Assembly (NCBI RefSeq): GCF_022815605.1
Contig: NZ_JALGRP010000004.1
Coordinates: 62,001 to 126,000, forward strand
DNA length: 64,000 nt
Direction of reading: 5' to 3'
Source: Microbacterium sp. VKM Ac-2923
GTDB lineage: Bacteria; Actinomycetota; Actinomycetes; Actinomycetales; Microbacteriaceae
The position numbers were made by a program, and so were the translations under genes. Numbering within the stretch: the stretch's first letter is position 1; each line of letters opens with the position of its first letter. The notes under the pieces were generated by a model. That model saw nothing but the letters and a program-made list of their open reading frames with translations. It did not search any database and was not told where the DNA came from. Below are positions 1-64,000 of this stretch, in pieces.

Positions 1-505
1 GGTGGCGTGGGCGGGACAGCGGCCGGGGCTCGTTACGGGATCGGTCGCCGAGAACGTCTCGCTAGGAGCGTCCCTCGAACCCGCCACCGTGATCGCGGCT
101 CTGGCCGACGCGGGAGCCTCCGGCATCGACCCCGCCACGGCACTCGGCGCCGGCGGGTCGGGGCTCTCGGGTGGGGAGGCGCAGCGCGTCGCCGTGGCGC
201 GGGCGTTGTACCGGGCCCGGGTGACGGGCGCATCGGTGCTCGTGCTCGACGAGCCCTCAAGTGCCCTGGATGCCGCGACCGAGGCGCACCTGTGGACGAC
301 GCTGCGCGCCGAGGCCGATGCCGGTCGCGGTGTGCTGCTCATCTCGCACCGCCCCTCTGCGCGGGCGATCGCCGACCGCGTCATCGACCTACTCCCCCCG
401 CGTGAGTCGCGTGAGTCGCGTGAGTCGCCAGAATTTGTCGCCTCCGCCGACCTCGAAGCGACAAATCCTGGCGACTCACGCGGGACGGAAGAGGTGCGCG
501 CGTGA
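1..505 (+). CDS. cydD: CydD C-terminal part (5' end outside window), cytochrome bd assembly ABC exporter subunit
   Basis: Only the last ~167 codons are present; the frame is open to the left edge. The fragment is the end of an ABC nucleotide-binding domain: signature LSGGEAQRV near residue 55 of the fragment, Walker B VLVLDEPSSALD near 79-90, and the switch His in LLISHRP near 116. It overlaps the next ABC gene by 4 bases (GTGA), and that gene looks like CydC, so this is most likely CydD of the heterodimeric CydDC exporter that exports reductant (glutathione/cysteine) needed for cytochrome bd assembly. cydAB would lie upstream, outside the window. The last ~35 codons are odd: Arg-Glu-Ser repeats and a 25-base inverted repeat are part of the reading frame, so the C-terminal tail looks like an insertion of repeat DNA. 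Confidence 0.88.
   Translation, partial: VAWAGQRPGLVTGSVAENVSLGASLEPATVIAALADAGASGIDPATALGAGGSGLSGGEAQRVAVARALYRARVTGASVLVLDEPSSALDAATEAHLWTTLRAEADAGRGVLLISHRPSARAIADRVIDLLPPRESRESRESPEFVASADLEATNPGDSRGTEEVRA
402..428. repeat. three tandem 9-base units inside cydD
   Basis: The unit GTGAGTCGC occurs three times head to tail (402-410, 411-419, 420-428) and encodes Arg-Glu-Ser repeats at the CydD tail. The third copy is also the start of the left arm of the inverted repeat that follows. Confidence 0.9.
417..482. repeat. 25-base inverted repeat inside the cydD 3' end
   Basis: Arms 417-441 and 458-482 are reverse complements with a single mismatch, separated by a 16-base loop. The central part of the arm reads GCCAGAATTTGTCGC on the left, answered by GCGACAAATCCTGGC on the right. 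The element lies wholly within the coding frame, about 20 bases before the cydC start, so it would form a strong hairpin in the cydDC mRNA. AT-rich centres in the arms contrast with the surrounding GC-rich DNA. Confidence 0.9.
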
Positions 506-2196
506 ACACTCGCGTCCGCGGCATCCTGAGATCCGCGATGCCCTCGCGTCGGCGATTCGCTCCCGCGGTGCTGGCCGGCTTCGGCACCGCGGCGAGCGCG
601 ATCGCGCTGCTGGCGGCGAGCGCGTGGCTCATCGCCCGGGCGGCCGAGCAGCCGCTGGTGATGTACCTGTCGATGGCCGTGGTCGGGGTGCGGGCGTTCG
701 CGCTATCGCGCGGGGTGTTCCGGTACCTCGAGCGACTCACCGGGCATGACGCGGCCCTGCACCAGCTTGCCGGGGTGCGGGCCGATCTCGTGCGCGAGCT
801 CGTGCCCCTCGCCCCCGACGGGCTGGGGCGTGCCCGTCGCGGCGGGCTGCTCTCCAGCGTCGTCGACGACGTCGACGAGCTGCAGAACCTCCCGTTGCGC
901 GTGGTGTTGCCGCTGTCGGTCGCGGCCCTGACCTCGCTCGCCGCCGTCGTCTTCACGGCCCTCGTCTCGTGGCCGGCCGCCCTCGTGCTGCTCGGGTGCC
1001 TCCTCGTGGCGTTCGCCGTCGCCGTCGCGGTGGGCTGGGCGGCCGGCTCGCGCGCCGAGCGCTCGATCGCACCGCTTCGCGCCACCGTCGCCGACGCCGT
1101 GCACGACCTGCTGACGAATCTCGACGTGCTCACCGCGTACGGGGCCCTGGATGCCGCCACGGCGCGCGTCCGCTCCGCCGATGCCGCGCTGCGCCGGGCG
1201 GTCGTACGCCGCGGTGGCGCGCAGGGGCTCACGGCCGGCGCGGTGTCGGCGCTCGCCGGTGCGGCCTCCCTGGGTGCCCTTCTCGTCGCGGCTCCCCTCG
1301 GCCCGCTGTCGGGACCGGGGCTGGCGGTCGTCGTGCTGCTGCCCATGGCGGTGTTCGAGGTCTTCGGCCCGGTTCCCCTCGCCCTGGCGTCGTGGCGACA
1401 GGTGCGCGCCGCCGCGGAGCGCATCGCCGCCGCCGTTCCCGCCGACATCCCCGCGGGCCTTCCTCGCGCCGAACCGGCGGCGACCGGCGCTGCCCCCGCC
1501 CTGGGCACGGGCCTCGAGTTGCGCGGCATCCGGGCCCACTGGCCGACGCGGAGCGACACCGACGGCGATTCCGGTCGACTGCACGACGTCGACCTCCGTG
1601 TGGGCCCCGGCGAGCGCGTCCTGATCACCGGCCCGAGCGGTGCCGGCAAGACGACCCTCGCCCACGTGCTAGGTCGCTTCCTCGACTACGAGGGGTCGTA
1701 CACGATCGGCGGCGTGGAGGCGCGGGAGCTCTCGGGCGATGATCTGCGCCGCACCGTCGGGATCATCGAGCAGGCGCCGCACCTCTTCGACGAGACCGTG
1801 CGGCAGAACCTACTCTTCGCCCGCGACGCCGCTTTCGACGCCGACCTCTGGTCGGTGCTCGCCCGCGTCGGCCTCGACGGGTGGGCGCGAGGACGCGGGG
1901 GCCTCGACACCCTCATCGGCGATCGTGGCGCGCTCGTCTCGGGCGGGCAGGCGCATCGTCTCGCTCTGGCGCGGGCGTTGCTGCGCGGCTTCCCCGTGCT
2001 CGTTCTCGACGAGCCGACCGCGGGCGTCGATCCCGCGGCATCCGATGCCCTGCTGCGCGATCTGCTCGGCGCGGTGAAGAGCGATCAGGCGGTGGTGCTC
2101 GTGTCGCACATCGAGGTGCCGGAGGGGTTGGTGGATCGCGAGGTGCGGGTGGAGGGCGGGCGGATGGTCTCAAAGCGCATCATCCTTCGCCGCTGA
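502..2196 (+). CDS. cydC: CydC, cytochrome bd assembly ABC exporter subunit
   Basis: 564 residues with about six membrane segments in the first ~300 residues and an ATPase domain at the C-terminus: Walker A GPSGAGKTT near residue 377, signature LVSGGQAHRLALARAL near 477, Walker B VLVLDEPTAGVD near 500 and a switch His in VLVSHIE. It is the partner half of the CydDC exporter in the cytoplasmic membrane. Start is GTG at 502, overlapping the cydD stop by four bases, which implies translational coupling. The signature has SGGQAH rather than the usual SGGQ.QR, typical of a degenerate half in heterodimeric exporters. Confidence 0.9.
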   Translation: MNTRVRGILRSAMPSRRRFAPAVLAGFGTAASAIALLAASAWLIARAAEQPLVMYLSMAVVGVRAFALSRGVFRYLERLTGHDAALHQLAGVRADLVRELVPLAPDGLGRARRGGLLSSVVDDVDELQNLPLRVVLPLSVAALTSLAAVVFTALVSWPAALVLLGCLLVAFAVAVAVGWAAGSRAERSIAPLRATVADAVHDLLTNLDVLTAYGALDAATARVRSADAALRRAVVRRGGAQGLTAGAVSALAGAASLGALLVAAPLGPLSGPGLAVVVLLPMAVFEVFGPVPLALASWRQVRAAAERIAAAVPADIPAGLPRAEPAATGAAPALGTGLELRGIRAHWPTRSDTDGDSGRLHDVDLRVGPGERVLITGPSGAGKTTLAHVLGRFLDYEGSYTIGGVEARELSGDDLRRTVGIIEQAPHLFDETVRQNLLFARDAAFDADLWSVLARVGLDGWARGRGGLDTLIGDRGALVSGGQAHRLALARALLRGFPVLVLDEPTAGVDPAASDALLRDLLGAVKSDQAVVLVSHIEVPEGLVDREVRVEGGRMVSKRIILRR

Positions 2197-2208
2197 CGGC
2201 GCGGAGAC

Positions 2209-2769
2209 TCAGCGCTGCGGCGGGAGCACGAACCCCTCGGGGAACTCATTGCTCGAGACGGAGCCGTTCTGATCACCGACGCTGAGGATGGTGTGCGCGT
2301 CGATGTTGAGGGTGTCGCCGACGTACAGCGCCTCTCCGTCGCGTCGCGCGAAGTTCACCCAGCGCAGCCACTGCTCTCCGACGCACAGGCGAGCACCCAC
2401 TGTCGAGAAAACGTCGTTCTCCGCCACGACATAGGCGACCGGCACCCCGGTGGCGTCCACGATCGTCTCGCCCGACGCATTCGGCATCGGCCCCCGATCG
2501 AAGGGGACGGCGAGCGTCGCTCCGCCGAGCTGTTCGATCTGGCCCGGGTCGGATAGGACCTCCGGGAATCGGGCCGCCTGACACGGGTCCGGATCACCGG
2601 GGAGGGCGAAGTCCGTCTCGATCCGCAGTGCGGGTCCCTGCGCTGCGCGGGTGATCTCGGGCCTCGCCGTGACGGGGGGCTGGGCTGCGGGTAGGGTCGG
2701 CGAGCACCCGGTGAGGATCAGCCCGACCGCGCACACGGCGAGCACGGCCCGACCTCGCCTCATCCCCAT
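2209..2769 (-). CDS. small secreted lipoprotein of unknown function
   Basis: 186 residues. A signal peptide (Met-Gly-Met-Arg-Arg then a hydrophobic run) ends in the lipobox LTGC, so the protein should be lipid-anchored outside the membrane. After a short Pro/Ala linker comes a domain with two Cys (PDPC and RLCVG) and many acidic/aromatic positions; I do not recognise a family. It is convergent with cydC with only 12 bases between stops and is followed on the other side by the mod genes. Alternative start ATG at 2763. Confidence 0.8.
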   Translation of the reverse strand: MGMRRGRAVLAVCAVGLILTGCSPTLPAAQPPVTARPEITRAAQGPALRIETDFALPGDPDPCQAARFPEVLSDPGQIEQLGGATLAVPFDRGPMPNASGETIVDATGVPVAYVVAENDVFSTVGARLCVGEQWLRWVNFARRDGEALYVGDTLNIDAHTILSVGDQNGSVSSNEFPEGFVLPPQR

Positions 2770-2840
2770 GCGTCGAGTGTAGGGGCGCGCCTGTGCGACA
2801 GGACGCCCGTGTCAGGATGCCGCCCCCACTCCGCCCCGGC

Positions 2841-4028
2841 TCAGGATGCCGGCACGAACCGCACGCGATCCGGCCCGATGCTCCATCGCACCACATCGCC
2901 CGGCCGCATCCCCACCGCCTCGGTCGGCGGCACCTCGGCCGCGCCGATGTCGAGAACGACGCGTACGCCCGCCGGCGTGGGTTCGAGGCGCGACACGACC
3001 CCCGGCGAGCCGGAGCCCAGCCGTACGTCGGACGCGCAGAACACCGCGGCGAGCATCGCACCCTCGTTGGCCGCGGCGGCGAGAGAAGCGGCATCCGTCG
3101 ACTCAAGCCGCAGCGCGCCCCGCTCGAACGCGTCGCCGCGCGCCACCCCGACGATCCGTTCGAGCCCGGCGATCTTCGCGGCGACATCGGTCGCGGGCGC
3201 CGCCAGGACCTCCCGCACCGGACCCGCCTGCGTCACCCGCCCGCGTTCGACGATGACGAGCCGGTCGGCGAGAGCTGCGGCGTCGACGGCATCGTGGGTC
3301 ACCGCCACGGTCGTCACCCCGGCCAGACGATCCCGCAGCATCGCCCGGATCTCCGACGCCGTCACGGCGTCGAGGGCCACGAGGGGCTCATCCAGCAACA
3401 CGACCCGCGGCTCAGCCGCGAGGGCCCGGGCGACCGCAACGCGCTGCTGCTCACCGCCCGACAACTGCGCGGGCCGGCGGCCACCCGCGCCGGGCAGCCC
3501 GACCCGCGCCAACCACTCGTCTGCGGAGGTCCGAGCGGCGGATGCCGAGACCCCGGCCGCCCGCGGACCGAAAGCGACGTTCTCGCGCGCGGTGAGGTGC
3601 GGGAAGAGCCGGGCGTCCTGCCCCAGCAGCACGATGCCGCGGTGCATGGGGGCGGTCCGCACCCGTGGAGCGCGATCGAGCACCCGCTCGTCGAGCGTGA
3701 TCGTGCCGCCGTCGAGCGGTGTGAGGCCGGCGAGCGCGTCGAGGAGCGTCGACTTTCCCGCGCCGCTGCGCCCCATCACCGCGACGGTCTCACCCGGGTC
3801 GACGTCGAGGGCGATGTCGACCTCGAAGTCGCGACGGCCCACGACGACGTGGGCGCGGAGCGCGGCGGCATCCTGAGCGGCTCCGGCGTTCCGCGGATGC
3901 TCCCCGCGCTCGGCGGCATCCGGAGCGTCTCCGCCGGAGCCGACCCGTCGCCCGGCCGCAGCGGCATCCGGCACGGGTCCCGTCGTGCCGTCCGACCGAC
4001 CGCCGACCGCGGGGCCCTCACCGCTCAT
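2841..4028 (-). CDS. modC: ModC, molybdate ABC transporter ATP-binding protein
   Basis: 395 residues from ATG 4028, overlapping the modB stop by four bases (ATGA). After ~55 residues of Gly/Ala-rich leader comes an ATPase domain: Walker A GRSGAGKST, signature LSGGEQQRVAVARALA, Walker B VVLLDEPLVALD and switch His in VAVTHD. The C-terminal ~130 residues form the Mop/TOBE-type regulatory region typical of ModC (start AAKIAGLERIVGV, end DVVRWSIGPDRVRFVPA). It energises high-affinity molybdate import. A longer open frame exists to 4943 but it runs through modB on another frame and is not used. The N-terminal leader is longer than usual for ModC, so the true start might be internal. Confidence 0.93.
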   Translation of the reverse strand: MSGEGPAVGGRSDGTTGPVPDAAAAGRRVGSGGDAPDAAERGEHPRNAGAAQDAAALRAHVVVGRRDFEVDIALDVDPGETVAVMGRSGAGKSTLLDALAGLTPLDGGTITLDERVLDRAPRVRTAPMHRGIVLLGQDARLFPHLTARENVAFGPRAAGVSASAARTSADEWLARVGLPGAGGRRPAQLSGGEQQRVAVARALAAEPRVVLLDEPLVALDAVTASEIRAMLRDRLAGVTTVAVTHDAVDAAALADRLVIVERGRVTQAGPVREVLAAPATDVAAKIAGLERIVGVARGDAFERGALRLESTDAASLAAAANEGAMLAAVFCASDVRLGSGSPGVVSRLEPTPAGVRVVLDIGAAEVPPTEAVGMRPGDVVRWSIGPDRVRFVPAS

Positions 4029-4804
4029 CGCCCCACCCCCGGCCGCCACCCGCGCACGAGCAGCAATACCGCGACCGCGGTCACCAGCAGCAGCAGCGAC
4101 AGCGCCACGGCAGTGCCCTGCGAGACGCCCGCGCCGTTGAACGCGGTGTAGATGGCGAGCGGCATGGTCTGGGTCACGCCCGGGCGGTTGCCGGCGAACA
4201 GCGCGGTCGCCCCGAACTCGCCGATCGCGCGGGCGAAGCACAGTACGACGCCCGCGACGATTCCCGGGGCCGCGAGCGGCAGCGTGATGCGGCGCAGGAT
4301 CGTCGCGCGCGATGCCCCGAGCGACGCCGCGGCGCGCTCGAACTCGACCCCGGTGCTGCGCAGCGCGCCCTCCACGGCGAGCACGAGGAACGGCAGGGCG
4401 ACGAACACCTGCGCGAGCACCACGGCGGGCGTGGAGAAGGGCAACCCGAGCGCGCCGAACCAGCCGTTCCGCCCGAAGAGATAGAGCAGCGCGACACCAC
4501 CGACCATCGGTGGCAGGACGAGCGGCACGGTGACCAATGCGCGAAGCACAGCCGCGATGCGAGCGGGGCTTCGCGCGATGAGAACGGCGAGAGGGACGCC
4601 GACGATCGCGCAGAGCGCCGTCGCCACCGCCCCCGTCGATAGCGACAGACCGAGCGCCGACAGCGCGGCATCCGAGCTGATGTCGCTCCACAGCGTCGCC
4701 CACTCGACGCGGACGATGAGCGCGGTCAGCGGCACGAGCAGGAAGAGCAGCCCGACCACCGCCGGCGCGATCAGCCAGCGCGGGACGTATCCCGCGGCTC
4801 TCAC
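4025..4804 (-). CDS. modB: ModB, molybdate ABC transporter permease
   Basis: 259 residues from GTG 4804, chosen because it overlaps the modA stop as GTGA and because the protein then begins immediately before the first membrane segment (WLIAPAVVGLLFLLVPL). About five membrane segments, and the EAA loop typical of importer permeases is visible as ERAAASLGASRATILRRITL near residues 165-185. It forms the membrane channel with ModC. The gene is the middle of modA-modB-modC with 4-base overlaps on both sides. Confidence 0.93.
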   Translation of the reverse strand: MRAAGYVPRWLIAPAVVGLLFLLVPLTALIVRVEWATLWSDISSDAALSALGLSLSTGAVATALCAIVGVPLAVLIARSPARIAAVLRALVTVPLVLPPMVGGVALLYLFGRNGWFGALGLPFSTPAVVLAQVFVALPFLVLAVEGALRSTGVEFERAAASLGASRATILRRITLPLAAPGIVAGVVLCFARAIGEFGATALFAGNRPGVTQTMPLAIYTAFNGAGVSQGTAVALSLLLLVTAVAVLLLVRGWRPGVGR

Positions 4805-5583
4805 GGCGCGCGGAAACCGGCGTCGGCGAGGATCCGCTGTCCCTCGTCCGACAGCACGAAAGCGACGAACGCGGATGCCGCGTCGGGGTTCTGCGCCCCC
4901 GTGAGCGCGGCGATCGGGTAGCGGTTGACGACCGCGTCGGCACCGTCGGGGACGATCGCCTCGACGTCGTCGCGCCCGACGACGTCGGTGGCGTAGACGA
5001 GTCCGGCGTCGGCTTCGGATGCCGCGACCTTCGTGAGCACCGCGGTCACGTTCTGCTCCGAGCTCGCCGCGCTCACGCTGACGCCCGCGTTCGACAGCAG
5101 GGTCGCCGAGGCCGCGCCGCAGGGGACCTCGGGCGCACACAGGACGGTGGTCACGCGCGCGAGGTCGGCGAGCGTCCGGACACCGCCGGGGTTCCCCGTC
5201 GGCACGGCGATGACGAGGGTGTTGCCGGCGAAGACCTGAGGGTCGGGCGCCTGGGCGGTGACCTTGGCCATGTTCTTCTCGTCGGCAGAGGCGAAGACAT
5301 CGGCAGGTGCGCCCTCGCCGATCTGGGTGGCGAGGGTACTCGAGCCGTCGTAGACCGCGCTCACCGTGACGCCCGGGTGCTCCTGCTCGAACGCCGTCGC
5401 GATCTCATCGAACGAGCGCTGGAGGGAGGCCGCGGCGTAGACCTCGACGGTCCCCGTGAGGTCGTCCGACGACACGGCGGATTCGGATGCCGCCGGGGCG
5501 GCGGGGGCGGGCGCGGCGCCGGCGCACCCGGCAAGGAGAGCCGCAGCGCCCAGGAGGGCGAGAAGACGGACAGAGCGAGACAT
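4801..5583 (-). CDS. modA: ModA, molybdate-binding lipoprotein
   Basis: 260 residues from ATG 5583, preceded by a good ribosome site (GAAAGGA, 5 bases before the start). Signal peptide with lipobox LAGC near residue 18; then an Ala/Pro linker and a type II periplasmic-binding fold starting VEVYAAASLQRSFDEI, with the characteristic YDGSSTLATQIGEGAPADVF region that contacts the oxyanion. It captures molybdate (or tungstate) outside the cell for ModBC. First gene of the operon; an 18-base imperfect palindrome 43 bases upstream is a candidate operator. Confidence 0.94.
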   Translation of the reverse strand: MSRSVRLLALLGAAALLAGCAGAAPAPAAPAASESAVSSDDLTGTVEVYAAASLQRSFDEIATAFEQEHPGVTVSAVYDGSSTLATQIGEGAPADVFASADEKNMAKVTAQAPDPQVFAGNTLVIAVPTGNPGGVRTLADLARVTTVLCAPEVPCGAASATLLSNAGVSVSAASSEQNVTAVLTKVAASEADAGLVYATDVVGRDDVEAIVPDGADAVVNRYPIAALTGAQNPDAASAFVAFVLSDEGQRILADAGFRAP

Positions 5584-5625
5584 GGCATCCTTTCGGCGAC
5601 GCCGGAGGGCCGCTACCTCCCTATT

Positions 5626-5643
5626 ATTCCGCATCTGCGGATT
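5626..5643. promoter_or_regulatory. imperfect palindrome upstream of modA, candidate molybdate-regulator operator
   Basis: ATTCCGCATCTGCGGATT: 8-base arms with one mismatch around a 2-base centre, in an AT-richer patch between modA and the divergent XRE gene. The position in the leader/promoter of modA and the presence of a TOBE-containing HTH protein 2.3 kb away suggest a molybdate-responsive operator; that link is inference. Confidence 0.45.
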
Positions 5644-5840
5644 CATAGCCGTTACAAGGCCGCTTTCGCAGCACGGCGGCATTTCGCCGACATCTCGATT
5701 GCAGGCTGCGACCGCTTCGTCAGCTGGCACACCCTCGCGGGCCCGACGCCGGAGCCGCCACGGCGAGCGCGAGGGGTGGACCGGCGAGTCCTGGCACGAC
5801 TCCGCGCGGCGCGGTAGGAACGGGGGATGCGAGCGACGAT

Positions 5841-6686
5841 ATGAGCGACCTGACCGGCCTGGGCGACTTCCTCCAGCACCGCCGCGAGGCCCTGCAGCCC
5901 GAGGATGTCGGGCTCTCGCGCGGCGTGCGACGACGAACGGCGGGCCTGCGTCGCGAAGAGGTGGCCCTCCTCTGCCACCTGTCCACCGACTACTACGCCC
6001 GTCTCGAACGCGGCACGGGTCCCACCCCCTCGGAGCAGATGCTGACCTCCCTCGCGCAGGGCCTGCACCTCAGCCTCGCCGAGCGCGATCACCTCTTCCG
6101 GCTCGCGGGACACCAGCCGCCTTCCCGCCACTCGGGCACGGAACACGTCGGCCCCGGGATGCTGCGCGTGCTGGACCGTCTCGACGACACCCCCGCCGAG
6201 ATCGTCTCGGAGCTCGGCGAGACCCTGCGCCAGAGCCGCCTGGGTGTCGCCCTCCTCGGCGATGCGTCGCGGCGCACGGGTCCCGCGCGGAGTCTCGGGT
6301 ATCGCTGGTTCACCGATCCGACCACTCGCATCGCCTACCCTGCCGACGAGGTCGCGGTCCTCTCGCGGGTCTATGCGGCGGGGCTGCGCGAGCTCGTCGC
6401 CACGCGCGGACCGCACTCCCGACCGGCGCGATTGGCCGACGACCTCCGCGCCGTCAGCGAGGAGTTCGCGGCGCTGTGGGACGCGCACGAGGTCGGCGCC
6501 CGGCCGCCGGAGATCAAGCGGTTCCACCACCCCGACGTCGGCCATCTCGATCTGTCGTGCCAGACCCTGCTCGACCCCGACCATTCGCACCGCCTGCTCG
6601 TCTACACCGCCCAGCCCGGAAGCGAGAGCGCCGAGAAGCTGCGCCTGTTGGCGGTCATCGGCGCGCCCTCCACCGCAGCACACTGA
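5841..6686 (+). CDS. XRE-family regulator with MmyB-like C-terminal domain
   Basis: 281 residues. N-terminal helix-turn-helix roughly 12-75 (core RRTAGLRREEVALLCHLSTDYYARLERG) followed by an all-alpha ligand-binding region of the MmyB type (YRWFTDP, DLRAVSEEFAALWDAHEV, HHPDVGHLDLS). These regulators commonly control an adjacent short-chain dehydrogenase gene, and here the next gene on the same strand is one. Start ATG 5841; an in-frame longer start is not supported. Confidence 0.9.
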   Translation: MSDLTGLGDFLQHRREALQPEDVGLSRGVRRRTAGLRREEVALLCHLSTDYYARLERGTGPTPSEQMLTSLAQGLHLSLAERDHLFRLAGHQPPSRHSGTEHVGPGMLRVLDRLDDTPAEIVSELGETLRQSRLGVALLGDASRRTGPARSLGYRWFTDPTTRIAYPADEVAVLSRVYAAGLRELVATRGPHSRPARLADDLRAVSEEFAALWDAHEVGARPPEIKRFHHPDVGHLDLSCQTLLDPDHSHRLLVYTAQPGSESAEKLRLLAVIGAPSTAAH

Positions 6687-6815
6687 GGCTGCCCGGTCGC
6701 ACCCGCCCACGACGTGCGGCGCTGAGGGGTGGATCGCCGAACAGCGGCTGAGCGGGCACTGGCCCGCTCAGGGCACGGGCGAGAGCATCGAGACATCGAC
6801 GCGAAAGGACCGACC

Positions 6816-7727
6816 ATGTCCCCCACCTCTTCTTCCCTCCGCGGCCGTCTGGCCGTCGTCACCGGTGCCAGCGACGGCATCGGCACGGTCATCGCGACGC
6901 GCCTCGCCTCACTCGGCGCCGAGGTCGTCCTGCCCGTCCGCTCCCCCGAGAAGGGCCGACGCGCGCTCGACGCTCTGCGCAGGGAGATCCCGGATGCCGA
7001 GGCCTCCACGCGCACGCTCGACCTCGCGAGTCTGGACTCGGTGCACGCTCTCGTCACCGAGCTCCGCGGGGAGGGGCGGCCCGTGCACCTGCTCGTCAAC
7101 AACGCCGGCGTGATGACCCCACCGCACCGGCAGACGACCTCCGACGGCTTCGAGCTGCAGTGGGGCACGAACCACCTGGGTCACGCGGCACTCACTCTCG
7201 GCCTGCTCCCGCTGCTGCGCGAGGGTCGCGCGCGCATCGTGCACCAAACGAGCATCGCGGCCCGCCGGGGGCGTCTGCGCGAGGATGCGATCGACGCCAC
7301 TCCCTACGACGCGATGGCCTCGTACACGCAGTCGAAGATCGCCGTCGGTCTCTTCGCCCAGGAGCTCGAACGCCGCAGCCGCGCCCAGGGATGGCAGGTC
7401 ACCAGCACCTTGGCGCACCCCGGCGTTTCGCCCACCAACCTGCTCGCGGCGCAACCAGGTCTCGGCCGCTCGCGCGAACTCGGCGCCCGCCGTGTCATCC
7501 GGTTGCTCTCGCGCGTGCACGTGACCGGCACCGTGGCATCCGCCGCCGAACCCGCCGTGCTCGCCGCGACAGCTCCTGCATCCAGCGGCACGTTCTTCGG
7601 ACCCTCCCGACTCATCGGTGGCCCGGCCCGCTCGGTCGCGCTGTGGGAGCCCTTCCGCGACGCCGGCGACGCGCGGAAGCTCTGGGAGCTCACCACCGAC
7701 GCCATCGGTCCGCGCTTCGCGGTCTGA
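6816..7727 (+). CDS. short-chain dehydrogenase/reductase
   Basis: 303 residues from ATG 6816, with ribosome site GAAAGGAC five bases upstream. Rossmann cofactor motif TGASDGIG near residues 16-23, NNAG near 95, and the active-site pair Tyr/Lys in YTQSK near 170, with an upstream Ser in HQTSIAA. The HxGxN-type segment (WGTNHLGHAAL) places it with the retinol dehydrogenase-like/oxidoreductase branch of the SDR family. NAD(P)-dependent oxidation or reduction of an unknown substrate. It probably lies under control of the XRE regulator just upstream. Confidence 0.9.
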   Translation: MSPTSSSLRGRLAVVTGASDGIGTVIATRLASLGAEVVLPVRSPEKGRRALDALRREIPDAEASTRTLDLASLDSVHALVTELRGEGRPVHLLVNNAGVMTPPHRQTTSDGFELQWGTNHLGHAALTLGLLPLLREGRARIVHQTSIAARRGRLREDAIDATPYDAMASYTQSKIAVGLFAQELERRSRAQGWQVTSTLAHPGVSPTNLLAAQPGLGRSRELGARRVIRLLSRVHVTGTVASAAEPAVLAATAPASSGTFFGPSRLIGGPARSVALWEPFRDAGDARKLWELTTDAIGPRFAV

Positions 7728-7859
7728 CGCTCGAGTGCGCGGCTGCGCCGGCATGCCGCCGCGGGCCTCAGCTCCTCGCTGTGGATCACGCGGCCGCGTC
7801 CGAAATCTCGTCGCGCCGGCCCCGACAGGCACCACCTCGGGCGTCGTCGGAGTCATCGC

Positions 7860-7919
7860 GCCTCGATCGCGCGGGGCTCGCCACGCACCGCCTCGATCGC
7901 GCGGGGCTCGCCACGCACC
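7860..7919. repeat. perfect 30-base tandem duplication
   Basis: Two identical 30-base units (7860-7889 and 7890-7919) beginning GCCTCGATCGCGCGGGGCTC. They lie in the noncoding gap between the convergent SDR gene and the HTH-TOBE gene; nothing else is apparent in this gap. Confidence 0.95.
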
Positions 7920-7949
7920 ACCTCGGTAGTGGGTGGCGCGACCGACGCC

Positions 7950-8345
7950 TCACCCGCGCGGGGCCTCCACCGTCACGACCGTCGCCTTGACCGACGCCAC
8001 AGCGAGCGAGCCGGGCTCGAGCGCCAGCTCGTTGGCCGCCTCGGCCGACATCAGCGACACCACCCGGTGCGGACCGCACTGCAGGTCTACCTGCGCCATC
8101 ACCCCGTCGATCTGCACGCGGGTGACGATCCCGACGAACCGATTGCGGGCGCTGGATGCGACGCCGGTCGGGTCATCGGGCTCGTCGGCGAGCGCGACCG
8201 CGCGCTCGGCCAGGGCGGCGCCGGGGATCTCCGCCGGCGAGGATCCCGTCGTCGGCAGCACACCCTGATCGATCCAGCGACGCACCGTGTCGTCGCTGAC
8301 TCCGAGGAGGCGAGCGGCCGTCGCGATGCGGAAGGTGTTCGGCAT
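7950..8345 (-). CDS. small HTH + TOBE (molbindin) protein, likely molybdate-responsive regulator
   Basis: 131 residues from ATG 8345. The N-terminal ~45 residues form an excisionase/MerR-like helix-turn-helix (TAARLLGVSDDTVRRWIDQG), and the C-terminal ~65 residues are a Mop/TOBE domain (ARNRFVGIVTRVQIDGVMAQVDL ... LEPGSLAVASVKATVV), the fold that binds molybdate in ModE, ModC and molbindins. With mod and moa genes on either side, a role as the molybdate sensor/repressor is the simplest reading. An upstream in-frame start (8390) is possible. Confidence 0.85.
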   Translation of the reverse strand: MPNTFRIATAARLLGVSDDTVRRWIDQGVLPTTGSSPAEIPGAALAERAVALADEPDDPTGVASSARNRFVGIVTRVQIDGVMAQVDLQCGPHRVVSLMSAEAANELALEPGSLAVASVKATVVTVEAPRG

Positions 8346-8584
8346 CCCCCGACCGTAGCGCCTGAGTCCGCCGGGGCGCGGGCCGGTCACGGGGATGGAC
8401 GCAAGCGGTGCATCCGGGGCTCTTCACGTCGTGCGCCACCGCGAGAGGGGCGACGCGGCTTCGCACCGAACGGACCCGCAGTGCTCCGCCACCGATGCGG
8501 ATGGAGCTCCGTGGCGAGAGCAGGGTTTGCCGCGAGACCCGCGAGTACGAAGACCCAGAAGACGCGAACGCTACATCCGTGGCC

Positions 8585-9514
8585 TCACGCGTCGCGCGCT
8601 GGCTGGGGAGGCGCCGAGTGGGGCACCAGGTCGAAGACGTCTTCGGCGCTGGTTGAGGAATCGAACATGGACACCGAGAAGGCCCGGCGGCGGGCGACGT
8701 CGCTGAGGGCGTGAACGTGGCCGGTCGCAATCCGGTGGGCGAAAGCGATGTTGGCGAGATAGGAGAGCGTCGAGTCGTCGAGGCCCGTGTCGTCCGTGGC
8801 GGTCGCGTGCGGCAGTGAGTAGACCAGCTCCTGTCGCGTTGGCAGCGTGCCTGACGTGACCCGCGCGGCGGCATCCAGCAGCGGTGCAACGACGTCGCCC
8901 ACGCGGCGAAGGGCGTCGGGTGAAGCAGGACCTGTCACACGATGCGCGAGGCGCATTCGAGATACGACAGTCGATACCGATGTGGTCCAGGATTCCGGGA
9001 GGAGCTCGATCCCCTCTGCCCGGAGAGCGTCGACGAAGACACGGTCGAGGTTCGGAAGATCCACCGCCAACGCAGTGAAGGTCTCTGTCAACTCATTCGA
9101 ATCCGAGGAGATGCCGAAGGGGATCTCACACCCGATCCAGTGCGCAGGATCTGCGTCGTGAACGCTCGCCTCGAGGCCATCGGGGTCAGTGGTGGCAACG
9201 CGCTCGGCCACGTCGAGGTAGAAGTCCTCCATGGCTCTGCGTATCGCCAGGTTTCCGCGATGCTCGTCGAATCGGAACCGGCTGTCGGGGCGGAGGTCGT
9301 CGAGCGGGATTTTTGCTCGACGGAGGAGATCCAGCGTGATGCCGTCGACGATCAGGTCGGGGGCGTAGGACCGGTAGCCGTTGACCGGGTCGATCGCAGA
9401 GGGGGTGAGAACGGCGTGGTCGGCGTACAGCCGCAGCGCCTTCTCGGAGAGGCCGGTCAGTGAACGAAATCGACCCGCAGAGAAGTTCGGGGGAAGCGTG
9501 GTGGGCATGTTCAT
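8585..9514 (-). CDS. MerR-family transcriptional regulator
   Basis: 309 residues. The N-terminus carries a MerR-type winged helix (SLTGLSEKALRLYADHAVLTP followed by YRSYAPD) at residues ~17-55 and a helix RRAKIPLDDLR. The remaining ~230 residues hold no membrane segment and no motif I recognise; a long effector domain is likely. Alternative start MPTTL two codons in. Divergent from the SDR gene at 9702, which may be its target. Confidence 0.85.
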   Translation of the reverse strand: MNMPTTLPPNFSAGRFRSLTGLSEKALRLYADHAVLTPSAIDPVNGYRSYAPDLIVDGITLDLLRRAKIPLDDLRPDSRFRFDEHRGNLAIRRAMEDFYLDVAERVATTDPDGLEASVHDADPAHWIGCEIPFGISSDSNELTETFTALAVDLPNLDRVFVDALRAEGIELLPESWTTSVSTVVSRMRLAHRVTGPASPDALRRVGDVVAPLLDAAARVTSGTLPTRQELVYSLPHATATDDTGLDDSTLSYLANIAFAHRIATGHVHALSDVARRRAFSVSMFDSSTSAEDVFDLVPHSAPPQPARDA

Positions 9515-9701
9515 ACTGTGAGCCTTGCCCCTGGGGCGGAGTCAACTGCGCGAGCTGGCACGCCCGCTCCGGCGGTGCGCGCCGGGAGGCTCAGCCCGTT
9601 CGAGTTCTCGGGTACGGCGGTGAGGCGTCCCACAACCCCCTCTCGATGGTGGGTGCGGGTCGTACGGTTGCCGCGAAGCTAACCGGTGATGAGGGGGAAC
9701 G

Positions 9702-10703
9702 ATGAGCGCGCGTGGTGTGGCGGTAGTGACGGGAGGGTCTGCGGGCCTGGGGCGAGCGATCAGTCGGGAGCTGGCGGATCGGGGGTGGGATGTCGCCGTG
9801 CTGGCGCGAGGCGAGGACGGTCTGGCCGCCACCGTGCGAGAGATCGAGGCGCGGGGACGCCGGGGCTACGCCGTCAGCACCGATGTTGCGGACTGGGGCG
9901 CCGTCGATGCGGCCGCCTCGGCGATCGAGGACGAGCTCGGTCCTATCGACCTGTGGGTGAACAATGCGATGGCGGGCACCATCTCGGAGTTCCTCGATAC
10001 GTCCGTCGAGGACTTCGATCGAGCCACACAGGTCACCTACCTCGGGGTCGTCAACGGCACCCGTGCGGCGCTCAGCCGGATGACTTCTCGCGGGACGGGG
10101 CACGTCATCCAGGTCGGTTCAGCCCTCGCCCACCGAGGGATCCCGCTGCAGGCGGCCTACTGTGGCGCGAAACATGCCGTCCATGGGTTCACCGACGCCG
10201 TCGTCGCGGAACTCACGCACACTCACAGCGATGTAGCAGTGTCGCTGGTGGACATGCCCGCGCTGAACACGACGCAGTTCGGCTGGGTGAAGTCGAACTT
10301 CCCCGAACACCCCCAGCCCGTACCTCCCATCTTCGAACCCGAGGTCGGTGCACGTGCGATCGCGGATGTTGCGGACGTGCCACGTCGACGCACGTGGGTG
10401 GGCGAACCCACTGCGGCCACCATCCTCGGCGCTCGATTCGCCGGTCGGTTCCTCGACTGGTTCCTCGCGAAGACGGCGTACAGCGGGCAGGTCGAGACGG
10501 GCAAGCCTCGTTCTACGCAGCCCTCGAACCTGTGGGAACCCGTCGCGGGCGACCACGGCGCCCGAGGCATATTCTCCGACGACGCCCACTCGTTCAGCCC
10601 CCAGACGTGGGCCATCCGCCACCGCCGACCCGTCTTCTCCACGCTCGCCCTCACCCTTGCCGCCGCGGTCGGGGTGACGGCGGCGGCAGCCCGACGGCGC
10701 TAG
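9702..10703 (+). CDS. short-chain dehydrogenase with C-terminal membrane tail
   Basis: 333 residues. TGGSAGLG cofactor motif at 10-17, a variant NNAM in place of NNAG near 87, and active-site Tyr/Lys in YCGAK near 153. The C-terminal ~35 residues include a hydrophobic run (STLALTLAAAVGVTAAA) ending in Arg residues, which could anchor the enzyme in the membrane; this tail is not part of the SDR core. Ribosome site GAGGGGGAACG before ATG 9702. Confidence 0.88.
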   Translation: MSARGVAVVTGGSAGLGRAISRELADRGWDVAVLARGEDGLAATVREIEARGRRGYAVSTDVADWGAVDAAASAIEDELGPIDLWVNNAMAGTISEFLDTSVEDFDRATQVTYLGVVNGTRAALSRMTSRGTGHVIQVGSALAHRGIPLQAAYCGAKHAVHGFTDAVVAELTHTHSDVAVSLVDMPALNTTQFGWVKSNFPEHPQPVPPIFEPEVGARAIADVADVPRRRTWVGEPTAATILGARFAGRFLDWFLAKTAYSGQVETGKPRSTQPSNLWEPVAGDHGARGIFSDDAHSFSPQTWAIRHRRPVFSTLALTLAAAVGVTAAAARRR

Positions 10704-10983
10704 CCGTCGCGCTTTCCCGAGTCGGCACGTTCGCTCAGTCGCGCGCCGCCGTCACCGTCTCGCGTCGCGGAGCCGGCTTACCGTGGGCACATGAGGTGGC
10801 TCTCGGTCGGAGAGGAAGGACTCGGTGGAAGGCGGTGGGGGCCACGGCAATCCCGGCCTCCCAGCTCGGCGCAGTGTGCACCACCGGCCGCACCGCCCGG
10901 CGGGTGCGCAGCGGCCGGGACCACCGCACGCACCTGCGGCCGTCTGCGGAGGCGCTGGTCGTCGGCCGGAGGAACTCTCCGCG
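10704..10983. other. noncoding gap
   Basis: 280 bases between the convergent SDR and sigma-factor genes. Open frames exist in all directions but none has a credible start, ribosome site or recognisable product. No clear hairpin was seen. Confidence 0.5.
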
Positions 10984-11538
10984 CTACTCCCGAGCAGGTC
11001 CCGTCACGATCGCAGCAACCGCTCCGACGCCCGAGTCGTTCTCTCGCTCGATTCCAAGGGTCTCACGCAGGGTCTCTCGAGCGCGCCGATAACGACTTCG
11101 CACCGTCGTCAGGGGAACGCCGAGGATCGTGGCTGCTTCTGGCATCGTGAACCCGTCCCAGTGGATGAGTTTGACGATCTCCGCCAGGTTCTCGTCAAGG
11201 CGGTCGACAGCGTCACGCACATCGGTCCCCACGTCGGAGGAGGCGGTCTGTTCGCGGGACATGCCGCTGCGGATGCGGTCCACCAGTGCGAGGCGGCGCC
11301 GCTCGCCCCGGGCATGGTTCAGGAGAGTCCCCCTCGCGATCCCGAACAGCCACATTCGCGTCGCCTCGACACCGTCCGGAGTCTCCGCAACACGTCGCCA
11401 CGCGACGACCAGCGTCTCCCCGAGGAGATCTGGAGCGTCGTCAGGGCGAACCCGGCGTTGGAAATACCCCGCGAGAGCGGGCATGGCGTCTGACAACGCA
11501 GCCGTCAGCATCCTGGAACGGTCAGTCGTTCGTGTCAT
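10984..11538 (-). CDS. ECF-type RNA polymerase sigma factor
   Basis: 184 residues. Region 2 is visible at ~30-95 (DAPDLLGETLVVAWRRV ... MWLFGIARGTLLNHARGERRR) and region 4 at ~110-165 (LAEIVKLIHWDGFTMPEAATILGVPLTTVRSRYRRARETLRE). There is no sigma 1.1 or region 3, so it is group IV (ECF). It overlaps the upstream membrane-protein gene by 4 bases (ATGA), so the two are co-translated; that neighbour is the likely anti-sigma partner. Confidence 0.9.
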   Translation of the reverse strand: MTRTTDRSRMLTAALSDAMPALAGYFQRRVRPDDAPDLLGETLVVAWRRVAETPDGVEATRMWLFGIARGTLLNHARGERRRLALVDRIRSGMSREQTASSDVGTDVRDAVDRLDENLAEIVKLIHWDGFTMPEAATILGVPLTTVRSRYRRARETLRETLGIERENDSGVGAVAAIVTGPARE

Positions 11539-12131
11539 GGGGCCGGCGTCGTGCAGTCAGCCTCGCTCGACCACGAATCGATCGATCCCGGCGGGAAGCC
11601 CCGCCGCTCGAGCTCGTCGCGGGCCGCGGCGATGAGGGCATTCCCCATCGCGAAGCTGTACTCGGTATCGGAGCCAACCTCCACGTCCACGTAGTCCTTC
11701 TCGGAACGCAGGTGCGTCATCGCGGCGTCGATGTCGATGAGAGTGAGGACGTCTGCGGAGGTGACCCAGGCGCGCAGCGCCGCAGCTGCCTCAGGATCAG
11801 TCGCGATGGTGTCTCCCCAGGTCTCCGTACAGATCGCCCCGCTTGGCATCGCGTATTCGATCGTCACGTAGGGGTCCTCGATGTTCGGGGCCATCCACTC
11901 GCGCAGTTCCGGACTCATCGCGAACGCCGTCGCCCCGCCGCCTGCGACCAGCGCGACAGCAAAACCCGCTGCGACAGCAAGGCGCACCGTACTAGCCGCG
12001 TGAGTTCCGGCGCTGCGCCGGGCGGCCCGGATGGTGGCTCGACGGTTGCGCGCCGACACATCGAATCGGACGAGCGGGGCTGCGGCGTTGAGTACGTCTG
12101 CAACGGGGTCAGTGGGCATCGTGGTGTCCAA
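11535..12131 (-). CDS. single-span membrane protein, probable anti-sigma partner
   Basis: 198 residues: ~45 cytoplasmic residues, one membrane span (LAVAAGFAVALVAGGGATAFA near 49-70) and an outer domain with two Cys (GAICTETW and SEADCTTP). No zinc-binding HxxxCxxC motif is present, so it is not a classical ZAS anti-sigma factor. Its position directly upstream of and overlapping the ECF sigma gene suggests it holds or senses for that sigma factor; anti-sigma genes more often lie downstream. Confidence 0.7.
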   Translation of the reverse strand: MDTTMPTDPVADVLNAAAPLVRFDVSARNRRATIRAARRSAGTHAASTVRLAVAAGFAVALVAGGGATAFAMSPELREWMAPNIEDPYVTIEYAMPSGAICTETWGDTIATDPEAAAALRAWVTSADVLTLIDIDAAMTHLRSEKDYVDVEVGSDTEYSFAMGNALIAAARDELERRGFPPGSIDSWSSEADCTTPAP

Positions 12132-12336
12132 TCGTGGGTGATCTCACCCGGTACATGTCCACCTGAAGCCCAATCGTGCTCGTGAGATCCGACTCGATGC
12201 AACACCTCGGTTCCTGCATCCGCACGATCGGTAGCGCATCCGCCGGTACTCGCCGTGCCGCTCGTGGAGGGCTGAGGCTCACCGCTCCCCCTGTTCCCCG
12301 GGCGGTCTCATCGCTACCCGCGCGGCTGGAAGACGT

Positions 12337-12369
12337 GAGAGGCCGTCGGCGTGACGCCGACGGCCTCTC
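12337..12369. terminator. hairpin terminator
   Basis: Perfect 15-base stem GAGAGGCCGTCGGCG / CGCCGACGGCCTCTC with a 3-base loop, just past the stop of the secreted-protein gene (12385) on the minus strand. No strong U-tract. Confidence 0.65.
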
Positions 12370-12384
12370 CCCCTGACGAGTGCG

Positions 12385-13260
12385 TCAGGCGCAGCGGGCG
12401 AGGTACCGCGTTACATCGGCGCGGGTGAGGTCTCTCCGCACGTCGAGGTCGGGGTGGCTTCGGAGATACGCGCGAGCGGCAGAGGCGGCCTTCGCGAACG
12501 TGAGGGTGGAGCGGTCGAGGCAGGGAGCGGATTCGAGCGGATTCGTGCGCGGGGCCCGCAGGTCAGCGTCGATACCGGTGAAAGCCTGGTCCACGTCGGT
12601 GACGACGATGGGTCGGGCTCCGCCCTCGGTCGGCGCGTTCGGCCACCACTGCTGCGGCTCGCCGTTACTGCCGCGGCCTTCGAAGGTCACGAAGTAGGTG
12701 CCGAGTTCGAGTCCACGAACGGTGTAGTCACCGTTCGCGTCCGTCTGAGCGTCGAAGTTGAGGCCGAATGCGCCCGAAGAAGCCGAAACCCAGACGGGAC
12801 CGCCGTCGTCCGTTTTGACGCGACCGCTGATGGTCGCACCCAGCGGCAGCACGTAGGAGGGAAGGACGAGCGTCTCGCCGGCAGCCACGGCGAAAGCGGT
12901 CCCCTTGTCCCTTCTCGTGGTGGCTCCGAGATTGCGGGGCACGTGGACCCCGTCATCGACCTGCGCGGCGACGACGTACTCCACCTCGGGGACGACGTCG
13001 GCGGTGAAGGTGCCGTCGGCGGCGGTGGTGGCGATGACGGTGGGGGTCTGTTCATTCACCGCGGGTGGGAACAGGTACACCTCGGTGCCCGCGGCGGGCG
13101 GAGCGTCGGGAGGACCCTCCAGGAGCACTCGGCCACTGATGGCGCCGGTCGCCTCGAGGGCATCCGCGTGGGCGGGAACGGCAACCCCTGAACTCAGGAT
13201 CAGGACGGCCGCCGCGACGGCGATCGGATTTCGGACGGTAGCGAACGAGAACAATGACAT
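12385..13260 (-). CDS. secreted protein with carboxypeptidase-regulatory-like beta-sandwich repeats
   Basis: 291 residues from ATG 13260, supported by GGGGGA six bases upstream. Signal peptide ending near AVPAHADA. Two or three beta-sandwich repeats of the CarbD/Cna-B-like type follow (GAISGRVLLEG, TTAADGTFTADV, GATISGRVKTDDGG, TDANGDYTVRGLELGTYFVTF). The last ~55 residues are a helical, Cys-containing tail (SAPCLDRST ... TRYLARCA). Probably a cell-surface or secreted adhesive/structural protein with no enzymatic motif. A longer frame to 13404 has no signal peptide at its N-terminus. Confidence 0.82.
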   Translation of the reverse strand: MSLFSFATVRNPIAVAAAVLILSSGVAVPAHADALEATGAISGRVLLEGPPDAPPAAGTEVYLFPPAVNEQTPTVIATTAADGTFTADVVPEVEYVVAAQVDDGVHVPRNLGATTRRDKGTAFAVAAGETLVLPSYVLPLGATISGRVKTDDGGPVWVSASSGAFGLNFDAQTDANGDYTVRGLELGTYFVTFEGRGSNGEPQQWWPNAPTEGGARPIVVTDVDQAFTGIDADLRAPRTNPLESAPCLDRSTLTFAKAASAARAYLRSHPDLDVRRDLTRADVTRYLARCA

Positions 13261-13493
13261 GAAGATCCCCCAGCGGGAGCACGGCGCCCCCATCCGTCCC
13301 GACGATAGGACCCCGAGGTCGTCGCCCGCCACACGCCCCTCGACGACGTGCGAGAACCGACGCTCGATACGCTCAGCGTGAAGCGCTGAAGGCACCGGAT
13401 TCAACGTTCTCAGCGCGTCCGGAAACCCGCGAAACTCCTCCCACTCCCGTCTCGGCCCGCCCCATCCCCGCAGGGCTCACCTAGGCTCAAGCC

Positions 13494-14708
13494 ATGGATG
13501 CCGATCACGCGCACGCGACATCGCGTCCGGTGTCCGTGCCGCTTGGCGCCACCGTCACGTCGGCAGCAGGCCCGGCCGCCCAGCTCGGCGCGATCCGTTC
13601 CACCGGAGGGCCCCGACCGGCGGATCCGCAGCGGCCCGGACCGCAGCGCGAACCCGGCGCTGTCCGAGCCACCGGCGCCCCGACCGACGGCGGCCTGCAA
13701 GACCGCTTCGGCCGCGTCGCCACCGACCTGCGCGTCTCGGTCATCGACAAGTGCAATCTGCGCTGTACGTACTGCATGCCGGCCGACGGGATGCCGTGGC
13801 TCCCGCAGTCGCAGCTGATGAGCACCGATGAGATCCGCCGCATCGTGCGCGTGGCGGTGCAGTCGCTCGGCGCCGAGGAACTGCGCCTCACCGGCGGTGA
13901 ACCTCTCGTGCGCAAGGACCTCGAGTTCATCATCGCCGGCATCCGCGCCGACAACCCCGACCTGCCGATCTCGATGACGACCAACGCCGTCGGGCTCGAC
14001 CGTCGGGCGCAGGCGCTGAAAGACGCGGGGCTCACCCGCGTGAACGTCTCACTCGACACCCTGCATCCCGAGACCTTCGCCGAGCTCACCCGTCGCCCCC
14101 ACCTCGATAAGGTGCTGGCGGGTCTCCAGGCCGCCCGCGCGGCGGGCCTCGGGCCCATCAAGATCAATGCGGTGCTGCTGCGGGGCATCAACGACACCGA
14201 AGTCGTGCCGCTCGTCGACTGGGCCGTGTCGAACGGCTTCGAGATGCGCTTCATCGAGGACATGCCGCTCGACGGCGATCGTTCGTGGAGCGCGACCAAC
14301 GTCATCCCGGCGCGTGACATCCGCGCGGCCATCGAGCAGAGCTTCAGCCTGACCGCCGATCCGCGTGGCCGGGGCGCCGCCCCCGCCGAACGCTGGGAGG
14401 TGCGCCGCCACGGCGAGACGACGCTCGCCGGACACGTCGGCATCATCTCGTCGGTGACCGAGCCGTTCTGCTCCGCCTGCTCGCGCACGCGCGTCACCGC
14501 CGACGGTCGCATCCGCTCGTGCCTGTTCTCGCACGAAGAGACCGATCTGCTCACGGCGCTCCGTGACGGCGCCGACGACGAGGGACTCGCGCAGATCTGG
14601 CGGGATGCCATGTGGGTCAAGCCCCGCGCCCACGGCTCCGACCGCGTCGGACTCGCGCGCCCCGACTTCGTACAGCCCGAACGCACGATGAGCGCGATCG
14701 GCGGATGA
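13494..14708 (+). CDS. moaA: MoaA, GTP 3',8-cyclase (molybdenum cofactor step 1)
   Basis: 404 residues. Radical-SAM cluster CNLRCTYC near residue 85, GGEPLVRKDLEF near 125, and a C-terminal second cluster (FCSACSRTRVTADGRIRSCLFS) with the terminal Gly-Gly required for activity. Converts GTP to 3',8-cyclo-H2GTP. The N-terminal ~65 residues before DRFGRVATDLRVS are Pro/Ala/Arg-rich and absent from typical MoaA; ATG 13494 lacks a clear ribosome site, and in-frame GTG codons at 13530 and 13536 are alternatives. First gene of the moaA-moeB-moeA-moaC-moaD operon. Confidence 0.95.
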   Translation: MDADHAHATSRPVSVPLGATVTSAAGPAAQLGAIRSTGGPRPADPQRPGPQREPGAVRATGAPTDGGLQDRFGRVATDLRVSVIDKCNLRCTYCMPADGMPWLPQSQLMSTDEIRRIVRVAVQSLGAEELRLTGGEPLVRKDLEFIIAGIRADNPDLPISMTTNAVGLDRRAQALKDAGLTRVNVSLDTLHPETFAELTRRPHLDKVLAGLQAARAAGLGPIKINAVLLRGINDTEVVPLVDWAVSNGFEMRFIEDMPLDGDRSWSATNVIPARDIRAAIEQSFSLTADPRGRGAAPAERWEVRRHGETTLAGHVGIISSVTEPFCSACSRTRVTADGRIRSCLFSHEETDLLTALRDGADDEGLAQIWRDAMWVKPRAHGSDRVGLARPDFVQPERTMSAIGG

Positions 14709-15487
14709 GGCCGCTCGTCGAGCCCGTGGCATCCCTCGCCCCGGAGGAGCTCATCCGCACCGCCCGTCATGCCGTGCTGGTGGCGATCGGCGAGGAGGGC
14801 CAGCGCCGTCTGGCCGCTGCCCGCATCGCGGTCGTCGGAGCCGGGGGGTTGGGCTCGCCCGTGCTGCTGGCCCTCGCTGCCGCGGGCGTCGGTGAACTCA
14901 CCGTCATCGACGACGACATCGTCGAGCGTACGAACCTGCAGCGCCAGCTGATGCACCGCGTCGATGACATCGGCACCGCGAAAACCGCATCCGCGGCGCG
15001 TGCCGTGAGCGATCTCTCGCCCCTCACCCTCGTCCATGAACGAAACGTACGACTGACCTCCGACAACGCGCGCGAGCTCTTCGCGGACGCCCACCTCGTG
15101 ATCGACGGCAGCGACACCTTCGACACCCGCGAAGCGGTCGCCGCCGCGGCCGAAGACCTCGGCATCCCGCTCGTCTGGGGAGCCGTGCAGGAGTGGGCGG
15201 CGCAGATCACCGTGTTCTGGTCGGCCCCACCCGAGGGCCACGCCCCGGTCGTGCTGGGAGATCTGTTCCCCACGGGCTCCGCCGGTGAACCCCCGACGTG
15301 CGCGCAAGTCGGCGTGCTCGGGTCGCTGTGCGTGCAGGTCGGCGGCATGCTCGCGACCGAGGCCATCAAGCTCGTGACCGGCGCCGGCGACCCCCTGCTC
15401 GGGCGACTCGTCGTGATCGACGCCCTGCGCGCCCGGCACGACGTGATCCCGCTCACCCCGGCGACGCGCCGCGTCGTTTCACCCTGA
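14705..15487 (+). CDS. moeB: MoeB/ThiF-type adenylyltransferase activating MoaD
   Basis: 260 residues from ATG 14705 (ATGA overlap with moaA). ATP-binding GAGGLGSPVLLALAAAG near 40, ERTNLQRQ near 80, DGSDTFDTR near 138 and the conserved Cys in PPTCAQVGVLG near 195. It adenylates the C-terminus of MoaD. The two CxxC zinc pairs of E. coli MoeB are absent (only two Cys in the whole protein), and there is no rhodanese domain, so sulfur must come from another protein. Confidence 0.88.
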   Translation: MRPLVEPVASLAPEELIRTARHAVLVAIGEEGQRRLAAARIAVVGAGGLGSPVLLALAAAGVGELTVIDDDIVERTNLQRQLMHRVDDIGTAKTASAARAVSDLSPLTLVHERNVRLTSDNARELFADAHLVIDGSDTFDTREAVAAAAEDLGIPLVWGAVQEWAAQITVFWSAPPEGHAPVVLGDLFPTGSAGEPPTCAQVGVLGSLCVQVGGMLATEAIKLVTGAGDPLLGRLVVIDALRARHDVIPLTPATRRVVSP

Positions 15488-15501
15488 CCCCGGAGGCCCC
15501 G

Positions 15502-16725
15502 ATGACCCCGCTGCTCACCGTCGAGGAGCACCGCGCCCGCGTGCTCGTCGCCGTCTCGGTCCTCCCCGCCGAGACCGTGCCCCTGTCCGACGCGCCCGGC
15601 CGCACGCTCGCCGAGCCGGTGCTCGCGGCCCATGACCTCCCCGGCTTCGACAACTCCTCGATGGACGGCTTCGCCGTGCGCTTCGCCGACGTCGAGGGGG
15701 CGGATGCCGAGCACCCGGCGTCGCTGAGAGTGGTGGCCGATCTACCGGCCGGCACGGCCGACGATCCCGACCTCGCTCCGGGGGAGGCCGCGCGCATCAT
15801 GACGGGGGCGGCCGTTCCCGCCGCCGCGGACGCGATCGTGCCCTTCGAAGACACCGCGGGTGGTCTCGCCGATTCGCTCGGCACGGTGGAGGTGCTGCGG
15901 GCTCCCGCTGCCGCGGGAGCGTTCATCCGACGCCGCGGCGGCGACACGCGCGCGGGAGTCGCGGTCCTCTCCCCCGGCGAGCGCCTGGGCCCCTTCGCTC
16001 TGGCGGCTGCCGCGGCCGCCGGCGTCGCCGAGGTCGTGGTGCGGCGCCGCCCTCGAGTGGCCGTCGTGTCGACGGGCAGCGAGCTCGTCGATCCCGGCAC
16101 GGCCCTCGGCCGGGGTCAGACGCCCGACTCGAACGCGACGCTTCTCGCCGAGATGGTCGCCGCGGCCGACGCCGAGGTCGTGCTCGTCGATCGCGTGGGC
16201 GACGATCCCGCCGGTGTCGACGCGGTCCTCTCCCGCGCCGACGACGCCGACGTGATCGTCTTCACCGGAGGTGTGAGCGCCGGAGCCTACGAGCCCGTCC
16301 GCCTCGCCCTCTCCGACCGCATCGCTTTCGACAAAGTCGCCATGCAGCCCGGCAAACCGCAGGCCTTCGGCGTGCTCGACGACGGACGACTCGTCTTCGG
16401 TCTCCCCGGCAACCCGGTGAGCGTGGCAGTGTCGTTCGAGGTGTTCGTGCGCCCCGCGCTGCTGGCGCTGCAGGGCCGCGCCGTCGTCGATCGGCGGATC
16501 GCCCGGCTCGCGGCATCCGAAAGCTGGACCACCCCTCCCGGACGCCGCCAGTACCTCCCCGCGGTGATCGACCTCGTCGCGGGAACCGTGCGCCCCGCCA
16601 CGGCGGGCGGTTCGGGCTCACACCTGGCCGCGTCGCTCGCCCGCGCGGAGGCCTTCGCCATCATCCCCGCCGAGGTGTCGACCGTGTCGGTCGACGACCC
16701 GCTCGATGTCATGCTGATTCCATGA
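15502..16725 (+). CDS. moeA: MoeA, molybdopterin molybdenumtransferase
   Basis: 407 residues from ATG 15502, with CGGAGG seven bases upstream. Family motifs: PGRTLAEPVLA, FDNSSMDGFAVR near 48-60, GEAARIMTGAAVP, and the MPT-binding GGVSAGAYEPVR near 255 plus KVAMQPGKPQAFG and FGLPGNPVSVAVSFE. Inserts molybdate into adenylylated molybdopterin. 14 bases after moeB and overlapping moaC by 4 bases. Confidence 0.95.
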   Translation: MTPLLTVEEHRARVLVAVSVLPAETVPLSDAPGRTLAEPVLAAHDLPGFDNSSMDGFAVRFADVEGADAEHPASLRVVADLPAGTADDPDLAPGEAARIMTGAAVPAAADAIVPFEDTAGGLADSLGTVEVLRAPAAAGAFIRRRGGDTRAGVAVLSPGERLGPFALAAAAAAGVAEVVVRRRPRVAVVSTGSELVDPGTALGRGQTPDSNATLLAEMVAAADAEVVLVDRVGDDPAGVDAVLSRADDADVIVFTGGVSAGAYEPVRLALSDRIAFDKVAMQPGKPQAFGVLDDGRLVFGLPGNPVSVAVSFEVFVRPALLALQGRAVVDRRIARLAASESWTTPPGRRQYLPAVIDLVAGTVRPATAGGSGSHLAASLARAEAFAIIPAEVSTVSVDDPLDVMLIP

Positions 16726-17228
16726 GCTTCACGCACCTGGATGCCGCGGGCCACGCCCGCATGGTCGACGTCACGCTCAAGCAGCCCACTGTCCGCAGCG
16801 CCACCGCCCGCGGTTTCGTGCGCTGCGCGCCCGAGGTGGTCGCGGCCCTGCGCGACGGCACCGCCCCCAAGGGCGACGTGCTGGCCGTGGCGCGCATCTC
16901 CGGCATCCAGGCCGCGAAGTCCACTCCCGCACTCCTCCCCCTCGCGCACGTGATCGGCGTTCACCGCGCCTCGGTCGACCTCGAGATCACCGACGAGGGC
17001 GTCGAGATCGAGGCGACGGTCGGCACCGCCGACCGCACCGGCGTCGAGATGGAGGCGCTCACGAGCGTCTCGGTCGCGGCGCTGGCGATCGTCGACATGG
17101 TGAAGGGCATGGACAAGGGCACCTCCATCGAGAACGTGCGCATCGTGTCGAAGACCGGCGGCAAGTCCGGCGACTGGATGCGACCGGGCGAGGGCGACGC
17201 CCCCGACGCCGAGGGGGCATCCGCGTGA
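16722..17228 (+). CDS. moaC: MoaC, cyclic pyranopterin monophosphate synthase
   Basis: 168 residues. Conserved MVDVTLKQPTVRSATARG, the LPLAHVIGVHRASVDLE segment, GVEMEALTSVSVAALAIVDMVKGMDKG and KTGGKSG are the MoaC hallmarks. Works with MoaA to give cPMP. One conserved position differs from the common LCHP form: here LAHV. The C-terminal ~12 residues are acidic. ATGA overlap with moeA and GTGA overlap with moaD. Confidence 0.95.
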   Translation: MSFTHLDAAGHARMVDVTLKQPTVRSATARGFVRCAPEVVAALRDGTAPKGDVLAVARISGIQAAKSTPALLPLAHVIGVHRASVDLEITDEGVEIEATVGTADRTGVEMEALTSVSVAALAIVDMVKGMDKGTSIENVRIVSKTGGKSGDWMRPGEGDAPDAEGASA

Positions 17229-17461
17229 GCGTCCGCGTCCGTTACTTCGCCGCCGCCGCCGAGGCCGCCGGCACCGATGCCGAGGACCGCACCGAGTCGA
17301 CCCTCGTGGCCCTCCGCACCGCCGTCGTCGTCGACCACCCCGCGCTCGGCGGCATCCTGGACCGCTGCGCCGTGCTGCTCGACGGCACCCGGCACGACGA
17401 CGACGCCCCGCTCGCGGGAGTCACCCACGTCGACGTGCTGCCGCCCTTCGCCGGCGGCTGA
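17225..17461 (+). CDS. moaD: MoaD, molybdopterin synthase sulfur carrier subunit
   Basis: 78 residues from GTG 17225 (overlapping the moaC stop). Ubiquitin-like fold beginning VRVRYFAAAAEAAG and ending LPPFAGG; the terminal Gly-Gly becomes the thiocarboxylate that donates sulfur to cPMP. Partner of MoaE encoded 1.2 kb away on the other strand. Confidence 0.92.
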   Translation: MSVRVRYFAAAAEAAGTDAEDRTESTLVALRTAVVVDHPALGGILDRCAVLLDGTRHDDDAPLAGVTHVDVLPPFAGG

Positions 17462-17521
17462 GCCGCCCCGGGAGGAGCCGGTATGGAGGCAACGCGCCGA
17501 ACGCCGCGCCAGCGCTCGGGC

Positions 17522-17974
17522 TCACACCAGTTCGAGGTGTGCGGCGAGCAACGGCGCGCGCCGTTCACGGGCGATTGCTTCGATGGCGACTAAAACGTCC
17601 ATGGCCGGCGTGACGGAACCGCTCAGATACGACGTCATGCGCGGCCTCGATGTGCCGAGCCGCCCGGCGAGCTGCGCGTGCGTGAGACCGGTGGCGCGGA
17701 AAGCCGCCCGCAGACGCTCCCGCGCTTCCTGTTCCGTGGAACGACTGCGGGCGGCGAGCGCCGCATCCAAGAGAATCACTGTCGCCTCCGACTCCGCCGC
17801 ATCGCGCGCGTCGTCGTAGATCGCGCGGAGGACGGGATCATCGAAGACGGCTTCGATGAGCTTGCGCCAGTCGACGGCGTACCCTCGATCCATCGCGGCC
17901 AGCATCCCCTCGAAGCCCCAGGACTCGACGGGGTCGTCGGGGGTGACGTCGACGTTGCGGAAACGCAAGGGCAC
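17522..17974 (-). CDS. XRE-family HTH protein, probable antitoxin of a toxin-antitoxin-like pair
   Basis: 150 residues from GTG 17974, chosen for the CGGAG ribosome site five bases upstream and because longer starts run into the preceding gene. The C-terminal half is a helix-turn-helix (TGLTHAQLAGRLGTSRPRMTSYLSG near 100-125); the N-terminal half (SWGFEGMLAAMDRG ... RKLIEAVFDDPVL) is a domain often seen with such antitoxins. It follows the nucleotidyltransferase gene by 11 bases and is co-oriented, consistent with a two-gene unit. Confidence 0.78.
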   Translation of the reverse strand: MPLRFRNVDVTPDDPVESWGFEGMLAAMDRGYAVDWRKLIEAVFDDPVLRAIYDDARDAAESEATVILLDAALAARSRSTEQEARERLRAAFRATGLTHAQLAGRLGTSRPRMTSYLSGSVTPAMDVLVAIEAIARERRAPLLAAHLELV

Positions 17975-17985
17975 GGTGACTCCGG

Positions 17986-18666
17986 TCAGATCAGGTGAAC
18001 GGACAGGGCGCGGCACTCGCTGACGACATCGCTCCACTCGCGCCAGCGGGGCGCGAGCTCCTTATAGGTGGAGAGTCCGCCGATCGCGCGAGAGTCTCGG
18101 GGAGCCGGAGCGGCGAGCTGTCGGGCGAGCTGGGCCTGCACAGGGCGATCCTCGGGATGCGAGGGATCGGTGTAGTACTCGTCGATGCCCCGCAGGATGC
18201 CGCCGATCTCGGCGGGGCCGAAAGCCCCGGATAGCGCGGCGACGTCGAGGTAATCGCGCATCTGGTTGCGCTTGACGATCAAGAAGCCTTTCACGCGAGC
18301 GATCTCGGCGACCGTCGGCACCGTGATCTCTCCTCCGGACGGGAGTGTCACGCGTTGGACCTCGAGCGGGCGACGACGGATGAGCTGCCGCACGCCGGCT
18401 TCGATGCCGCCCAGCTCGCCCAGGATGATCTTCCCCGGCACGGCTCGGTTGAGAACGAAGTCGCCGTCACGCTCGAGAGCATCCAGCACGAGGTCGAATC
18501 GATCCCGGAGGTCCGTGAGCACGTGATCGTGATCGGTCGACATTCGGTGGCGCGCGTACAGGGCCGCCGCGGACCCGCCGACCAGGACGGCATCCGGAAC
18601 GAGCTCCTGCAGCCGCGCTGCGGAGTCAAGAACCTCAGCCAGCCCGGCGGGAAGATCCGAATCCAT
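17986..18666 (-). CDS. nucleotidyltransferase-fold protein (DUF6036/AbiEii-like), probable toxin-like partner
   Basis: 226 residues from ATG 18666. Nucleotidyltransferase signature VLVGGSAAALYARHRMSTDH at ~28-47 with a following Asp-His in place of a second simple acidic pair, then a helical region (IARVKGFLIVKRNQMRDYLDVAALSG) typical of AbiEii/MenT-like and DUF6036 proteins. It may transfer a nucleotide to tRNA or protein, or be inactive; the sequence does not decide. An 18-base palindrome immediately upstream is a likely autoregulatory operator. The pair interrupts the moaD/moaE neighbourhood. Confidence 0.75.
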   Translation of the reverse strand: MDSDLPAGLAEVLDSAARLQELVPDAVLVGGSAAALYARHRMSTDHDHVLTDLRDRFDLVLDALERDGDFVLNRAVPGKIILGELGGIEAGVRQLIRRRPLEVQRVTLPSGGEITVPTVAEIARVKGFLIVKRNQMRDYLDVAALSGAFGPAEIGGILRGIDEYYTDPSHPEDRPVQAQLARQLAAPAPRDSRAIGGLSTYKELAPRWREWSDVVSECRALSVHLI

Positions 18667-18675
18667 GCTCGCTAT

Positions 18676-18693
18676 GGTATCAGATCCGATACC
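18676..18693. promoter_or_regulatory. palindromic operator before the nucleotidyltransferase-XRE pair
   Basis: GGTATCAGATCCGATACC: near-perfect 18-base palindrome, 10 bases upstream of ATG 18666 and touching the moaE stop codon. It overlaps the only space in which a promoter for the pair could lie, so binding by the XRE protein would block transcription. Confidence 0.65.
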
Positions 18694-19121
18694 TACCCCC
18701 CCAGGCCCTTCCACTGCGTCGCTCCGTCGGCCTCGACCTGGCGCTTCCACACGGGCAGGTCGGTCTTGATCGTCTCGATCACCGTGCGGCAGACGTCGAA
18801 CGCCTCGGCGCGGTGCCCGGATGCCACGGCGATCACGACCGCCGCGTCGCCCACGCCCAGTCGACCCACGCGGTGGCTGACCGCGACAATCGCGTCGGTG
18901 CCCTCGGCCGCCGCGGCGGCGATGCGGTGCAGCGTCTGTTCGGCGTCGGGGTGCGCGCTGTACTCGAGGGCGACCACGGCGTCGGACGCGTCGGGGTCGG
19001 TGTCGCGCACGCGGCCGACGAAGGTCGTGACCGCGCCCGACGAGGAGTCCTCGACGGCGTCGAGGTGGGCATCGAGGTCGAGCGGCTCCTCGGAGAGGCG
19101 CGCGAGACGGACGGCGCTCAT
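18693..19121 (-). CDS. moaE: MoaE, molybdopterin synthase catalytic subunit
   Basis: 142 residues. Family features: GAVTTFVGRVRDTDPD near 28-45, LEYSAHPDAEQTL, VSHRVGRLGVGDAAVVIAVASGHRAEAF near 83-108, and VWKRQVEADGATQW near 125, containing the catalytic Lys pair region. Forms molybdopterin synthase with MoaD. Overlaps mogA by four bases. The stop TAG abuts the operator of the downstream pair. Confidence 0.95.
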   Translation of the reverse strand: MSAVRLARLSEEPLDLDAHLDAVEDSSSGAVTTFVGRVRDTDPDASDAVVALEYSAHPDAEQTLHRIAAAAAEGTDAIVAVSHRVGRLGVGDAAVVIAVASGHRAEAFDVCRTVIETIKTDLPVWKRQVEADGATQWKGLGG

Positions 19122-19600
19122 GAGTGGTCCCCTCCAGCGAGTTGGTCGAGCACATGCGGGGCGATCTCGACGATCACCGCGATCCCGGATGCCACGGCCC
19201 GTGTGGATCCGGGAAGGTTGACGATGAGCGTGCCGGGGTCGACGATGCCGGCGAGGCCGCGCGAGACGATCGACAGCGGGGTGTCGGACAGGCCGCGGCG
19301 CCGAAGTTCTTCGGCGATACCGGGCAGTTCGCGCTCCAGCACGCGCGACGTGCCCTCGGGCGTGCGATCGCGCGGCGAGACGCCCGTTCCGCCGGTCGTG
19401 ACGATCAGTCCGGGTCCCGCCGCGACGGCCTCTCGCAGGGCCGCCTCGACGCTGTCGGCGCCGTCGGGGACGACGATCGCGTCGGCGCAGGCGAACCCGG
19501 CATCGCGCAGAAGCGACACGGCCAACGGTCCCCCACGGTCTTCGCGGAGTCCCGCGGCGGAGCGGTCGGAGACGGTGATGACTCGGGCGGAATGCGGCAC
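19118..19600 (-). CDS. mogA: MogA/MoaB-type molybdopterin adenylyltransferase
   Basis: 160 residues from GTG 19600. MogA/MoaB fold: ARVITVSDRSAAGLREDRGG at the N-terminus, IVTTGGTGVSPRDRTPEGT near 65-85 (molybdopterin-binding) and IVNLPGSTRAVASG near 125-138. Adenylates molybdopterin before MoeA inserts molybdenum. First gene of the minus-strand mogA-moaE pair; no clear ribosome site before the GTG, so the exact start is not certain. Confidence 0.9.
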   Translation of the reverse strand: MPHSARVITVSDRSAAGLREDRGGPLAVSLLRDAGFACADAIVVPDGADSVEAALREAVAAGPGLIVTTGGTGVSPRDRTPEGTSRVLERELPGIAEELRRRGLSDTPLSIVSRGLAGIVDPGTLIVNLPGSTRAVASGIAVIVEIAPHVLDQLAGGDHS

Positions 19601-19753
19601 GTGCTCAGCCTAGGCGCGACCGGATGCCGCGGGCAGAGCGCCGCCGCGACGCTCCGGCACGCCCGCCCCCGACGAGGCGGCATCCCGACGCGGACCCGCG
19701 GGCGAAGTCGCATTCCCACGCGCCACCCGCCGTGTTCGCGCGACGACCCGGGT

Positions 19754-21358
19754 TCACCCGCCGATCGTCTCGACCTCGGGCACCTCCGGCGCGATGCGGC
19801 CCGCCTCGGACTGCGGCTCGGGGTCTTCGCGCTGAACGTGTTCGGCGGCGGCGGTGATGCGCCGCGCCATACCGCTGAAGATCAACCCGTGGAACGGGAG
19901 GACGGCCAGCCAGTAGAGCCGCCCGGCCAGACCCATGGGGAAGAACAGCGCGCGCTGGTCGAAGCGCGCCCCGTCGCCCTCGGGGGTGGCGCGCAGCTCC
20001 AGCCACGCGCCGCCGGGAACCTTCATCTCGGCGCGCAGCCGCAGCAGGTGGCCGGGCTCGATGGCTTCGACGCGCCAGAAGTCCAGCGCATCGCCGACGG
20101 TCACCACCGAGCGACTCCGCCGACCGCGCGCGAGTCCCACACCGCCGACGAGCCGGTCCATCCAGCCGCGGACCGCCCAGAGCAGCGGCGAGGAGTACCA
20201 GCCGTTCTCGCCGCCGATCCCCTCGATCACCGACCACAGCTGTTTGGCGTTCGCCGTCGTCGTCATCGAGCGCTTGTCGGTGTAGACCAGACGGCCGGCC
20301 CAGTCGGGGTCGCTCGGCAGCGGGTCGCTCGGAACGCCCGAGACCTCGGCATCCAGCCAACTGGTCTCGATGTCGTCGTTGTTGACGCGCCGCATCGCCA
20401 GGCGGACCGCCTCGCGGTAGGGCATCAGCCCCGCTTCGGGACGCGGGATGAGGTCGTCGACCGCGCGGTCCTTGACCACGCAGTCGTTCTGCAGCGACTC
20501 CACGAGCGGGCGCGCGATCGACTTCGGGATCGGTGTCACGAGGTTGACCCAGTGCGACGCGAGCCGCGGCGTGAGCACGGGCAGCGACGCGATCGGACGC
20601 TGGTTCAGGCCCGCTTCGAGGGCGTAGCCGTTCATCATCTGCCCGTACCGCAACACGTCGGGTCCGCCGATGTCGACCGCCCGGTTGACGTTCGGCGCCA
20701 CGCGCGCGGCCCCCAGCAGGTAGTGCAGCACGTCGCGCACCGCGATCGGCTGGATGTGGTTGCGTACCCACTTCGGCGCGGGCATGTACGGGAGCACATC
20801 GGTCAGGTGGCGCACCATCTCGAACGACGCGGAGCCCGAACCGATGACGACCCCCGCCTGCAGCACGAGGGTGGGTACCCCGCTGGCCATGAGGATGGAG
20901 CCGACCTCGACGCGCGAGCGCAGGTGCGCCGACAGGGTCGCGTCATCGGGGTGGAGGCCGCCGAGGTACACGATGCGATGAACGGATGCCGCGGCCGCCG
21001 CATCGGCGACCGTCTGTGCCGCGCGGCGGTCGGTGCTCTCGAAGTCGCGCCCGCCGCCCATCGAGTGGATCAGGTAGTAGACGATGTCGACGTCGTCGAC
21101 CGCCTCCGTGACCGCCGAGACGTCGGTGGCGTCGCCCTTGACGACCTCGACCTCATCGCCCCACGGAAACGCCCCCGCGCGCCGCGGGTCACGGGCGAGG
21201 ACGCGCACGCGATAACCCGCCGAGATCAGTCGCGGAACGAGACGCCCGCCCAGGTAGCCGGTGGCTCCCAGCACCAGGGCACGGGGCTTGGACCCGTCAT
21301 CGCGGGACTGCGCGACGAGGGCGGGTTCGCGGCCGGTGGGTGTGGTCAGCTCGCTCAT
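19754..21358 (-). CDS. NAD(P)-binding protein with C-terminal DUF2867 domain
   Basis: 534 residues from ATG 21358. N-terminal Rossmann domain of the atypical SDR/NmrA type (LVLGATGYLGGRLVPRLISAGYRVRVLARDP near 28-58; IVYYLIHSMGGG near 95; RIVYLGGLHP). From ~residue 330 a DUF2867 region (NGWYSSPLLWAVRGWMDRLVGGVG ... GDALDFWRVEAIEPGHLLRLRAEMKVPG ... LFFPMGLAGRLYWLAVLPFHGLIFSGM), with a hydrophobic segment near the C-terminus. Function unknown; redox or lipid-related roles have been suggested for such fusions. A longer frame to 21571 lacks support. Confidence 0.88.
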   Translation of the reverse strand: MSELTTPTGREPALVAQSRDDGSKPRALVLGATGYLGGRLVPRLISAGYRVRVLARDPRRAGAFPWGDEVEVVKGDATDVSAVTEAVDDVDIVYYLIHSMGGGRDFESTDRRAAQTVADAAAAASVHRIVYLGGLHPDDATLSAHLRSRVEVGSILMASGVPTLVLQAGVVIGSGSASFEMVRHLTDVLPYMPAPKWVRNHIQPIAVRDVLHYLLGAARVAPNVNRAVDIGGPDVLRYGQMMNGYALEAGLNQRPIASLPVLTPRLASHWVNLVTPIPKSIARPLVESLQNDCVVKDRAVDDLIPRPEAGLMPYREAVRLAMRRVNNDDIETSWLDAEVSGVPSDPLPSDPDWAGRLVYTDKRSMTTTANAKQLWSVIEGIGGENGWYSSPLLWAVRGWMDRLVGGVGLARGRRSRSVVTVGDALDFWRVEAIEPGHLLRLRAEMKVPGGAWLELRATPEGDGARFDQRALFFPMGLAGRLYWLAVLPFHGLIFSGMARRITAAAEHVQREDPEPQSEAGRIAPEVPEVETIGG

Positions 21359-21423
21359 GCCCGTCACGGTACGCCGGGCCTCCGACATCGCCGGGGGCTT
21401 GACGGCGGCGCTAGGGTGAGCGC

Positions 21424-22974
21424 GTGACCGACGTCTCCCCCGACCCGGTGGCCGCGGCCCCGGCCGGACGCTTCCGTGGCCGCCTCGCGGGCGGTTCTCG
21501 CCACTGGCTCGGCATCCGCTACGCCCAGGCGCCGGTGGGACCACGGCGCTGGCGCGCTCCCCTCGCCGCACTCGACGCCGACGACGAGATCGACGCCGGC
21601 ACCTTCGGCGCGGCGTGCCCGCAACCGCCCAGCCCCCTGCCCCTCGGTGAGGGCATCGCCCAGAGCGAGGATTGCCTCTTCCTCAACGTCTGGGCCCCGG
21701 ATGCCGACGCCTCGGTGCCCCGGCCCGTGATGGTGTGGCTGCACGGCGGCGCCTACGTCTTCGGCGCCGCGAGCCAGCGCACTTACGACGGGGCCCGCCT
21801 GTCCGCCGCCGGCGACGTGGTCGTGGTCACCCTGAATTACCGTCTCGGCGCCCTCGGGTTCCTCGACCTCGACGCGGCCTTCCCCGACGCGGGCTTCGAC
21901 GCCAACCTGGCCCTGCGCGACGCGCTGCTCGCCCTCGCCTGGGTGCGACGCAACATCGCGGCGTTCGGCGGTGATCCCGACCGGGTCACGGTCTTCGGCG
22001 AGTCGGCGGGAGGCGGCCTGGTGACGACGCTGTTGGCGACGCCCTCGGCATCCGGTCTCTTCCACCGCGCGATCGCGCAGTCCTCCCCCGCGTCGAGCGT
22101 CTACGGCCGGGAGCGCGCCAAACGGGTCGCCGAGCGGTTCGTCGACCTGCTCGGCCTCGATGCCGCCACCCCCGGCGTCGGCGACGAGCTGCGCGCGGTG
22201 GATGCCGCAGCGCTCGCCGAGACCGGCCAGCGCCTGTTCGCCGACGTCCCGACCGAGGATCCGGGCACGCTCGCCTTCGCTCCCGTTGTCGACGGCGACC
22301 TCGTCCCCGAAGCGCCCGTGACGGTTCTGAGGGAGGGACGCGGACTCCCGGTGCCCCTGATGATCGGCACGAACAAGGACGAGGCGTCGCTGTTCGCCTA
22401 CATGAAGTCACCGCTCATCCCCATCACGGGCGAGCGCATCGAGCGCATGTTCGCCGACATGGCCGAAGAGAACCCCGAGGTCGTCCTGCCGGAACGGTCG
22501 CAGGTCCTGGCCGCCTACGAGCATGTCCGCCACCGAGCCCTGGGACTCGACATCGCCGGCGATATCGGTTTCCGCCTGCCCACCCTGTGGGTCGCCGAGG
22601 GACACAGCGCCGTCGCCCCCGTGTACCTGTACCGCTTCGACCACAGCACGCCGTTCCTGCGCCTCGTCCGCCTCGGGGCGACGCACGGCAGCGAGCTGAT
22701 CTATCTCTGGGGTGCCCTGGACGGCGGACCGAAGGACCTCACCTTCCGCCTGGGCGGGCGCCGCACCGCCGAGGAACTGTCGGCGCGGATGCAGGAGCGC
22801 TGGAGCGCCTTCGCTCACGGCCGGGAACCCGCGGCATCCGAATCGCCCGACTGGCCCCCGTATTCGGTCGACACCCGCGCGACGCTCGTCATCGACCGGC
22901 GCGATCGGGTCGTCGGCGACCTCGACGCCGACCTCCGGCGCGCGTGGGGGGACGACGTGCTGGCCTTCCGCTAG
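21424..22974 (+). CDS. type-B carboxylesterase
   Basis: 516 residues, GTG start. Carboxylesterase hallmarks: EDCLFLNVWAPD near 82, oxyanion segment WLHGGAYVFGA near 103, nucleophile elbow FGESAGG near 191-197 with Ser ~194, and a His in ATHGSELIYLWG near 421. Hydrolyses carboxylic esters, probably cytoplasmic because no signal peptide is present. Divergent from the DUF2867 gene with 65 bases between starts. Confidence 0.93.
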   Translation: MTDVSPDPVAAAPAGRFRGRLAGGSRHWLGIRYAQAPVGPRRWRAPLAALDADDEIDAGTFGAACPQPPSPLPLGEGIAQSEDCLFLNVWAPDADASVPRPVMVWLHGGAYVFGAASQRTYDGARLSAAGDVVVVTLNYRLGALGFLDLDAAFPDAGFDANLALRDALLALAWVRRNIAAFGGDPDRVTVFGESAGGGLVTTLLATPSASGLFHRAIAQSSPASSVYGRERAKRVAERFVDLLGLDAATPGVGDELRAVDAAALAETGQRLFADVPTEDPGTLAFAPVVDGDLVPEAPVTVLREGRGLPVPLMIGTNKDEASLFAYMKSPLIPITGERIERMFADMAEENPEVVLPERSQVLAAYEHVRHRALGLDIAGDIGFRLPTLWVAEGHSAVAPVYLYRFDHSTPFLRLVRLGATHGSELIYLWGALDGGPKDLTFRLGGRRTAEELSARMQERWSAFAHGREPAASESPDWPPYSVDTRATLVIDRRDRVVGDLDADLRRAWGDDVLAFR

Positions 22975-23036
22975 CACGATCGTCGAGACGGCGCAGCGAT
23001 TGGCATCCTCGCGGCGATCGGAGTAACGCTAGAAGG

Positions 23037-24506
23037 ATGAACGAGAATCCCCCCTCGGCATCCCCCTCCCCCCGACTCGCGGTCGACGACGTCATCGTCG
23101 TCGACAAGAAGCGCGTGCGGACCGCGATCGGCGGCACCGTCGTCGGCAACTTCATGGAGTGGTTCGACTTCGGCATCTACGGCTACCTCGCCGTCACCCT
23201 GAGCGCCGTGTTCGCCTCGAACGTCCCCGCGCCGTGGAACCTGCTCGTGACCCTCTTGGGCTTCGCCATCTCCTTCCTGGTCCGCCCGTTCGGCGGCTTC
23301 GTGCTCGGACCCCTCGGTGACCGCATCGGCCGGCAGAAGGTGCTGTTCCTGACGATGGCGATGATGGCCGCGGCGACCGCGCTCATCGGCATCCTGCCCA
23401 CCTCCGCCCAGATCGGGCTGTGGGCCATCGTGCCGCTGTACCTGCTGAAGATGGTGCAGGGCTTCTCCACGGGCGGCGAGTACGCCGGAGCCACGACCTA
23501 CGTCTCGGAGTTCTCGCCCGACCGCAGCCGTGGCTTCTGGTCGTCGTTCCTCGATGTCGGCTCGTACGTCGGTTTCGCCGCGGGCGCCTCGGCCGTGGCC
23601 CTCACGACGGCGATCACCACGAACCTCTCGGGCCCGGATGCCATGACCGAGTACGGCTGGCGCATCCCCTTCCTGCTCGCGATCCCCCTGGGCATCGTGG
23701 CGATCTACTTCCGCCTGCGCATCCCCGAGACGCCGTCGTTCGAGCAGGGCCACACGGCCGAGATCGACGCCGACGACCCGATGTCCCGCCAGGGACTGCG
23801 CGGGATCGTGCGTCATCACTGGCGTTCGCTCCTCATCGCCATCGCGCTCGTGGCCGCGACCAACACCGCGGGGTACGCGCTGACGAGCTACATGCCCGTC
23901 TACCTCGAGACCGAGGTCGGGGTGTCCAACCTCACCGCCGCGGTGGCCACGGTGCCGGTGCTCCTGGTGATGTCGGCGGCGCTGCCCTTCATCGGACGCC
24001 TCAGCGACCGCATCGGACGCCGCCCCGTGTACGCGATCGCCGCGGGCTCGGCCATCGTCCTGACGGTCCCGGCGTTCCTCATCATGCAGATCGGCGAGAT
24101 CTGGGCCGTGATGATCGCCCTCTTCATCGTGGCGATCCCGGTCGGCTTCTACGTCGCGATCGCGGCATCGGCCCTACCCGCCCTCTTCCCCACCGCGTCG
24201 CGCTTCGGGGCGATGGCGGTGGCGTACAACATCGCCGTGTCGCTGTTCGGCGGCACCACCCCGCTGTTCAGCCAGGCGCTCATCGACTGGACGGGCAACA
24301 CCCTCATGCCCGCGTTCTACATCATGTTCTTCGCCGCCCTCGGGCTGGTCGCGATGCTCGCGATGGGAGAGACGGCCAGACGCCCGCTCCTGGGCTCGAT
24401 GCCGACCGTGGAGACCCCGGCCGAGGCGGAGGCGGTCGTCGAGCGACAGGACGACGACCCGCTCATCGACACCTCCACGATGCCACTGGAGCTCCGCCGA
24501 CCCTGA
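23037..24506 (+). CDS. MFS transporter of the metabolite:H+ symporter (MHS) family
   Basis: 489 residues, about twelve membrane segments. MHS/ProP-ShiA hallmarks: GNFMEWFDFGIYGYLA near 40-55, VRPFGGFVLGPLGDRIGRQKVL near 85-105, GGEYAGATTYVSEFSPDRSRG near 143-163, and a central loop followed by SDRIGRRPVYA. Likely proton-coupled uptake of an organic acid, proline/betaine or similar. ATG 23037 is directly preceded by AGAAGG, unusually close; GGAG at 23020 is an alternative. A longer frame extends upstream through the esterase gene and is not used. Confidence 0.92.
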   Translation: MNENPPSASPSPRLAVDDVIVVDKKRVRTAIGGTVVGNFMEWFDFGIYGYLAVTLSAVFASNVPAPWNLLVTLLGFAISFLVRPFGGFVLGPLGDRIGRQKVLFLTMAMMAAATALIGILPTSAQIGLWAIVPLYLLKMVQGFSTGGEYAGATTYVSEFSPDRSRGFWSSFLDVGSYVGFAAGASAVALTTAITTNLSGPDAMTEYGWRIPFLLAIPLGIVAIYFRLRIPETPSFEQGHTAEIDADDPMSRQGLRGIVRHHWRSLLIAIALVAATNTAGYALTSYMPVYLETEVGVSNLTAAVATVPVLLVMSAALPFIGRLSDRIGRRPVYAIAAGSAIVLTVPAFLIMQIGEIWAVMIALFIVAIPVGFYVAIAASALPALFPTASRFGAMAVAYNIAVSLFGGTTPLFSQALIDWTGNTLMPAFYIMFFAALGLVAMLAMGETARRPLLGSMPTVETPAEAEAVVERQDDDPLIDTSTMPLELRRP

Positions 24507-24725
24507 CCCGAGCCGGGGACGAGTGGATGCCGAGCACCACGGCATCCACTCCCGTCAGGACTGCGCACACCGCGCACGACCTCCGCGATGCGCACGCCCT
24601 CCGCCGCCACGCCCCCACCCGACGGAGCCTCTGCACATCGCGGACCTCGAGCACAGCGTGCGCACACACCGCCCGTGTACACGGTTCGGGCGCCGCGCCG
24701 CGCCGCCGAGCGCCGGACCCGCGAC

Positions 24726-26663
24726 CTACCGCCGCCGGCCCGTGCCGAAGATCCCGCGGATCACTCCCGAGACGATGCTCTTGGTCGCCCCGCGCCCGAG
24801 CAGTCCGTCCAACCCGGGCGCCGGAGTGCTCGCCCGCCCGCGCGGTGCCGCCGTGGACTTCAGGATCCGCTCGTACTCCTGCTGCGCCTTCTTCTGCGCG
24901 GCGGCGTTGGCCTTGTCGATCGCGGCCTTCTGCTTGGCGTACTCGGCCTCGTCGGCGGCGGCCTTCTCGGCCCGTTCTTCGGCCTCGCGCGCCTCGGTCG
25001 CGGCCTGCATCCGCGCGCCGAGGATCTCGCGCGCCGACTCGCGATCGATCGCCGTGCCGTACGTCGAGAAGAGAGGGGATGCCGTCACGGCCGCCGCCAT
25101 CGCTTCGGCGGTGATCGGCGACATCGACGCCCGCGGCGCGAACATGCGGGTCCAGGCGACCGGGGTCGGCGCTCCCCGCTCGCTCATCACCGTGATGATC
25201 GCCTCGCCCGTCCCCAACTCCTGCAGCACGCGCTCGAGGTCGTAGCCGGAGTCGGGGTAGGTGCGCACCGACGCGCGCAGCGCCTTCGCGTCGTCGGGGG
25301 TGAACGCGCGCAAGGCGTGCTGCACGCGCGAGCCGAGTTGCGCGAGGACGTCGCCGGGCACGTCCTTCGGCGTCTGCGTGACGAAGAACACGCCCACGCC
25401 CTTCGAACGGATCAGGCGCACGGTCTGCGTGATGGCGGAAAGGAACGCCTTCGACGCGTCGCGGAAGAGCAGGTGCGCCTCGTCGAAGAAGAACACCAGC
25501 TTGGGCCTGTCGACATCGCCCACCTCGGGCAGCACCTCGTACAGCTCGGCCAGCAGGTACATCAGGAACGTCGAGTACAACTCCGGGCGCGCGGCGACGT
25601 TCGGCACCTCGAGCAGGCTGATGACACCGGCGCCGGTGGCATCCGTCCTCAGGAACACGCGCACGTCGAGCTCGGGTTCGCCGAAGAACGACTCCGCGCC
25701 CGCGGCGGAGACGGCGACCAGCTGGCGCAGGATCACCCCCGCGGTGGCGGCCGACAGCCCGCCGATCCCCTTGAGCTCCGCCTTGCCCTCGTCGCCGGTG
25801 AGGAAGGTCAGCACCGAGCGGAGGTCCGACAGGTCGACGAGGGCGAGGCCCTTCTCGTCGGCGTAGTGGAAGACGAGCCCGAGGCTCGACTCCTGCGTCG
25901 CGTTCAAGCCCAGCACCCGGCTCAGCAGGAGGGGGCCGAAGCCCGACACCGTCGCCCGCACCGGGATGCCCGAACCCACGTCGTCGCCGAGCGCGTAGAA
26001 CTCCGTCGGGAAGGCGAGCGGCGTCCACTCCTGTCCGATCGCCGCCGTGCGAGCGGTGAGCTTCTCGCTCGGTGCGCCGGGGGCGGCGACTCCCGACAGG
26101 TCGCCCTTGATGTCGGCGGCGAACACGGGCACGCCGTTCTCCGACAGTTGCTCGGCCAGCAGCTGGAGGGTGCGCGTCTTGCCGGTACCGGTCGCTCCGG
26201 CCACGAGGCCGTGGCGGTTGATCATCGCGAGCGGGATGCGCACGGGAACGGATGCCACCGGCCCGCCGTTCACGAGCACGCCCAGGTCGAGCGCCGCGCC
26301 GTCGGCGGCGTAGCCCGCGGCGATCCCGGCGACCTGCGCGTCGGTGAGCGGGGCACCGGATGCCGCGGAGGTCGACGCTGCGGCGGGTGCGGGCGGCGCG
26401 GCGGGTGCGGACGCGGCGGGTGCGGGCGTGACGGCGGGTGCGGAGGACGCGGACGGTGTCGCGGCCTCCGGCGCGGCAGGTGCCCCCTGCCCGCCGGCCG
26501 CCCGCGCCCGCGCGGTTGCCGCGGCGGCCTCGGCCGCGGCGAGGTCGGCACGCGCTCGTGCCAGCCGCAGTTCCGCCTCGGCCGCCTCCGCCTCCGCTCT
26601 CCGGCGCGCCAGCTCGGCTTCGACCGCGGAGGGAACGGGGGCTGCGTCGCCGGGGTCGCTCAT
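24726..26663 (-). CDS. HerA-like ATPase (DUF853)
   Basis: 645 residues from ATG 26663. An Ala/Glu-rich coiled-coil (~12-55) and an Ala/Pro linker (~60-110) precede the HerA/DUF853 ATPase: Walker A GATGTGKT near 155, ADIKGDLSG, Walker B LVFFFDEAH near 390 and the conserved FVTQTPKDVPGDVLAQLGSRVQHALRAFTP. A second charged coiled-coil (~570-615) ends the protein. HerA ATPases pump or remodel DNA with a nuclease partner, but no nuclease gene adjoins this one; DUF853 proteins are widespread and of unknown role. Confidence 0.9.
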   Translation of the reverse strand: MSDPGDAAPVPSAVEAELARRRAEAEAAEAELRLARARADLAAAEAAAATARARAAGGQGAPAAPEAATPSASSAPAVTPAPAASAPAAPPAPAAASTSAASGAPLTDAQVAGIAAGYAADGAALDLGVLVNGGPVASVPVRIPLAMINRHGLVAGATGTGKTRTLQLLAEQLSENGVPVFAADIKGDLSGVAAPGAPSEKLTARTAAIGQEWTPLAFPTEFYALGDDVGSGIPVRATVSGFGPLLLSRVLGLNATQESSLGLVFHYADEKGLALVDLSDLRSVLTFLTGDEGKAELKGIGGLSAATAGVILRQLVAVSAAGAESFFGEPELDVRVFLRTDATGAGVISLLEVPNVAARPELYSTFLMYLLAELYEVLPEVGDVDRPKLVFFFDEAHLLFRDASKAFLSAITQTVRLIRSKGVGVFFVTQTPKDVPGDVLAQLGSRVQHALRAFTPDDAKALRASVRTYPDSGYDLERVLQELGTGEAIITVMSERGAPTPVAWTRMFAPRASMSPITAEAMAAAVTASPLFSTYGTAIDRESAREILGARMQAATEAREAEERAEKAAADEAEYAKQKAAIDKANAAAQKKAQQEYERILKSTAAPRGRASTPAPGLDGLLGRGATKSIVSGVIRGIFGTGRRR

Positions 26664-26673
26664 GCGCGTCAGC

Positions 26674-27387
26674 CTACGACGAGGCCGACGCCTCGGCATC
26701 CGATTTCCGCGCGCGCCGGATCGTCAGCCGGTCCTCGTCACGGGCGCGCAAGCGCGAGAACGCCGCGGCGAACACCAGGGCGGCTCCGGCGCCGACGAGC
26801 GCGCCGCCCACCGTGTCCGACAGCCAGTGCGCGTGCAGGTAGGTGCGGCTGAACGCCATCAGCACCACCCAGGCGACACCGACGATGCGCACCCACACTC
26901 GCGGAAACAGTACCGCCGCCACCACGGCGATGGTCGCGGCGTTCGCCGTGTGCCCCGAGGGGAACGAGCCGTAGTCGCTCAGGATGAGGATGTCCTCCGG
27001 ACGCGCGCGGCCGAACGTGTGCTTGACGACCTGCACGAACAGCGCACTCCCCACCGAGGCGGCGAGGAAGTACACCGCCGACCATCGTCGGCGCGACAGG
27101 ACCAGCGCCGACGCCCCCAGCAGCGGCACGATCAGCACGGCGGTGAGGTGACCCCCCACCGTGTCCATCACGAGCGCGAAGACGTAGACGGGCTGTGACG
27201 GAGCCGCGGCGAACAGCTGGTTCCACCACACGTCGACCCCGAACGGGCTGGGACCGCGGAAGAAGACCCACGCCCCGAGTCCACACGCGAGCGCCAGGAG
27301 CACGACACCCACGACGGCCCGGAAACGCTGCGGTCGCGTGTCGAGCACGACATCGATCGCCCGGTCGTCCATCGCTCTGTCATCCAT
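26674..27387 (-). CDS. PAP2-family membrane phosphatase
   Basis: 237 residues from ATG 27387 (GTG 27390 is equally possible). About five to six membrane segments with the three PAP2 signatures: KHTFGRARP near 125, PSGHT near 144 and SRTYLHAHWLSD near 188. Dephosphorylates lipid phosphates such as phosphatidate or undecaprenyl pyrophosphate at the outer membrane face. The N-terminus repeats MDDRA twice. It follows the HerA-like gene by ten bases in reverse order (this gene first), so may be co-transcribed with it. Confidence 0.92.
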   Translation of the reverse strand: MDDRAMDDRAIDVVLDTRPQRFRAVVGVVLLALACGLGAWVFFRGPSPFGVDVWWNQLFAAAPSQPVYVFALVMDTVGGHLTAVLIVPLLGASALVLSRRRWSAVYFLAASVGSALFVQVVKHTFGRARPEDILILSDYGSFPSGHTANAATIAVVAAVLFPRVWVRIVGVAWVVLMAFSRTYLHAHWLSDTVGGALVGAGAALVFAAAFSRLRARDEDRLTIRRARKSDAEASASS

Positions 27388-27499
27388 CACGTCATGATGC
27401 CGCGTCCCGCGGCGCCGCGGAATGGTCGGGCACGCCGACAGCCTGTTCCGACGGCTCTGATACTGTTCGCCGCCACACGCGGCATCCGCAGAGCACCGG

Positions 27500-28873
27500 T
27501 CAGGGCGCGAGACGCTCCACCGTGCGCGGACGGACGAGCGTCCAGAGCGCGATGACGCCGATCACCGCGCACCCGACCATGACGGATGCCATGGTCGTCG
27601 CCGTGATCCCCGAACCGGTCGCGAGAAGTCCCACCAGCGGCGAGATGATGCCGGCGACACCGAAGTTGGCCGCGCCGATGATCGACTGCGCCGTCCCGGC
27701 GGCCTTGCCGTGCCGGTCGAGCGCCAGCACCTGCGCGCACGGGAAGGTGAAGCCGCACGCGGTCATGAAGAAGAACAGGGGGATGACCGTGCCCCACAGG
27801 CCCAGGCCCAGCTGATCGGTGAGCACGATGGCCCCGCCCGCGAGCACCAGCACCGCGGTCGACACCGCGAGCACCCACTGCGGCCCGAAGCGCGCGGCGA
27901 GTCGCGACGCCACCTGGACGCCCACGACGACTCCCACGGAGTTGACCGCGAACAGCACCCCGTACTGCTGCGGGTTGAATCCGTAGGTCACCTGGAACAG
28001 GAACGAGGATGCCGACAGGTACGAGAACAGACCGCTGAAGGCCATCGCCCCGATGACGAGCACGCCGATGAAGACGCGGTCGCGGAAAACACTGCCGTAC
28101 CGCTGCCACACGGTCGTGGCTCCCGGGCCGCCACGACGTGCCGCGGGCAGCGTCTCGGGGATGAAGATGATCGCCGACACAAGCATCACCGCGCCGTAGA
28201 CCGCGAGCACGACGAAGATCCCGCGCCAGTTCATCACCAGCAGCAGGGCTGAGCCGGCCAGCGGCGCCAGCACGGGGGCGACGCCCGAGACCATCGCCAT
28301 GCGCGAGAGCATGACGACGAGGCGTCGGCCGCCGAAGAGGTCGCGGATGATCGCGGCGGCCACCACGCCGCCTGCGGCGGCGCCGGCGCCCATGAGCACG
28401 CGCGCGATCGAGAGGGTGCCCAGCGTCGGAGCGAACGCCGCGAAGATGCTGGCGGCCACGTGCAGCGCGGTCACCGAGAGCAGCGGAAGCCTGCGACCGA
28501 CCTTGTCGCTGAGGGGGCCGACGATCAGCTGCCCCAGCGCGAAGCCGATCATGGTGCCGGTCAGGGTGAGCTGGATGGCCGCGGCCGTGGTCTGGAAGTC
28601 GGCCTCGAGCACCGGGAACGCCGGCAGGTACAGGTCGATCGTGAACGGACCGAGCGCGGTCAGGGCACCCAGCAGCACGATGTAGAGCACGCGGCGCGAC
28701 GCCGGGATCGCGTCGCCCGGGTGCAGCACGATCGGAGCGGTAGCCGGGTTCTTGCCCAGCGTCCGGATGGCGCCTGTGGCCGTCGGCACGGGGCGCGACG
28801 GCACGCCCGCCGACGACGAGGGCGTCGTGGAGGGGGAGGGGGTGATGACGGGGTGGGAAGACGTATCGAGCAC
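27500..28873 (-). CDS. Bcr/CflA-type drug efflux MFS transporter
   Basis: 457 residues from GTG 28873; ATG 28963 or 28969 would add 30-32 residues. About twelve membrane segments begin at ~residue 65 with the Bcr/CflA motif LGALTALGPFTIDLYLPAFP, then GQLIVGPLSDKVGRRLPLL and ARVLMGAGAAAGGVVAAAIIRDL. The first ~60 residues are a Pro/Ser/Thr-rich cytoplasmic tail not usual for the family, which leaves the start open. Exports small drugs or metabolites with proton antiport. Confidence 0.88.
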   Translation of the reverse strand: MLDTSSHPVITPSPSTTPSSSAGVPSRPVPTATGAIRTLGKNPATAPIVLHPGDAIPASRRVLYIVLLGALTALGPFTIDLYLPAFPVLEADFQTTAAAIQLTLTGTMIGFALGQLIVGPLSDKVGRRLPLLSVTALHVAASIFAAFAPTLGTLSIARVLMGAGAAAGGVVAAAIIRDLFGGRRLVVMLSRMAMVSGVAPVLAPLAGSALLLVMNWRGIFVVLAVYGAVMLVSAIIFIPETLPAARRGGPGATTVWQRYGSVFRDRVFIGVLVIGAMAFSGLFSYLSASSFLFQVTYGFNPQQYGVLFAVNSVGVVVGVQVASRLAARFGPQWVLAVSTAVLVLAGGAIVLTDQLGLGLWGTVIPLFFFMTACGFTFPCAQVLALDRHGKAAGTAQSIIGAANFGVAGIISPLVGLLATGSGITATTMASVMVGCAVIGVIALWTLVRPRTVERLAP

Positions 28874-29104
28874 GCGGCTGGTCTCGTTTCGTGACGACGG
28901 ACAGCCCGACGGAATCGGGCTGAGAAAGTGGGGGGATCGTCGAACCTCGAATCGATTCGACATCGTCATACTATCGCGACTCCCCTCGTGCCACCATTCC
29001 GGCTCGGGGGTTCCTCCCAGGCCACCGGCCCATTCGCCCGAATAGGCTGGACGTGTCGGCGGATGCCGATGTGTCCCGCCCCGAAGAGAGACTGAACACA
29101 CCGC

Positions 29105-29812
29105 ATGACCTCCCCCTCCGATAAGCGAGCGAGCGGCAACCCCGCCAAGCAGGCTCAGATCGAGCTCACCGTCAAGCAGCAGCGCGAGCAGAAGCGCCAG
29201 GAGAAGCTGGCCGAGTACCAGAAGCAGGTGGCACGCCGTAAGCGCGGCAAGCTGGTGTGGTGGGTCGTCGGTTCGGTGGCCTCCCTCGCCGTGATCGGGC
29301 TCGTGGTGGCATCCTTCGCGCTCGCTCCCGCGCCCGCGCCCAGCTACGAGGCCGGCAACGCCACGGGGCAGGAGATCAGCGGCGTCCAGACGTTCGAGAA
29401 CCGCTCCGACCACGTGCAGGGCACGGTGACGTACGAGCAGAACCCGCCCGCCGGCGGCCCGCACAACCCCTACTGGTTGAACTGCGGCGTCTACACCGAG
29501 CCGCAGGTGAACGAGAACGCGGTGCACTCGATGGAGCACGGCGCGATCTGGGTCACCTACGACCCGGCCCGGGTCGGCGAGGCCGGTGTCGACGCGCTCA
29601 AGGCCGTCCTGCCCTCCAGCTATGCGATCCTCTCCCCGTACCCCGACATGGACACCCCCGTCGCGGTCAGCGGATGGAACAACCAGCTCAAGGTCGACGA
29701 CCCGACCGACCCGCGCATCCAGGAATTCTTCACGGAGTTCTGGCGTAGCCAGAATGTCCCCGAGCCCAATGCCGCCTGCTCCGGCGCGATCGACGGTCCG
29801 GGCAAGGCCTGA
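29105..29812 (+). CDS. DUF3105 membrane-anchored protein
   Basis: 235 residues. A charged, Gln/Lys-rich cytoplasmic coiled coil (~15-50), one membrane span (LVWWVVGSVASLAVIGLVVASFAL ~51-72) and an outer DUF3105 domain with GGPHNPYWLNCGVYTEP near 118, VHSMEHGAIWVTYDP near 142 and a Cys near the C-terminus. DUF3105 has no established function; conserved His and Cys suggest metal binding. It is followed after one base by a DUF305 gene, a pairing that suggests joint action outside the cell. Confidence 0.9.
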   Translation: MTSPSDKRASGNPAKQAQIELTVKQQREQKRQEKLAEYQKQVARRKRGKLVWWVVGSVASLAVIGLVVASFALAPAPAPSYEAGNATGQEISGVQTFENRSDHVQGTVTYEQNPPAGGPHNPYWLNCGVYTEPQVNENAVHSMEHGAIWVTYDPARVGEAGVDALKAVLPSSYAILSPYPDMDTPVAVSGWNNQLKVDDPTDPRIQEFFTEFWRSQNVPEPNAACSGAIDGPGKA

Positions 29813-29813
29813 C

Positions 29814-30485
29814 GTGAGCGACGACGCTCCGGCGGCGCGTCCCGCGGTCCGCTGGATCGTCGTCGCGGTCGTCGCGGTCGCCGTGATGGCCGTGGTCTTC
29901 GCGGTCGGACGCTTCACGGCGTTCGGTGCGACGGCCGCGCCCGCGCACCCGTCGGAAACCTCCGCGGATGCCGGCTTCGCCCGCGACATGCAGGTGCACC
30001 ACACGCAGGCGGTGCTCATGGCCATGGAGATCTACCGCAAGACCGACGACGACGAGTTGCGCACCCTGTCGTACGACATCGCGACCGGTCAGGCGGGTCA
30101 GCGCGGCGAGATGTACGGGTGGCTCGTCGAGTGGGGCCTGCCGCAGGCGTCGAGCCAGCCGCTCATGACGTGGATGGAAGCGTCGGGCGAGCACAGCCAC
30201 GGCGATACCGCGGCGCTCACGCAGGAGCAGCTGCTCACCGAGATGGGAATGGCCTCGGATGCCGAGCTCGACGAGCTCAGCGCCCTGCAGGGCCAGCCCG
30301 CCGACTGCCTGTTCCTCGGCCTGATGATCCGCCATCACCAGGGCGCGATCCCCATGGCGCAGGCCGTCATCGAGCTCGGCGACGACCCGCGGGTGAAAGA
30401 GGTCGCCGGCACGATCGTCAGCGGGCAGTCCGCCGAGATCGACGCGATGCGCGACATCCAATCGCGCCTCGGCTGCAGCTCCTGA
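29814..30485 (+). CDS. DUF305 membrane-anchored protein
   Basis: 223 residues from GTG 29814, one base after the DUF3105 stop. N-terminal span (WIVVAVVAVAVMAVVFAVG ~14-32) and a four-helix, ferritin-like DUF305 domain with two conserved halves: DMQVHHTQAVLMAM near 59 and MIRHHQGAIPMAQ near 172; Cys residues at PADCLF and the C-terminal LGCSS. DUF305 proteins are linked to copper/metal handling in some species, but the role is not proven. The His-His-x-x-Ala-x-x-Met pattern supports metal binding. Confidence 0.9.
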   Translation: MSDDAPAARPAVRWIVVAVVAVAVMAVVFAVGRFTAFGATAAPAHPSETSADAGFARDMQVHHTQAVLMAMEIYRKTDDDELRTLSYDIATGQAGQRGEMYGWLVEWGLPQASSQPLMTWMEASGEHSHGDTAALTQEQLLTEMGMASDAELDELSALQGQPADCLFLGLMIRHHQGAIPMAQAVIELGDDPRVKEVAGTIVSGQSAEIDAMRDIQSRLGCSS

Positions 30486-30533
30486 CCGCCCCGCCTGCGC
30501 TGACGCCCCGGCATCCGCCCACCCCGCCCGACA

Positions 30534-30592
30534 AACGCACCGCCTCGCGAGACACGCAGTGTCACGGCGTGTCTCGCGACGGATGCCGTTTC
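30534..30592. repeat. palindromic element, AAACG/TCGCGAGACACGC type
   Basis: Outer AAACG (30534-30538) and CGTTT (30588-30592); inner perfect 13-base arms TCGCGAGACACGC (30546-30558) and its complement (30568-30580), with a short loop. Lies between two convergent genes. Resembles the elements at 55782-55860 and 56897-56963. Confidence 0.85.
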
Positions 30593-30633
30593 TCACCGCA
30601 CCGCTGCCGCACATGCCCGCGCGAGCGCGAAGA

Positions 30634-30667
30634 AGGGGCGCGGCACCCCTTCGGACGCCGCGCCCCT
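30634..30667. terminator. terminator of the sugar ABC operon
   Basis: Perfect 11-base stem AGGGGCGCGGC / GCCGCGCCCCT with a 12-base loop, 18 bases past the stop of the permease gene ending at 30685 (minus strand). Confidence 0.75.
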
Positions 30668-30684
30668 CGCGGGAAGATCGAGCC

Positions 30685-31662
30685 TCAGCCCTTCGTCGCC
30701 CCCGCCAGCAGGCCGCGCACGAAGAAGCGCTGCAGCAGGAAGAAGACGATCAGCGGAACCAGGATCGAGATGAATGTTCCCGCGGACTGCAGGAACCACT
30801 GGTCGCCCCACGTGCCCGACAGCGAGTTCAGCGATTGGGTCAGTGGTAGGGAGGACGATGGCGCGAAGATCGTCGCCACCAGCAGGTCGTTCCACACCCA
30901 GATGAACTCCAGCACCGCGAACGACGCCAGGGCGGGAGCGGCGAGCGGCAGGATCAGGCGGAAGAAGATCTGCCCGTGACCGGCGCCGTCCACGCGCGCC
31001 GCCTCGATGACCTCCGCGGGGATCTCTGCGATGAAGTTGTGCAGCAGGAAGATGGCCAGCGGCATCGCGAAGATCACGTGCGCGATCCACACGGTGGCGA
31101 AGCTGTGCTCCGCCCCGCGCAGGTCGAAGCCCGGGAAGATCGTGACCTCGTTGATCGTCAGCCCTCGCGAGAACAGGCTCAGCAGCGGCACGAGGGCCAT
31201 CTGCAGCGGCACGATCTGCAGCGCGAAGATGAAGATGAAGAAGAAGTTGCGGCCCTTGAAGTCGATCCATGCGAAGGCGTACGCGATGAGCGACGCGATC
31301 GCGAGGGCGAAGAGCACGACCGGGATCGTGATCGCCAGCGAGTTCAGGAACGACTGGGCCAGCGTCAGCGCCGTCCCGCCGGAGGTCAGCGCGAGGCGGT
31401 AGTTCTCCAGCGTGAACGACGGGTTGGTGAACACCGTCCACCACCCGGTCGACTGGGTGTCGGATCCGGGGCGGAACGAGGTGAGGAACAACCCGAACGT
31501 CGGGATCGTCCAGAAGAACGCGATCGCGATCGCCGCGATCGTGGCGCCCTTGGAGGTCAGGCGCCTGCGCGCCATGGCCTCGTGCTTTCGCGTGTCGCGG
31601 GCGACCTGGCGGGCGGTGCGGGTGTCGGTGGTGGGTTCGAGCACCACGGTGGAGGTGGTCAT
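30685..31662 (-). CDS. sugar ABC transporter permease (MalG type)
   Basis: 325 residues. About six membrane segments, with the EAA loop as VIEAARVDGAGHGQIFFRLILPLAAPAL near 225-255. Typical of the MalG-like half of CUT1 carbohydrate importers. ATG 31662 overlaps the upstream permease stop (ATGA). Last gene of the substrate-binding/permease/permease operon controlled by the LacI gene at 34708; the ATPase is not in the window, so a shared MsiK-type ATPase is probably used. Confidence 0.93.
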   Translation of the reverse strand: MTTSTVVLEPTTDTRTARQVARDTRKHEAMARRRLTSKGATIAAIAIAFFWTIPTFGLFLTSFRPGSDTQSTGWWTVFTNPSFTLENYRLALTSGGTALTLAQSFLNSLAITIPVVLFALAIASLIAYAFAWIDFKGRNFFFIFIFALQIVPLQMALVPLLSLFSRGLTINEVTIFPGFDLRGAEHSFATVWIAHVIFAMPLAIFLLHNFIAEIPAEVIEAARVDGAGHGQIFFRLILPLAAPALASFAVLEFIWVWNDLLVATIFAPSSSLPLTQSLNSLSGTWGDQWFLQSAGTFISILVPLIVFFLLQRFFVRGLLAGATKG

Positions 31663-33011
31663 CGCACTTCCCTCTGCTTCCGGATCTGGCGCACGTTGAA
31701 GATGATCAGCGGCAGCACGAAGACGAACAGCACGACCGCCAGTGCCGCGGAGTGTCCGTAGCTCTGGAAGCGCTGCTGCTGGTTGACCATCTCGAAGGCG
31801 AGGACGGTCGAGTCGTTACGACCGCCGGTCATGACGGCGACGATGTCGTAGATCTTCAGCGCGCCGATGGCGATGGTGGTGAGCACCACGATGAGCGACG
31901 AGCGGATGCCGGGGACGGTGACGTTGATGAAACGCTCCCAGGCGCTCGCGCCGTCGAGCTCGGCGGCCTCGTTCTGCTCCGGCGGGACGGCCTTGATGGC
32001 CGCCGACAGGATGACCATGGCGAGGCCCGTCTGGCTCCAAATGAACACCACGACCAACAGCAGCGTGTTGACCAGGGGTGCCGCCGACAGCCACGAGATC
32101 GGCTGGCCGCCGAAGGAGGTGACGATGGCGTTCAGGATGCCGATCTGGTCGCCCTGACGGAAGTCGTAGACGAACTTCCAGATGATGCCGGCGCCCACGA
32201 ACGAGATCGCGAAGGGCATGAAGATCAGCACCTTGAGGTACTTCTCCCCCGCCGCGCGGTCGATGAAGACGGCGTAGGCGAGGCCGATCGCCGTGGCGAT
32301 GGTCGGCGCGAGCAGCACCCAGATGAGCGTGTTGATGACCGACCAGAAGCCCTCGGGGTTCGTGAAGGTCCAGATGTAGTTCTCGAAGCCGACGAAGTTC
32401 TCCCCGGTCTTGTCGAAGAACGACTGGAAGAACGTCGTGATCGCCGGATAGACCAGGCCGAGCAGCAGCAGGATCGCGGCCGGGGCGGCGAACAGGATGA
32501 GCTGGAACAGGTACCCCGCGCCCTGCCGGGAGCGGTAGTCGGCGTAGAAGAGAATCGCCCCGAGGATGATGGCGATGCCGAGGACGTAGACGACGGCGTT
32601 CTGGTACGGCCGCAGCAGCATGAAGGCCAGCACAGGGATGACGAAGCACGCCGCCAGTCGCAGCCAGAAATAGCCCTTGCCCGAGCGAGGCGCGTACTCG
32701 ATGAGCAGCAGCAGAAGGCCGACCACGGCGCCGAACACCAGGAGCACGAGCGGGATCTGCGCGATCGGGCTCAGCCCGCCGAGCCAGATGAAGAAGCTGT
32801 TGAGGGAGAAGCCGAGGGTGGTCGGCTTGGTGTCGGCGGGGGCGCGCGTCACCATGAAGAGGAAGAGGGCCACCGCCAGGATGAGACCTACGAGGACCAC
32901 GAGAAGCGTGGTCCGACGTGTGGCTGCGGAGCCGCGTGACGCGGGCTTGCCCCGGCCTGTCGGAGGTGGTGACGCCGTCGGCGTCGTCTCCGCGTTCTTG
33001 ATATCGGTCAT
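31659..33011 (-). CDS. sugar ABC transporter permease (MalF type, long N-terminus)
   Basis: 450 residues from ATG 33011, with GGAGGG six bases upstream. Beyond the core MalF-like six-span domain (EAA loop NEAAELDGASAWERFINVTVPGIR near 345-370) there are four extra hydrophobic segments in the first ~160 residues, as in AglF-like permeases of actinobacteria. Forms the channel with the next permease. 126 bases after the binding-protein gene, with a stable hairpin in that gap. Confidence 0.93.
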   Translation of the reverse strand: MTDIKNAETTPTASPPPTGRGKPASRGSAATRRTTLLVVLVGLILAVALFLFMVTRAPADTKPTTLGFSLNSFFIWLGGLSPIAQIPLVLLVFGAVVGLLLLLIEYAPRSGKGYFWLRLAACFVIPVLAFMLLRPYQNAVVYVLGIAIILGAILFYADYRSRQGAGYLFQLILFAAPAAILLLLGLVYPAITTFFQSFFDKTGENFVGFENYIWTFTNPEGFWSVINTLIWVLLAPTIATAIGLAYAVFIDRAAGEKYLKVLIFMPFAISFVGAGIIWKFVYDFRQGDQIGILNAIVTSFGGQPISWLSAAPLVNTLLLVVVFIWSQTGLAMVILSAAIKAVPPEQNEAAELDGASAWERFINVTVPGIRSSLIVVLTTIAIGALKIYDIVAVMTGGRNDSTVLAFEMVNQQQRFQSYGHSAALAVVLFVFVLPLIIFNVRQIRKQREVR

Positions 33012-33091
33012 GACGTCCCTCCCGAACACGCCTTCGTGCTCATCGATGAGTGCCCGTGTGGTGCGTGGGGCGGATTATGAGTATGGACCGG

Positions 33092-33120
33092 ATGGGCCGC
33101 CCGCGTCGCGGGCGGCCCAT
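33092..33120. terminator. stable hairpin between binding-protein and permease genes
   Basis: Perfect 13-base stem ATGGGCCGCCCGC / GCGGGCGGCCCAT with a 3-base loop, 18 bases after the binding-protein stop. No U-tract on the minus strand, so probably a partial terminator or mRNA-stability hairpin that keeps the binding protein more abundant than the permeases. Confidence 0.7.
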
Positions 33121-33137
33121 CGATTCGTCGGTTCCGA

Positions 33138-34469
33138 CTAGTTGTCGTAACCGGCCTGGATGTCACTGAGCACCTGGTCGGTGGGCGAGCCGTCGATCCA
33201 GCTCACCATGCCCTTCCAGAAGGAGCCCGAGCCGACAGTCGCCGGCATCAGGTCGGAGGCGTCGAAACGCACCGTGGTGCTCGGGTCCTGCAGCGTCTTC
33301 ATCGCCTCGGTGAGGAACTCGCTCGACGCGAGCGAGGGGTCCGCACCCTTGTTGGCGGAGATCACGCCGCCGAGCTTGACGCGGGCGTCGGCGAACTCCG
33401 GGGTCGACATGTACTCGACGACCTTCTGCACGCTCTCGTCCTCGGAGAAGGCCGCGACGAACTCGCCGCCACCCTCGACCGCGAGCTCACCCTCGGTAAC
33501 ACCGGGGGTCAGGAACGCGTACACGTCACCGTCGGGCGCGATCGTGGGCGTCTGGCCCGCGGCGTTGGTGACCGTCAGGAAGTTCGCCGAAAGGAACGAG
33601 GCCTGGTGGGTCATGGGGCAGCTGCCGTCGGCGACCTTGGCGGCGACGTCGGCGAACGCGGTCGAGTTGATGCTGCTGACGTCACCGAAACCGGCGTTCA
33701 CGTACGACGGGTTGAGGAGGATGTCACCCACCGCGTCGAAGGCCGCCTTGATCTGCGGGTCGGTGAACTTGACCTCGTTGGCGACCCACTGGTCGTACAC
33801 GTCGGGGCCGGAGAGGCGCAGGACCATGTCCTCGACCCAGTCGGTTCCCGGCCAGCCGGACGCGGCGTCGGACGCGAAGCCTGCGCACCACGGGGCGGCG
33901 CCGGTCTTCTGCTGGATGGTCGCGGTCAGCGTCATGAGCTCGTCGAGCGTCTTGGGAACCTCGACGCCCCACTCGGCGAACTTCGCGGGCGAGTACCAGA
34001 CGTAGCCCTTGAGGTTGGCGAGCATCGGGGCGGCGTAGAAGGTGCCGTCCTCGGTGCCGTACGACTTCCAGTCCTCTCCCCAGTACTCGTCGACGTTGGA
34101 CGAGACGGCGTCGGAGGCTGCCTGCACATCGCCGGTGCCGATGAGGGTCTTGAGCAGACCCGGCTGCGGGACGATCGCGATGTCGGGGGCGTCTCCGCCG
34201 GACACCTTCGTCACGATGTTGCCCTCGAAGCCCTTGTCGCCGGTGTAGACGACCTTGATCCCGGTGTCCTGCGTGAACTGCTCGAACGTCTGGTTCAGCG
34301 CGTCGGCCTCGGTTCCGGTGATTCCGCCCGAGATGCGGACCGTGGTCTCGCCTCCGCCCGATCCGCTCGCGCCGCCGCTGTCGCCTTCGGCGCAGCCCGC
34401 GAGAGCGATCGCACCGACCGCCAGCAGCCCGACGGGCGCCAGCAGGCGAGTCCGCTGTGACATACCCAT
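33138..34469 (-). CDS. sugar ABC transporter substrate-binding lipoprotein
   Basis: 443 residues from ATG 34469 (AGAGGAG eight bases upstream; ATG 34463 also possible). Signal peptide with lipobox LAGC near 26, a Gly/Ser linker, then a type 1 solute-binding fold (VRISGGITGTEADALNQTFEQF; GGDAPDIAIVPQPGLLKTL; YVWYSPAKFAEWGVEVPKTLDELMTL). The pattern recalls AglE-type alpha-glucoside binding proteins, an inference only. Promoter and a LacI-type operator are visible upstream. Confidence 0.92.
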   Translation of the reverse strand: MGMSQRTRLLAPVGLLAVGAIALAGCAEGDSGGASGSGGGETTVRISGGITGTEADALNQTFEQFTQDTGIKVVYTGDKGFEGNIVTKVSGGDAPDIAIVPQPGLLKTLIGTGDVQAASDAVSSNVDEYWGEDWKSYGTEDGTFYAAPMLANLKGYVWYSPAKFAEWGVEVPKTLDELMTLTATIQQKTGAAPWCAGFASDAASGWPGTDWVEDMVLRLSGPDVYDQWVANEVKFTDPQIKAAFDAVGDILLNPSYVNAGFGDVSSINSTAFADVAAKVADGSCPMTHQASFLSANFLTVTNAAGQTPTIAPDGDVYAFLTPGVTEGELAVEGGGEFVAAFSEDESVQKVVEYMSTPEFADARVKLGGVISANKGADPSLASSEFLTEAMKTLQDPSTTVRFDASDLMPATVGSGSFWKGMVSWIDGSPTDQVLSDIQAGYDN

Positions 34470-34513
34470 GTGGTCTCTCCTCTTTGAGTTCTGTGGTGCA
34501 CCGGATCCATTCG

Positions 34514-34525
34514 GGAACCGATTCC
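34514..34525. promoter_or_regulatory. LacI-type operator upstream of the sugar ABC operon
   Basis: GGAACCGATTCC, one mismatch from the palindrome GGAACCGGTTCC found before lacI. It lies just downstream of the -10 of the binding-protein promoter, where a bound repressor would block initiation. Confidence 0.8.
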
Positions 34526-34530
34526 AGGCA

Positions 34531-34559
34531 ACCGTAGAGGCAATCCACAACAGTTGCAA
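34531..34559 (-). promoter_or_regulatory. promoter of the sugar ABC operon
   Basis: On the minus strand: -35 TTGCAA (34554-34559), 17-base spacer, -10 TACGGT (34531-34536), followed at once by the operator. The transcription start would fall inside or next to the operator. Confidence 0.6.
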
Positions 34560-34623
34560 CCGTGACCAGATCACGAACCGATAACTAGCGGATTGGCGGC
34601 GTTGCCGCGTCACACCTCGACCC

Positions 34624-34635
34624 GGAACCGGTTCC
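34624..34635. promoter_or_regulatory. perfect LacI-type operator upstream of the lacI-family gene
   Basis: GGAACCGGTTCC, a perfect 12-base palindrome with central CG, 72 bases before the regulator start. Suggests autoregulation plus possible looping with the operator 110 bases away. Confidence 0.8.
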
Positions 34636-34707
34636 ACTTTTCCCCGATGTCGGATAATCTTCTTCGACGTCGACACGGACGTCGACGCAGGACGAGGAAG
34701 ACCACGC

Positions 34708-35718
34708 ATGAGCGGAATCGCCGAGGTGGCGCGCCTGGCCGGCGTGTCCAAGTCGACCGCCAGCCGTGCCCTGACGGGCGGCGGCTACGTCTCCGACGGC
34801 ACTCGCCAACGGGTCGTGGATGCCGCGGCATCTCTGGGCTACGTCCCCTCGACGAGTGCGGTGAGCCTGGCGACGGGCCGCACCCGCACGATCGCCCTCA
34901 TCGTGCCGAAGGTGAACCGCTGGTACTTCGGTTCGATCGTCGAGGGCGTCGAGCGGACCCTCATCCCCCTCGGCTACGACGTGACCCTGTACGTCGCCGA
35001 GCCCGGCTCGAACGATCGCGAGAGCCTGTACTCGACCTACCTCGCCAGGAAGCGCTTCGACGGCATCATCGCCGTCGCCCTCGAGCCCGACGACGCCGAC
35101 CTCGAACGCCTGGCCAACATCGGGAAGCCCGTGGTCAGCATCGGCAACGCCCTTTCCGGCGTTCCCACGCTCGGGCTCGACAACATCGCCATCACGCGGA
35201 TCATCACGCAGCATCTGATCGCCCTCGGTCACACCGATATCGCCTTCGTGGGCAGCACGCCCCGCACCGACGCCCCGGCGAAAGACGTCGACGAGCGCTC
35301 GATCGGCTACCGCAACGCGATGAACGACCACGGTCTCGCCGTGCGTATCCGCGATGTCCCCTCCACCCTCACCATCACTGATGCGTACGCCGCCGCGGCC
35401 TCGTTCCTCGCCGACGCGGCTTCACGTCCGACGGGGGTGGTCGCCGCGTGCGACGAGGTGGCCATCGGGGTGATCATCGCCGCACGACGGATGGGCATCT
35501 CGGTGCCGACCGAACTCAGCGTCGTCGGGATCGACGGGCACGACTACGCCGAGATGTTCTCCCTCACCACCGTCGAGCAGTTCCCCCTCGCGCAGGGGAT
35601 CGAGGCCACGCGCATCCTCGTCTCGATGATCGAAGGCACCGGCGAGGCGCCACCGCGCACCGATGCCGAGACGCGGTTGGTCGTGCGCGCGTCCACCGCT
35701 CCCCCGCGCTCCACCTGA
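34708..35718 (+). CDS. LacI-family transcriptional regulator of the sugar ABC operon
   Basis: 336 residues. N-terminal HTH and hinge helix (GIAEVARLAGVSKSTASRAL ... VVDAAASLGYVPS, residues 2-48) and a periplasmic-binding-like effector domain (TIALIVPKVNRWYFGSIVEGVERTL; GHTDIAFVG; GVVAACDEVAIGVIIAARRMGISVPTELSVVGIDGHD). Divergent from the sugar ABC operon with two GGAACC-type palindromes in between, so it most likely represses that operon until its sugar is present. Confidence 0.95.
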   Translation: MSGIAEVARLAGVSKSTASRALTGGGYVSDGTRQRVVDAAASLGYVPSTSAVSLATGRTRTIALIVPKVNRWYFGSIVEGVERTLIPLGYDVTLYVAEPGSNDRESLYSTYLARKRFDGIIAVALEPDDADLERLANIGKPVVSIGNALSGVPTLGLDNIAITRIITQHLIALGHTDIAFVGSTPRTDAPAKDVDERSIGYRNAMNDHGLAVRIRDVPSTLTITDAYAAAASFLADAASRPTGVVAACDEVAIGVIIAARRMGISVPTELSVVGIDGHDYAEMFSLTTVEQFPLAQGIEATRILVSMIEGTGEAPPRTDAETRLVVRASTAPPRST

Positions 35719-35770
35719 GACGACGAGGGCCCCGGATACCGTGACGTCCGGAGTCGCCCGCGCACGTCGG

Positions 35771-35806
35771 CGAAAGCCCCGGATGACATGGCATCCGGGG
35801 CTTTCG
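35771..35806. terminator. bidirectional terminator
   Basis: Perfect 15-base stem CGAAAGCCCCGGATG / CATCCGGGGCTTTCG with a 6-base loop, between the convergent lacI-family gene and the surface nuclease gene; A-rich/T-rich outer ends serve both strands. Confidence 0.85.
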
Positions 35807-35818
35807 TGACGACGAAGG

Positions 35819-38800
35819 TCAGTCGCTGTGGCGAACCGACCGGCGACGGGCGATGACACCGAGCCCGAGCAGCGCAAGTGCCGCCAGCACACCGGCACCC
35901 ATCCAGCCCGTGTCGGCACCCGTGGAGGGAAGGGACCCGCCCTGCCCCGAGCCGCCGCCCTGGCCCACGCCGGCACCCTGGCCCGCACCGGAGCCGGAGC
36001 CGCCGCCGAGCACGCCGACCTGGATCGGCACAGACACGTCGGTCCCGCTGGGCTGCGCGACCAGGTGCAGCTCGACCACGCCCGAAGCGTCGGCCGGGAC
36101 GCCGTAGGTGACCGTCGCGGCCCCGTTCATGACGGGGAAGGTCGGCGAGGTCGCGGTGTCGCCGTCCCGATCCAGGGCCAGCGAGGTGTTCGCCGGAGCG
36201 CCGAGCGAGGTCAGGTCGAGATTCGAGACGGCGAGCGTCACGTCGCCGCCGGGCACGACCTCGGCCGGGATGCCCGAGACCTGCACCGCACGGGCGGTGA
36301 AGTCGGGGGTCAGGCCGGGATTCGCCTCCAGGTAGGCAATCCAGCCGTCGCGATCGATCAGGCCCGAATCGCGGGTGTCCGCGCCCTGGCCGAGCGCCTT
36401 GAACGCGTCACCACCCTGCAGCAGGAAGCTGAACGAGCCGACACGGTACTGCGCCGCCGGGTCGACGGCCACCCCGTCGATCCAGATACCGGTGATGCGC
36501 TGACCCGGACCCCGCGCCACGTCGTAGGTGACGCGGACGTTGTCGGAGACACCGAGCGCCAGATCACGGTCGCGGCCGGCGGTGTTGCCCCACTGCTGCT
36601 CGAGCGCGAGTCGCAGCTGCTCGCCGGTCAGCGTCGTGGTCCAGAGGTTGTTCACGAACGGCAGCACGGCATTGGCCTCGGCCAACGTGATGATCCCGTC
36701 GCCGCCGTAGAGCAGCTCTGCGCGCAGACCACCCGGGTTGACCAAGGCGATCTCGGCCCCGCCGCGCGTCGGATCCGCGAGGGTGTCGCGCAGGGCGTCG
36801 GCGACCAGGCCACCGAGCGCGGACTGCTTCGAGCGGTCGTCGCGCTGGCCGCCGGTGTAGACGCCGTCGACGTACGAACCGCCGCGGAATGCGGTGGTGA
36901 TGTCGGCCGTGACCGATCCGACCGGCTGGGCGCCGACTCGGTCGGCCTCGGTACGGGCGAGCTTCACGATCCGGTCGACCTCTTCCACGCGCGGATAGGT
37001 GGCGATCAGCTCGGCGTCCAGGGCGGCGCTGTTCGCAGCGGTCTGCGCGGGGTCGTTCGGCACGGTCGCCGCGGCGAGACGGGGCACATTGCGCGCGGAG
37101 TAGTCGACGACCTCGCCGTTCTCCTGATCGACGGTCAGCACGATCTCCCCGATGTTCTCGCCGTAGCTTCCGGTCTGCACGATCGGGCGTGTCCCCTCAC
37201 CGCCCGGGATCGGGGCGTTCCACGCGTACTTCTGGTGGGTGTGACCGGTGAAGATCGCGTCGACCGCGGCATCCGTCTCGTTCACGATCTTCGCGAAGGC
37301 GCCGCCCGCGGCCACCGCCGCCTCGATGGTCTCGCCCGTCGAATCGCCCTCGGCGGCGCCCTCGTGGTACTCGGCGACGATGACGTCGACCTGGTCCTCG
37401 ATCTCGGCGACCACGCGGTTCACCTCGGCGACGGGCTCCCGGAACTCGATCCCCTCGATGCCGCCGGGCGAGACGAGCTGGGCCGTCTCCTGCGTGACGG
37501 CGCCGATGACGCCCACGCGGAGTCCGTCGACCTCGAAGATCGCGTACTCGTCGAGGAGCGGCTGCCCGTCCTTATAGACGTTCGCCGCGAGGTAGGGGAA
37601 GTCCGCGGCGTCGGTCACGCGTCCGGTGAGGTCCGCGGCGCCCTTGTCGAACTCGTGGTTCCCCGTGGCGGATGCCGCGAGCTCGAGCGCGTTCAGCACC
37701 TCGATGGTCGGCTCGTCGTCGAAGTACGCCGAGGCGAAGAGCGAGGCGCCGATGTTGTCTCCGTTGGAGAGGAAGAGCGTGTTGTCCTCACCGGCCTCCG
37801 CCCGCAACCTCTCGATCGTGCCGGCGAACTTCACCGTGTTGGCGTCGATCCGACCGTGGAAGTCGTTGATGCCGAGCAGGGTGATGTCGGTGGTCTCGGG
37901 CCCGAGATCCAAGCCCACGATCACCGGGTCGTGGTCGCTGGACCGGTAGGGCGTGGTGTCGTAGAAGTTCAGCACGTTGTAGTTGAAGCGGCTGTACTCC
38001 AGCGCGAGCGCCTCAACCGCGTTGATGTTCCAGATGTCGGTGCCGGTGACCAGCTCGCGCGCCGACGGCGAGGCCAGCACGTGGTCGAGCGAGCCCGACT
38101 GCCCGCTGAAGGAGTACGAGTACTTCCCCGTGCCCGCCTCGAGCGGCTCGAAGCCGTACTCGCGGAGCTTCTGGATCGGGTCCTCCTGCGTGTAGGCGTT
38201 GAAGTCTCCGAGCAGGAAGACATCGTCCGTGCCGACCTCAGCCGAGCGGGTCTTCGCGAACGCGCCGAGAGCCTCCGCCTGACGCACGCGGTCACCGTTG
38301 AAGGCTCCCTGGATGCCGTTGGCGTTGTCACCGGTGGCCGCGGGACGACTGTCGCCCTTGGACTTGAAGTGGTTCACGATCGCGAGGATCTTGGCATCCG
38401 GAGAGGAGACGGGGGCGAAGGCCTGCGCGAGCGGCTGTCGCGCGTTGCGGAACGCCGGGTCGTCGAGGATGACGCTGTCGCCGGACGGCGCAACGACGGC
38501 CTTCTTGTAGATGAAGGCGGTGCGGATCACGTCTTCGGATGCCGGGAGCACCGCCGGCGAGGGCACGAAGGTCCACTCCGGTGAGCCGAGCGCGGCGTTC
38601 AGGGCATCGACCAGGGTCGACAGCGCGGCATCCCGGTTCTTGCCGAAGACGGCCGAGTTCTCGATCTCCTCGAGTGAGACCACATCGGCACCGAGGCCGT
38701 TGACGGCGGCGACGATCTTCGCCTGCTGGCGCTGGAGGTTGGCGTCGTTCGCCGCTCCACGGGGACCGGGGGAAGGACACGTGTCAGCCGTGACGGGGTT

Positions 38801-40477
38801 GCCCTCTCGGTCCTTGTAGGTCGAGGTGCACCCGACGCTCTCGGCCGTCGTCGTGAAGTAGTTGAGCACGTTGAAGCTCGAGATCTTCACGTTGCCGCCG
38901 ACGGCCTCGGGGGCCGCGGTGCGATCGTTCTCGAACGTCGCCGGCTGCACGGAAGCCTTGTTGTCGACGGTCAGCTGTCCGGTCGGCTGGAACTTCCATG
39001 CGTTGTTGCGGAAGTCCAGGATGACGGGACGGGTGAACTCCACGGCGGCCCCGACGCGCACCGGTTCGGTGAGCGAGACGTACGGCAGCGGGATGCCCTT
39101 GTTGGCGTCGTTCAGGAAGTTGATCGAGGCACCGTCGTCGAGCACGACCGCGCGCGCCTTGTTGTCGGCGACGGCCGCGACGTACTCCGGGCTGTCGGGG
39201 CGCGCCACGTCGGTGGGGGTGCGCAGCGGCGTCTCGCCGGCGGCGAGGCCGACCTCGGCGTACTGATTGGTCGAGTAGGTGTTGGTGACGGTGAAGTCGC
39301 CCTGCGGCGCGAGAAGCATGCCCTCGAAGCGTTCGCGCTCCTCATCGGTCTTCGGCCACGTGATCGCCGCGGGCTGCACGGCGGCGGCCTGCTCCGTGAG
39401 GATGCGGACGGAGGCTGAGTCGGCGGTGATCTGCGTCTGCCCGGAGAACTCGCCCGCGGTGCCCGTGACCTCGACGTGCTGGCCGATCGACACCTGCTTC
39501 GCGGCGTCGGAGCCGTAGACGAAGATGGCGTCGGACGCGGTCTGGGTGGCAGGGTCCAGCGAACCGCCCGTGCCGGGGGTCTGGACGAAGAACCCGTTGT
39601 ATCCGCCCGTCGGGTAGGCGGCGGTGACGATACCGCGCGTGGTGACGGTGGCGCCGGCGAGCGGCGTCGTCGCTCCGGTGCCCTGGATGTCGCGGATCGG
39701 CGTGACCGTGCCGGGGGTGACGGTCGCGGTGGGTGTCGGCGTCGGCGTGGCGGTCGGCGTCGCTGTGGGGGTGGCCGTGGCGGTCGGCGCGGGCGTCGGC
39801 GTGACCGCGCCGCCCGAGCCCTGGGGCGTCACGGTGGTGGTGTTGGTGAAGTCGAGGGAGTTGTCGTTCGTGTCGACGAAGCCCGTGCGCACGAGCGCGT
39901 TCGCCGTACCGTTGGGGCCGTCGACGGACGCCGCCGTGGTCTCGAAGCTCGCCGCGCCGCCGTACCCGAGGAAGTCGACGACGCGACTGTCGGCGACGGA
40001 GCCCGCGGGCACCGCGAGCGACTCCGCGACATTGGCGAGGAACAGCTGGCCGGTGGTGCCCGAGGGGTTGAGGCCCCCGCTCGTGATGTCGGCGGCGGGC
40101 AAGTCGGCGCCGACGCTGCCGTCACCGTTGCCCGGCAGTCCGATGAGGTAGTACCCGCCGGGGGCGATCGACCCGGTCAACAGCTGCGTGTTCGCACCGG
40201 TCGGGGCCGCCACGCTGCTCGCTGAGCGGTATTGCAGCGACCACCCGCTGAGGTCCTGAGCGGTGTCGCCGGCGTTGTACAGCTCGACGAACTTCTTGTT
40301 GAAGAAGGCTCCGTTGCTCCCACCCTTCAGGTAGGCCTCGTTGATCACCACCCGGGGGCCGTCGGCGGCGAAGGCCGGAAGCGGGACGAGTGCGGAACCG
40401 AGCAGAGCGACGCCGAGGGCGGCGCTCAGCGCGGTCGTGAAGCGGCGCGCGGGTACGCGCGAGGCAGCGTTGGGCAT
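35819..40477 (-). CDS. LPxTG surface protein: lamin-tail domain + ExeM-like nuclease + 5'-nucleotidase
   Basis: 1552 residues from ATG 40477 (TGGAG five bases upstream). Signal peptide to ~37 (LVPLPAFA-A). Lamin-tail domain ~42-200 (VVINEAYLKGGSNGAFFNKKFVELYN, GWSLQYRS). Pro/Thr repeat linker ~225-262. OB-like region, then an exo/endonuclease-phosphatase domain ~529-850 (ISSFNVLNYF, LEEIENSA, LLGDFNAYTQ, SSDHDPVIVG). 5'-nucleotidase ~865-1400 (LLGINDFHGR, LSNGDNIG, TGNHEFDKG, FTGHTHQ). C-terminal sorting signal LPSTG at 1516, hydrophobic span, basic tail: sortase-anchored. It likely degrades extracellular DNA and dephosphorylates the nucleotides for phosphate or nucleoside scavenging. Confidence 0.93.
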   Translation of the reverse strand: MPNAASRVPARRFTTALSAALGVALLGSALVPLPAFAADGPRVVINEAYLKGGSNGAFFNKKFVELYNAGDTAQDLSGWSLQYRSASSVAAPTGANTQLLTGSIAPGGYYLIGLPGNGDGSVGADLPAADITSGGLNPSGTTGQLFLANVAESLAVPAGSVADSRVVDFLGYGGAASFETTAASVDGPNGTANALVRTGFVDTNDNSLDFTNTTTVTPQGSGGAVTPTPAPTATATPTATPTATPTPTPTATVTPGTVTPIRDIQGTGATTPLAGATVTTRGIVTAAYPTGGYNGFFVQTPGTGGSLDPATQTASDAIFVYGSDAAKQVSIGQHVEVTGTAGEFSGQTQITADSASVRILTEQAAAVQPAAITWPKTDEERERFEGMLLAPQGDFTVTNTYSTNQYAEVGLAAGETPLRTPTDVARPDSPEYVAAVADNKARAVVLDDGASINFLNDANKGIPLPYVSLTEPVRVGAAVEFTRPVILDFRNNAWKFQPTGQLTVDNKASVQPATFENDRTAAPEAVGGNVKISSFNVLNYFTTTAESVGCTSTYKDREGNPVTADTCPSPGPRGAANDANLQRQQAKIVAAVNGLGADVVSLEEIENSAVFGKNRDAALSTLVDALNAALGSPEWTFVPSPAVLPASEDVIRTAFIYKKAVVAPSGDSVILDDPAFRNARQPLAQAFAPVSSPDAKILAIVNHFKSKGDSRPAATGDNANGIQGAFNGDRVRQAEALGAFAKTRSAEVGTDDVFLLGDFNAYTQEDPIQKLREYGFEPLEAGTGKYSYSFSGQSGSLDHVLASPSARELVTGTDIWNINAVEALALEYSRFNYNVLNFYDTTPYRSSDHDPVIVGLDLGPETTDITLLGINDFHGRIDANTVKFAGTIERLRAEAGEDNTLFLSNGDNIGASLFASAYFDDEPTIEVLNALELAASATGNHEFDKGAADLTGRVTDAADFPYLAANVYKDGQPLLDEYAIFEVDGLRVGVIGAVTQETAQLVSPGGIEGIEFREPVAEVNRVVAEIEDQVDVIVAEYHEGAAEGDSTGETIEAAVAAGGAFAKIVNETDAAVDAIFTGHTHQKYAWNAPIPGGEGTRPIVQTGSYGENIGEIVLTVDQENGEVVDYSARNVPRLAAATVPNDPAQTAANSAALDAELIATYPRVEEVDRIVKLARTEADRVGAQPVGSVTADITTAFRGGSYVDGVYTGGQRDDRSKQSALGGLVADALRDTLADPTRGGAEIALVNPGGLRAELLYGGDGIITLAEANAVLPFVNNLWTTTLTGEQLRLALEQQWGNTAGRDRDLALGVSDNVRVTYDVARGPGQRITGIWIDGVAVDPAAQYRVGSFSFLLQGGDAFKALGQGADTRDSGLIDRDGWIAYLEANPGLTPDFTARAVQVSGIPAEVVPGGDVTLAVSNLDLTSLGAPANTSLALDRDGDTATSPTFPVMNGAATVTYGVPADASGVVELHLVAQPSGTDVSVPIQVGVLGGGSGSGAGQGAGVGQGGGSGQGGSLPSTGADTGWMGAGVLAALALLGLGVIARRRSVRHSD

Positions 40478-40677
40478 GAGTCTCCAGGTACCGACGCGCG
40501 AACGATCGACGTCGGATGGGGGGATCGACGGGGGTTCCCCACGACCGTAAGCGATGGCATACGGTTTTCCCAGACTTATACATTTCGATCTGGTGAACAT
40601 CGGTCCCTCACGCGGTGAAACCGGGTCTCACACGGCGCGGAGCGTCCGGAGCCCGCCGGCATCCCGGGCCGCAAACG

Positions 40678-40714
40678 ACGAAGACCCGGATGCCAGTGGC
40701 ATCCGGGTCTTCGT
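40678..40714. terminator. terminator of the rplJ-rplL operon
   Basis: Perfect 18-base stem ACGAAGACCCGGATGCCA / TGGCATCCGGGTCTTCGT around one base, so a loop of a few bases in practice. It lies 32 bases past the rplL stop on the minus strand. Confidence 0.85.
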
Positions 40715-40746
40715 GTATCGCGTTACCGCGACCGCGTGAAGCGTGA

Positions 40747-41133
40747 TTACTTCAGGGTCACCGTGGCGCCGGCAGCCTCGAGGGCCTCCTTGGCCTTGTC
40801 GGCGGTCTCCTTGTTCGCGCCCTCGAGCACGGCCTTGGGAGCACCATCGACGACGGCCTTGGCCTCGCCGAGGCCGAGCGAGGTGAGCTCGCGGACGACC
40901 TTGATGACCTGGATCTTCTTGTCACCGGCGGCCTCGAGGACGACGTCGAACGAGTCCTTCTCCTCGACCTCTTCGGCGGGGGCAGCGCCACCGGCGGCGG
41001 GGCCGGCGACGGCCACGGGGGCGGCAGCGGTGACGTCGAAGGTCTCCTCGAACGCCTTGACGAACTCGGACAGCTCGATGAGCGTGAGCTCCTTGAACGC
41101 GTCGAGCAGCTCTTCGGTGCTGAGCTTAGCCAT
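40747..41133 (-). CDS. rplL: 50S ribosomal protein L7/L12
   Basis: 128 residues. N-terminal dimerisation helices ([27 protein letters not shown]), an Ala/Gly hinge, and the C-terminal factor-binding domain ([39 protein letters not shown]). Binds elongation factors on the ribosomal stalk with L10. AAGGAG ribosome site nine bases before ATG 41133; 38 bases after rplJ. Length and sequence are normal for actinobacteria. Confidence 0.98.
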
Positions 41134-41171
41134 GTTGTATCTCCTTGATCGGGTTAATCAGCCGGGCCGGG

Positions 41172-41687
41172 TCAGGCCGCGGTGTCCTGCTTCTCGCGCA
41201 GCGCGTCGACCGTGCGAACGGCCTTCGACGGAAGCGCCTGGAAGACGTATGCCGCCTTGGTCATCGTCGCCTTCATCGCACCGGCGAGCTTCGCCAGCAG
41301 GACTTCACGGCTTTCGAGATCGGCGAGCTTGTTGACCTCATCCGCGGTCAGAGCGGCGCCATCGAAGTAGCCGCCCTTCACCACGAGCTGAGGGTTAGCC
41401 TTGGCGAAGGCACGCAGGCTCTTCGCGACGGCGACGGGGTCGCCGTGCACGAACGCGATGGCAGACGGGCCCTTGAGCTCGTCGTCCAGTCCCGTGACCC
41501 CCGCGTTGGACGCGGCGATCTTGGTCAGCGTGTTCTTCACCACGGCGTAATCCGCGTCCTGACGGATATCGTTGCGCAGCTGCTTGAGCTGGGCAACCGT
41601 CAGACCGCGGTACTCGGTCAGCAGAACGGCGGTCGAGTTCTCGAAGTTCTTCGTGAGCTCGGCGACCGATGCATCCTTCTGCGCCAT
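41172..41687 (-). CDS. rplJ: 50S ribosomal protein L10
   Basis: 171 residues from ATG 41687, with AAGGAG five bases upstream. Typical L10: [34 protein letters not shown] and [10 protein letters not shown], ending in the helix that binds L7/L12 dimers. L10-L12 complexes usually repress their own operon through the mRNA leader, and the long structured leader here fits. A longer frame to 41783 runs through that leader and is not used. Confidence 0.97.
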
Positions 41688-41933
41688 GGCCACTCCTTGT
41701 GTGTACGAGGCGCTCCGCGATGGCGGGGCGCCGGCCGAAGACACCGGGTCTGGGCAAAAAGAAGAGCTCCGGCGCAGGCGCACGGAGCTCGGATTCCCTC
41801 TCGGGAGGAGTTCAAGTGACCTGCGTAGGTTCTCTGCTTCTCAGCAGACGCTTCGACCGGAGTGCGAGCACTCCGATAACCGACGGTCTTTGGCTTGGGT
41901 TCTACTGTACCCGACCCTCCCGCCCGCCACCAA
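41688..41933 (-). ncRNA. rplJ leader (L10 leader-like) with intrinsic-terminator hairpin
   Basis: About 215 transcribed bases before rplJ. On the minus strand an 8-base stem GAGCTCCG / CGGAGCTC (41783-41790 with 41764-41771) is followed by TTCTTTTT (from 41763 to 41756), the form of an intrinsic terminator. This leaves ~70 bases to the rplJ start. Position and structure match an L10 autoregulatory leader/attenuator; the exact Rfam L10 leader fold was not tested. Confidence 0.6.
41904..41933 (-). promoter_or_regulatory. rplJ operon promoter
   Basis: Minus-strand -35 TTGGTG (41928-41933), 18-base spacer, -10 TACAGT (41904-41909), about 220 bases before rplJ, upstream of the leader hairpin. Confidence 0.55.
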
Positions 41934-41982
41934 ACTGGGCGCCGCCCCACCCTGCCTCCCCGCCCGCGCCGCGGTGCGCAAG

Positions 41983-42047
41983 CGCCGAGGACGCAGTGCT
42001 TCGTCGACGCCGCATCGGATTGATGCTGAACGGATGCGTCCTCGGCG
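41983..42047. repeat. 13-base inverted repeat between rplJ promoter and nuclease-like gene
   Basis: Perfect arms CGCCGAGGACGCA (41983-41995) and TGCGTCCTCGGCG (42035-42047) separated by 39 bases. Noncoding; located between the rplJ promoter and the end of the DUF559/AbiEi-like gene. Confidence 0.85.
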
Positions 42048-42050
42048 AAC

Positions 42051-42109
42051 GAGTACGTCCTCGCCGGTCATCGCGGCGAAGGAGTACGTCCTCGCCGGTC
42101 ATCGCGGCG
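42051..42109. repeat. 28-base direct repeat
   Basis: Two identical 28-base units (42051-42078, 42082-42109), spaced 31 bases apart, starting GAGTACGTCCTCGCCGGTCA. The second copy covers the stop codon of the nuclease-like gene, so the last codons of that gene come from repeat DNA. Confidence 0.92.
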
Positions 42110-43085
42110 GCCTCACTCCGAACGCCGCTAGGCGGGCGGCGAGCGCCTCCGGCGAGGCGATGTCGGCGAAGCCACCGCGGCACAATCGCCATTGCGTGAC
42201 ACCGCGGATCCAGTCTTCACGTCTCTTCTCGTCCAGGACGACGTCTTCGACGGAACGACCCCCGCGTAGGGAGGGTTCCCGGTACTTCACCTCGCCGTCG
42301 AACTCCCAGAACGTTCGCACGTCGCGCAACGCGATGTCGACGAAGTAGGCGGACCCCCGCGGACCCTCCACCGCCACCTGCAGATCGATATCGCGGAAAC
42401 CGAGCCGGTGCAATTGGAGCCGACTCACGCTCTCGCCCGGCAACTCCGCCCTTCCATCGGCGAACTCGACGACCCAGCCAGCCTCGCGCACCCCGCGTCG
42501 CCCCCGTGCGCGCGCGACGCGCTCGCGCATGGCGTCACGCCAGAGAGTCTGCGCGTCGGAGTCGAACCGCCGACCGTGCACAGCGACGCGACGAAGAGCC
42601 CCATCGGCGCAGCTCAGCGCCATCTCCCGTTCCTCGGTGCACGCGATGTCGAAGACCGTCCGTCCGAGCGAGGTGCAGCGGATCCCGTCAACGGTGACGA
42701 CATCCTCCGGGCCCAGGGCGCCTGTGTGCCGGCGGAGCCCGCGTCCACTCGGAGGATGCGCGGAGCGCGGAACCGTCGCGTGCACAGGCCCGCCGCGGAA
42801 TCGGTAGAGCGGCAGAGCGTAAAGAACGGCCGCCGAGAGGTGGGAGACCACCCCGCCGGCGTCGCGCGCCCTGTCGACGGCGGCGAGGATCGCGAAGCGG
42901 TGGCGGTCGGCTGGCCGCGCCGATACCCATTCATCGCGGGCGATGTACACCCCGGGCTGGATTCGGAACCATGCGCCGCCGGCGCCGGACCTCCTGAGTT
43001 CCGCTTCCGAGACACCGCGCTCGCGCAGTTCCGATCGGGAGAACAGCGACCGCCGAGCGCGTTCGATCGATGATCCCGCCTGCAT
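42099..43085 (-). CDS. AbiEi-antitoxin-like / DUF559 (Vsr-like) protein
   Basis: 328 residues from ATG 43085. N-terminal helix-turn-helix (FSRSELRERGVSEAELRRSG ~17-36) and the RIQPGVYIARDEW motif of AbiEi-type winged helices; middle region SHLSAAVLYALPLYRF. The C-terminal ~110 residues look like a Vsr/DUF559 PD-(D/E)xK fold: ESVSRLQLHRLGF, FVDIALRD, EFDGEVKYRE, DEKRREDWIRG. No AbiEii toxin gene adjoins it. Catalytic activity is unproven. It sits between the rplJ promoter region and a ~350-base noncoding gap, with repeats at its 3' end; the longer frame to 43211 lacks support. Confidence 0.8.
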   Translation of the reverse strand: MQAGSSIERARRSLFSRSELRERGVSEAELRRSGAGGAWFRIQPGVYIARDEWVSARPADRHRFAILAAVDRARDAGGVVSHLSAAVLYALPLYRFRGGPVHATVPRSAHPPSGRGLRRHTGALGPEDVVTVDGIRCTSLGRTVFDIACTEEREMALSCADGALRRVAVHGRRFDSDAQTLWRDAMRERVARARGRRGVREAGWVVEFADGRAELPGESVSRLQLHRLGFRDIDLQVAVEGPRGSAYFVDIALRDVRTFWEFDGEVKYREPSLRGGRSVEDVVLDEKRREDWIRGVTQWRLCRGGFADIASPEALAARLAAFGVRPPR

Positions 43086-43431
43086 GCGTCCACCCTGCCG
43101 ACTCCAGCATCCCGGCGTCGCTCCCTCTCCACAGGCGCGCGCAGGGGAGGAAGCCCACCGACCCTCACGAGGACGCGCTCGATTGACGAAGACGCACCGC
43201 ACGGGCGGCAATCACGTACGTTCTCGGCCATCCCATGCGTCCTCAGCGAACCGCCACCAGCCGCGCCGCGCCGACGCCGCGGGCATCCCGGCCGGCAAGC
43301 CAGGCCCCGCCGCGTCAGGACACGCGAGACTCGGGCAACAAGGCCCGCGTCATCCGCACGATGCGTGACGGGGTGCGGGCGCCGAGCCAGACGGTGCACA
43401 CCGGGTCGTCGCCGCAGGCCCACTCGGCGCA
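43086..43431. other. 346-base noncoding gap
   Basis: No convincing gene. Contains GAGGACGC (43169-43176) and GCGTCCTC (43237-43244) in inverted orientation 60 bases apart, echoing the arms of the inverted repeat on the other side of the nuclease-like gene. Otherwise nothing was recognised. Confidence 0.5.
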
Positions 43432-43716
43432 TCAGGCGTGGATCGCCTGCGCGAGACGCTCGCCGCGGGGCCGCAGGCCGCCGTCGAGCGACCGGTCGAG
43501 CCAGCTCACCCGGCCTTCGCGCGCGTCGATGACGCCGACCTGATCCGACCCGCACACCTCGACCAGCACGGTCACGTGCGCGGCGGGCGACAGGGCGGCG
43601 GCGATGCGCCGCATCTCGGGAAGGTTCCGCGCGTCGCCGCCGAGCAGCACCGCCCCCTCGAGATCGCACCAGCGGCCCCCGTCGGGTCGACGCAGCGAAG
43701 CGGCATCCGAAGTCAT
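43432..43716 (-). CDS. stand-alone SIP (siderophore-interacting protein) C-terminal domain
   Basis: 94 residues from ATG 43716 (TTG 43725 would add three). The motif AVLLGGDARNLPEMRRIAAAL followed by VTVLVEV, then RVSWLDR, matches the NADH-binding half of siderophore-interacting ferric reductases; the FAD-binding half is absent. It could be a remnant or a small partner protein. A sequence resembling a DtxR/IdeR iron box lies 11 bases upstream, which fits iron-regulated expression. Confidence 0.7.
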   Translation of the reverse strand: MTSDAASLRRPDGGRWCDLEGAVLLGGDARNLPEMRRIAAALSPAAHVTVLVEVCGSDQVGVIDAREGRVSWLDRSLDGGLRPRGERLAQAIHA

Positions 43717-43726
43717 GCCCAACAAC

Positions 43727-43745
43727 TTAGGTCACCCTTACTTTC
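43727..43745. promoter_or_regulatory. possible DtxR/IdeR iron box
   Basis: TTAGGTCACCCTTACTTTC: the left half matches the DtxR/IdeR consensus TTAGGTTAGSCTAACCTAA well and the right half poorly (about 13 of 19 positions). Directly upstream of the SIP-domain gene on the minus strand. Confidence 0.45.
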
Positions 43746-43819
43746 AGGACAAGACCCCGGATGCCGACGCGCCGGGATTCGCCTCCGATCCTCGATCGAG
43801 CGGGGTTAGGGTCGAACGC

Positions 43820-44500
43820 ATGTCCCCCGAGCTCGTCGCCTCCCGCAGCGCCGACCTCGATGCACGCATCGTCGCCGATTCGCGCGATCGCGTGGCGTGG
43901 ATCCGCGCGCGATCACGAGGCATCACCGCCACCGACGTCGCCACCCTCACCAGCGCGAATGCGATCACTCGGGCAGCGGATGCCAAGCTCATGGGCTCGA
44001 ACTTCTCGGGCAACGCCTTCACCGCGCACGGCCGTCGGCGCGAGCCCGAGATCGCGGCGTGGGTCGCCGCGACGCACGGCATCCGGCCTTCGTCCGCTCT
44101 GTACCACGCGGTCGTCGAGAGGCGTCACCTCGCGACCCCCGACGGTGTCGTCGTCGACGGCGAGGGCCGCATCGTGCTCGCCGAGATCAAGACCACGAAC
44201 AAGGCGTGGCGTTCGATCCCCCGCACCTACATGCGGCAGATCTGGTGGCAGCAGCACGTGCTCGGCGCCGAGCGCACCCTGGTCGCGTGGGAGCAGCACG
44301 ACGGCTTCGTCCCTCTCCATGACGAGCCTCGATGCCAGTGGATCGACCGCGACGAGCGCGAGATCGCAAAGCTGGTGAGCCTGGCCACGTCTCTCATCGA
44401 CGAGCTCTACCGCCGCACGATGCAGGCACGTCAACCGCGCCCCGAGCCGGTGCGCCCCGAGCCCACCGAGAGGTACCGCGCCCTCGCGCTCCTCGATTAA
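43820..44500 (+). CDS. YqaJ-family (lambda-exonuclease-like) nuclease domain protein
   Basis: 226 residues from ATG 43820. YqaJ/PD-(D/E)xK features: WIRARSRGITATDVATLTS near 26-44, GRRREPEIAAWVA near 74, ATPDGVVVDGEGRIVLAEIKTTNKAW near 108-133 (Asp and the Glu-x-Lys pair), and YMRQIWWQQHVLGAERTLVAWEQ near 140-162. Such nucleases usually act in phage recombination with a RecT-like annealing protein, but no phage gene or recT is nearby; a lone chromosomal copy is common in actinobacteria and its role is unknown. Confidence 0.9.
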   Translation: MSPELVASRSADLDARIVADSRDRVAWIRARSRGITATDVATLTSANAITRAADAKLMGSNFSGNAFTAHGRRREPEIAAWVAATHGIRPSSALYHAVVERRHLATPDGVVVDGEGRIVLAEIKTTNKAWRSIPRTYMRQIWWQQHVLGAERTLVAWEQHDGFVPLHDEPRCQWIDRDEREIAKLVSLATSLIDELYRRTMQARQPRPEPVRPEPTERYRALALLD

Positions 44501-44503
44501 TAG

Positions 44504-44547
44504 TTGACGCAAGTCAAGCATCAGGCGTATCGTTGACATCAGTCAAC
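44504..44547 (+). promoter_or_regulatory. promoter of the drug exporter with two MarR-type operators
   Basis: -35 TTGACG (44504-44509), 18-base spacer, -10 TATCGT (44528-44533). Two inverted repeats cover it: TTGAC-GCAA-GTCAA (44504-44517) over the -35, and GTTGAC-ATCA-GTCAAC (44532-44547) over the -10/start. Both share the TTGAC-N4-GTCAA form expected for a MarR dimer. Confidence 0.8.
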
Positions 44548-44596
44548 TAATCGCGCCATCGTCGTCGCGGCATCCGTCCCCCACGTGGAGCTCCGC

Positions 44597-46291
44597 ATGA
44601 CAACTCTTCCCCCCGAGACCGCCGCGCCGCGGCGCGTGCTCCCGGCCCTCATCGGGCTGCTGCTCGGCACCTTCGTGTCGATGCTCGCCTCGACCGTCGT
44701 CTCGACATCGCTACCGGTCATCGTGCATGACCTGTCGGGCGACCAGAACGCCTACACCTGGGTCATCACCGCGACCCTGCTCACCACCGCGATCTCGACC
44801 CCGATCTGGGGCAAGCTCGCCGACCTGTTCAACCGCAAAGTGCTCATCCAGGTCGCGATCGCCATCTTCGTGCTCGCCACCGCCGCCGCCGGGTTCTCGC
44901 AGAACACCGAGATGCTCATCGCCTTCCGCGCGGTGCAGGGTCTGGGTGCCGGCGGTCTCGCCGCGCTCAGCCAGGTGATCATGGCCGACATCATCAGCCC
45001 GCGCGAGCGTGGCCGGTACATGGGCCTGTTCGGCGCCGTCATGGCCGTCGCGACCGTCGGCGGACCTCTGCTCGGCGGCGTCATCACCGACGCCTTCGGC
45101 TGGCGCTGGAACTTCTTCGTCGCCCTTCCCTTCGCCGTCGCCGCGCTCCTCATCCAGCAGCGCACGCTGCACCTCCCGGCCCGCGCGAAGCGGAAGGTGA
45201 AGATCGACTACGTCGGCATCGTCCTGCTGTCGACTGCGGTCTCGCTGCTGCTCATCTGGGTGACGAACGCCGGCACCTCCTACGAGTGGGCCAGTGTCGA
45301 AACGGTGCTCATGGTCGGCGGAGCCGTCCTCGCCGCCGTGCTCTTCGTCGTCGTCGAGCTGCGCTCCTCGGAGCCGCTCGTGCCCCTCACGCTGTTCCGC
45401 GACGCCACCTTCACCCTCGCTACGATCGCCTCCATCGCAACGGGCCTGGCGATGTTCGGCACCTCGGTGTTCCTCAGCCAGTACATGCAGATGGCTCGCG
45501 GCGCCACGCCCACCGAGGCCGGTGTCATGACCATTCCCATGATCGGCGGGCTCCTGGTGTCCTCGATCGTGGTGGGTGCGCTCATCTCGCGCTTCGGCAA
45601 CTGGAAGCCGTTCCTCATCGCGGGTGGCGCGCTGCTCATCGCGGGCTCGTTCCTGCTGTCGACCATCCACTACGACACGAACTTCGCGCTCGTCTCGCTC
45701 TACATGGCGCTGCTCGGCGCGGGCGTCGGCATGACGATGCAGAATCTCGTCCTGATCGTGCAGAACACCGCCGACCCCGAGCAGATGGGGGCGGCGAGTT
45801 CGGGAGTGACGTTCTTCCGCAGCCTGGGCGGCACGATCGGCGTCTCCGTCATGGGAGCGGCGCTCGCCAGCATGGCGACGAGCCTGTTCGCCGATCGCGC
45901 AGCCGACCTGCAGGCGGCGATCAGGGGACTCGGCGCAGACGGCGCCGCGGTGGCCGCGTCGCTGCAGTCGGGCACGATCCCGCAGGTCTCGGCCCTTCCC
46001 GAGACCGTCCGGGTCATCGTCGAGGACGTCTACGCCCAGGCCATCGCGCACTCGTTCCTCATCGCGGTGCCCGTGGCTGTGATCAGCCTCATCGCCATCC
46101 TGTTCCTGCCGAACCGTCCGCTGACCCGCATGACCACGGCCGAGCGGGTGGCGGCGAGCGAGGCCGATCTCGCCACCGTCTCCGTCCCCGAGGCCATGGC
46201 CACCCTCTCCGCCACCGGTTCCGTGCGGACAGTGGATGCCGTCGGCTCGCGTCACGCGCGCCGCGACGCCGAGATGGGAGAGGATGGCTGA
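44597..46291 (+). CDS. MFS multidrug exporter, DHA2 (14-span) family
   Basis: 564 residues from ATG 44597 (GGAG six bases upstream). About fourteen membrane segments; motif A as GKLADLFNRKVLI near 71, motif C-like GAVMAVATVGGPLLGGVITDAFGWRWNFFVALP near 144-176. Proton-driven efflux of drugs or toxic metabolites. Overlaps the MarR gene at its 3' end, and the promoter bears two palindromes that this regulator would bind. Last ~50 residues are a cytoplasmic tail. Confidence 0.94.
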   Translation: MTTLPPETAAPRRVLPALIGLLLGTFVSMLASTVVSTSLPVIVHDLSGDQNAYTWVITATLLTTAISTPIWGKLADLFNRKVLIQVAIAIFVLATAAAGFSQNTEMLIAFRAVQGLGAGGLAALSQVIMADIISPRERGRYMGLFGAVMAVATVGGPLLGGVITDAFGWRWNFFVALPFAVAALLIQQRTLHLPARAKRKVKIDYVGIVLLSTAVSLLLIWVTNAGTSYEWASVETVLMVGGAVLAAVLFVVVELRSSEPLVPLTLFRDATFTLATIASIATGLAMFGTSVFLSQYMQMARGATPTEAGVMTIPMIGGLLVSSIVVGALISRFGNWKPFLIAGGALLIAGSFLLSTIHYDTNFALVSLYMALLGAGVGMTMQNLVLIVQNTADPEQMGAASSGVTFFRSLGGTIGVSVMGAALASMATSLFADRAADLQAAIRGLGADGAAVAASLQSGTIPQVSALPETVRVIVEDVYAQAIAHSFLIAVPVAVISLIAILFLPNRPLTRMTTAERVAASEADLATVSVPEAMATLSATGSVRTVDAVGSRHARRDAEMGEDG

Positions 46292-46757
46292 CGTGATGAG
46301 CGACGTGACCGATGACCGCCGGGTGGCCGTACAGGCCCTGGAATCGTCGTTCTCGGAGCTCATGACCGTCTTCCGCCGCTTCGTGTCCGAGGCGGCGGAA
46401 CGCGTGAGCCCCGGAATGCTCCCGGCCACCTTCAAAGCGCTCTCGGTGGTGAGTCGTTTCGGCCCCCTGACACTCTCGGCCCTGGCCGAGCGCCTCGCGG
46501 CCGACAAGGGCTTCCTCAGCCGGTCCATCACCGAACTCGAGGAACTGGGGCTCGTCACCCGCACGCCCGATCCGAACGACGGACGCTCACGCCTCATCGC
46601 GGTCACCGACGTGGGTCATCAGCGTCTCGCCGACGCTCGCGCTCCGCACGAGAGCCGCCTTTTCGAGGCCATCGCCGACTGGTCGATCGACGACATCCGG
46701 CACCTCTCGACGCTGTTGCACGCGTTGGCGGTGGGCGAAGTCCCCGTCCGGGACTGA
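46284..46757 (+). CDS. MarR-family repressor of the adjacent exporter
   Basis: 157 residues from ATG 46284; GTG 46293 or ATG 46296 are alternatives, as the GGGAGAGG site lies directly against the first ATG. Winged helix: PLTLSALAERLAADKGFLSRSITELEELGLVTRTPDPNDGRSRLIAVTDVG at ~58-108. Translationally coupled to the exporter (8-base overlap), so the exporter and its repressor are made from one message controlled by the two upstream operators. Confidence 0.92.
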   Translation: MADVMSDVTDDRRVAVQALESSFSELMTVFRRFVSEAAERVSPGMLPATFKALSVVSRFGPLTLSALAERLAADKGFLSRSITELEELGLVTRTPDPNDGRSRLIAVTDVGHQRLADARAPHESRLFEAIADWSIDDIRHLSTLLHALAVGEVPVRD

Positions 46758-46771
46758 CGCGCCGACCGCCA

Positions 46772-46907
46772 CCCCAGGTCCCTGAGCCTGTCGAAGGGAC
46801 CGGCACCCACCCGCCTCGCCCCAGGTCCCTGAGCTTGTCGAAGGAACCGGCACCCACCCGCCTCGCCCCAGGTCCCTGAGCTTGTCGAAGGGACCGGCAC
46901 CCACGCC
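46772..46907. repeat. 47-base tandem repeat, 2.9 copies, each with an internal hairpin
   Basis: Units 46772-46818, 46819-46865 and 46866-46907 (partial). Each holds GGTCCCTGAG ... TCGAAGGGACC, so each can fold as a hairpin with GGTCCC/GGGACC arms. Units differ at only a few positions. Noncoding gap between the MarR gene and the oxidoreductase. Confidence 0.95.
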
Positions 46908-47113
46908 ACGCCCAGAGGCTTCGACGGGCGCAGCCTCCTCCCGCCAGAGCCGCCCTCGGCGTGCCCTCGCGGTCTCGGCGCGTGCGCGACAGCGAGGGGT
47001 GCGTCGCGACACGGTGACGGCGGCGAAACACCGTCGAGACAATGAGGCGCTTGACTGGGATGGTTCCGGCGAGGCCGCCGCGACTGCGACTATCCCGCGA
47101 GAGAGAGCGCCCG

Positions 47114-48133
47114 ATGAGATTCCGATCGACGCGTCCCGAGACCGCCCTGCACCCCGCCCCCGCGGTGCCCGAGACGATGCGTTCGGTGGTCTACGACGCG
47201 CCCGGCTACGCCGAGGTGCTGCGCGTCACCGAGACGGCCGTGCCGACCCCGGTGCTGAGCGAGGTGCTGGTGCGGGTGGTGGCCGCGGGCGTCAACCCCA
47301 TCGACGCCAAGACGCGCGCCGGCCGCGGGATGTCGGCATCCGTCGACTCGTGGCCCGCGGTGCCCGGGTTCGACGTCAGCGGTGTCGTCGTTCGCGCCCC
47401 GTTCGACGCGCACCCCTTCCCCGTGGGCACGGAGGTGTACGGCATGGCTGCTTTCCCGCGCACCGCGGGAACCTACGCCGAGTACGTCGTCGTACCGACC
47501 CTCTCGCTCGCCCGCAAGCCGGTTTCCCTGTCGCACGTGGAGGCGGCGGGCGTGCCCCTGGCGGCCCTCACCGCGTGGGGACTCGTGGTCGAGACGGCAC
47601 TCGCCCATCAAGGCCAGCGCGTCCTCATCCACGCGGGCGGCGGTGGGGTGGGACACTTCGCCGTGCAGTTCGCCGCGTATTTCGGGGCGCACGTCATCGC
47701 GACGGGGTCGCCTCAGAACCTCGAGTGGCTGCGTGAGCTCGGCGCCGCTGAGGTGGTCGACTACACCTCGACGCGCTTCGAGGACGTCCTGGCCGACGTC
47801 GACGTCGTCATCGACCTGATCGGCAACGTGTCCGACGACACGGGCACACGCTCGCTCGACGTGCTGCGCCCGGGCGGGCTGCTGATCGAGGTGCCGACCG
47901 GTGCGTGGCCCGGTTTCCGCGAGGCGGCCGCCGCCCGCGGCATCCGCTCCACCGACTACAAGACCATCCCCGACGGCGGTGCGCTGGCGACCATCGCACG
48001 TCTGCTCGATTCCGGTGCCGTACGGGTCTACATCGATCGGGTATTCGACCTCGCCGACGCAGCCTCCGCGCACTCGGAGCTCGAGCGCGGCCACACGCGC
48101 GGGAAGATCGTGCTGCGCGTCAGCGACGACTGA
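47114..48133 (+). CDS. zinc-independent quinone oxidoreductase-like alcohol dehydrogenase (MDR family)
   Basis: 339 residues from ATG 47114; an upstream frame exists. MDR fold: VPTPVLSEVLVRVVAAGVNPIDAKTRAG near 40-68, VPGFDVSGVV near 78, and the cofactor segment QRVLIHAGGGGVGHFAVQFAAYFGAHVIATGS near 168-198, with NADPH-type spacing. No Cys ligands for the catalytic zinc are present, which places it with quinone oxidoreductases/enoyl reductases rather than zinc alcohol dehydrogenases. Substrate unknown. Confidence 0.9.
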   Translation: MRFRSTRPETALHPAPAVPETMRSVVYDAPGYAEVLRVTETAVPTPVLSEVLVRVVAAGVNPIDAKTRAGRGMSASVDSWPAVPGFDVSGVVVRAPFDAHPFPVGTEVYGMAAFPRTAGTYAEYVVVPTLSLARKPVSLSHVEAAGVPLAALTAWGLVVETALAHQGQRVLIHAGGGGVGHFAVQFAAYFGAHVIATGSPQNLEWLRELGAAEVVDYTSTRFEDVLADVDVVIDLIGNVSDDTGTRSLDVLRPGGLLIEVPTGAWPGFREAAAARGIRSTDYKTIPDGGALATIARLLDSGAVRVYIDRVFDLADAASAHSELERGHTRGKIVLRVSDD

Positions 48134-48134
48134 C

Positions 48135-49079
48135 TCACCGCGCGAGCACGCGGCGCCCCTCGTCGACGATCTCGTCGGCGATCTCGTCGAGCAGCGGCGA
48201 GGTGAGGTTCCACTGCTGCCAGAACAGCGGGACGTCCACGGGATCGTCGCCCAGGCGCACGAGCGCGCCCGTCGCGAGACCCGCCGCGGACTGGAATCCC
48301 GGGAGCAGCCCCCACCCGAGTCCCAGCTCGATGGCGGTGGCGAAGTCCTGGGATGCCGGCACCCGGTGTCGCGGTGGCGCCGCCGCCGCCACTCCGCGGC
48401 GCGCGAGCCAACGGGTCTGGAGGTCGTCGCGGCGGTCGAAGTCGACGACCGGCGCCACGGCGAGCGCGTCGGCGTCGACGAGCACGGCGGCGTCGACGTC
48501 GGGGGCTGCGTCGGCGCCGGCGTCGGCGTCTGCGTCGGCGCTGGAAGTGAACCAGCGCGCGGCGAAACCGGCCGTGGCCACCGCCTCATACCGCAGCACG
48601 CCCAGTCGTCGTACCCGGCACCCGGCGACCGGAGTCTCCCTCGAGGTGACGGCGGCCATGACCGTGCCCGACTCCAGCAGGCCCGCCGTGAAATCCTGGT
48701 CGTCCCGGTGCAGATCGAACACGACCGCCCGACGGGCGGCGACGCGGGCCAGCGGCGGCAGGAACCAGGTGGCGAGCGAGTCGGCGTTGACGGCGAGGGG
48801 GACGGATGCCACTGACCCGCCCTCGGCGCCCATCGCGGCCAGCGCGTCGTGCTCGAGCAGGGCGAGCTGGCGCGCGAGGCGCACGACCGCGTCCCCGGCC
48901 TCGGTCGTCCGGACCGGTTTCGAGCGCACGAGCACGACCCGCCCGAGCTGATCCTCGAGGGCGCGGATGCGCTGACTCACGGCGGAGGGCGTGATGTGCA
49001 GGCGGCGAGCCGCGGCATCCAGAGTGCCCTCCTCCACCACCGTCGCGAGAGTCCGGGCGAGATCGAAGGAGACGGACAT
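48135..49079 (-). CDS. lysG: LysR-family regulator of the ArgP/LysG type
   Basis: 314 residues. N-terminal HTH (LARTLATVVEEGTLDAAARRLHITPSAVSQRIRALEDQLG, residues 8-46) and a LysR effector domain (NADSLATWFLPPLARVAAR, LGLGWGLLPGFQSAAG). Divergent from a LysE exporter with ~70 bases between, the classic arrangement in which LysG activates lysE in response to lysine or arginine. A run of Asp-Ala repeats (ADADADAGADAAPDVDA near 182-198) is inserted in the effector domain. Confidence 0.9.
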   Translation of the reverse strand: MSVSFDLARTLATVVEEGTLDAAARRLHITPSAVSQRIRALEDQLGRVVLVRSKPVRTTEAGDAVVRLARQLALLEHDALAAMGAEGGSVASVPLAVNADSLATWFLPPLARVAARRAVVFDLHRDDQDFTAGLLESGTVMAAVTSRETPVAGCRVRRLGVLRYEAVATAGFAARWFTSSADADADAGADAAPDVDAAVLVDADALAVAPVVDFDRRDDLQTRWLARRGVAAAAPPRHRVPASQDFATAIELGLGWGLLPGFQSAAGLATGALVRLGDDPVDVPLFWQQWNLTSPLLDEIADEIVDEGRRVLAR

Positions 49080-49148
49080 GAAGCAATGCTAATGGTCGTG
49101 CAGAATGATGAGCTGGTCTTCCTGGCGACGCCTCTCTACCGTCGAACC

Positions 49149-49796
49149 GTGCTCACTCCCCTGCTCGCCGGTCTCGGCCTCGGTTTCTCCCTCATCGTCG
49201 CCATCGGCGCGCAGAACCTCTTCGTGTTGCGCCAGGGCATCCGTCGCGAGCACCTGGTCGTCGTCGTCGCGGTGTGTGCGATCTCCGACGCCGTCCTGAT
49301 CCTGCTGGGCGTCTCGGGGATCGGTCTGGTGCTGCAGGCGGTTCCCTGGCTGATCGTCGTCGTGCGCTGGGCGGGAGCGGCGTTCCTCGTCGGCTACGGT
49401 CTGTTGGCGGCGCGTCGGGCCCTGCGGCCGAGCGGTGAGACCCTGAACGTGCACTCATCCGCGCCCCCTGTTCCGGATGCCGGGGGCACGGTCATGCGCA
49501 CGCGCACGACCCTGACCGCCACGGTGCTGACCTGCCTCGCCCTCACGTGGCTGAACCCGCACGTGTACCTCGACACCGTGTTCCTGTTGGGTTCGATCGC
49601 CTCGACGCACGGCGAGGGACGTTGGGCGTTCGCGATCGGCGCCTGTGTCGCGAGCCTCGTGTGGTTCTCGGCGCTGGGCTTCGGGGCGCGGTTCCTCGGC
49701 CGGTGGCTCGACACTCCGCGCGCCTGGCGCATCCTCGACGCGGTCATCGCCGTGGTGATGTTCGCGATCGCGCTGTCGCTCGTGCTGCCTCACTGA
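49149..49796 (+). CDS. lysE: LysE-family amino-acid exporter
   Basis: 215 residues from GTG 49149; ATG 49092 would add 19 residues without a ribosome site. Five to six membrane segments; LysE signatures LGLGFSLIVAIGAQNLFVLRQGI at ~9-31 and LALTWLNPHVYLDTVFLLG near 133-151. Exports basic amino acids such as lysine and arginine. Its activator LysG is divergent. Confidence 0.92.
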   Translation: MLTPLLAGLGLGFSLIVAIGAQNLFVLRQGIRREHLVVVVAVCAISDAVLILLGVSGIGLVLQAVPWLIVVVRWAGAAFLVGYGLLAARRALRPSGETLNVHSSAPPVPDAGGTVMRTRTTLTATVLTCLALTWLNPHVYLDTVFLLGSIASTHGEGRWAFAIGACVASLVWFSALGFGARFLGRWLDTPRAWRILDAVIAVVMFAIALSLVLPH

Positions 49797-49865
49797 CCCG
49801 CACGTCCTCCCGGCGTCAACACCGGCCCGTCAGGTTCGACGCGCGTTTCGGCCCTCCAAGGTCGG

Positions 49866-50036
49866 GGCTGGGTCCGCGGTTCGGGGCGGAATCCGTGGTT
49901 CGGAGCAGCATCCACGATTCGGGGCAGCATCCACGATTCGGGGCAGCATTCACGATTCGGGGCAGCATCCGCGGCTCGGGGCAGCATCCACGATTCGGGG
50001 CAGCATCCACGATTCGGGGCGGAATCCGCGGTTCGG
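49866..50036. repeat. 19-base tandem repeat, nine copies
   Basis: Nine consecutive 19-base units with the consensus GGCAGCATCCACGATTCGG; units 3-5 and 7-8 are nearly identical, while units 1, 2 and 9 use GGCGGAATCCGCGGTTCGG. Noncoding gap between lysE and acylphosphatase. Several units carry CATCC or AATCC, close to the heptamer over-represented elsewhere. Confidence 0.95.
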
Positions 50037-50123
50037 GGCGGGATCGGCCCGCCCCAGAACGCGGAACGCGCCCCGAGCCCCGATGACCACTCCCCACGAC
50101 CGCGCCTCCGCGAGAATGAACCC

Positions 50124-50399
50124 ATGCGAGCAGTGACGATCACGGTGCACGGGCGGGTTCAGGGCGTCGGCTTCCGCTACGCGCTGCAGGCTGCGGCCGA
50201 GCGCGCGGGCGCTCGAGGCTGGGTGCGCAACCGTCGAGATGGAACGGTCGAAGCCCTTGTCGCGGGAGACGCGGGAACCGTCGACGCTGTGACCGCGTGG
50301 GCGCACACAGGGCCACCGTCGGCCGGCGTCGACCGCGTCGACGTGGTCGAGAGCACGGAAGCGCCTCCCGAGGGTTTCGAGATCCGCGCCACGGCTTGA
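50124..50399 (+). CDS. acyP: acylphosphatase
   Basis: 91 residues. Signature HGRVQGVGFRYALQ at 9-22 (catalytic Arg) and GWVRNRRDGTVEA at 32-44 (catalytic Asn in RNR). Hydrolyses carboxyl-phosphate bonds such as acetyl phosphate. A single gene, not co-directional with the next; ends shortly before a ~220-base noncoding region. Confidence 0.95.
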   Translation: MRAVTITVHGRVQGVGFRYALQAAAERAGARGWVRNRRDGTVEALVAGDAGTVDAVTAWAHTGPPSAGVDRVDVVESTEAPPEGFEIRATA

Positions 50400-50622
50400 G
50401 GAGGCGCAGCGGTTCAAGGGCCCGACTCCCCGGGCCGCCGGGCCGATGCGACCCCGAGACGCAGGTCGGCGCCGATCGCCCGACGCCACCGCCGGAGCCC
50501 CGACCGCCGATAGCTCCGCGCCGAACGCCGGACACGGCCTCGGACCTCACGCCCGCAGCGCCGCACCGAACGCCTGATGACACCGCCGCGACCCGACAGC
50601 CGCAGTTGGACCGCCGAACGGC

Positions 50623-51666
50623 TCAGCCGGGCAGCCCCGCGCGCAACTCCTCGAGCACCTTCCGCGCGTCGTCGAGACGCGCGAGTCCGGCGGCCTGACC
50701 CGCCCAGAGCGACACGAGGTCGGCGTCGCCCGACGCGGCCGCTGCGGCGCGGAAGACCCCCGTGAGCCAGTTCTGCGCCGGGAACGGCGCGATCACGCCA
50801 GACGCCTCGAGCTCGCGCATGGCGCGGTTCGGGATGCCACGGGCCAACCGTCCGCTCATCGCCCGCGTCAGCACCGTGTCGGTGTCGGCGGCTGCGGCGA
50901 TCGCGCTGCGGTGACCCGGGGTCGCGGCGGACTGTCGAGTGCGCAGAAACGCCGTTCCGACCTGCACGCCCGCGGCCCCCAGCGCGAATGCCGCCGCGAC
51001 GCCGCGCCGGTCGGCGATGCCGCCGGCGGCGATGACGGGGATGTCCACGGCATCCACCACCTGGGGGACCAGCGCGAACGTGCCGACGAGCGACTGCGCC
51101 GGTTCGCGCAGGAAGGACACCCGGTGCCCCCCGGCTTCCGACCCGGTCGCGACGACAGCGTCGACACCCGCGGCCTCGAGCGCCACCGCCTCCGCGACCG
51201 ACGTGGCGGTGCCGATCACACGGATGCCGAGCCCCTTCGCCCGCTCGAGGGTGCCGGCATCCGGGATGCCGAAGACGACGCTCAGCGCGTCGGGGCGCGC
51301 GTCGAAGACCGCGTCGAGCTGGTCGGCGAGCGGGGGCATGAACGATGCCGGGGGCTCCGGCGGAGCGATCCCGGCGGCGGCGAAGAGCGGGTCGGCGGCA
51401 CGGAGGAAGGGCGCGACGTCGATCTCGCCCGGCACGACCTCGTCACCACGCGGGAGCCACAGATTCACGGCGATGCGCCCGGGCGTCGCCGCACGCAGAG
51501 CCGTGACCGTGTCGTGGATCCGGTCGGGCGTGTATCCGTAGAAGCCGAACGAGCCGAGGCCCCCACCGTCGCTCACGGCCGCGGTCAACGCGACCGACGA
51601 GAGCCCGCCGAAGGGTCCGAGGACGATGGGCGTATCGATACCGAGGAGGCGTTCGAGGCGTCGCAT
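50623..51666 (-). CDS. nitronate monooxygenase
   Basis: 347 residues. TIM-barrel FMN protein of the NMO/2-nitropropane dioxygenase family: PIVLGPFGGLSSVALTAAVSDGGGLGSFGFYGY near 14-46, VIGTATSVAEAVALEAAGVDAVVATGSEAGGH near 148-180, PVIAAGGIADRRGVAAAFALGAAGVQVGTAFLRT near 210-243. Oxidises nitronates such as propionate-3-nitronate, or acts as a related reductase. No operon partner. Confidence 0.92.
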   Translation of the reverse strand: MRRLERLLGIDTPIVLGPFGGLSSVALTAAVSDGGGLGSFGFYGYTPDRIHDTVTALRAATPGRIAVNLWLPRGDEVVPGEIDVAPFLRAADPLFAAAGIAPPEPPASFMPPLADQLDAVFDARPDALSVVFGIPDAGTLERAKGLGIRVIGTATSVAEAVALEAAGVDAVVATGSEAGGHRVSFLREPAQSLVGTFALVPQVVDAVDIPVIAAGGIADRRGVAAAFALGAAGVQVGTAFLRTRQSAATPGHRSAIAAAADTDTVLTRAMSGRLARGIPNRAMRELEASGVIAPFPAQNWLTGVFRAAAAASGDADLVSLWAGQAAGLARLDDARKVLEELRAGLPG

Positions 51667-51864
51667 GCTCCGACGCTACTGCGCCTCGCCGCCCGCGCGA
51701 GGGGCAGTCGCCCGCGTCACGCGCTGTCGTTCGCGTTACTCGCTTTCGCCCGCGTCACTCTCTGTCGTTCGCGTTGAGCGCGTCGTTCGCACCACGAGCC
51801 GTCGGTCTATCCGGCGCAGTCCGCATACGCGCCACCATCCGACGCGGGCTCGAGGCCGTCCGCG

Positions 51865-52665
51865 TCACTCGCCGTCGTCCGACGTAGGGTCGGGGCCGTC
51901 GAGCGGCCGCAGGAGTCGGTTCAGGAACCGCCGCGTGCGCTCCTTCTCGGGGTGGCGGAGCAGTTCCGACGGCGCGCCGCGCTCGACGATGACGCCCTCG
52001 TCGAAGAACAGCACCTCGTCGGCGACCTCACGGGCGAAGCCCAGTTCGTGCGTGACGATGACCATCGTCCACCCCTCCGTCGCGAGTTCGCGCAGCACCA
52101 TCAGCACCTCGCCGACGAGTTCGGGGTCCAGGGCGCTGGTGGGCTCGTCGAAGAGAAGAAGGTGCGGCTTCAGGGCCAGCGCACGGACGATCCCCACACG
52201 CTGCTGCTGTCCGCCCGACAGCTCCGACGGGTACGCATCACGCTTCTCCGCCAGGCCCACCCGGGCGAGCAGCGCCTCGGCCTGCGCGACGGCCTCGGCC
52301 TTCGGAACACCGTGCGCCTGGACGGGTCCCTCGATGACGTTCTGGATCACCGTCAGGTGCGGGAACAGGTTGTGGTGCTGGAACACCATGGCCGAACGGT
52401 CGCGCAGCGCCGTCCGGTCGGCTTTCGTCACCTTCATCGAGAAATCGACCGTCGGTCCGTCCTCGAACGCCACGACTCCGGCATCCGGAGTCTCCAGACC
52501 GTTCAGGCAGCGCAGCACCGTGGTCTTGCCCGACCCGGAGGGGCCGATCAGCACCAGCACGTCGCCGCGGCGCACCTCGAGGTCGACACCGGCGAGCACA
52601 CGGTTCGTGCCGAAGCTCTTCTCGAGCCCCGTGACCTGCAGGAGCGGCTTCTCAGTGGGCGACAT
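51865..52665 (-). CDS. polar amino-acid ABC transporter ATP-binding protein
   Basis: 266 residues. Walker [10 protein letters not shown] near 38-46, Q-loop [14 protein letters not shown] near 93, signature [11 protein letters not shown] near 145, Walker [15 protein letters not shown] near 166 and switch His [10 protein letters not shown] near 200. Belongs to the GlnQ/HisP group. Its ATG (52665) overlaps the permease 3' end by 14 bases. Together with the next two genes it forms a complete importer for an amino acid such as cystine or glutamine. Confidence 0.95.
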
Positions 52666-53317
52666 GTCGATCCAACCTCTTCTCGAGGGCGTTCTGCCCG
52701 AACGACAGCACGAGGCAGAACAGCCAGTAGATGAGCGCCGCCTCCAGGTAGACGGCCATGAACTCGTACGAGAAGGCCGCGATGTTCTGGGCCTGGCGGA
52801 ACAACTCCGACACCAGGATGAGGGATGCCAGGGAGCTGTCCTTCACGAGCGAGATGAACGTGTTCGACAGCGGAGGCACCGACACGCGCGCCGCCTGCGG
52901 GAGGATGATGCGCGTCAGCGTCTTCGCCGGCGAGAGGCCCACGGTGTGCGCCGCCTCCCACTGCCCGCGCGGAACCGACAGGATGGCGGCGCGGATGACC
53001 TCGGCCGCGTATCCGCCGACGTTGAGCGAGAAGGCGATCACCGCCGCCGGGAACGGCTCGATGGTGAGCCCCACGGCGGGGAGGCCGTAGAAGATCACGA
53101 ACAGCTGCACCAGCAGCGGGGTACCGCGGATGATCGAGATGTAGAACCGGGCGATCCCCGACAGCACCATGTTCGGCGATAGGCGGAGCAAGGCCGCGAA
53201 CAACGCGATCACGAGACCGATCGCGAATGACGCCAACGACAGGGGGATGGTGCCCCGCAAGCCCGCCAGCACCATGGGCCAGAACGAGTCGAGCAACAGC
53301 GGCCAGATGTCGTTCAT
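52652..53317 (-). CDS. polar amino-acid ABC transporter permease
   Basis: 221 residues, about five membrane segments with the HEAA-family pattern of amino-acid permeases ([92 protein letters not shown]). EAA loop near 130-160. It lies between the binding-protein and ATPase genes; an 11-base hairpin separates it from the binding-protein gene. Confidence 0.95.
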
Positions 53318-53365
53318 GGGCCTCCTTCTTCACGCGGACGCACCGCCCGGATCCTGCACGCGGGA

Positions 53366-53411
53366 GCGGACCGACCGCCCCCACGCTAGGGGTGGGAGGT
53401 GGTCGGTCCGC
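53366..53411. terminator. hairpin between binding-protein and permease genes
   Basis: Perfect 11-base stem GCGGACCGACC / GGTCGGTCCGC with a 24-base loop, 20 bases after the binding-protein stop. As at 33092, this probably limits read-through so that more binding protein than permease is made. Confidence 0.65.
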
Positions 53412-53430
53412 GGGGCTTTACAGCCGACTC

Positions 53431-54237
53431 TTACTGGGTGACGTCGGCGCCGAAGTACTTCTGGCTGATCTCCGCGAGCGTGCCGTCGGCACGCAGCTCG
53501 TCGAGGGCACCGTCGACGGCCTCGGCGAGAGCGTCCTGACCCTTCTTGAACGCGAACGCGCTCTCGGAGGTGTCCTCGGTCTCGGCGGCGATCTTGAGAC
53601 CGGTGGGGCTGTTCGTCTTCTCGTAGTCGAGGAAGGTCAGCTCGTCGTTGACCGTGGCATCCACCCGGCCCTGCGTGAGCAGCGCGACAGCCTGCGCCCA
53701 GCCCTCGACCGCTTCGACCTGGGCGCCGCTCTCGGTCGCCAGCTCATACCAATTGCTCGTCAGCGACTGTGCGGTCGTCTTGCCCGACAGGTCGGCGAAG
53801 CTCGAGATCGAGGTGTCACCCTCGGTGGTGACGACGACGCCGCGCGACACGGTGTACGGGGTGCTGAAGGTGTACTTCTGCTCGCGCTCGGGGTTGATCG
53901 ACACCTGGTTGGCGATGACGTCGAAGCGTCCGGCGTCGAGGCCCGCGAAGATGGCATCCCACTGGGTCTCCTGGAATTTCACCTCGAGACCGAGCTTCTC
54001 GCCCACGGCCTGGGCGATCTCGACGTCGAAGCCGGTCAGGTCTCCCGCGCCCTCGTGGAACGAGAACGGGCGGTAGGTGCCCTCAGTGGCGACGGTGAGG
54101 GTGCCGTCCGAGACGAGGCCGTATTCCGACCCCGCTCCCGGGGAGGCCTCGGAGGTCGCTCCGCCGCTGCAGGCGGTCAGCGCGAGGGCGCTCAGGCCCA
54201 GGGTGGCGGCGAGGACGGTCAAACGGCGACGGGGCAT
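53431..54237 (-). CDS. amino-acid ABC transporter substrate-binding lipoprotein
   Basis: 268 residues from ATG 54237 (ATG 54252 also possible). Signal peptide with lipobox LTAC near 23, a Gly/Ala/Ser linker, then a type 3 solute-binding fold (LTVATEGTYRPFSFHEGAGDLTGFDVEIAQAVGEKLGLEVKF; FDVIANQVSINPEREQKYTFS). It captures a polar amino acid, with cystine a reasonable guess, for the permease and ATPase downstream. Upstream lies a 14-base perfect palindrome. Confidence 0.93.
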   Translation of the reverse strand: MPRRRLTVLAATLGLSALALTACSGGATSEASPGAGSEYGLVSDGTLTVATEGTYRPFSFHEGAGDLTGFDVEIAQAVGEKLGLEVKFQETQWDAIFAGLDAGRFDVIANQVSINPEREQKYTFSTPYTVSRGVVVTTEGDTSISSFADLSGKTTAQSLTSNWYELATESGAQVEAVEGWAQAVALLTQGRVDATVNDELTFLDYEKTNSPTGLKIAAETEDTSESAFAFKKGQDALAEAVDGALDELRADGTLAEISQKYFGADVTQ

Positions 54238-54363
54238 AGCTGTTCCAGACATGTGTGGGGAGGGTGGAGACGGTTGCCGAGGGCAACTGGAAGGCACGCG
54301 GTGCAGGCGTACCCTCCAGCAGAACACGCGGGGACGCTCGCGTCTTCCCGCATGACGTCGTAT

Positions 54364-54377
54364 TGCACGATCGTGCA
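54364..54377. promoter_or_regulatory. perfect 14-base palindrome upstream of the amino-acid ABC operon
   Basis: TGCACGATCGTGCA, perfectly self-complementary, about 125 bases before the binding-protein start. Likely an operator for an unidentified regulator of this operon. Confidence 0.5.
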
Positions 54378-54400
54378 GGCCGACCGCGCCCGGAAACGCA

Positions 54401-54434
54401 AGGACCCCGCCGGCGCGGGGCACGGCGGGGTCCT
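54401..54434. terminator. terminator of the rplK-rplA operon
   Basis: Perfect 12-base stem AGGACCCCGCCG / CGGCGGGGTCCT with a 10-base loop, 13 bases after the rplA stop. Confidence 0.85.
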
Positions 54435-54447
54435 CGGGTGACGAATG

Positions 54448-55140
54448 TCAGGCGATGACGTTGACGTCCAGCGGGATGCCGGGACCGAAGGTGGTCGAGA
54501 CGGCGCCCTTCTGGATGTAACGGCCCTTCGAGCTCGACGGCTTGAGGCGGACGATCTCCTCGAGCGCTGCGGCGAGGTTCTCGTCGAGCTGCTCAGCAGT
54601 GAACGACGCCTTGCCGACGACGAAGTGCACGTTGGCGTGCTTGTCGACGCGGAACTCGATCTTTCCGCCCTTGATCTCCTCGACGGCCTTGGCCGGGTTG
54701 GGGGTCACGGTGCCGGTCTTGGGGTTCGGCATGAGGCCGCGGGGTCCGAGGACCTTACCGAGGCGACCGACCTGACCCATGAGCTCGGGGGTGGCGACGG
54801 CGGCGTCGAACGACGTGTAACCGGCGGCGACCTTCTCGATGAGCTCGGTGCCACCGACCTCATCGGCGCCGGCGGCCAGGGCCGCCTCGGCCGCGGGGCC
54901 GTTGGCGAAGACGATGACGCGCGCGGTCTTACCCGTGCCGTGGGGCAGGATGACCGTGCCGCGGACCATCTGGTCGGCCTTGCGGGGGTCGACCGAGAGC
55001 TTCAGCGCGACCTCGACGGTCGAGTCGAACTTCTTCGAGCCGGTCTCCTTCGCGAGGGCGACGGCCTCGGTCGGGGTGTAGAACGTGTCGGCCGCGATCT
55101 TGTCAGCTGCGGCGCGGAATGCCTTGGACTTGGTAGCCAT
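54448..55140 (-). CDS. rplA: 50S ribosomal protein L1
   Basis: 230 residues from ATG 55140. Conserved L1 sequence: [61 protein letters not shown] and [21 protein letters not shown]. Binds 23S rRNA at the L1 stalk and normally represses its own operon. 11 bases after rplK. A longer frame upstream runs through rplK and is not used. Confidence 0.98.
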
Positions 55141-55151
55141 TGTTATCTCCC

Positions 55152-55583
55152 TCAGTCCTCGACCGTGATGCCCATGGAACGGGCGGTGCCGGCGATGATC
55201 TTCGAGGCGGCCTCGATGTCGTTCGCGTTCAGGTCGGGCTGCTTGGTGGTGGCGATCTCGCGGACCTGGTCCTTGGTGAGCTTGCCCACCTTGACCGTGT
55301 GGGGCGTGGACGAGCCCTTGGCGAGGCCGGCTGCCTTCTTGATGAGCTCCGCGGCGGGCGGGGTCTTCAGGATGAAGGTGAAGCTGCGGTCTTCGTAGAC
55401 CGTGATCTCGACGGGGATGACGTTGCCGCGCTGGGCTTCGGTCGCCGCATTGTAGGCCTTGCAGAACTCCATGATGTTGACGCCGTGCTGACCGAGCGCC
55501 GGACCGATCGGCGGCGCGGGGTTGGCCGCGCCCGCCTTGATCTGGAGCTTGATCAGGCCGGTCACCTTTTTCTTGGGTGCCAT
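55152..55583 (-). CDS. rplK: 50S ribosomal protein L11
   Basis: 143 residues. [40 protein letters not shown] at ~7-46 and the C-terminal rRNA-binding domain ([54 protein letters not shown]). AAAGGAT ribosome site before ATG 55583. Expressed from its own promoter because an opposite-strand gene separates it from nusG. Confidence 0.98.
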
Positions 55584-55685
55584 ATCCTTTTCCTCTCTCG
55601 AGCGGGCGCCTCGCGGCTCCCTCTCTCCCGCACGCCCGGCGGTTCCGGGCAGCGGTCGTCACGCGCTGACGCACGCAACCTCCCC

Positions 55686-55691
55686 ATCATA
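55686..55691 (-). promoter_or_regulatory. candidate -10 of the rplK promoter
   Basis: TATGAT on the minus strand, ~100 bases before rplK, in an otherwise GC-rich leader. The -35 region is weak (TGCCGG at 17 bases). No other promoter candidate is visible between rplK and the opposite-strand gene. Confidence 0.4.
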
Positions 55692-55781
55692 CGCGACGCC
55701 GCGCTCTCCGGCATCCACCGTCCGTGCCACTCCTACCGCACCGCCACCTCTCTGCCTCTCCGCCATCTCGGCGTCACGTCA

Positions 55782-55860
55782 TCTCCGCGATAAACGCTGG
55801 TTCTCTCGAGACATGCTGAGGCGCGGTGCGTCTCGAGAGGAACGGCGTTTATCGCGGAGA
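55782..55860. repeat. palindromic element left of the DUF559-like gene
   Basis: Arms of about 31 bases: TCTCCGCGATAAACGC... answered by ...GCGTTTATCGCGGAGA, with an inner TCTCGAGAC on each side; three mismatches in the arms, ~17-base loop. Same family as the element at 56897-56963. Confidence 0.9.
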
Positions 55861-56008
55861 GTGCGGGGCGTTATCCACAAACGGTCACGGCGACGGGAGG
55901 CGCTTTGACACCCTCTGGGGATGACCCCCGCTAGTCTCGCCTCCCACGTCGCTGATCGCCGCCGCGAACACCGCAGCCCTTGGTACGCATCCATCGACGG
56001 ACGCCACC

Positions 56009-56869
56009 TTGCATCGCGTACGCCCCGGCGTCTACGCCCCGCGGCGGGCATGGAACGACCTGCCCTCATGGAGCCGCTACCTACTGCGCGTTTACGCGCT
56101 GCATCTCGTCCGACCCGATGGCGTGTTCTCGCACGAGTCCGCGGCGGCGCTGATGGGGCTGCCGCTCTTCGGTCATCCGCGGCACCTTCACCTGTTCGAC
56201 GCGCGACGGAACAGATCGCTGTCCTACGGCGACGTTCGCGTGCACACCAGCGCCGACGACCGGCGGAGTCGCGCTGTCGACGGCATCCACCTGACATCGG
56301 TCGCCGACACCGTGATCGACCTCGCCCGAGCCCTGCCGCCTGCGTTCGGCCTAGCCGTGGCCGACGCAGCCATGCGCACGCACGGTGTCACCGAGCCCGA
56401 GCTGCGAGCCATCCTCGATCGCCGGCGCGACGGACGGGGTCGAAAGCGCGTGACGTGGATCCTCGAACGCGCGTCACCGGCCGCCGAATCGGTCGGCGAA
56501 TCGCTGAGCCGCGCCGTCATCGAGTGGTGCGGGTTCCCCTCGCCCGTGCTCCAGCAAGAGCACCGGGTCGAGGGGCGGCTGTACCGCTCGGACTTCTGCT
56601 GGCCACGCGAGCGCATAGTCGGCGAATCCGACGGTTGGCGCAAGTATGACGAGATCGACCCGACGGGATCGCGGAACGCCGTTCGCGAGGAGAAACGTCG
56701 AGAGGACGCGCTTCGACGCGCCGGGTGGCGGGTGGCTCGGTGGGATTATTCAGCGACTCTCGGGGTGAACGGACTCCGAGATGCGCTGCGACTGGCGGGC
56801 CTGTCCCCGCTGCGTGCATGCGACGCCGCAAATCTGCACACCCTGGCGCGAAACCCCCGCTCCGACTGA
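56009..56869 (+). CDS. AbiEi-antitoxin-like / DUF559 (Vsr-like) protein, N-terminus uncertain
   Basis: 286 residues from TTG 56009. Begins within the AbiEi-type winged-helix motif (HRVRPGVYAPRRAW), so the preceding HTH is missing or lies in another frame (an ATG at 55921 is one base out of phase); a frameshift or a non-standard upstream start is possible. Then SHESAAALMGLPLFGH. C-terminal PD-(D/E)xK-like region: GESLSRAVIEWCGFPSPVLQQEH, RSDFCWPRERIVGESDGWRKYDE, EEKRREDALRRAGWRVARWDY. Paralogue of the gene at 42099 by these shared motifs. It is on the opposite strand between nusG and rplK and is bracketed by two related palindromes. Confidence 0.75.
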   Translation: MHRVRPGVYAPRRAWNDLPSWSRYLLRVYALHLVRPDGVFSHESAAALMGLPLFGHPRHLHLFDARRNRSLSYGDVRVHTSADDRRSRAVDGIHLTSVADTVIDLARALPPAFGLAVADAAMRTHGVTEPELRAILDRRRDGRGRKRVTWILERASPAAESVGESLSRAVIEWCGFPSPVLQQEHRVEGRLYRSDFCWPRERIVGESDGWRKYDEIDPTGSRNAVREEKRREDALRRAGWRVARWDYSATLGVNGLRDALRLAGLSPLRACDAANLHTLARNPRSD

Positions 56870-56896
56870 CGGGGGCTGCTTCCGCCCTGAACGCAT

Positions 56897-56963
56897 CGAT
56901 AAACGGTGATCCTCGTCGAACACGGCGCAACGCAGCGTGTTTCGGCAGGAATAGCGTTTATCG
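56897..56963. repeat. palindromic element right of the DUF559-like gene
   Basis: 28-base arms: CGATAAACG ... answered by ... CGTTTATCG, inner AACACG/CGTGTT, with mismatches in the middle. Related to the elements at 55782 and 30534 by the AAACG outer box and the CTCG(T)CGA core. Confidence 0.85.
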
Positions 56964-57003
56964 GAGAGCGCGGACGCCGACGCGGGAAGGGCGGAAACGG
57001 CGA

Positions 57004-57034
57004 ACGCCCCGCCTGCCGGAGCAGAGCGGGGCGT
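57004..57034. terminator. terminator of secE-nusG
   Basis: Perfect 9-base stem ACGCCCCGC / GCGGGGCGT with a 13-base loop, 21 bases past the nusG stop. Ends the transcript before the opposite-strand gene. Confidence 0.7.
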
Positions 57035-57054
57035 CCGCGAGACGCGCGAGGGCG

Positions 57055-58179
57055 TCAGACCATCTTGGTGACCTGGTCGAACGACAGCTCGACCGGGGTC
57101 TCGCGCTCGAAGAGCGACACGAGCACGGTGAGCTTGCCGCTCTCGGGCTTGATCTCGCTGATCGTGCCGGGAAGTCCCGCGAACGAGCCTTCCTTGATCG
57201 TGATCGTCTCGCCGGTCTCGAAGTCGACCTCGGCGGGGATGACGCGCTGAGCGGTCGCGGCACCCTTGGCGGCACCGGCCTTGGTCGGAGCGGACTCCTT
57301 GATCTCGACCAGGCTCTTCAGCATGTTGAAGGCCTCGTCGAACCGCAGCGGCGTGGGGTTGTGGGCGTTGCCCACGAAGCCGGTGACACCGGGGGTGTGG
57401 CGCACGACGGACCAGGTGTCCTCGTTGAGGTCCATGCGCACCAGCACGTAGCCGGGGATGCGCACGCGGTTGACCATCTTGCGCTGGCCGTTCTTGATCT
57501 CGACGACGTCCTCCATGGGGACCTCGACCTGGTAGATGTCGTCCTCGACCTCGAGCGTCGACTTGCGCTGCTCGATGTTGGCCTTCACCTTGCGCTCGAA
57601 ACCGGCGTAGGAGTGGATGACGTACCACTTGCCCGGGAGCGAGCGCAGCTCTGTGCGGTACGCCTCGTACGGGTCGGCGTCCTCGTCCTCGTCGTCGGGG
57701 TCGAGGTCGGTGGGCGCATCGGCGGGTGATTCGTCGGCCTCGACCTCGTCGACGACGCTCGCAGCCGCGGAGACCTCGTCGACGAAATCCTCGTCGAGCA
57801 CGGGCGCGTCGGGTTCGCCGTTGATGTCGGGACCGTCGTAGGGGGTGACCTCGTCGGCAGCCTCGGCGGCCTCTTCGGCCTGCTCCTCGGCGAGGGCGTC
57901 GGTCAGCACGTCGGCGGCGGCCTCGGCCTCGCTGGTCTCGTCGATCTCGAGAGCGTCGTTCACGATCGCGTCCGCCTCCGGGTCGGTGATGTCGATGTCG
58001 CCGAGGTCGGCGTCGTCGAGGTCGGCTTCGTCATCGACGATGTGGACTGCGGCGTGCTCGGCGGAGTCGGAGGCGCGCTCCTGAGACTCGAGCACGTTGC
58101 CCTCCTGGGCCTCGTCGTCCTCGCTGGACTGCTCCGCTGCCGTCGCCCAATCGGCGTCGTCGACATATCTTTCAGACAC
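57055..58179 (-). CDS. nusG: NusG, transcription termination/antitermination factor
   Basis: 374 residues. The first ~180 residues are a highly acidic, low-complexity extension (many Glu/Asp/Ala), typical of actinobacterial NusG. The NGN domain begins [22 protein letters not shown] near 183 and the KOW domain [22 protein letters not shown] near 320-342. It binds RNA polymerase and Rho/S10. Lies 60 bases after secE; followed by a terminator, so rplKA is not co-transcribed with it here. Confidence 0.97.
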
Positions 58180-58239
58180 TGTGATCTCTTCCGTTCAGAG
58201 GCGGCCGCTCTTGGCGCCGCACGTCCGCACGAACGCCGG

Positions 58240-58515
58240 TCAGGCGCCGGCGGTACCGGGGACGCCGAAGACGGCGGTGGTGATCCACACGAACAGCACG
58301 TCGAGGCCGTAGACGATCGCCATCATGACGACGACGAAACCGAGGACAACGGCGGTGAACTTCAGCAGTTCCTGCCGGGTCGGGGTGACGACCTTGCGGA
58401 GTTCTGCGAAGACCTGGCGGATGAAGAGGGCGATCCGTGCGAAGAAGTTGGGCTTCTTCTCACGGGCGGCGCCGCGCTCGGCGACGATCTCGCCCTTCGC
58501 CTCGTCCTGCGTCAT
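58240..58515 (-). CDS. secE: SecE, preprotein translocase subunit
   Basis: 91 residues from ATG 58515 (AGGTGG upstream). Charged N-terminus, then the conserved ELRKVVTPTRQELLKFTAVVLGFVVVMMAIVYGLD with one membrane span near 58-85. Stabilises SecY in the protein-conducting channel. Lies between tRNA-Trp and nusG, the usual order in actinobacteria. Confidence 0.95.
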   Translation of the reverse strand: MTQDEAKGEIVAERGAAREKKPNFFARIALFIRQVFAELRKVVTPTRQELLKFTAVVLGFVVVMMAIVYGLDVLFVWITTAVFGVPGTAGA

Positions 58516-58557
58516 CGAACCACCTTGGTCTGTGTCTGTGCCAGCGTGCGCTGTGCG

Positions 58558-58630
<73 letters not shown>

Positions 58631-58858
58631 AAGATCCCGCGGGATCCAGGATGTGAAATCAGCGCACTCTCGCGTGGAATCTCTCAGGGGAGGATGCCGC
58701 GTACCCGAGGGCACAGCGAAAGAATGCAGATTTCGACTGCACTATCCAGTCTATGTCATCGACCTCGGCCTGGCGAACCGAGGCCGGTATCGAGGGCCCG
58801 GAACCGGACCGCGGGTGTCCCCCGGCCCGGCGGACCGGGTCGAGGGACGAGACGACGA

Positions 58859-60220
58859 TCAGACGGTGCGGATGAGCTTCTTGTTCACGAATTCATCGGC
58901 CGCGAGCAGCCCCATCTCACGCGAGGTGCCGCTGCGCTTGACCCCGCCGAACGGCAGCTCGGGCGAGTCGGCGAGCACGACGTTGACGTAGACCATGCCG
59001 GCCTCGATCCTGTCGGCGATGCGCTGAGCCTGCTCGGCATCCGTCGTGAAGACGTAGGAGCCCAGACCGTAGCCGGTGTCATTGGCGAGCTCGACGGCCT
59101 CGTCCTCGTTCGCGACGCGGTAGACGGTGCCGACGGGGCCGAAGAACTCCTCGCCGTACGCGTCCATCTCGCGCGTGACGCCCGTCAGCACGGTACCGGG
59201 GTAGAACGCCCCGTCGCGTGTGCCGCCGACCTCGACGGTCGCGCCCTGAGCGATGGCGCGCTGCACCTGCTCATCGAGACGCTCCGCGGCGGCGAGCGAC
59301 GACAGGGGGCCGAGCACCGTATCGTCGGCGAACGGGTCGCCGACCCTGGCCTCACCGAGAGCGGCCGAGAACTTCGCCACGAAGGCGTCGTACAGGTCGT
59401 CGATCACGATGAAGCGCTTCGCGGCGTTGCACGACTGGCCGTTGTTGTCGAGGCGGGCGTCGACGGCGGCCTGCACGGCGGCATCCAGGTCATCCGTCGA
59501 CAGCAGGATGAACGGGTCGGAACCCCCGAGTTCGAGCGCGACCTTCTTGAGGTTGCGTCCTGCGATCTCGGCGACCGCGGCGCCCGCGCGCTCCGACCCC
59601 GTCACCGACACGCCCTGCACGCGCCGGTCGGCGATGATCGTCGCCGCCTGGTCGTTCGTGGCGCGGATGTTGACGTAGGCCCCCTCGGGCAGCCCTGCGT
59701 CGCGGTAGATCGCCTGCAGCGCCTCGGCGGACTCGGGGCACTGGGGTGCGTGCTTGAGCAGGATCGTGTTGCCGACCGCGAGGTTCGGGGCGGCGAAGCG
59801 GGCGACCTGGTAGTAGGGGAAGTTCCACGGCATGATGCCCAGCAGGACGCCCAGCGGGGATCGGCGGATGACCGCGGAGCCCTCCCCCAGGATGTCGAGG
59901 GGGGTGTCGCCGGTGATCTTGTCGATGTTGTCGGCGTAGTACTCGGTGATGTCGGCGGCGAAATCGACCTCACCGAGCGCCGCCTCCAGCGGCTTGCCCA
60001 TCTCACGCACGATGATCGCGGCGAGGTCGTCGCGTCGCTCGCGGTGGAGTTCGGCCACGCGCCGCAGCGCCTCGGCCCGCTGCGCCGGAGCGGTCCGAGA
60101 CCACGCGCGGTATCCATCGTGGGCGGATGCCAGGGCGTCCTCGACTCCGGCGTCAGTCAAGGTGTCGTATTCGGCGAGGGTCTCCCCCGTGGCGGGATTG
60201 ACGACGGCGTAGTCGCTCAT
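58859..60220 (-). CDS. gabD: NAD(P)-dependent succinate-semialdehyde / aminobutyraldehyde dehydrogenase family protein
   Basis: 453 residues from ATG 60220 (AAGGAG five bases upstream). Aldehyde dehydrogenase hallmarks: general base Glu in LELGGSDPFIL near 229, catalytic Cys in NNGQSCNAAKRFIV near 263, MPWNFPYYQVARF near 133. GabD-like. Last gene of the amine-oxidase operon, so it likely oxidises the aldehyde made by putrescine or another amine oxidase to the acid. Confidence 0.88.
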   Translation of the reverse strand: MSDYAVVNPATGETLAEYDTLTDAGVEDALASAHDGYRAWSRTAPAQRAEALRRVAELHRERRDDLAAIIVREMGKPLEAALGEVDFAADITEYYADNIDKITGDTPLDILGEGSAVIRRSPLGVLLGIMPWNFPYYQVARFAAPNLAVGNTILLKHAPQCPESAEALQAIYRDAGLPEGAYVNIRATNDQAATIIADRRVQGVSVTGSERAGAAVAEIAGRNLKKVALELGGSDPFILLSTDDLDAAVQAAVDARLDNNGQSCNAAKRFIVIDDLYDAFVAKFSAALGEARVGDPFADDTVLGPLSSLAAAERLDEQVQRAIAQGATVEVGGTRDGAFYPGTVLTGVTREMDAYGEEFFGPVGTVYRVANEDEAVELANDTGYGLGSYVFTTDAEQAQRIADRIEAGMVYVNVVLADSPELPFGGVKRSGTSREMGLLAADEFVNKKLIRTV

Positions 60221-60242
60221 GGTGCTCCTTGTCGTTTCGATG

Positions 60243-61808
60243 TCAGGACGTGCGGCGGCGGCGGGCACTGGCGGGTGCCTCCCGACCCAGGGTCTCACCG
60301 CGGAAGAAGGCCGGGCTCGCCACCCGCTGCGCCACCATCAACACGATGCCCGTGACGATGATGACGACGGTGATGACGAACACGAGCCCGACACCGCCGA
60401 TGTTGGATCCCGATCCATACTCGGGATCGGCGCTGTCGATGAGGGTCGTGACGAACAGCACGGCCAGGATGCCACCGCCCACGAGCGGGGCGAGGAGGGT
60501 CAGGAAGACGTTGCGCGCCGAGTCGAACCACTGCTTGCGGAAGTACCAGACGCACGCGAAGGCGGTCAGGCCGTAGTAGAAGCAGATCATGGCGCCGAGT
60601 GCCGTGATGGTGTCCGTCAGCACGTTCTCACTGAGCACGCGCATGATCGCGTAGAACGCCGAGGCGACGACGGCCGACACGATCGTGGCGTAGCCGGGGG
60701 TGAAGAACCGCGGGCTCACCTTCGCGAACTTCTTCGGCAGGGCGTCATAGTGCGCCATGGCCAGCAGGGTCCGCGCCGGGCCCACGAAGGTTGCCTGGAG
60801 CGAGGATGCCGAGCTGGTGAGCACCGCGAGAGACACGAGGAACGCGAGGGGTCCGAGGATGGGTCCCGAGAGGTGGAAGAAGACGTTCTCCTGGATGTCC
60901 TCGTTGCCCAGGCCCAGCTCGCCGGTGCCGTTGCCCGCGAACATCAGCAGCGCGACGGCGATGAACAGGTACAGGGCCACGATGAGGAAGACCGTGACGG
61001 TGGCGGCGCGCCCCGGCGTGCGGTCGGGGTCCTTCGTCTCCTCGTTCATCGTGAGGATGACGTCCCAGCCCCAGAAGATGAAGATCGACAGCGACAGGCC
61101 GGCCGCGAACGAGCTGAACGAGTCCACCTCGAAGGGGTTGAACCACGACGCCTGCACGGGGCTGGCGTCGAAAGCGTTGCCGCTCAGCATCTCGACGACG
61201 GCCGCGCCGGCGAAGACCAGCAGCACGAGGATCTGGAAGCCGACCAGGCCGTACTGCAGGCGCTGGGTGGTCTGCAGGTCGCGGTAGGACACCACCGTCG
61301 CCAGAAGCATGAAGATCAGGCACACCGCGATGTTGATCGGGACGACCCGCGTGAGCTCCGCGATGTCGGCGTTGCCACTGATCTGCGCGATCAGCAGGAA
61401 CAGGAAGTCGACCGCGATACCGGCGAGGTTGGACAGCACGATGACGGTGGCGGCGACCAGACCCCACCCCGCCATCCAGCCCACCCACGGTCCGAACGCG
61501 CGCGCCGCCCACGTGAAGGAGGTCCCGGCATCCGGCATCCGGGAGTTCAGCTCGCGGTAGCCGAGGGCCACCAGAAGCATCGGGATGAAACCGACGAGGA
61601 TGATCGCCGGCACCTGGAAGCCCACGGCCGAGACGGTGGGCCCGAGGGCGCCGGTGAGCGTGTAGGCGGGGGCGATGGTCGAGATGCCGATGACGACGGC
61701 ACCGATCATGCCGATCGAGCCGACGCGCAGACCCTTGTTCGAGATACCGGTGGTGACGGCGCTGTCGGGCCCGGGCGCGGGACTCGCGTCGTTGCGAGCA
61801 TTGGTCAT
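60243..61808 (-). CDS. APC-family amino-acid/polyamine permease
   Basis: 521 residues from ATG 61808, which overlaps the stress-protein stop. About twelve to thirteen membrane segments; APC features GMIGAVVIGISTIAPAYTLTGALGP near 32-56 and the FWGWDVILTMNEETKDPDRTPGRA segment near 240-263. Imports an amino acid or polyamine to feed the adjacent amine oxidase and dehydrogenase. A longer frame runs into the next gene and is not used. Confidence 0.92.
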   Translation of the reverse strand: MTNARNDASPAPGPDSAVTTGISNKGLRVGSIGMIGAVVIGISTIAPAYTLTGALGPTVSAVGFQVPAIILVGFIPMLLVALGYRELNSRMPDAGTSFTWAARAFGPWVGWMAGWGLVAATVIVLSNLAGIAVDFLFLLIAQISGNADIAELTRVVPINIAVCLIFMLLATVVSYRDLQTTQRLQYGLVGFQILVLLVFAGAAVVEMLSGNAFDASPVQASWFNPFEVDSFSSFAAGLSLSIFIFWGWDVILTMNEETKDPDRTPGRAATVTVFLIVALYLFIAVALLMFAGNGTGELGLGNEDIQENVFFHLSGPILGPLAFLVSLAVLTSSASSLQATFVGPARTLLAMAHYDALPKKFAKVSPRFFTPGYATIVSAVVASAFYAIMRVLSENVLTDTITALGAMICFYYGLTAFACVWYFRKQWFDSARNVFLTLLAPLVGGGILAVLFVTTLIDSADPEYGSGSNIGGVGLVFVITVVIIVTGIVLMVAQRVASPAFFRGETLGREAPASARRRRTS

Positions 61809-62677
61809 GAGGAGACCTCCGAGGTGCGGGGCACCACGATCATGGGGACGGGAAGGGCGCGGAGCATGCGACCCGCGGTGGATCCGAGGAACAGTCGACG
61901 CGGTTGTGCGAGCCGGCTGGATCCGACGAGTGCGACCTCGCCGTCGCGCCAGTCGATGTGCGCGACGGCGTCCTCGACGTCGTTGCCGGTACCCACGACC
62001 GCTTCGGCCGGAATCTCGGTGGGAAGCGACGCCCTGACCGCGTCGAGCACGCTCGTGGCGTGCGTCTGGCCGGTCAGACGGGTGAGGCCGGCGTCGATGC
62101 GGTCGGGCAGGTCGACCCCGGCGAGCGACAGGAGCCGCAGCGGCGCGTGGGTGCGGCGCGAGATCGTCGCGGCGGCGTCGAGGAGCGCTTCGGCGCCCGG
62201 GCGGGTGCCGATCGCGGCCGTGACCCTCGCGACGCCGACGCCCGGATCGATGCCGCGGGCGCCCTCCGGGGCGAGCGCGACGGGAATAGGAGCCGAGTGC
62301 ACCAGCTCCTCGGCGGTGGTACCGAGACGGTGACGCCCGCGCGGCCCTCCCCCGCCGGTGCCGACGACGATCAGCCCCGCGTCGAACTCCTCCGCGGCGG
62401 CAACCAGTCCCTCGGCCGCGGAGTGCGCGACGCGCACGTGACCCCGGGCGCCGGGGTGCGGCGCCACGGCCTCGCGCAGCCATCCGCGGGCGGTCTCCTG
62501 CACGAGCCGTTCGTACCCGGCGTCCACGGGGATCGAGACGTTGTTCTCGGCCGACGGCAGCACCACGACGACGTGGACCGACGCGTCGAGCGCGGCACCG
62601 AAACGGGCCCCCAGGGCGAGGGCGTCCCGGCCGGCTTCGGTGGCCGTGTAGCCGACGACGACGCGGTCGATGCTCAT
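61805..62677 (-). CDS. tandem universal stress protein (UspA)
   Basis: 290 residues with two UspA-type halves: RVVVGYTATEAGRDALALGARFGAALDASVHVVVVL and the ATP-binding VGTGGGGPRGRHRLGTTAEELVHSAPIPVALAP (first half), then ATISRRTHAPLRLLSLAG and VGSSRLAQPRRLFLGSTAGRMLRALPVPMIVVP (second half). Probably binds ATP. Overlaps the amine oxidase and the permease genes by four bases on each side. Confidence 0.93.
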   Translation of the reverse strand: MSIDRVVVGYTATEAGRDALALGARFGAALDASVHVVVVLPSAENNVSIPVDAGYERLVQETARGWLREAVAPHPGARGHVRVAHSAAEGLVAAAEEFDAGLIVVGTGGGGPRGRHRLGTTAEELVHSAPIPVALAPEGARGIDPGVGVARVTAAIGTRPGAEALLDAAATISRRTHAPLRLLSLAGVDLPDRIDAGLTRLTGQTHATSVLDAVRASLPTEIPAEAVVGTGNDVEDAVAHIDWRDGEVALVGSSRLAQPRRLFLGSTAGRMLRALPVPMIVVPRTSEVSS

Positions 62678-64000
62678 CCGCGGGTCCGATCGAGGATCTC
62701 TTCAGCGGCACGGTGCCCCTGACGGATCGCGCCGTCGACGTGCTGGTATCCGGCCCCGGCCATGTCGCTGCAGGCGAGGTGGAGGGGTCCGACGGGCTCG
62801 CGCAGGTCGGCGCCGTAACGGTGCAGGCCACCGAGGTCGAAGCTGGCCGCGTATGCTCCGCGGGTCCACTCCTCGGTACCCCAGTCGCTCTCGTAGTAGA
62901 CGACCGGGCTCTTCGCCTCGGGGCCGTAGTAATGCGACAGCGACTCGAGGATGCGCTCTTTGCGCTCCTCAGCACTCAACCGGAAGAGGTCGTCGGCGTT
63001 CTGGTCGGAGACGAACCCGACGAGGGTGCCGCGCTCGTCGCCGTGGTTGGTGTTGTCGTACGCCTCGTGGGCGAGCTCGTAGGGGCTGAACGCGGTGCCC
63101 GAAAGGCCCTGCTCGCGCCAGAACGGCGTCTCGTACACCGCGTGCACCTTGATGACGAAGCCCATCGAGATGTGCTGGTGCATCTGGTGCTGCAGGCGCG
63201 GCAGCGGCGGCTCGAACGAGATGCGCGGGTACAGCACCGGCGCCAGCGCGAGGATGGCGAAGCGGGCGCGGACGGTGACGCCGTCGGCGATCACGGTGAC
63301 GCCGTCGGAGGAGGATGCCGCGGCCTCGACGCGGGCGGTCAGCGCCTGGAGGTCCGTGACACGTCGACCCGTATCGGCCGGGCGGTCCGGCGTCGACGAC
63401 TCGGCGCCCCAGACGATGCGGCGGACCGGCTGGTTGAGGAAGACGTCGTCGCCGAGACGCTCGGCCAGCAGCTCCGGCACCTGCTGGAGGCCGCCCGCGA
63501 CGCGCTTGTCGAGGATGAAGTCGGCGTCGACGAGGTGGGAGTAGGAGCCCGCGGATGCCGCCATGAGCAGCGACTGCAGAAGCGAGAACGTGTGCGTGGG
63601 CTTGGTGAGCATCGCTGAGCCGGTGGCGAACGCGAGGTTGCGGACTGCCTCGTCGTCGTCGGTCTGCTCGCGCAGCCAGGCGTCCCACGAGACCGTGTCC
63701 CATTCGGCGGCCTTCGGGTGCGCCCACGGCCGGTCGGGATCGATCTCGGCGACCATGGCATCCAGGCGCGCGGTGATCTCGTCGATCGCCTCCTCGGTCG
63801 CGGCGGCCACGGGGAACATCTCGCCCGTGAAGCGCTTGGCCTCGCCGTCGGCTCCGACGTAGACGCTCTCACCGTCGCGGTACCGGCTATAAGTCGTCAG
63901 CCCCAGGTCGGCCACGGTGTCGATGAGGGCCTGCTGATCGGGCGAGACCCACTGCCCGCCGAGCTCGAGCATCGCGCCGTCGATGACGTCGGTCCACAGG
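62674..64000 (-). CDS. puo: flavin amine oxidase (putrescine/monoamine-oxidase family), 5' end outside window
   Basis: ~442 codons visible; the frame is still open at the right edge and the N-terminal FAD-binding GxGxxG is not included. Visible features: ELGGQWVSPDQQALIDTVADLGL near the start of the fragment, VFLNQPVRRIVWGAE, the aromatic-cage/substrate region, and the C-terminal YADLREPVGPLHLACSDMAGAGYQHVDGAIRQGHRAAEEIL that binds FAD. Oxidises a primary amine to aldehyde, ammonia and peroxide. With the permease and aldehyde dehydrogenase downstream it suggests putrescine-to-GABA catabolism. Identification as putrescine rather than another amine is inference. Confidence 0.85.
   Translation of the reverse strand, partial: LWTDVIDGAMLELGGQWVSPDQQALIDTVADLGLTTYSRYRDGESVYVGADGEAKRFTGEMFPVAAATEEAIDEITARLDAMVAEIDPDRPWAHPKAAEWDTVSWDAWLREQTDDDEAVRNLAFATGSAMLTKPTHTFSLLQSLLMAASAGSYSHLVDADFILDKRVAGGLQQVPELLAERLGDDVFLNQPVRRIVWGAESSTPDRPADTGRRVTDLQALTARVEAAASSSDGVTVIADGVTVRARFAILALAPVLYPRISFEPPLPRLQHQMHQHISMGFVIKVHAVYETPFWREQGLSGTAFSPYELAHEAYDNTNHGDERGTLVGFVSDQNADDLFRLSAEERKERILESLSHYYGPEAKSPVVYYESDWGTEEWTRGAYAASFDLGGLHRYGADLREPVGPLHLACSDMAGAGYQHVDGAIRQGHRAAEEILDRTRG

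Follow-up and report, generated by a model that had tools for sequence, protein, structure and literature searches.

A dispersed REP-like palindrome of Microbacterium gene ends, read in frame in cydD and a helicase gene in some species

Introduction

How does a long palindrome come to be translated as the end of a conserved protein? In the stretch of Microbacterium sp. VKM Ac-2923 DNA analysed here (64,000 nucleotides of contig NZ_JALGRP010000004.1, referred to below as the window), an inverted repeat lies inside the 3' end of cydD, just upstream of cydC. The initial annotation had proposed that a palindrome entered the coding region, that this is uncommon and that it could affect translational coupling of the two genes. 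Short dispersed palindromes are known from other bacteria: the REPs of the GTAG and CGTC super-families are described as lying mostly between convergent or co-directional genes near 3' ends, and sometimes within reading frames, those of helicase and repair genes included (PMC3733652). We have asked what kind of element the cydD palindrome is, how it is distributed, and what it may do at this gene end.

Results

The palindrome within cydD

The cydD frame, its start cut by the window edge, reads through the palindrome and overlaps cydC. Its 167-residue product has CydD as the best model (TIGR02857, 105.5 bits, under the cut-off of 435, the window containing just a fragment of the gene), in agreement with the identity first given to it. 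As the match reaches the final model position at residue 130, the tail is an extension outside the family. The features of the junction are:

2-505, forward strand: 3' part of cydD, with a tail beyond the family model; the element is translated as RESPEFVASADLEATNPGDSR
399-428, forward strand: three tandem arm-end copies (period 9), read as RESRESRES; not found at any other of the loci collected
417-482, no strand: 66-nt extent of the palindrome with the flanking C/G counted; 71% of the 292 ends have C at position -1
418-481, no strand: palindromic repeat of 64 nt, with the GAGTCGCCA core of type I; its arms are 418-441 and 458-481, its spacer 442-457
487-496, forward strand: Shine-Dalgarno-like GGAAGAGGTG, the putative ribosome-binding stretch of cydC, directly 3' of the hairpin; 489-495 unpaired in the fold
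502-2196, forward strand: cydC (TIGR02868, 516.9 bits, cut-off 329), whose start shares the GTGA at 502-505 with the stop of cydD

The initial description holds for the palindrome, for the frame that reads through it and for the three 9-base repeats. In the window sequence, the inverted-repeat arms span 417-444 and 455-482 (28 nt each, 93% complementary, with 10 nt between them), and the direct repeats are three exact copies of CGCGTGAGTCGC. Comparison of copies of the repeat family sets the core at 24+16+24 nt, with a variable spacer, and separates two things that had been presented together: the long arms are features of the family, whereas the tandem 9-mer, which repeats the arm end, belongs to this locus alone in an exact search of the loci collected.

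Under a covariance model, the window copy is the top-scoring place in its own genome (84.3 bits). The RNA fold of 395-486 has a free energy of -53.8 kcal/mol, where shuffled sequences give -30.1 +/- 3.2 (z -7.4), and two half-sites of the repeat were found in the window where 0.02 were expected. Together with the other copies in the genome, these values rule out a chance hairpin.

Distribution of the repeat

The repeat is dispersed, occurs in some but not all Microbacterium species and mainly adjoins gene 3' ends. The covariance model finds it at at least 24 places in its own genome (45 rows, both strands), a lower bound, 150 of 10103 candidates having been scored; the outcome that the initial annotation had named as its refutation, an arm with no other copies, did not occur. 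The exact 18-mer of the arm core gives six matches at four places in this genome, and is present in five of 98 genomes searched, namely our own and four relatives of the same genus. Across the genus, the model matches at least 61 of 366 genomes, own included, with copy numbers that are lower bounds at 14 candidates scored per genome. A half-site pattern likewise matches 61 of the 366, with four or more matches in 32 and a maximum of 84 per genome; the reversed-pattern control gave at most three in any genome, and single matches may be chance. Genomes such as G225 match the model with no half-site match, and diverged forms therefore exist.

When 23 copies were aligned over 64 columns, the 24-nt arms were conserved and the 16-nt spacer was variable. 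There are two main arm types, GAGTCGCCA (type I) and GAGGGGTCA (type II), whose proportions differ between genomes; in G210, all seven half-sites are GAGGGGTCA.

An exact 20-mer search of named genomes returned 53 stretches, 51 of them from Microbacterium; the other two, from Henriciella and Cytophagales, hold a single arm only and were rejected as copies outside the genus. Searches of plasmid and phage collections yielded nothing at E 0.01, and a plasmid or phage origin was set aside on that ground. A search of Rfam gave no match above a gathering score, with three miRNA models each far below it, and among open-licence papers a literature search gave nothing pointing to a description of this Microbacterium repeat.

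Position at gene ends, boundaries and flanks

Among 147 distinct elements, of which 23 near locus ends were left out, 99 of 124 copies are intergenic. These comprise 39 between convergent genes, 53 between tandem genes and seven between divergent genes, so that 92 of the 99 are convergent or tandem. Of the placeable positions, taken from these loci and from the window, 22% are convergent and 22% are divergent; for the copies the shares are 39% and 7%. The median distance to the nearest stop codon, at 11 nt (92 intergenic copies), is modestly shorter than the 17 nt of the control. Genes were called for all of these analyses with a home-made gene finder, and the locus set is biased, many loci having been retrieved with a type I pattern and those of the helicase and cydC deliberately, which inflates the proportion of coding copies. 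In our own genome, 21 of 23 places are intergenic (seven convergent, 12 tandem and two divergent), the weakest of the 24, C5:3764, having been left out.

From position and pairing, we infer a role for the hairpin at gene ends. It may act at the RNA or the DNA level, by 3'-end stabilisation or by an attenuation that needs no T-tract. Four or more T in the 9 nt after the hairpin occur at five of 290 ends (control, one of 290), and no T-tract was found at 300-700 of the window. The repeat was accordingly rejected as a canonical intrinsic terminator, and with the T-tract missing a terminator role is doubtful.

The sharp boundaries of the copies, their presence or absence at the same sites (cydD and the helicase gene described below) and the numbers reached in some genomes, up to 84 half-sites, are also what one would expect of a MITE. 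On that reading the copies would be non-autonomous remnants, their 24-nt arms being terminal inverted repeats cut in trans by a putative transposase. MITEs are small dispersed inverted repeats, some with open frames, as described in part of PMC2229807, and the Microbacterium repeat shares these properties; it differs in that neither a target duplication nor a shared interior was found. Direct repeats in the flanks do not exceed shuffles at offsets -3 to +1, and the small excess at offset +2 (129 vs 125.8 +/- 0.8) comes from arm ends compared with themselves. The spacer differs among copies, and no recurring mobile gene was seen when the neighbouring proteins were clustered and the 25 largest clusters of 248 were inspected. 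We therefore regard a MITE as unlikely. No excision product was found either, and movement of the repeat is accordingly read from its presence and absence at given sites.

The cydD-cydC junction in relatives

From 119 genomes searched, 30 cydD loci were read, 19 of which (own included) are near ones, with CydC at least 86% identical. The type I palindrome is present in four of the 19 (own genome, G006, G058 and G245), and also in G389 and G394. Another four near loci have a type II or degenerate form (G235, G368, G024 and G391), three have an unrelated palindromic repeat (CCTGAGCNTGTCGAAGGG or a close variant; G393, G016 and G102), two have some other tail (G007 and G020) and six have no element (G053, G009, G027, G055, G044 and G367). 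Five of these six cydDs stop within about five residues of the conserved core, and the sixth, that of G367, has a short tail with no palindrome. By eye, no element was seen in the 11 more distant loci. The tail is thus not fixed among near loci; comparison of CydD C-termini had been named as a check, and a tail conserved throughout the genus was not what it found. As the tail is absent in some relatives, insertion is the simplest reading, and the proposal that a palindrome entered the 3' end of cydD is supported by the six near loci that have no element.

The junctions of G367 and G368 (loci L109 and L106) come near to an empty-site pair: their CydD tails are similarly flanked, and just one of the two contains the palindrome.

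The proposal that the hairpin tunes cydD/cydC translational coupling has two features of the window in its favour, namely that about 20 nt separate the end of the hairpin from the first base of cydC and that the Shine-Dalgarno-like stretch is partly unpaired in the window fold. However, the corresponding stretch is paired in the G058 fold, and so its open bases in the window are not a general feature. Furthermore, an ATGA or GTGA stop/start overlap occurs in all 17 of the near loci for which frames were obtained, whether they carry the element or not, and the same element is found at unrelated gene ends. An effect on coupling is not borne out by these comparisons, and we consider it very unlikely. 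Because the overlap is retained in 17 of 17 such loci, the palindrome in cydD is, as far as comparison of sequences can tell, most likely a tolerated passenger. To call such an arrangement uncommon also seems too strong, given that in-frame palindromic repeats are described, in the portions of these papers that deal with them, for REPs (PMC3733652) and for Rickettsia palindromic elements (PMC2229807).

The CCTGAGCNTGTCGAAGGG repeat is itself dispersed and unrelated to the first. Three copies, two exact and one mismatched, lie at 46781-46892 of the window with 47 nt spacing; there are 31 in our own genome and 295 in G102, and the control was zero in 20 of 20 genomes. Its occurrence in the same cydD tail in G393, G016 and G102 (L102, L111 and L115) means that this gene end accepts different palindromic repeats.

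In-frame copies in a helicase gene

In our own genome, the second coding copy is within a gene of 863 codons that encodes DEAD and DUF3516 domains. There it reads RESPEFVASEASEATILGDSR, compared with RESPEFVASADLEATNPGDSR in CydD. This DExH helicase gene was matched in 33 of 33 relatives, and 30 of these loci were read together with our own. The insert is in frame at 18 of the 31 (10 type I and eight type II), and a short turn takes its place at the other 13. In both cydD and the helicase gene, then, the element is within the reading frame in some species and missing in others.

Presence and subtype at the helicase site fail to track the tree of the flanking gene: presence changes 10 times (10.2 with shuffled labels) and, among carriers, type changes six times (6.1 shuffled). 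Strongly supported sister pairs differ at the site (G389/G390, G000/G235 and G016/G020). A tree of the +/-150-nt flanks required 11 three-state changes vs 14.6 shuffled (2.3% of shuffles as low) and eight presence changes vs 10.2 (11.5%), which points weakly to short-tract recombination, and the identity profile round the site in sister pairs has a mild dip only, which is not decisive for recombination. Alleles at the cydD and helicase sites may turn over through new insertion together with short-tract recombination between species.

With frames read from sequence alone, codon phase is identical in 25 of 25 coding copies, which represent three sites (17 copies in the helicase gene, seven in cydD and one in G225). 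A 1071-codon frame over a copy in G251 looks spurious, with an other-frame stop codon just before the copy, and was not counted as coding. The G225 copy, around 1501-1563 of locus L076, is a diverged palindrome in a long frame, with its phase as in the other coding copies.

The single phase, and the recurrence of RESP..VAS..EAT..GDSR, could mean that selection acts on the encoded peptide, which would serve CydD and the helicase as a functional tail or loop. That the three sites share a phase is no more than suggestive, as two of the three phases are open in the GCGTGA form; a stop codon in the remaining phase leaves few to choose from. Moreover, 13 of 31 helicases and six of 19 near CydDs lack an insert, the residues vary along with arm pairing, and 99 of 124 copies are outside genes despite the helicase and cydD loci having been fetched on purpose. 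We consider a selected peptide very unlikely. The copies in cydD and the helicase gene would instead be tolerated in-frame passengers, in the manner of Rickettsia palindromic elements.

Paired change of the two arms

Matching between the arms of one copy exceeds that between shuffled arms. Over 147 copies, the middle 5 nt of the arms match at 69% (55 +/- 1.3% shuffled), and the arm-core hexamers are identical in 97 copies (65 +/- 3.5 shuffled). The shuffles used as controls for covariation leave relatedness in. In the helicase copies (18, of which 17 are distinct), five measures were taken. There are 48 double-change cells vs 22 +/- 4, a value reached by none of 500 shuffles, and 89.7% of cells are paired vs 82.8% shuffled, with slid controls far lower; two measures do not stand out, namely pairs changed on both sides (12 vs 9.6; 35 of 500 shuffles) and pair types (24 vs 22.2; 109 of 500). 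Half of the double-change cells (24 of 48) are the type I/type II difference and perhaps reflect few events, and in type II alone (nine copies) the arm match of 71% is inside the shuffled range. A first set of copies, picked by an exact left arm, gave no covariation above shuffles. Individual cases are found as well: loci L030 and L168, compared with L066, have a compensated arm change beside a nearly unchanged spacer, and several intergenic sites with shared neighbours have type I in some species and type II in others. In imperfect palindromes, template-switch correction could keep the arms paired without selection.

Alternatively, the arms could be binding sites of a putative dimeric DNA-binding protein, the arm types reflecting a change in its specificity. 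The arms of one copy do tend to share type, and type make-up varies by genome, as in the seven of seven GAGGGGTCA half-sites of G210. However, the variable middle bases covary too, which pairing explains better, and divergent genes flank seven of the 99 intergenic copies. Protein binding of this kind is, in our judgement, distinctly improbable.

Discussion

The reading that we consider probable is that window 418-481 is a REP-like short interspersed palindromic repeat that has kept its hairpin, is an in-frame passenger at cydD and has a hairpin role at gene ends. In the broad sense, a REP is a short palindrome with many similar copies per genome, mainly extragenic and at gene 3' ends, and the Microbacterium repeat has both properties (99 of 124 copies intergenic). 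It differs from the described REPs in being 64 nt long with 24-nt arms, and no conserved tetranucleotide, a GTAG or CGTC tag included, was found outside the arms. Furthermore, the RAYT/Y1 transposase family (PF01797) was found in just one of 366 genus genomes, not our own, and in five of 14 control genomes; a RAYT-driven REP was rejected on this basis, and the mobilising activity is not of the RAYT family. With RAYT and the GTAG/CGTC tags both missing, the repeat is a RAYT-less REP-like family outside the two super-families. CGTC REPs, too, seem to be without a dedicated transposase according to part of PMC3733652. The main text of that paper has no word starting with 'actinobacteri' or 'microbacteri', and the part of a REP survey that lists genomes gives counts for three other Actinomycetota (PMC12306157).

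Similarly, Rickettsia palindromic elements are described, in part of PMC2229807, as palindromes with an open frame that lie in frame in conserved protein genes, as is the case here. Those elements are 105-146 bp long, the Microbacterium repeat is 64 nt with three coding sites found, and the two are likened by features, not by sequence.

Mycobacterial interspersed repetitive units are actinobacterial repeats at operon junctions with overlapping stop/start codons. They are placed at the stop/start overlap itself, whereas the Microbacterium hairpin lies about 20 nt upstream of it.

A more speculative reading, which we consider unlikely, is that the repeat belongs to a mobile hairpin system, as yet undescribed, in Microbacterium. 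Such a system would have an enzyme of its own and return to the same few sites (the helicase codon position and the cydD tail among them), and the arm types would record a change in the specificity of that enzyme. If this were true, one arm type would replace the other at orthologous sites.

Gene annotation in Microbacterium contains repeat-coded peptides, which calls for some caution. Finally, this set of species holds many natural pairs that differ in whether a given site has the element, both at a gene end and in a protein interior. Such pairs make it possible to test how RAYT-less palindromic repeats spread, why their two arms change in concert, and whether the inserts that they encode are tolerated or used by proteins.
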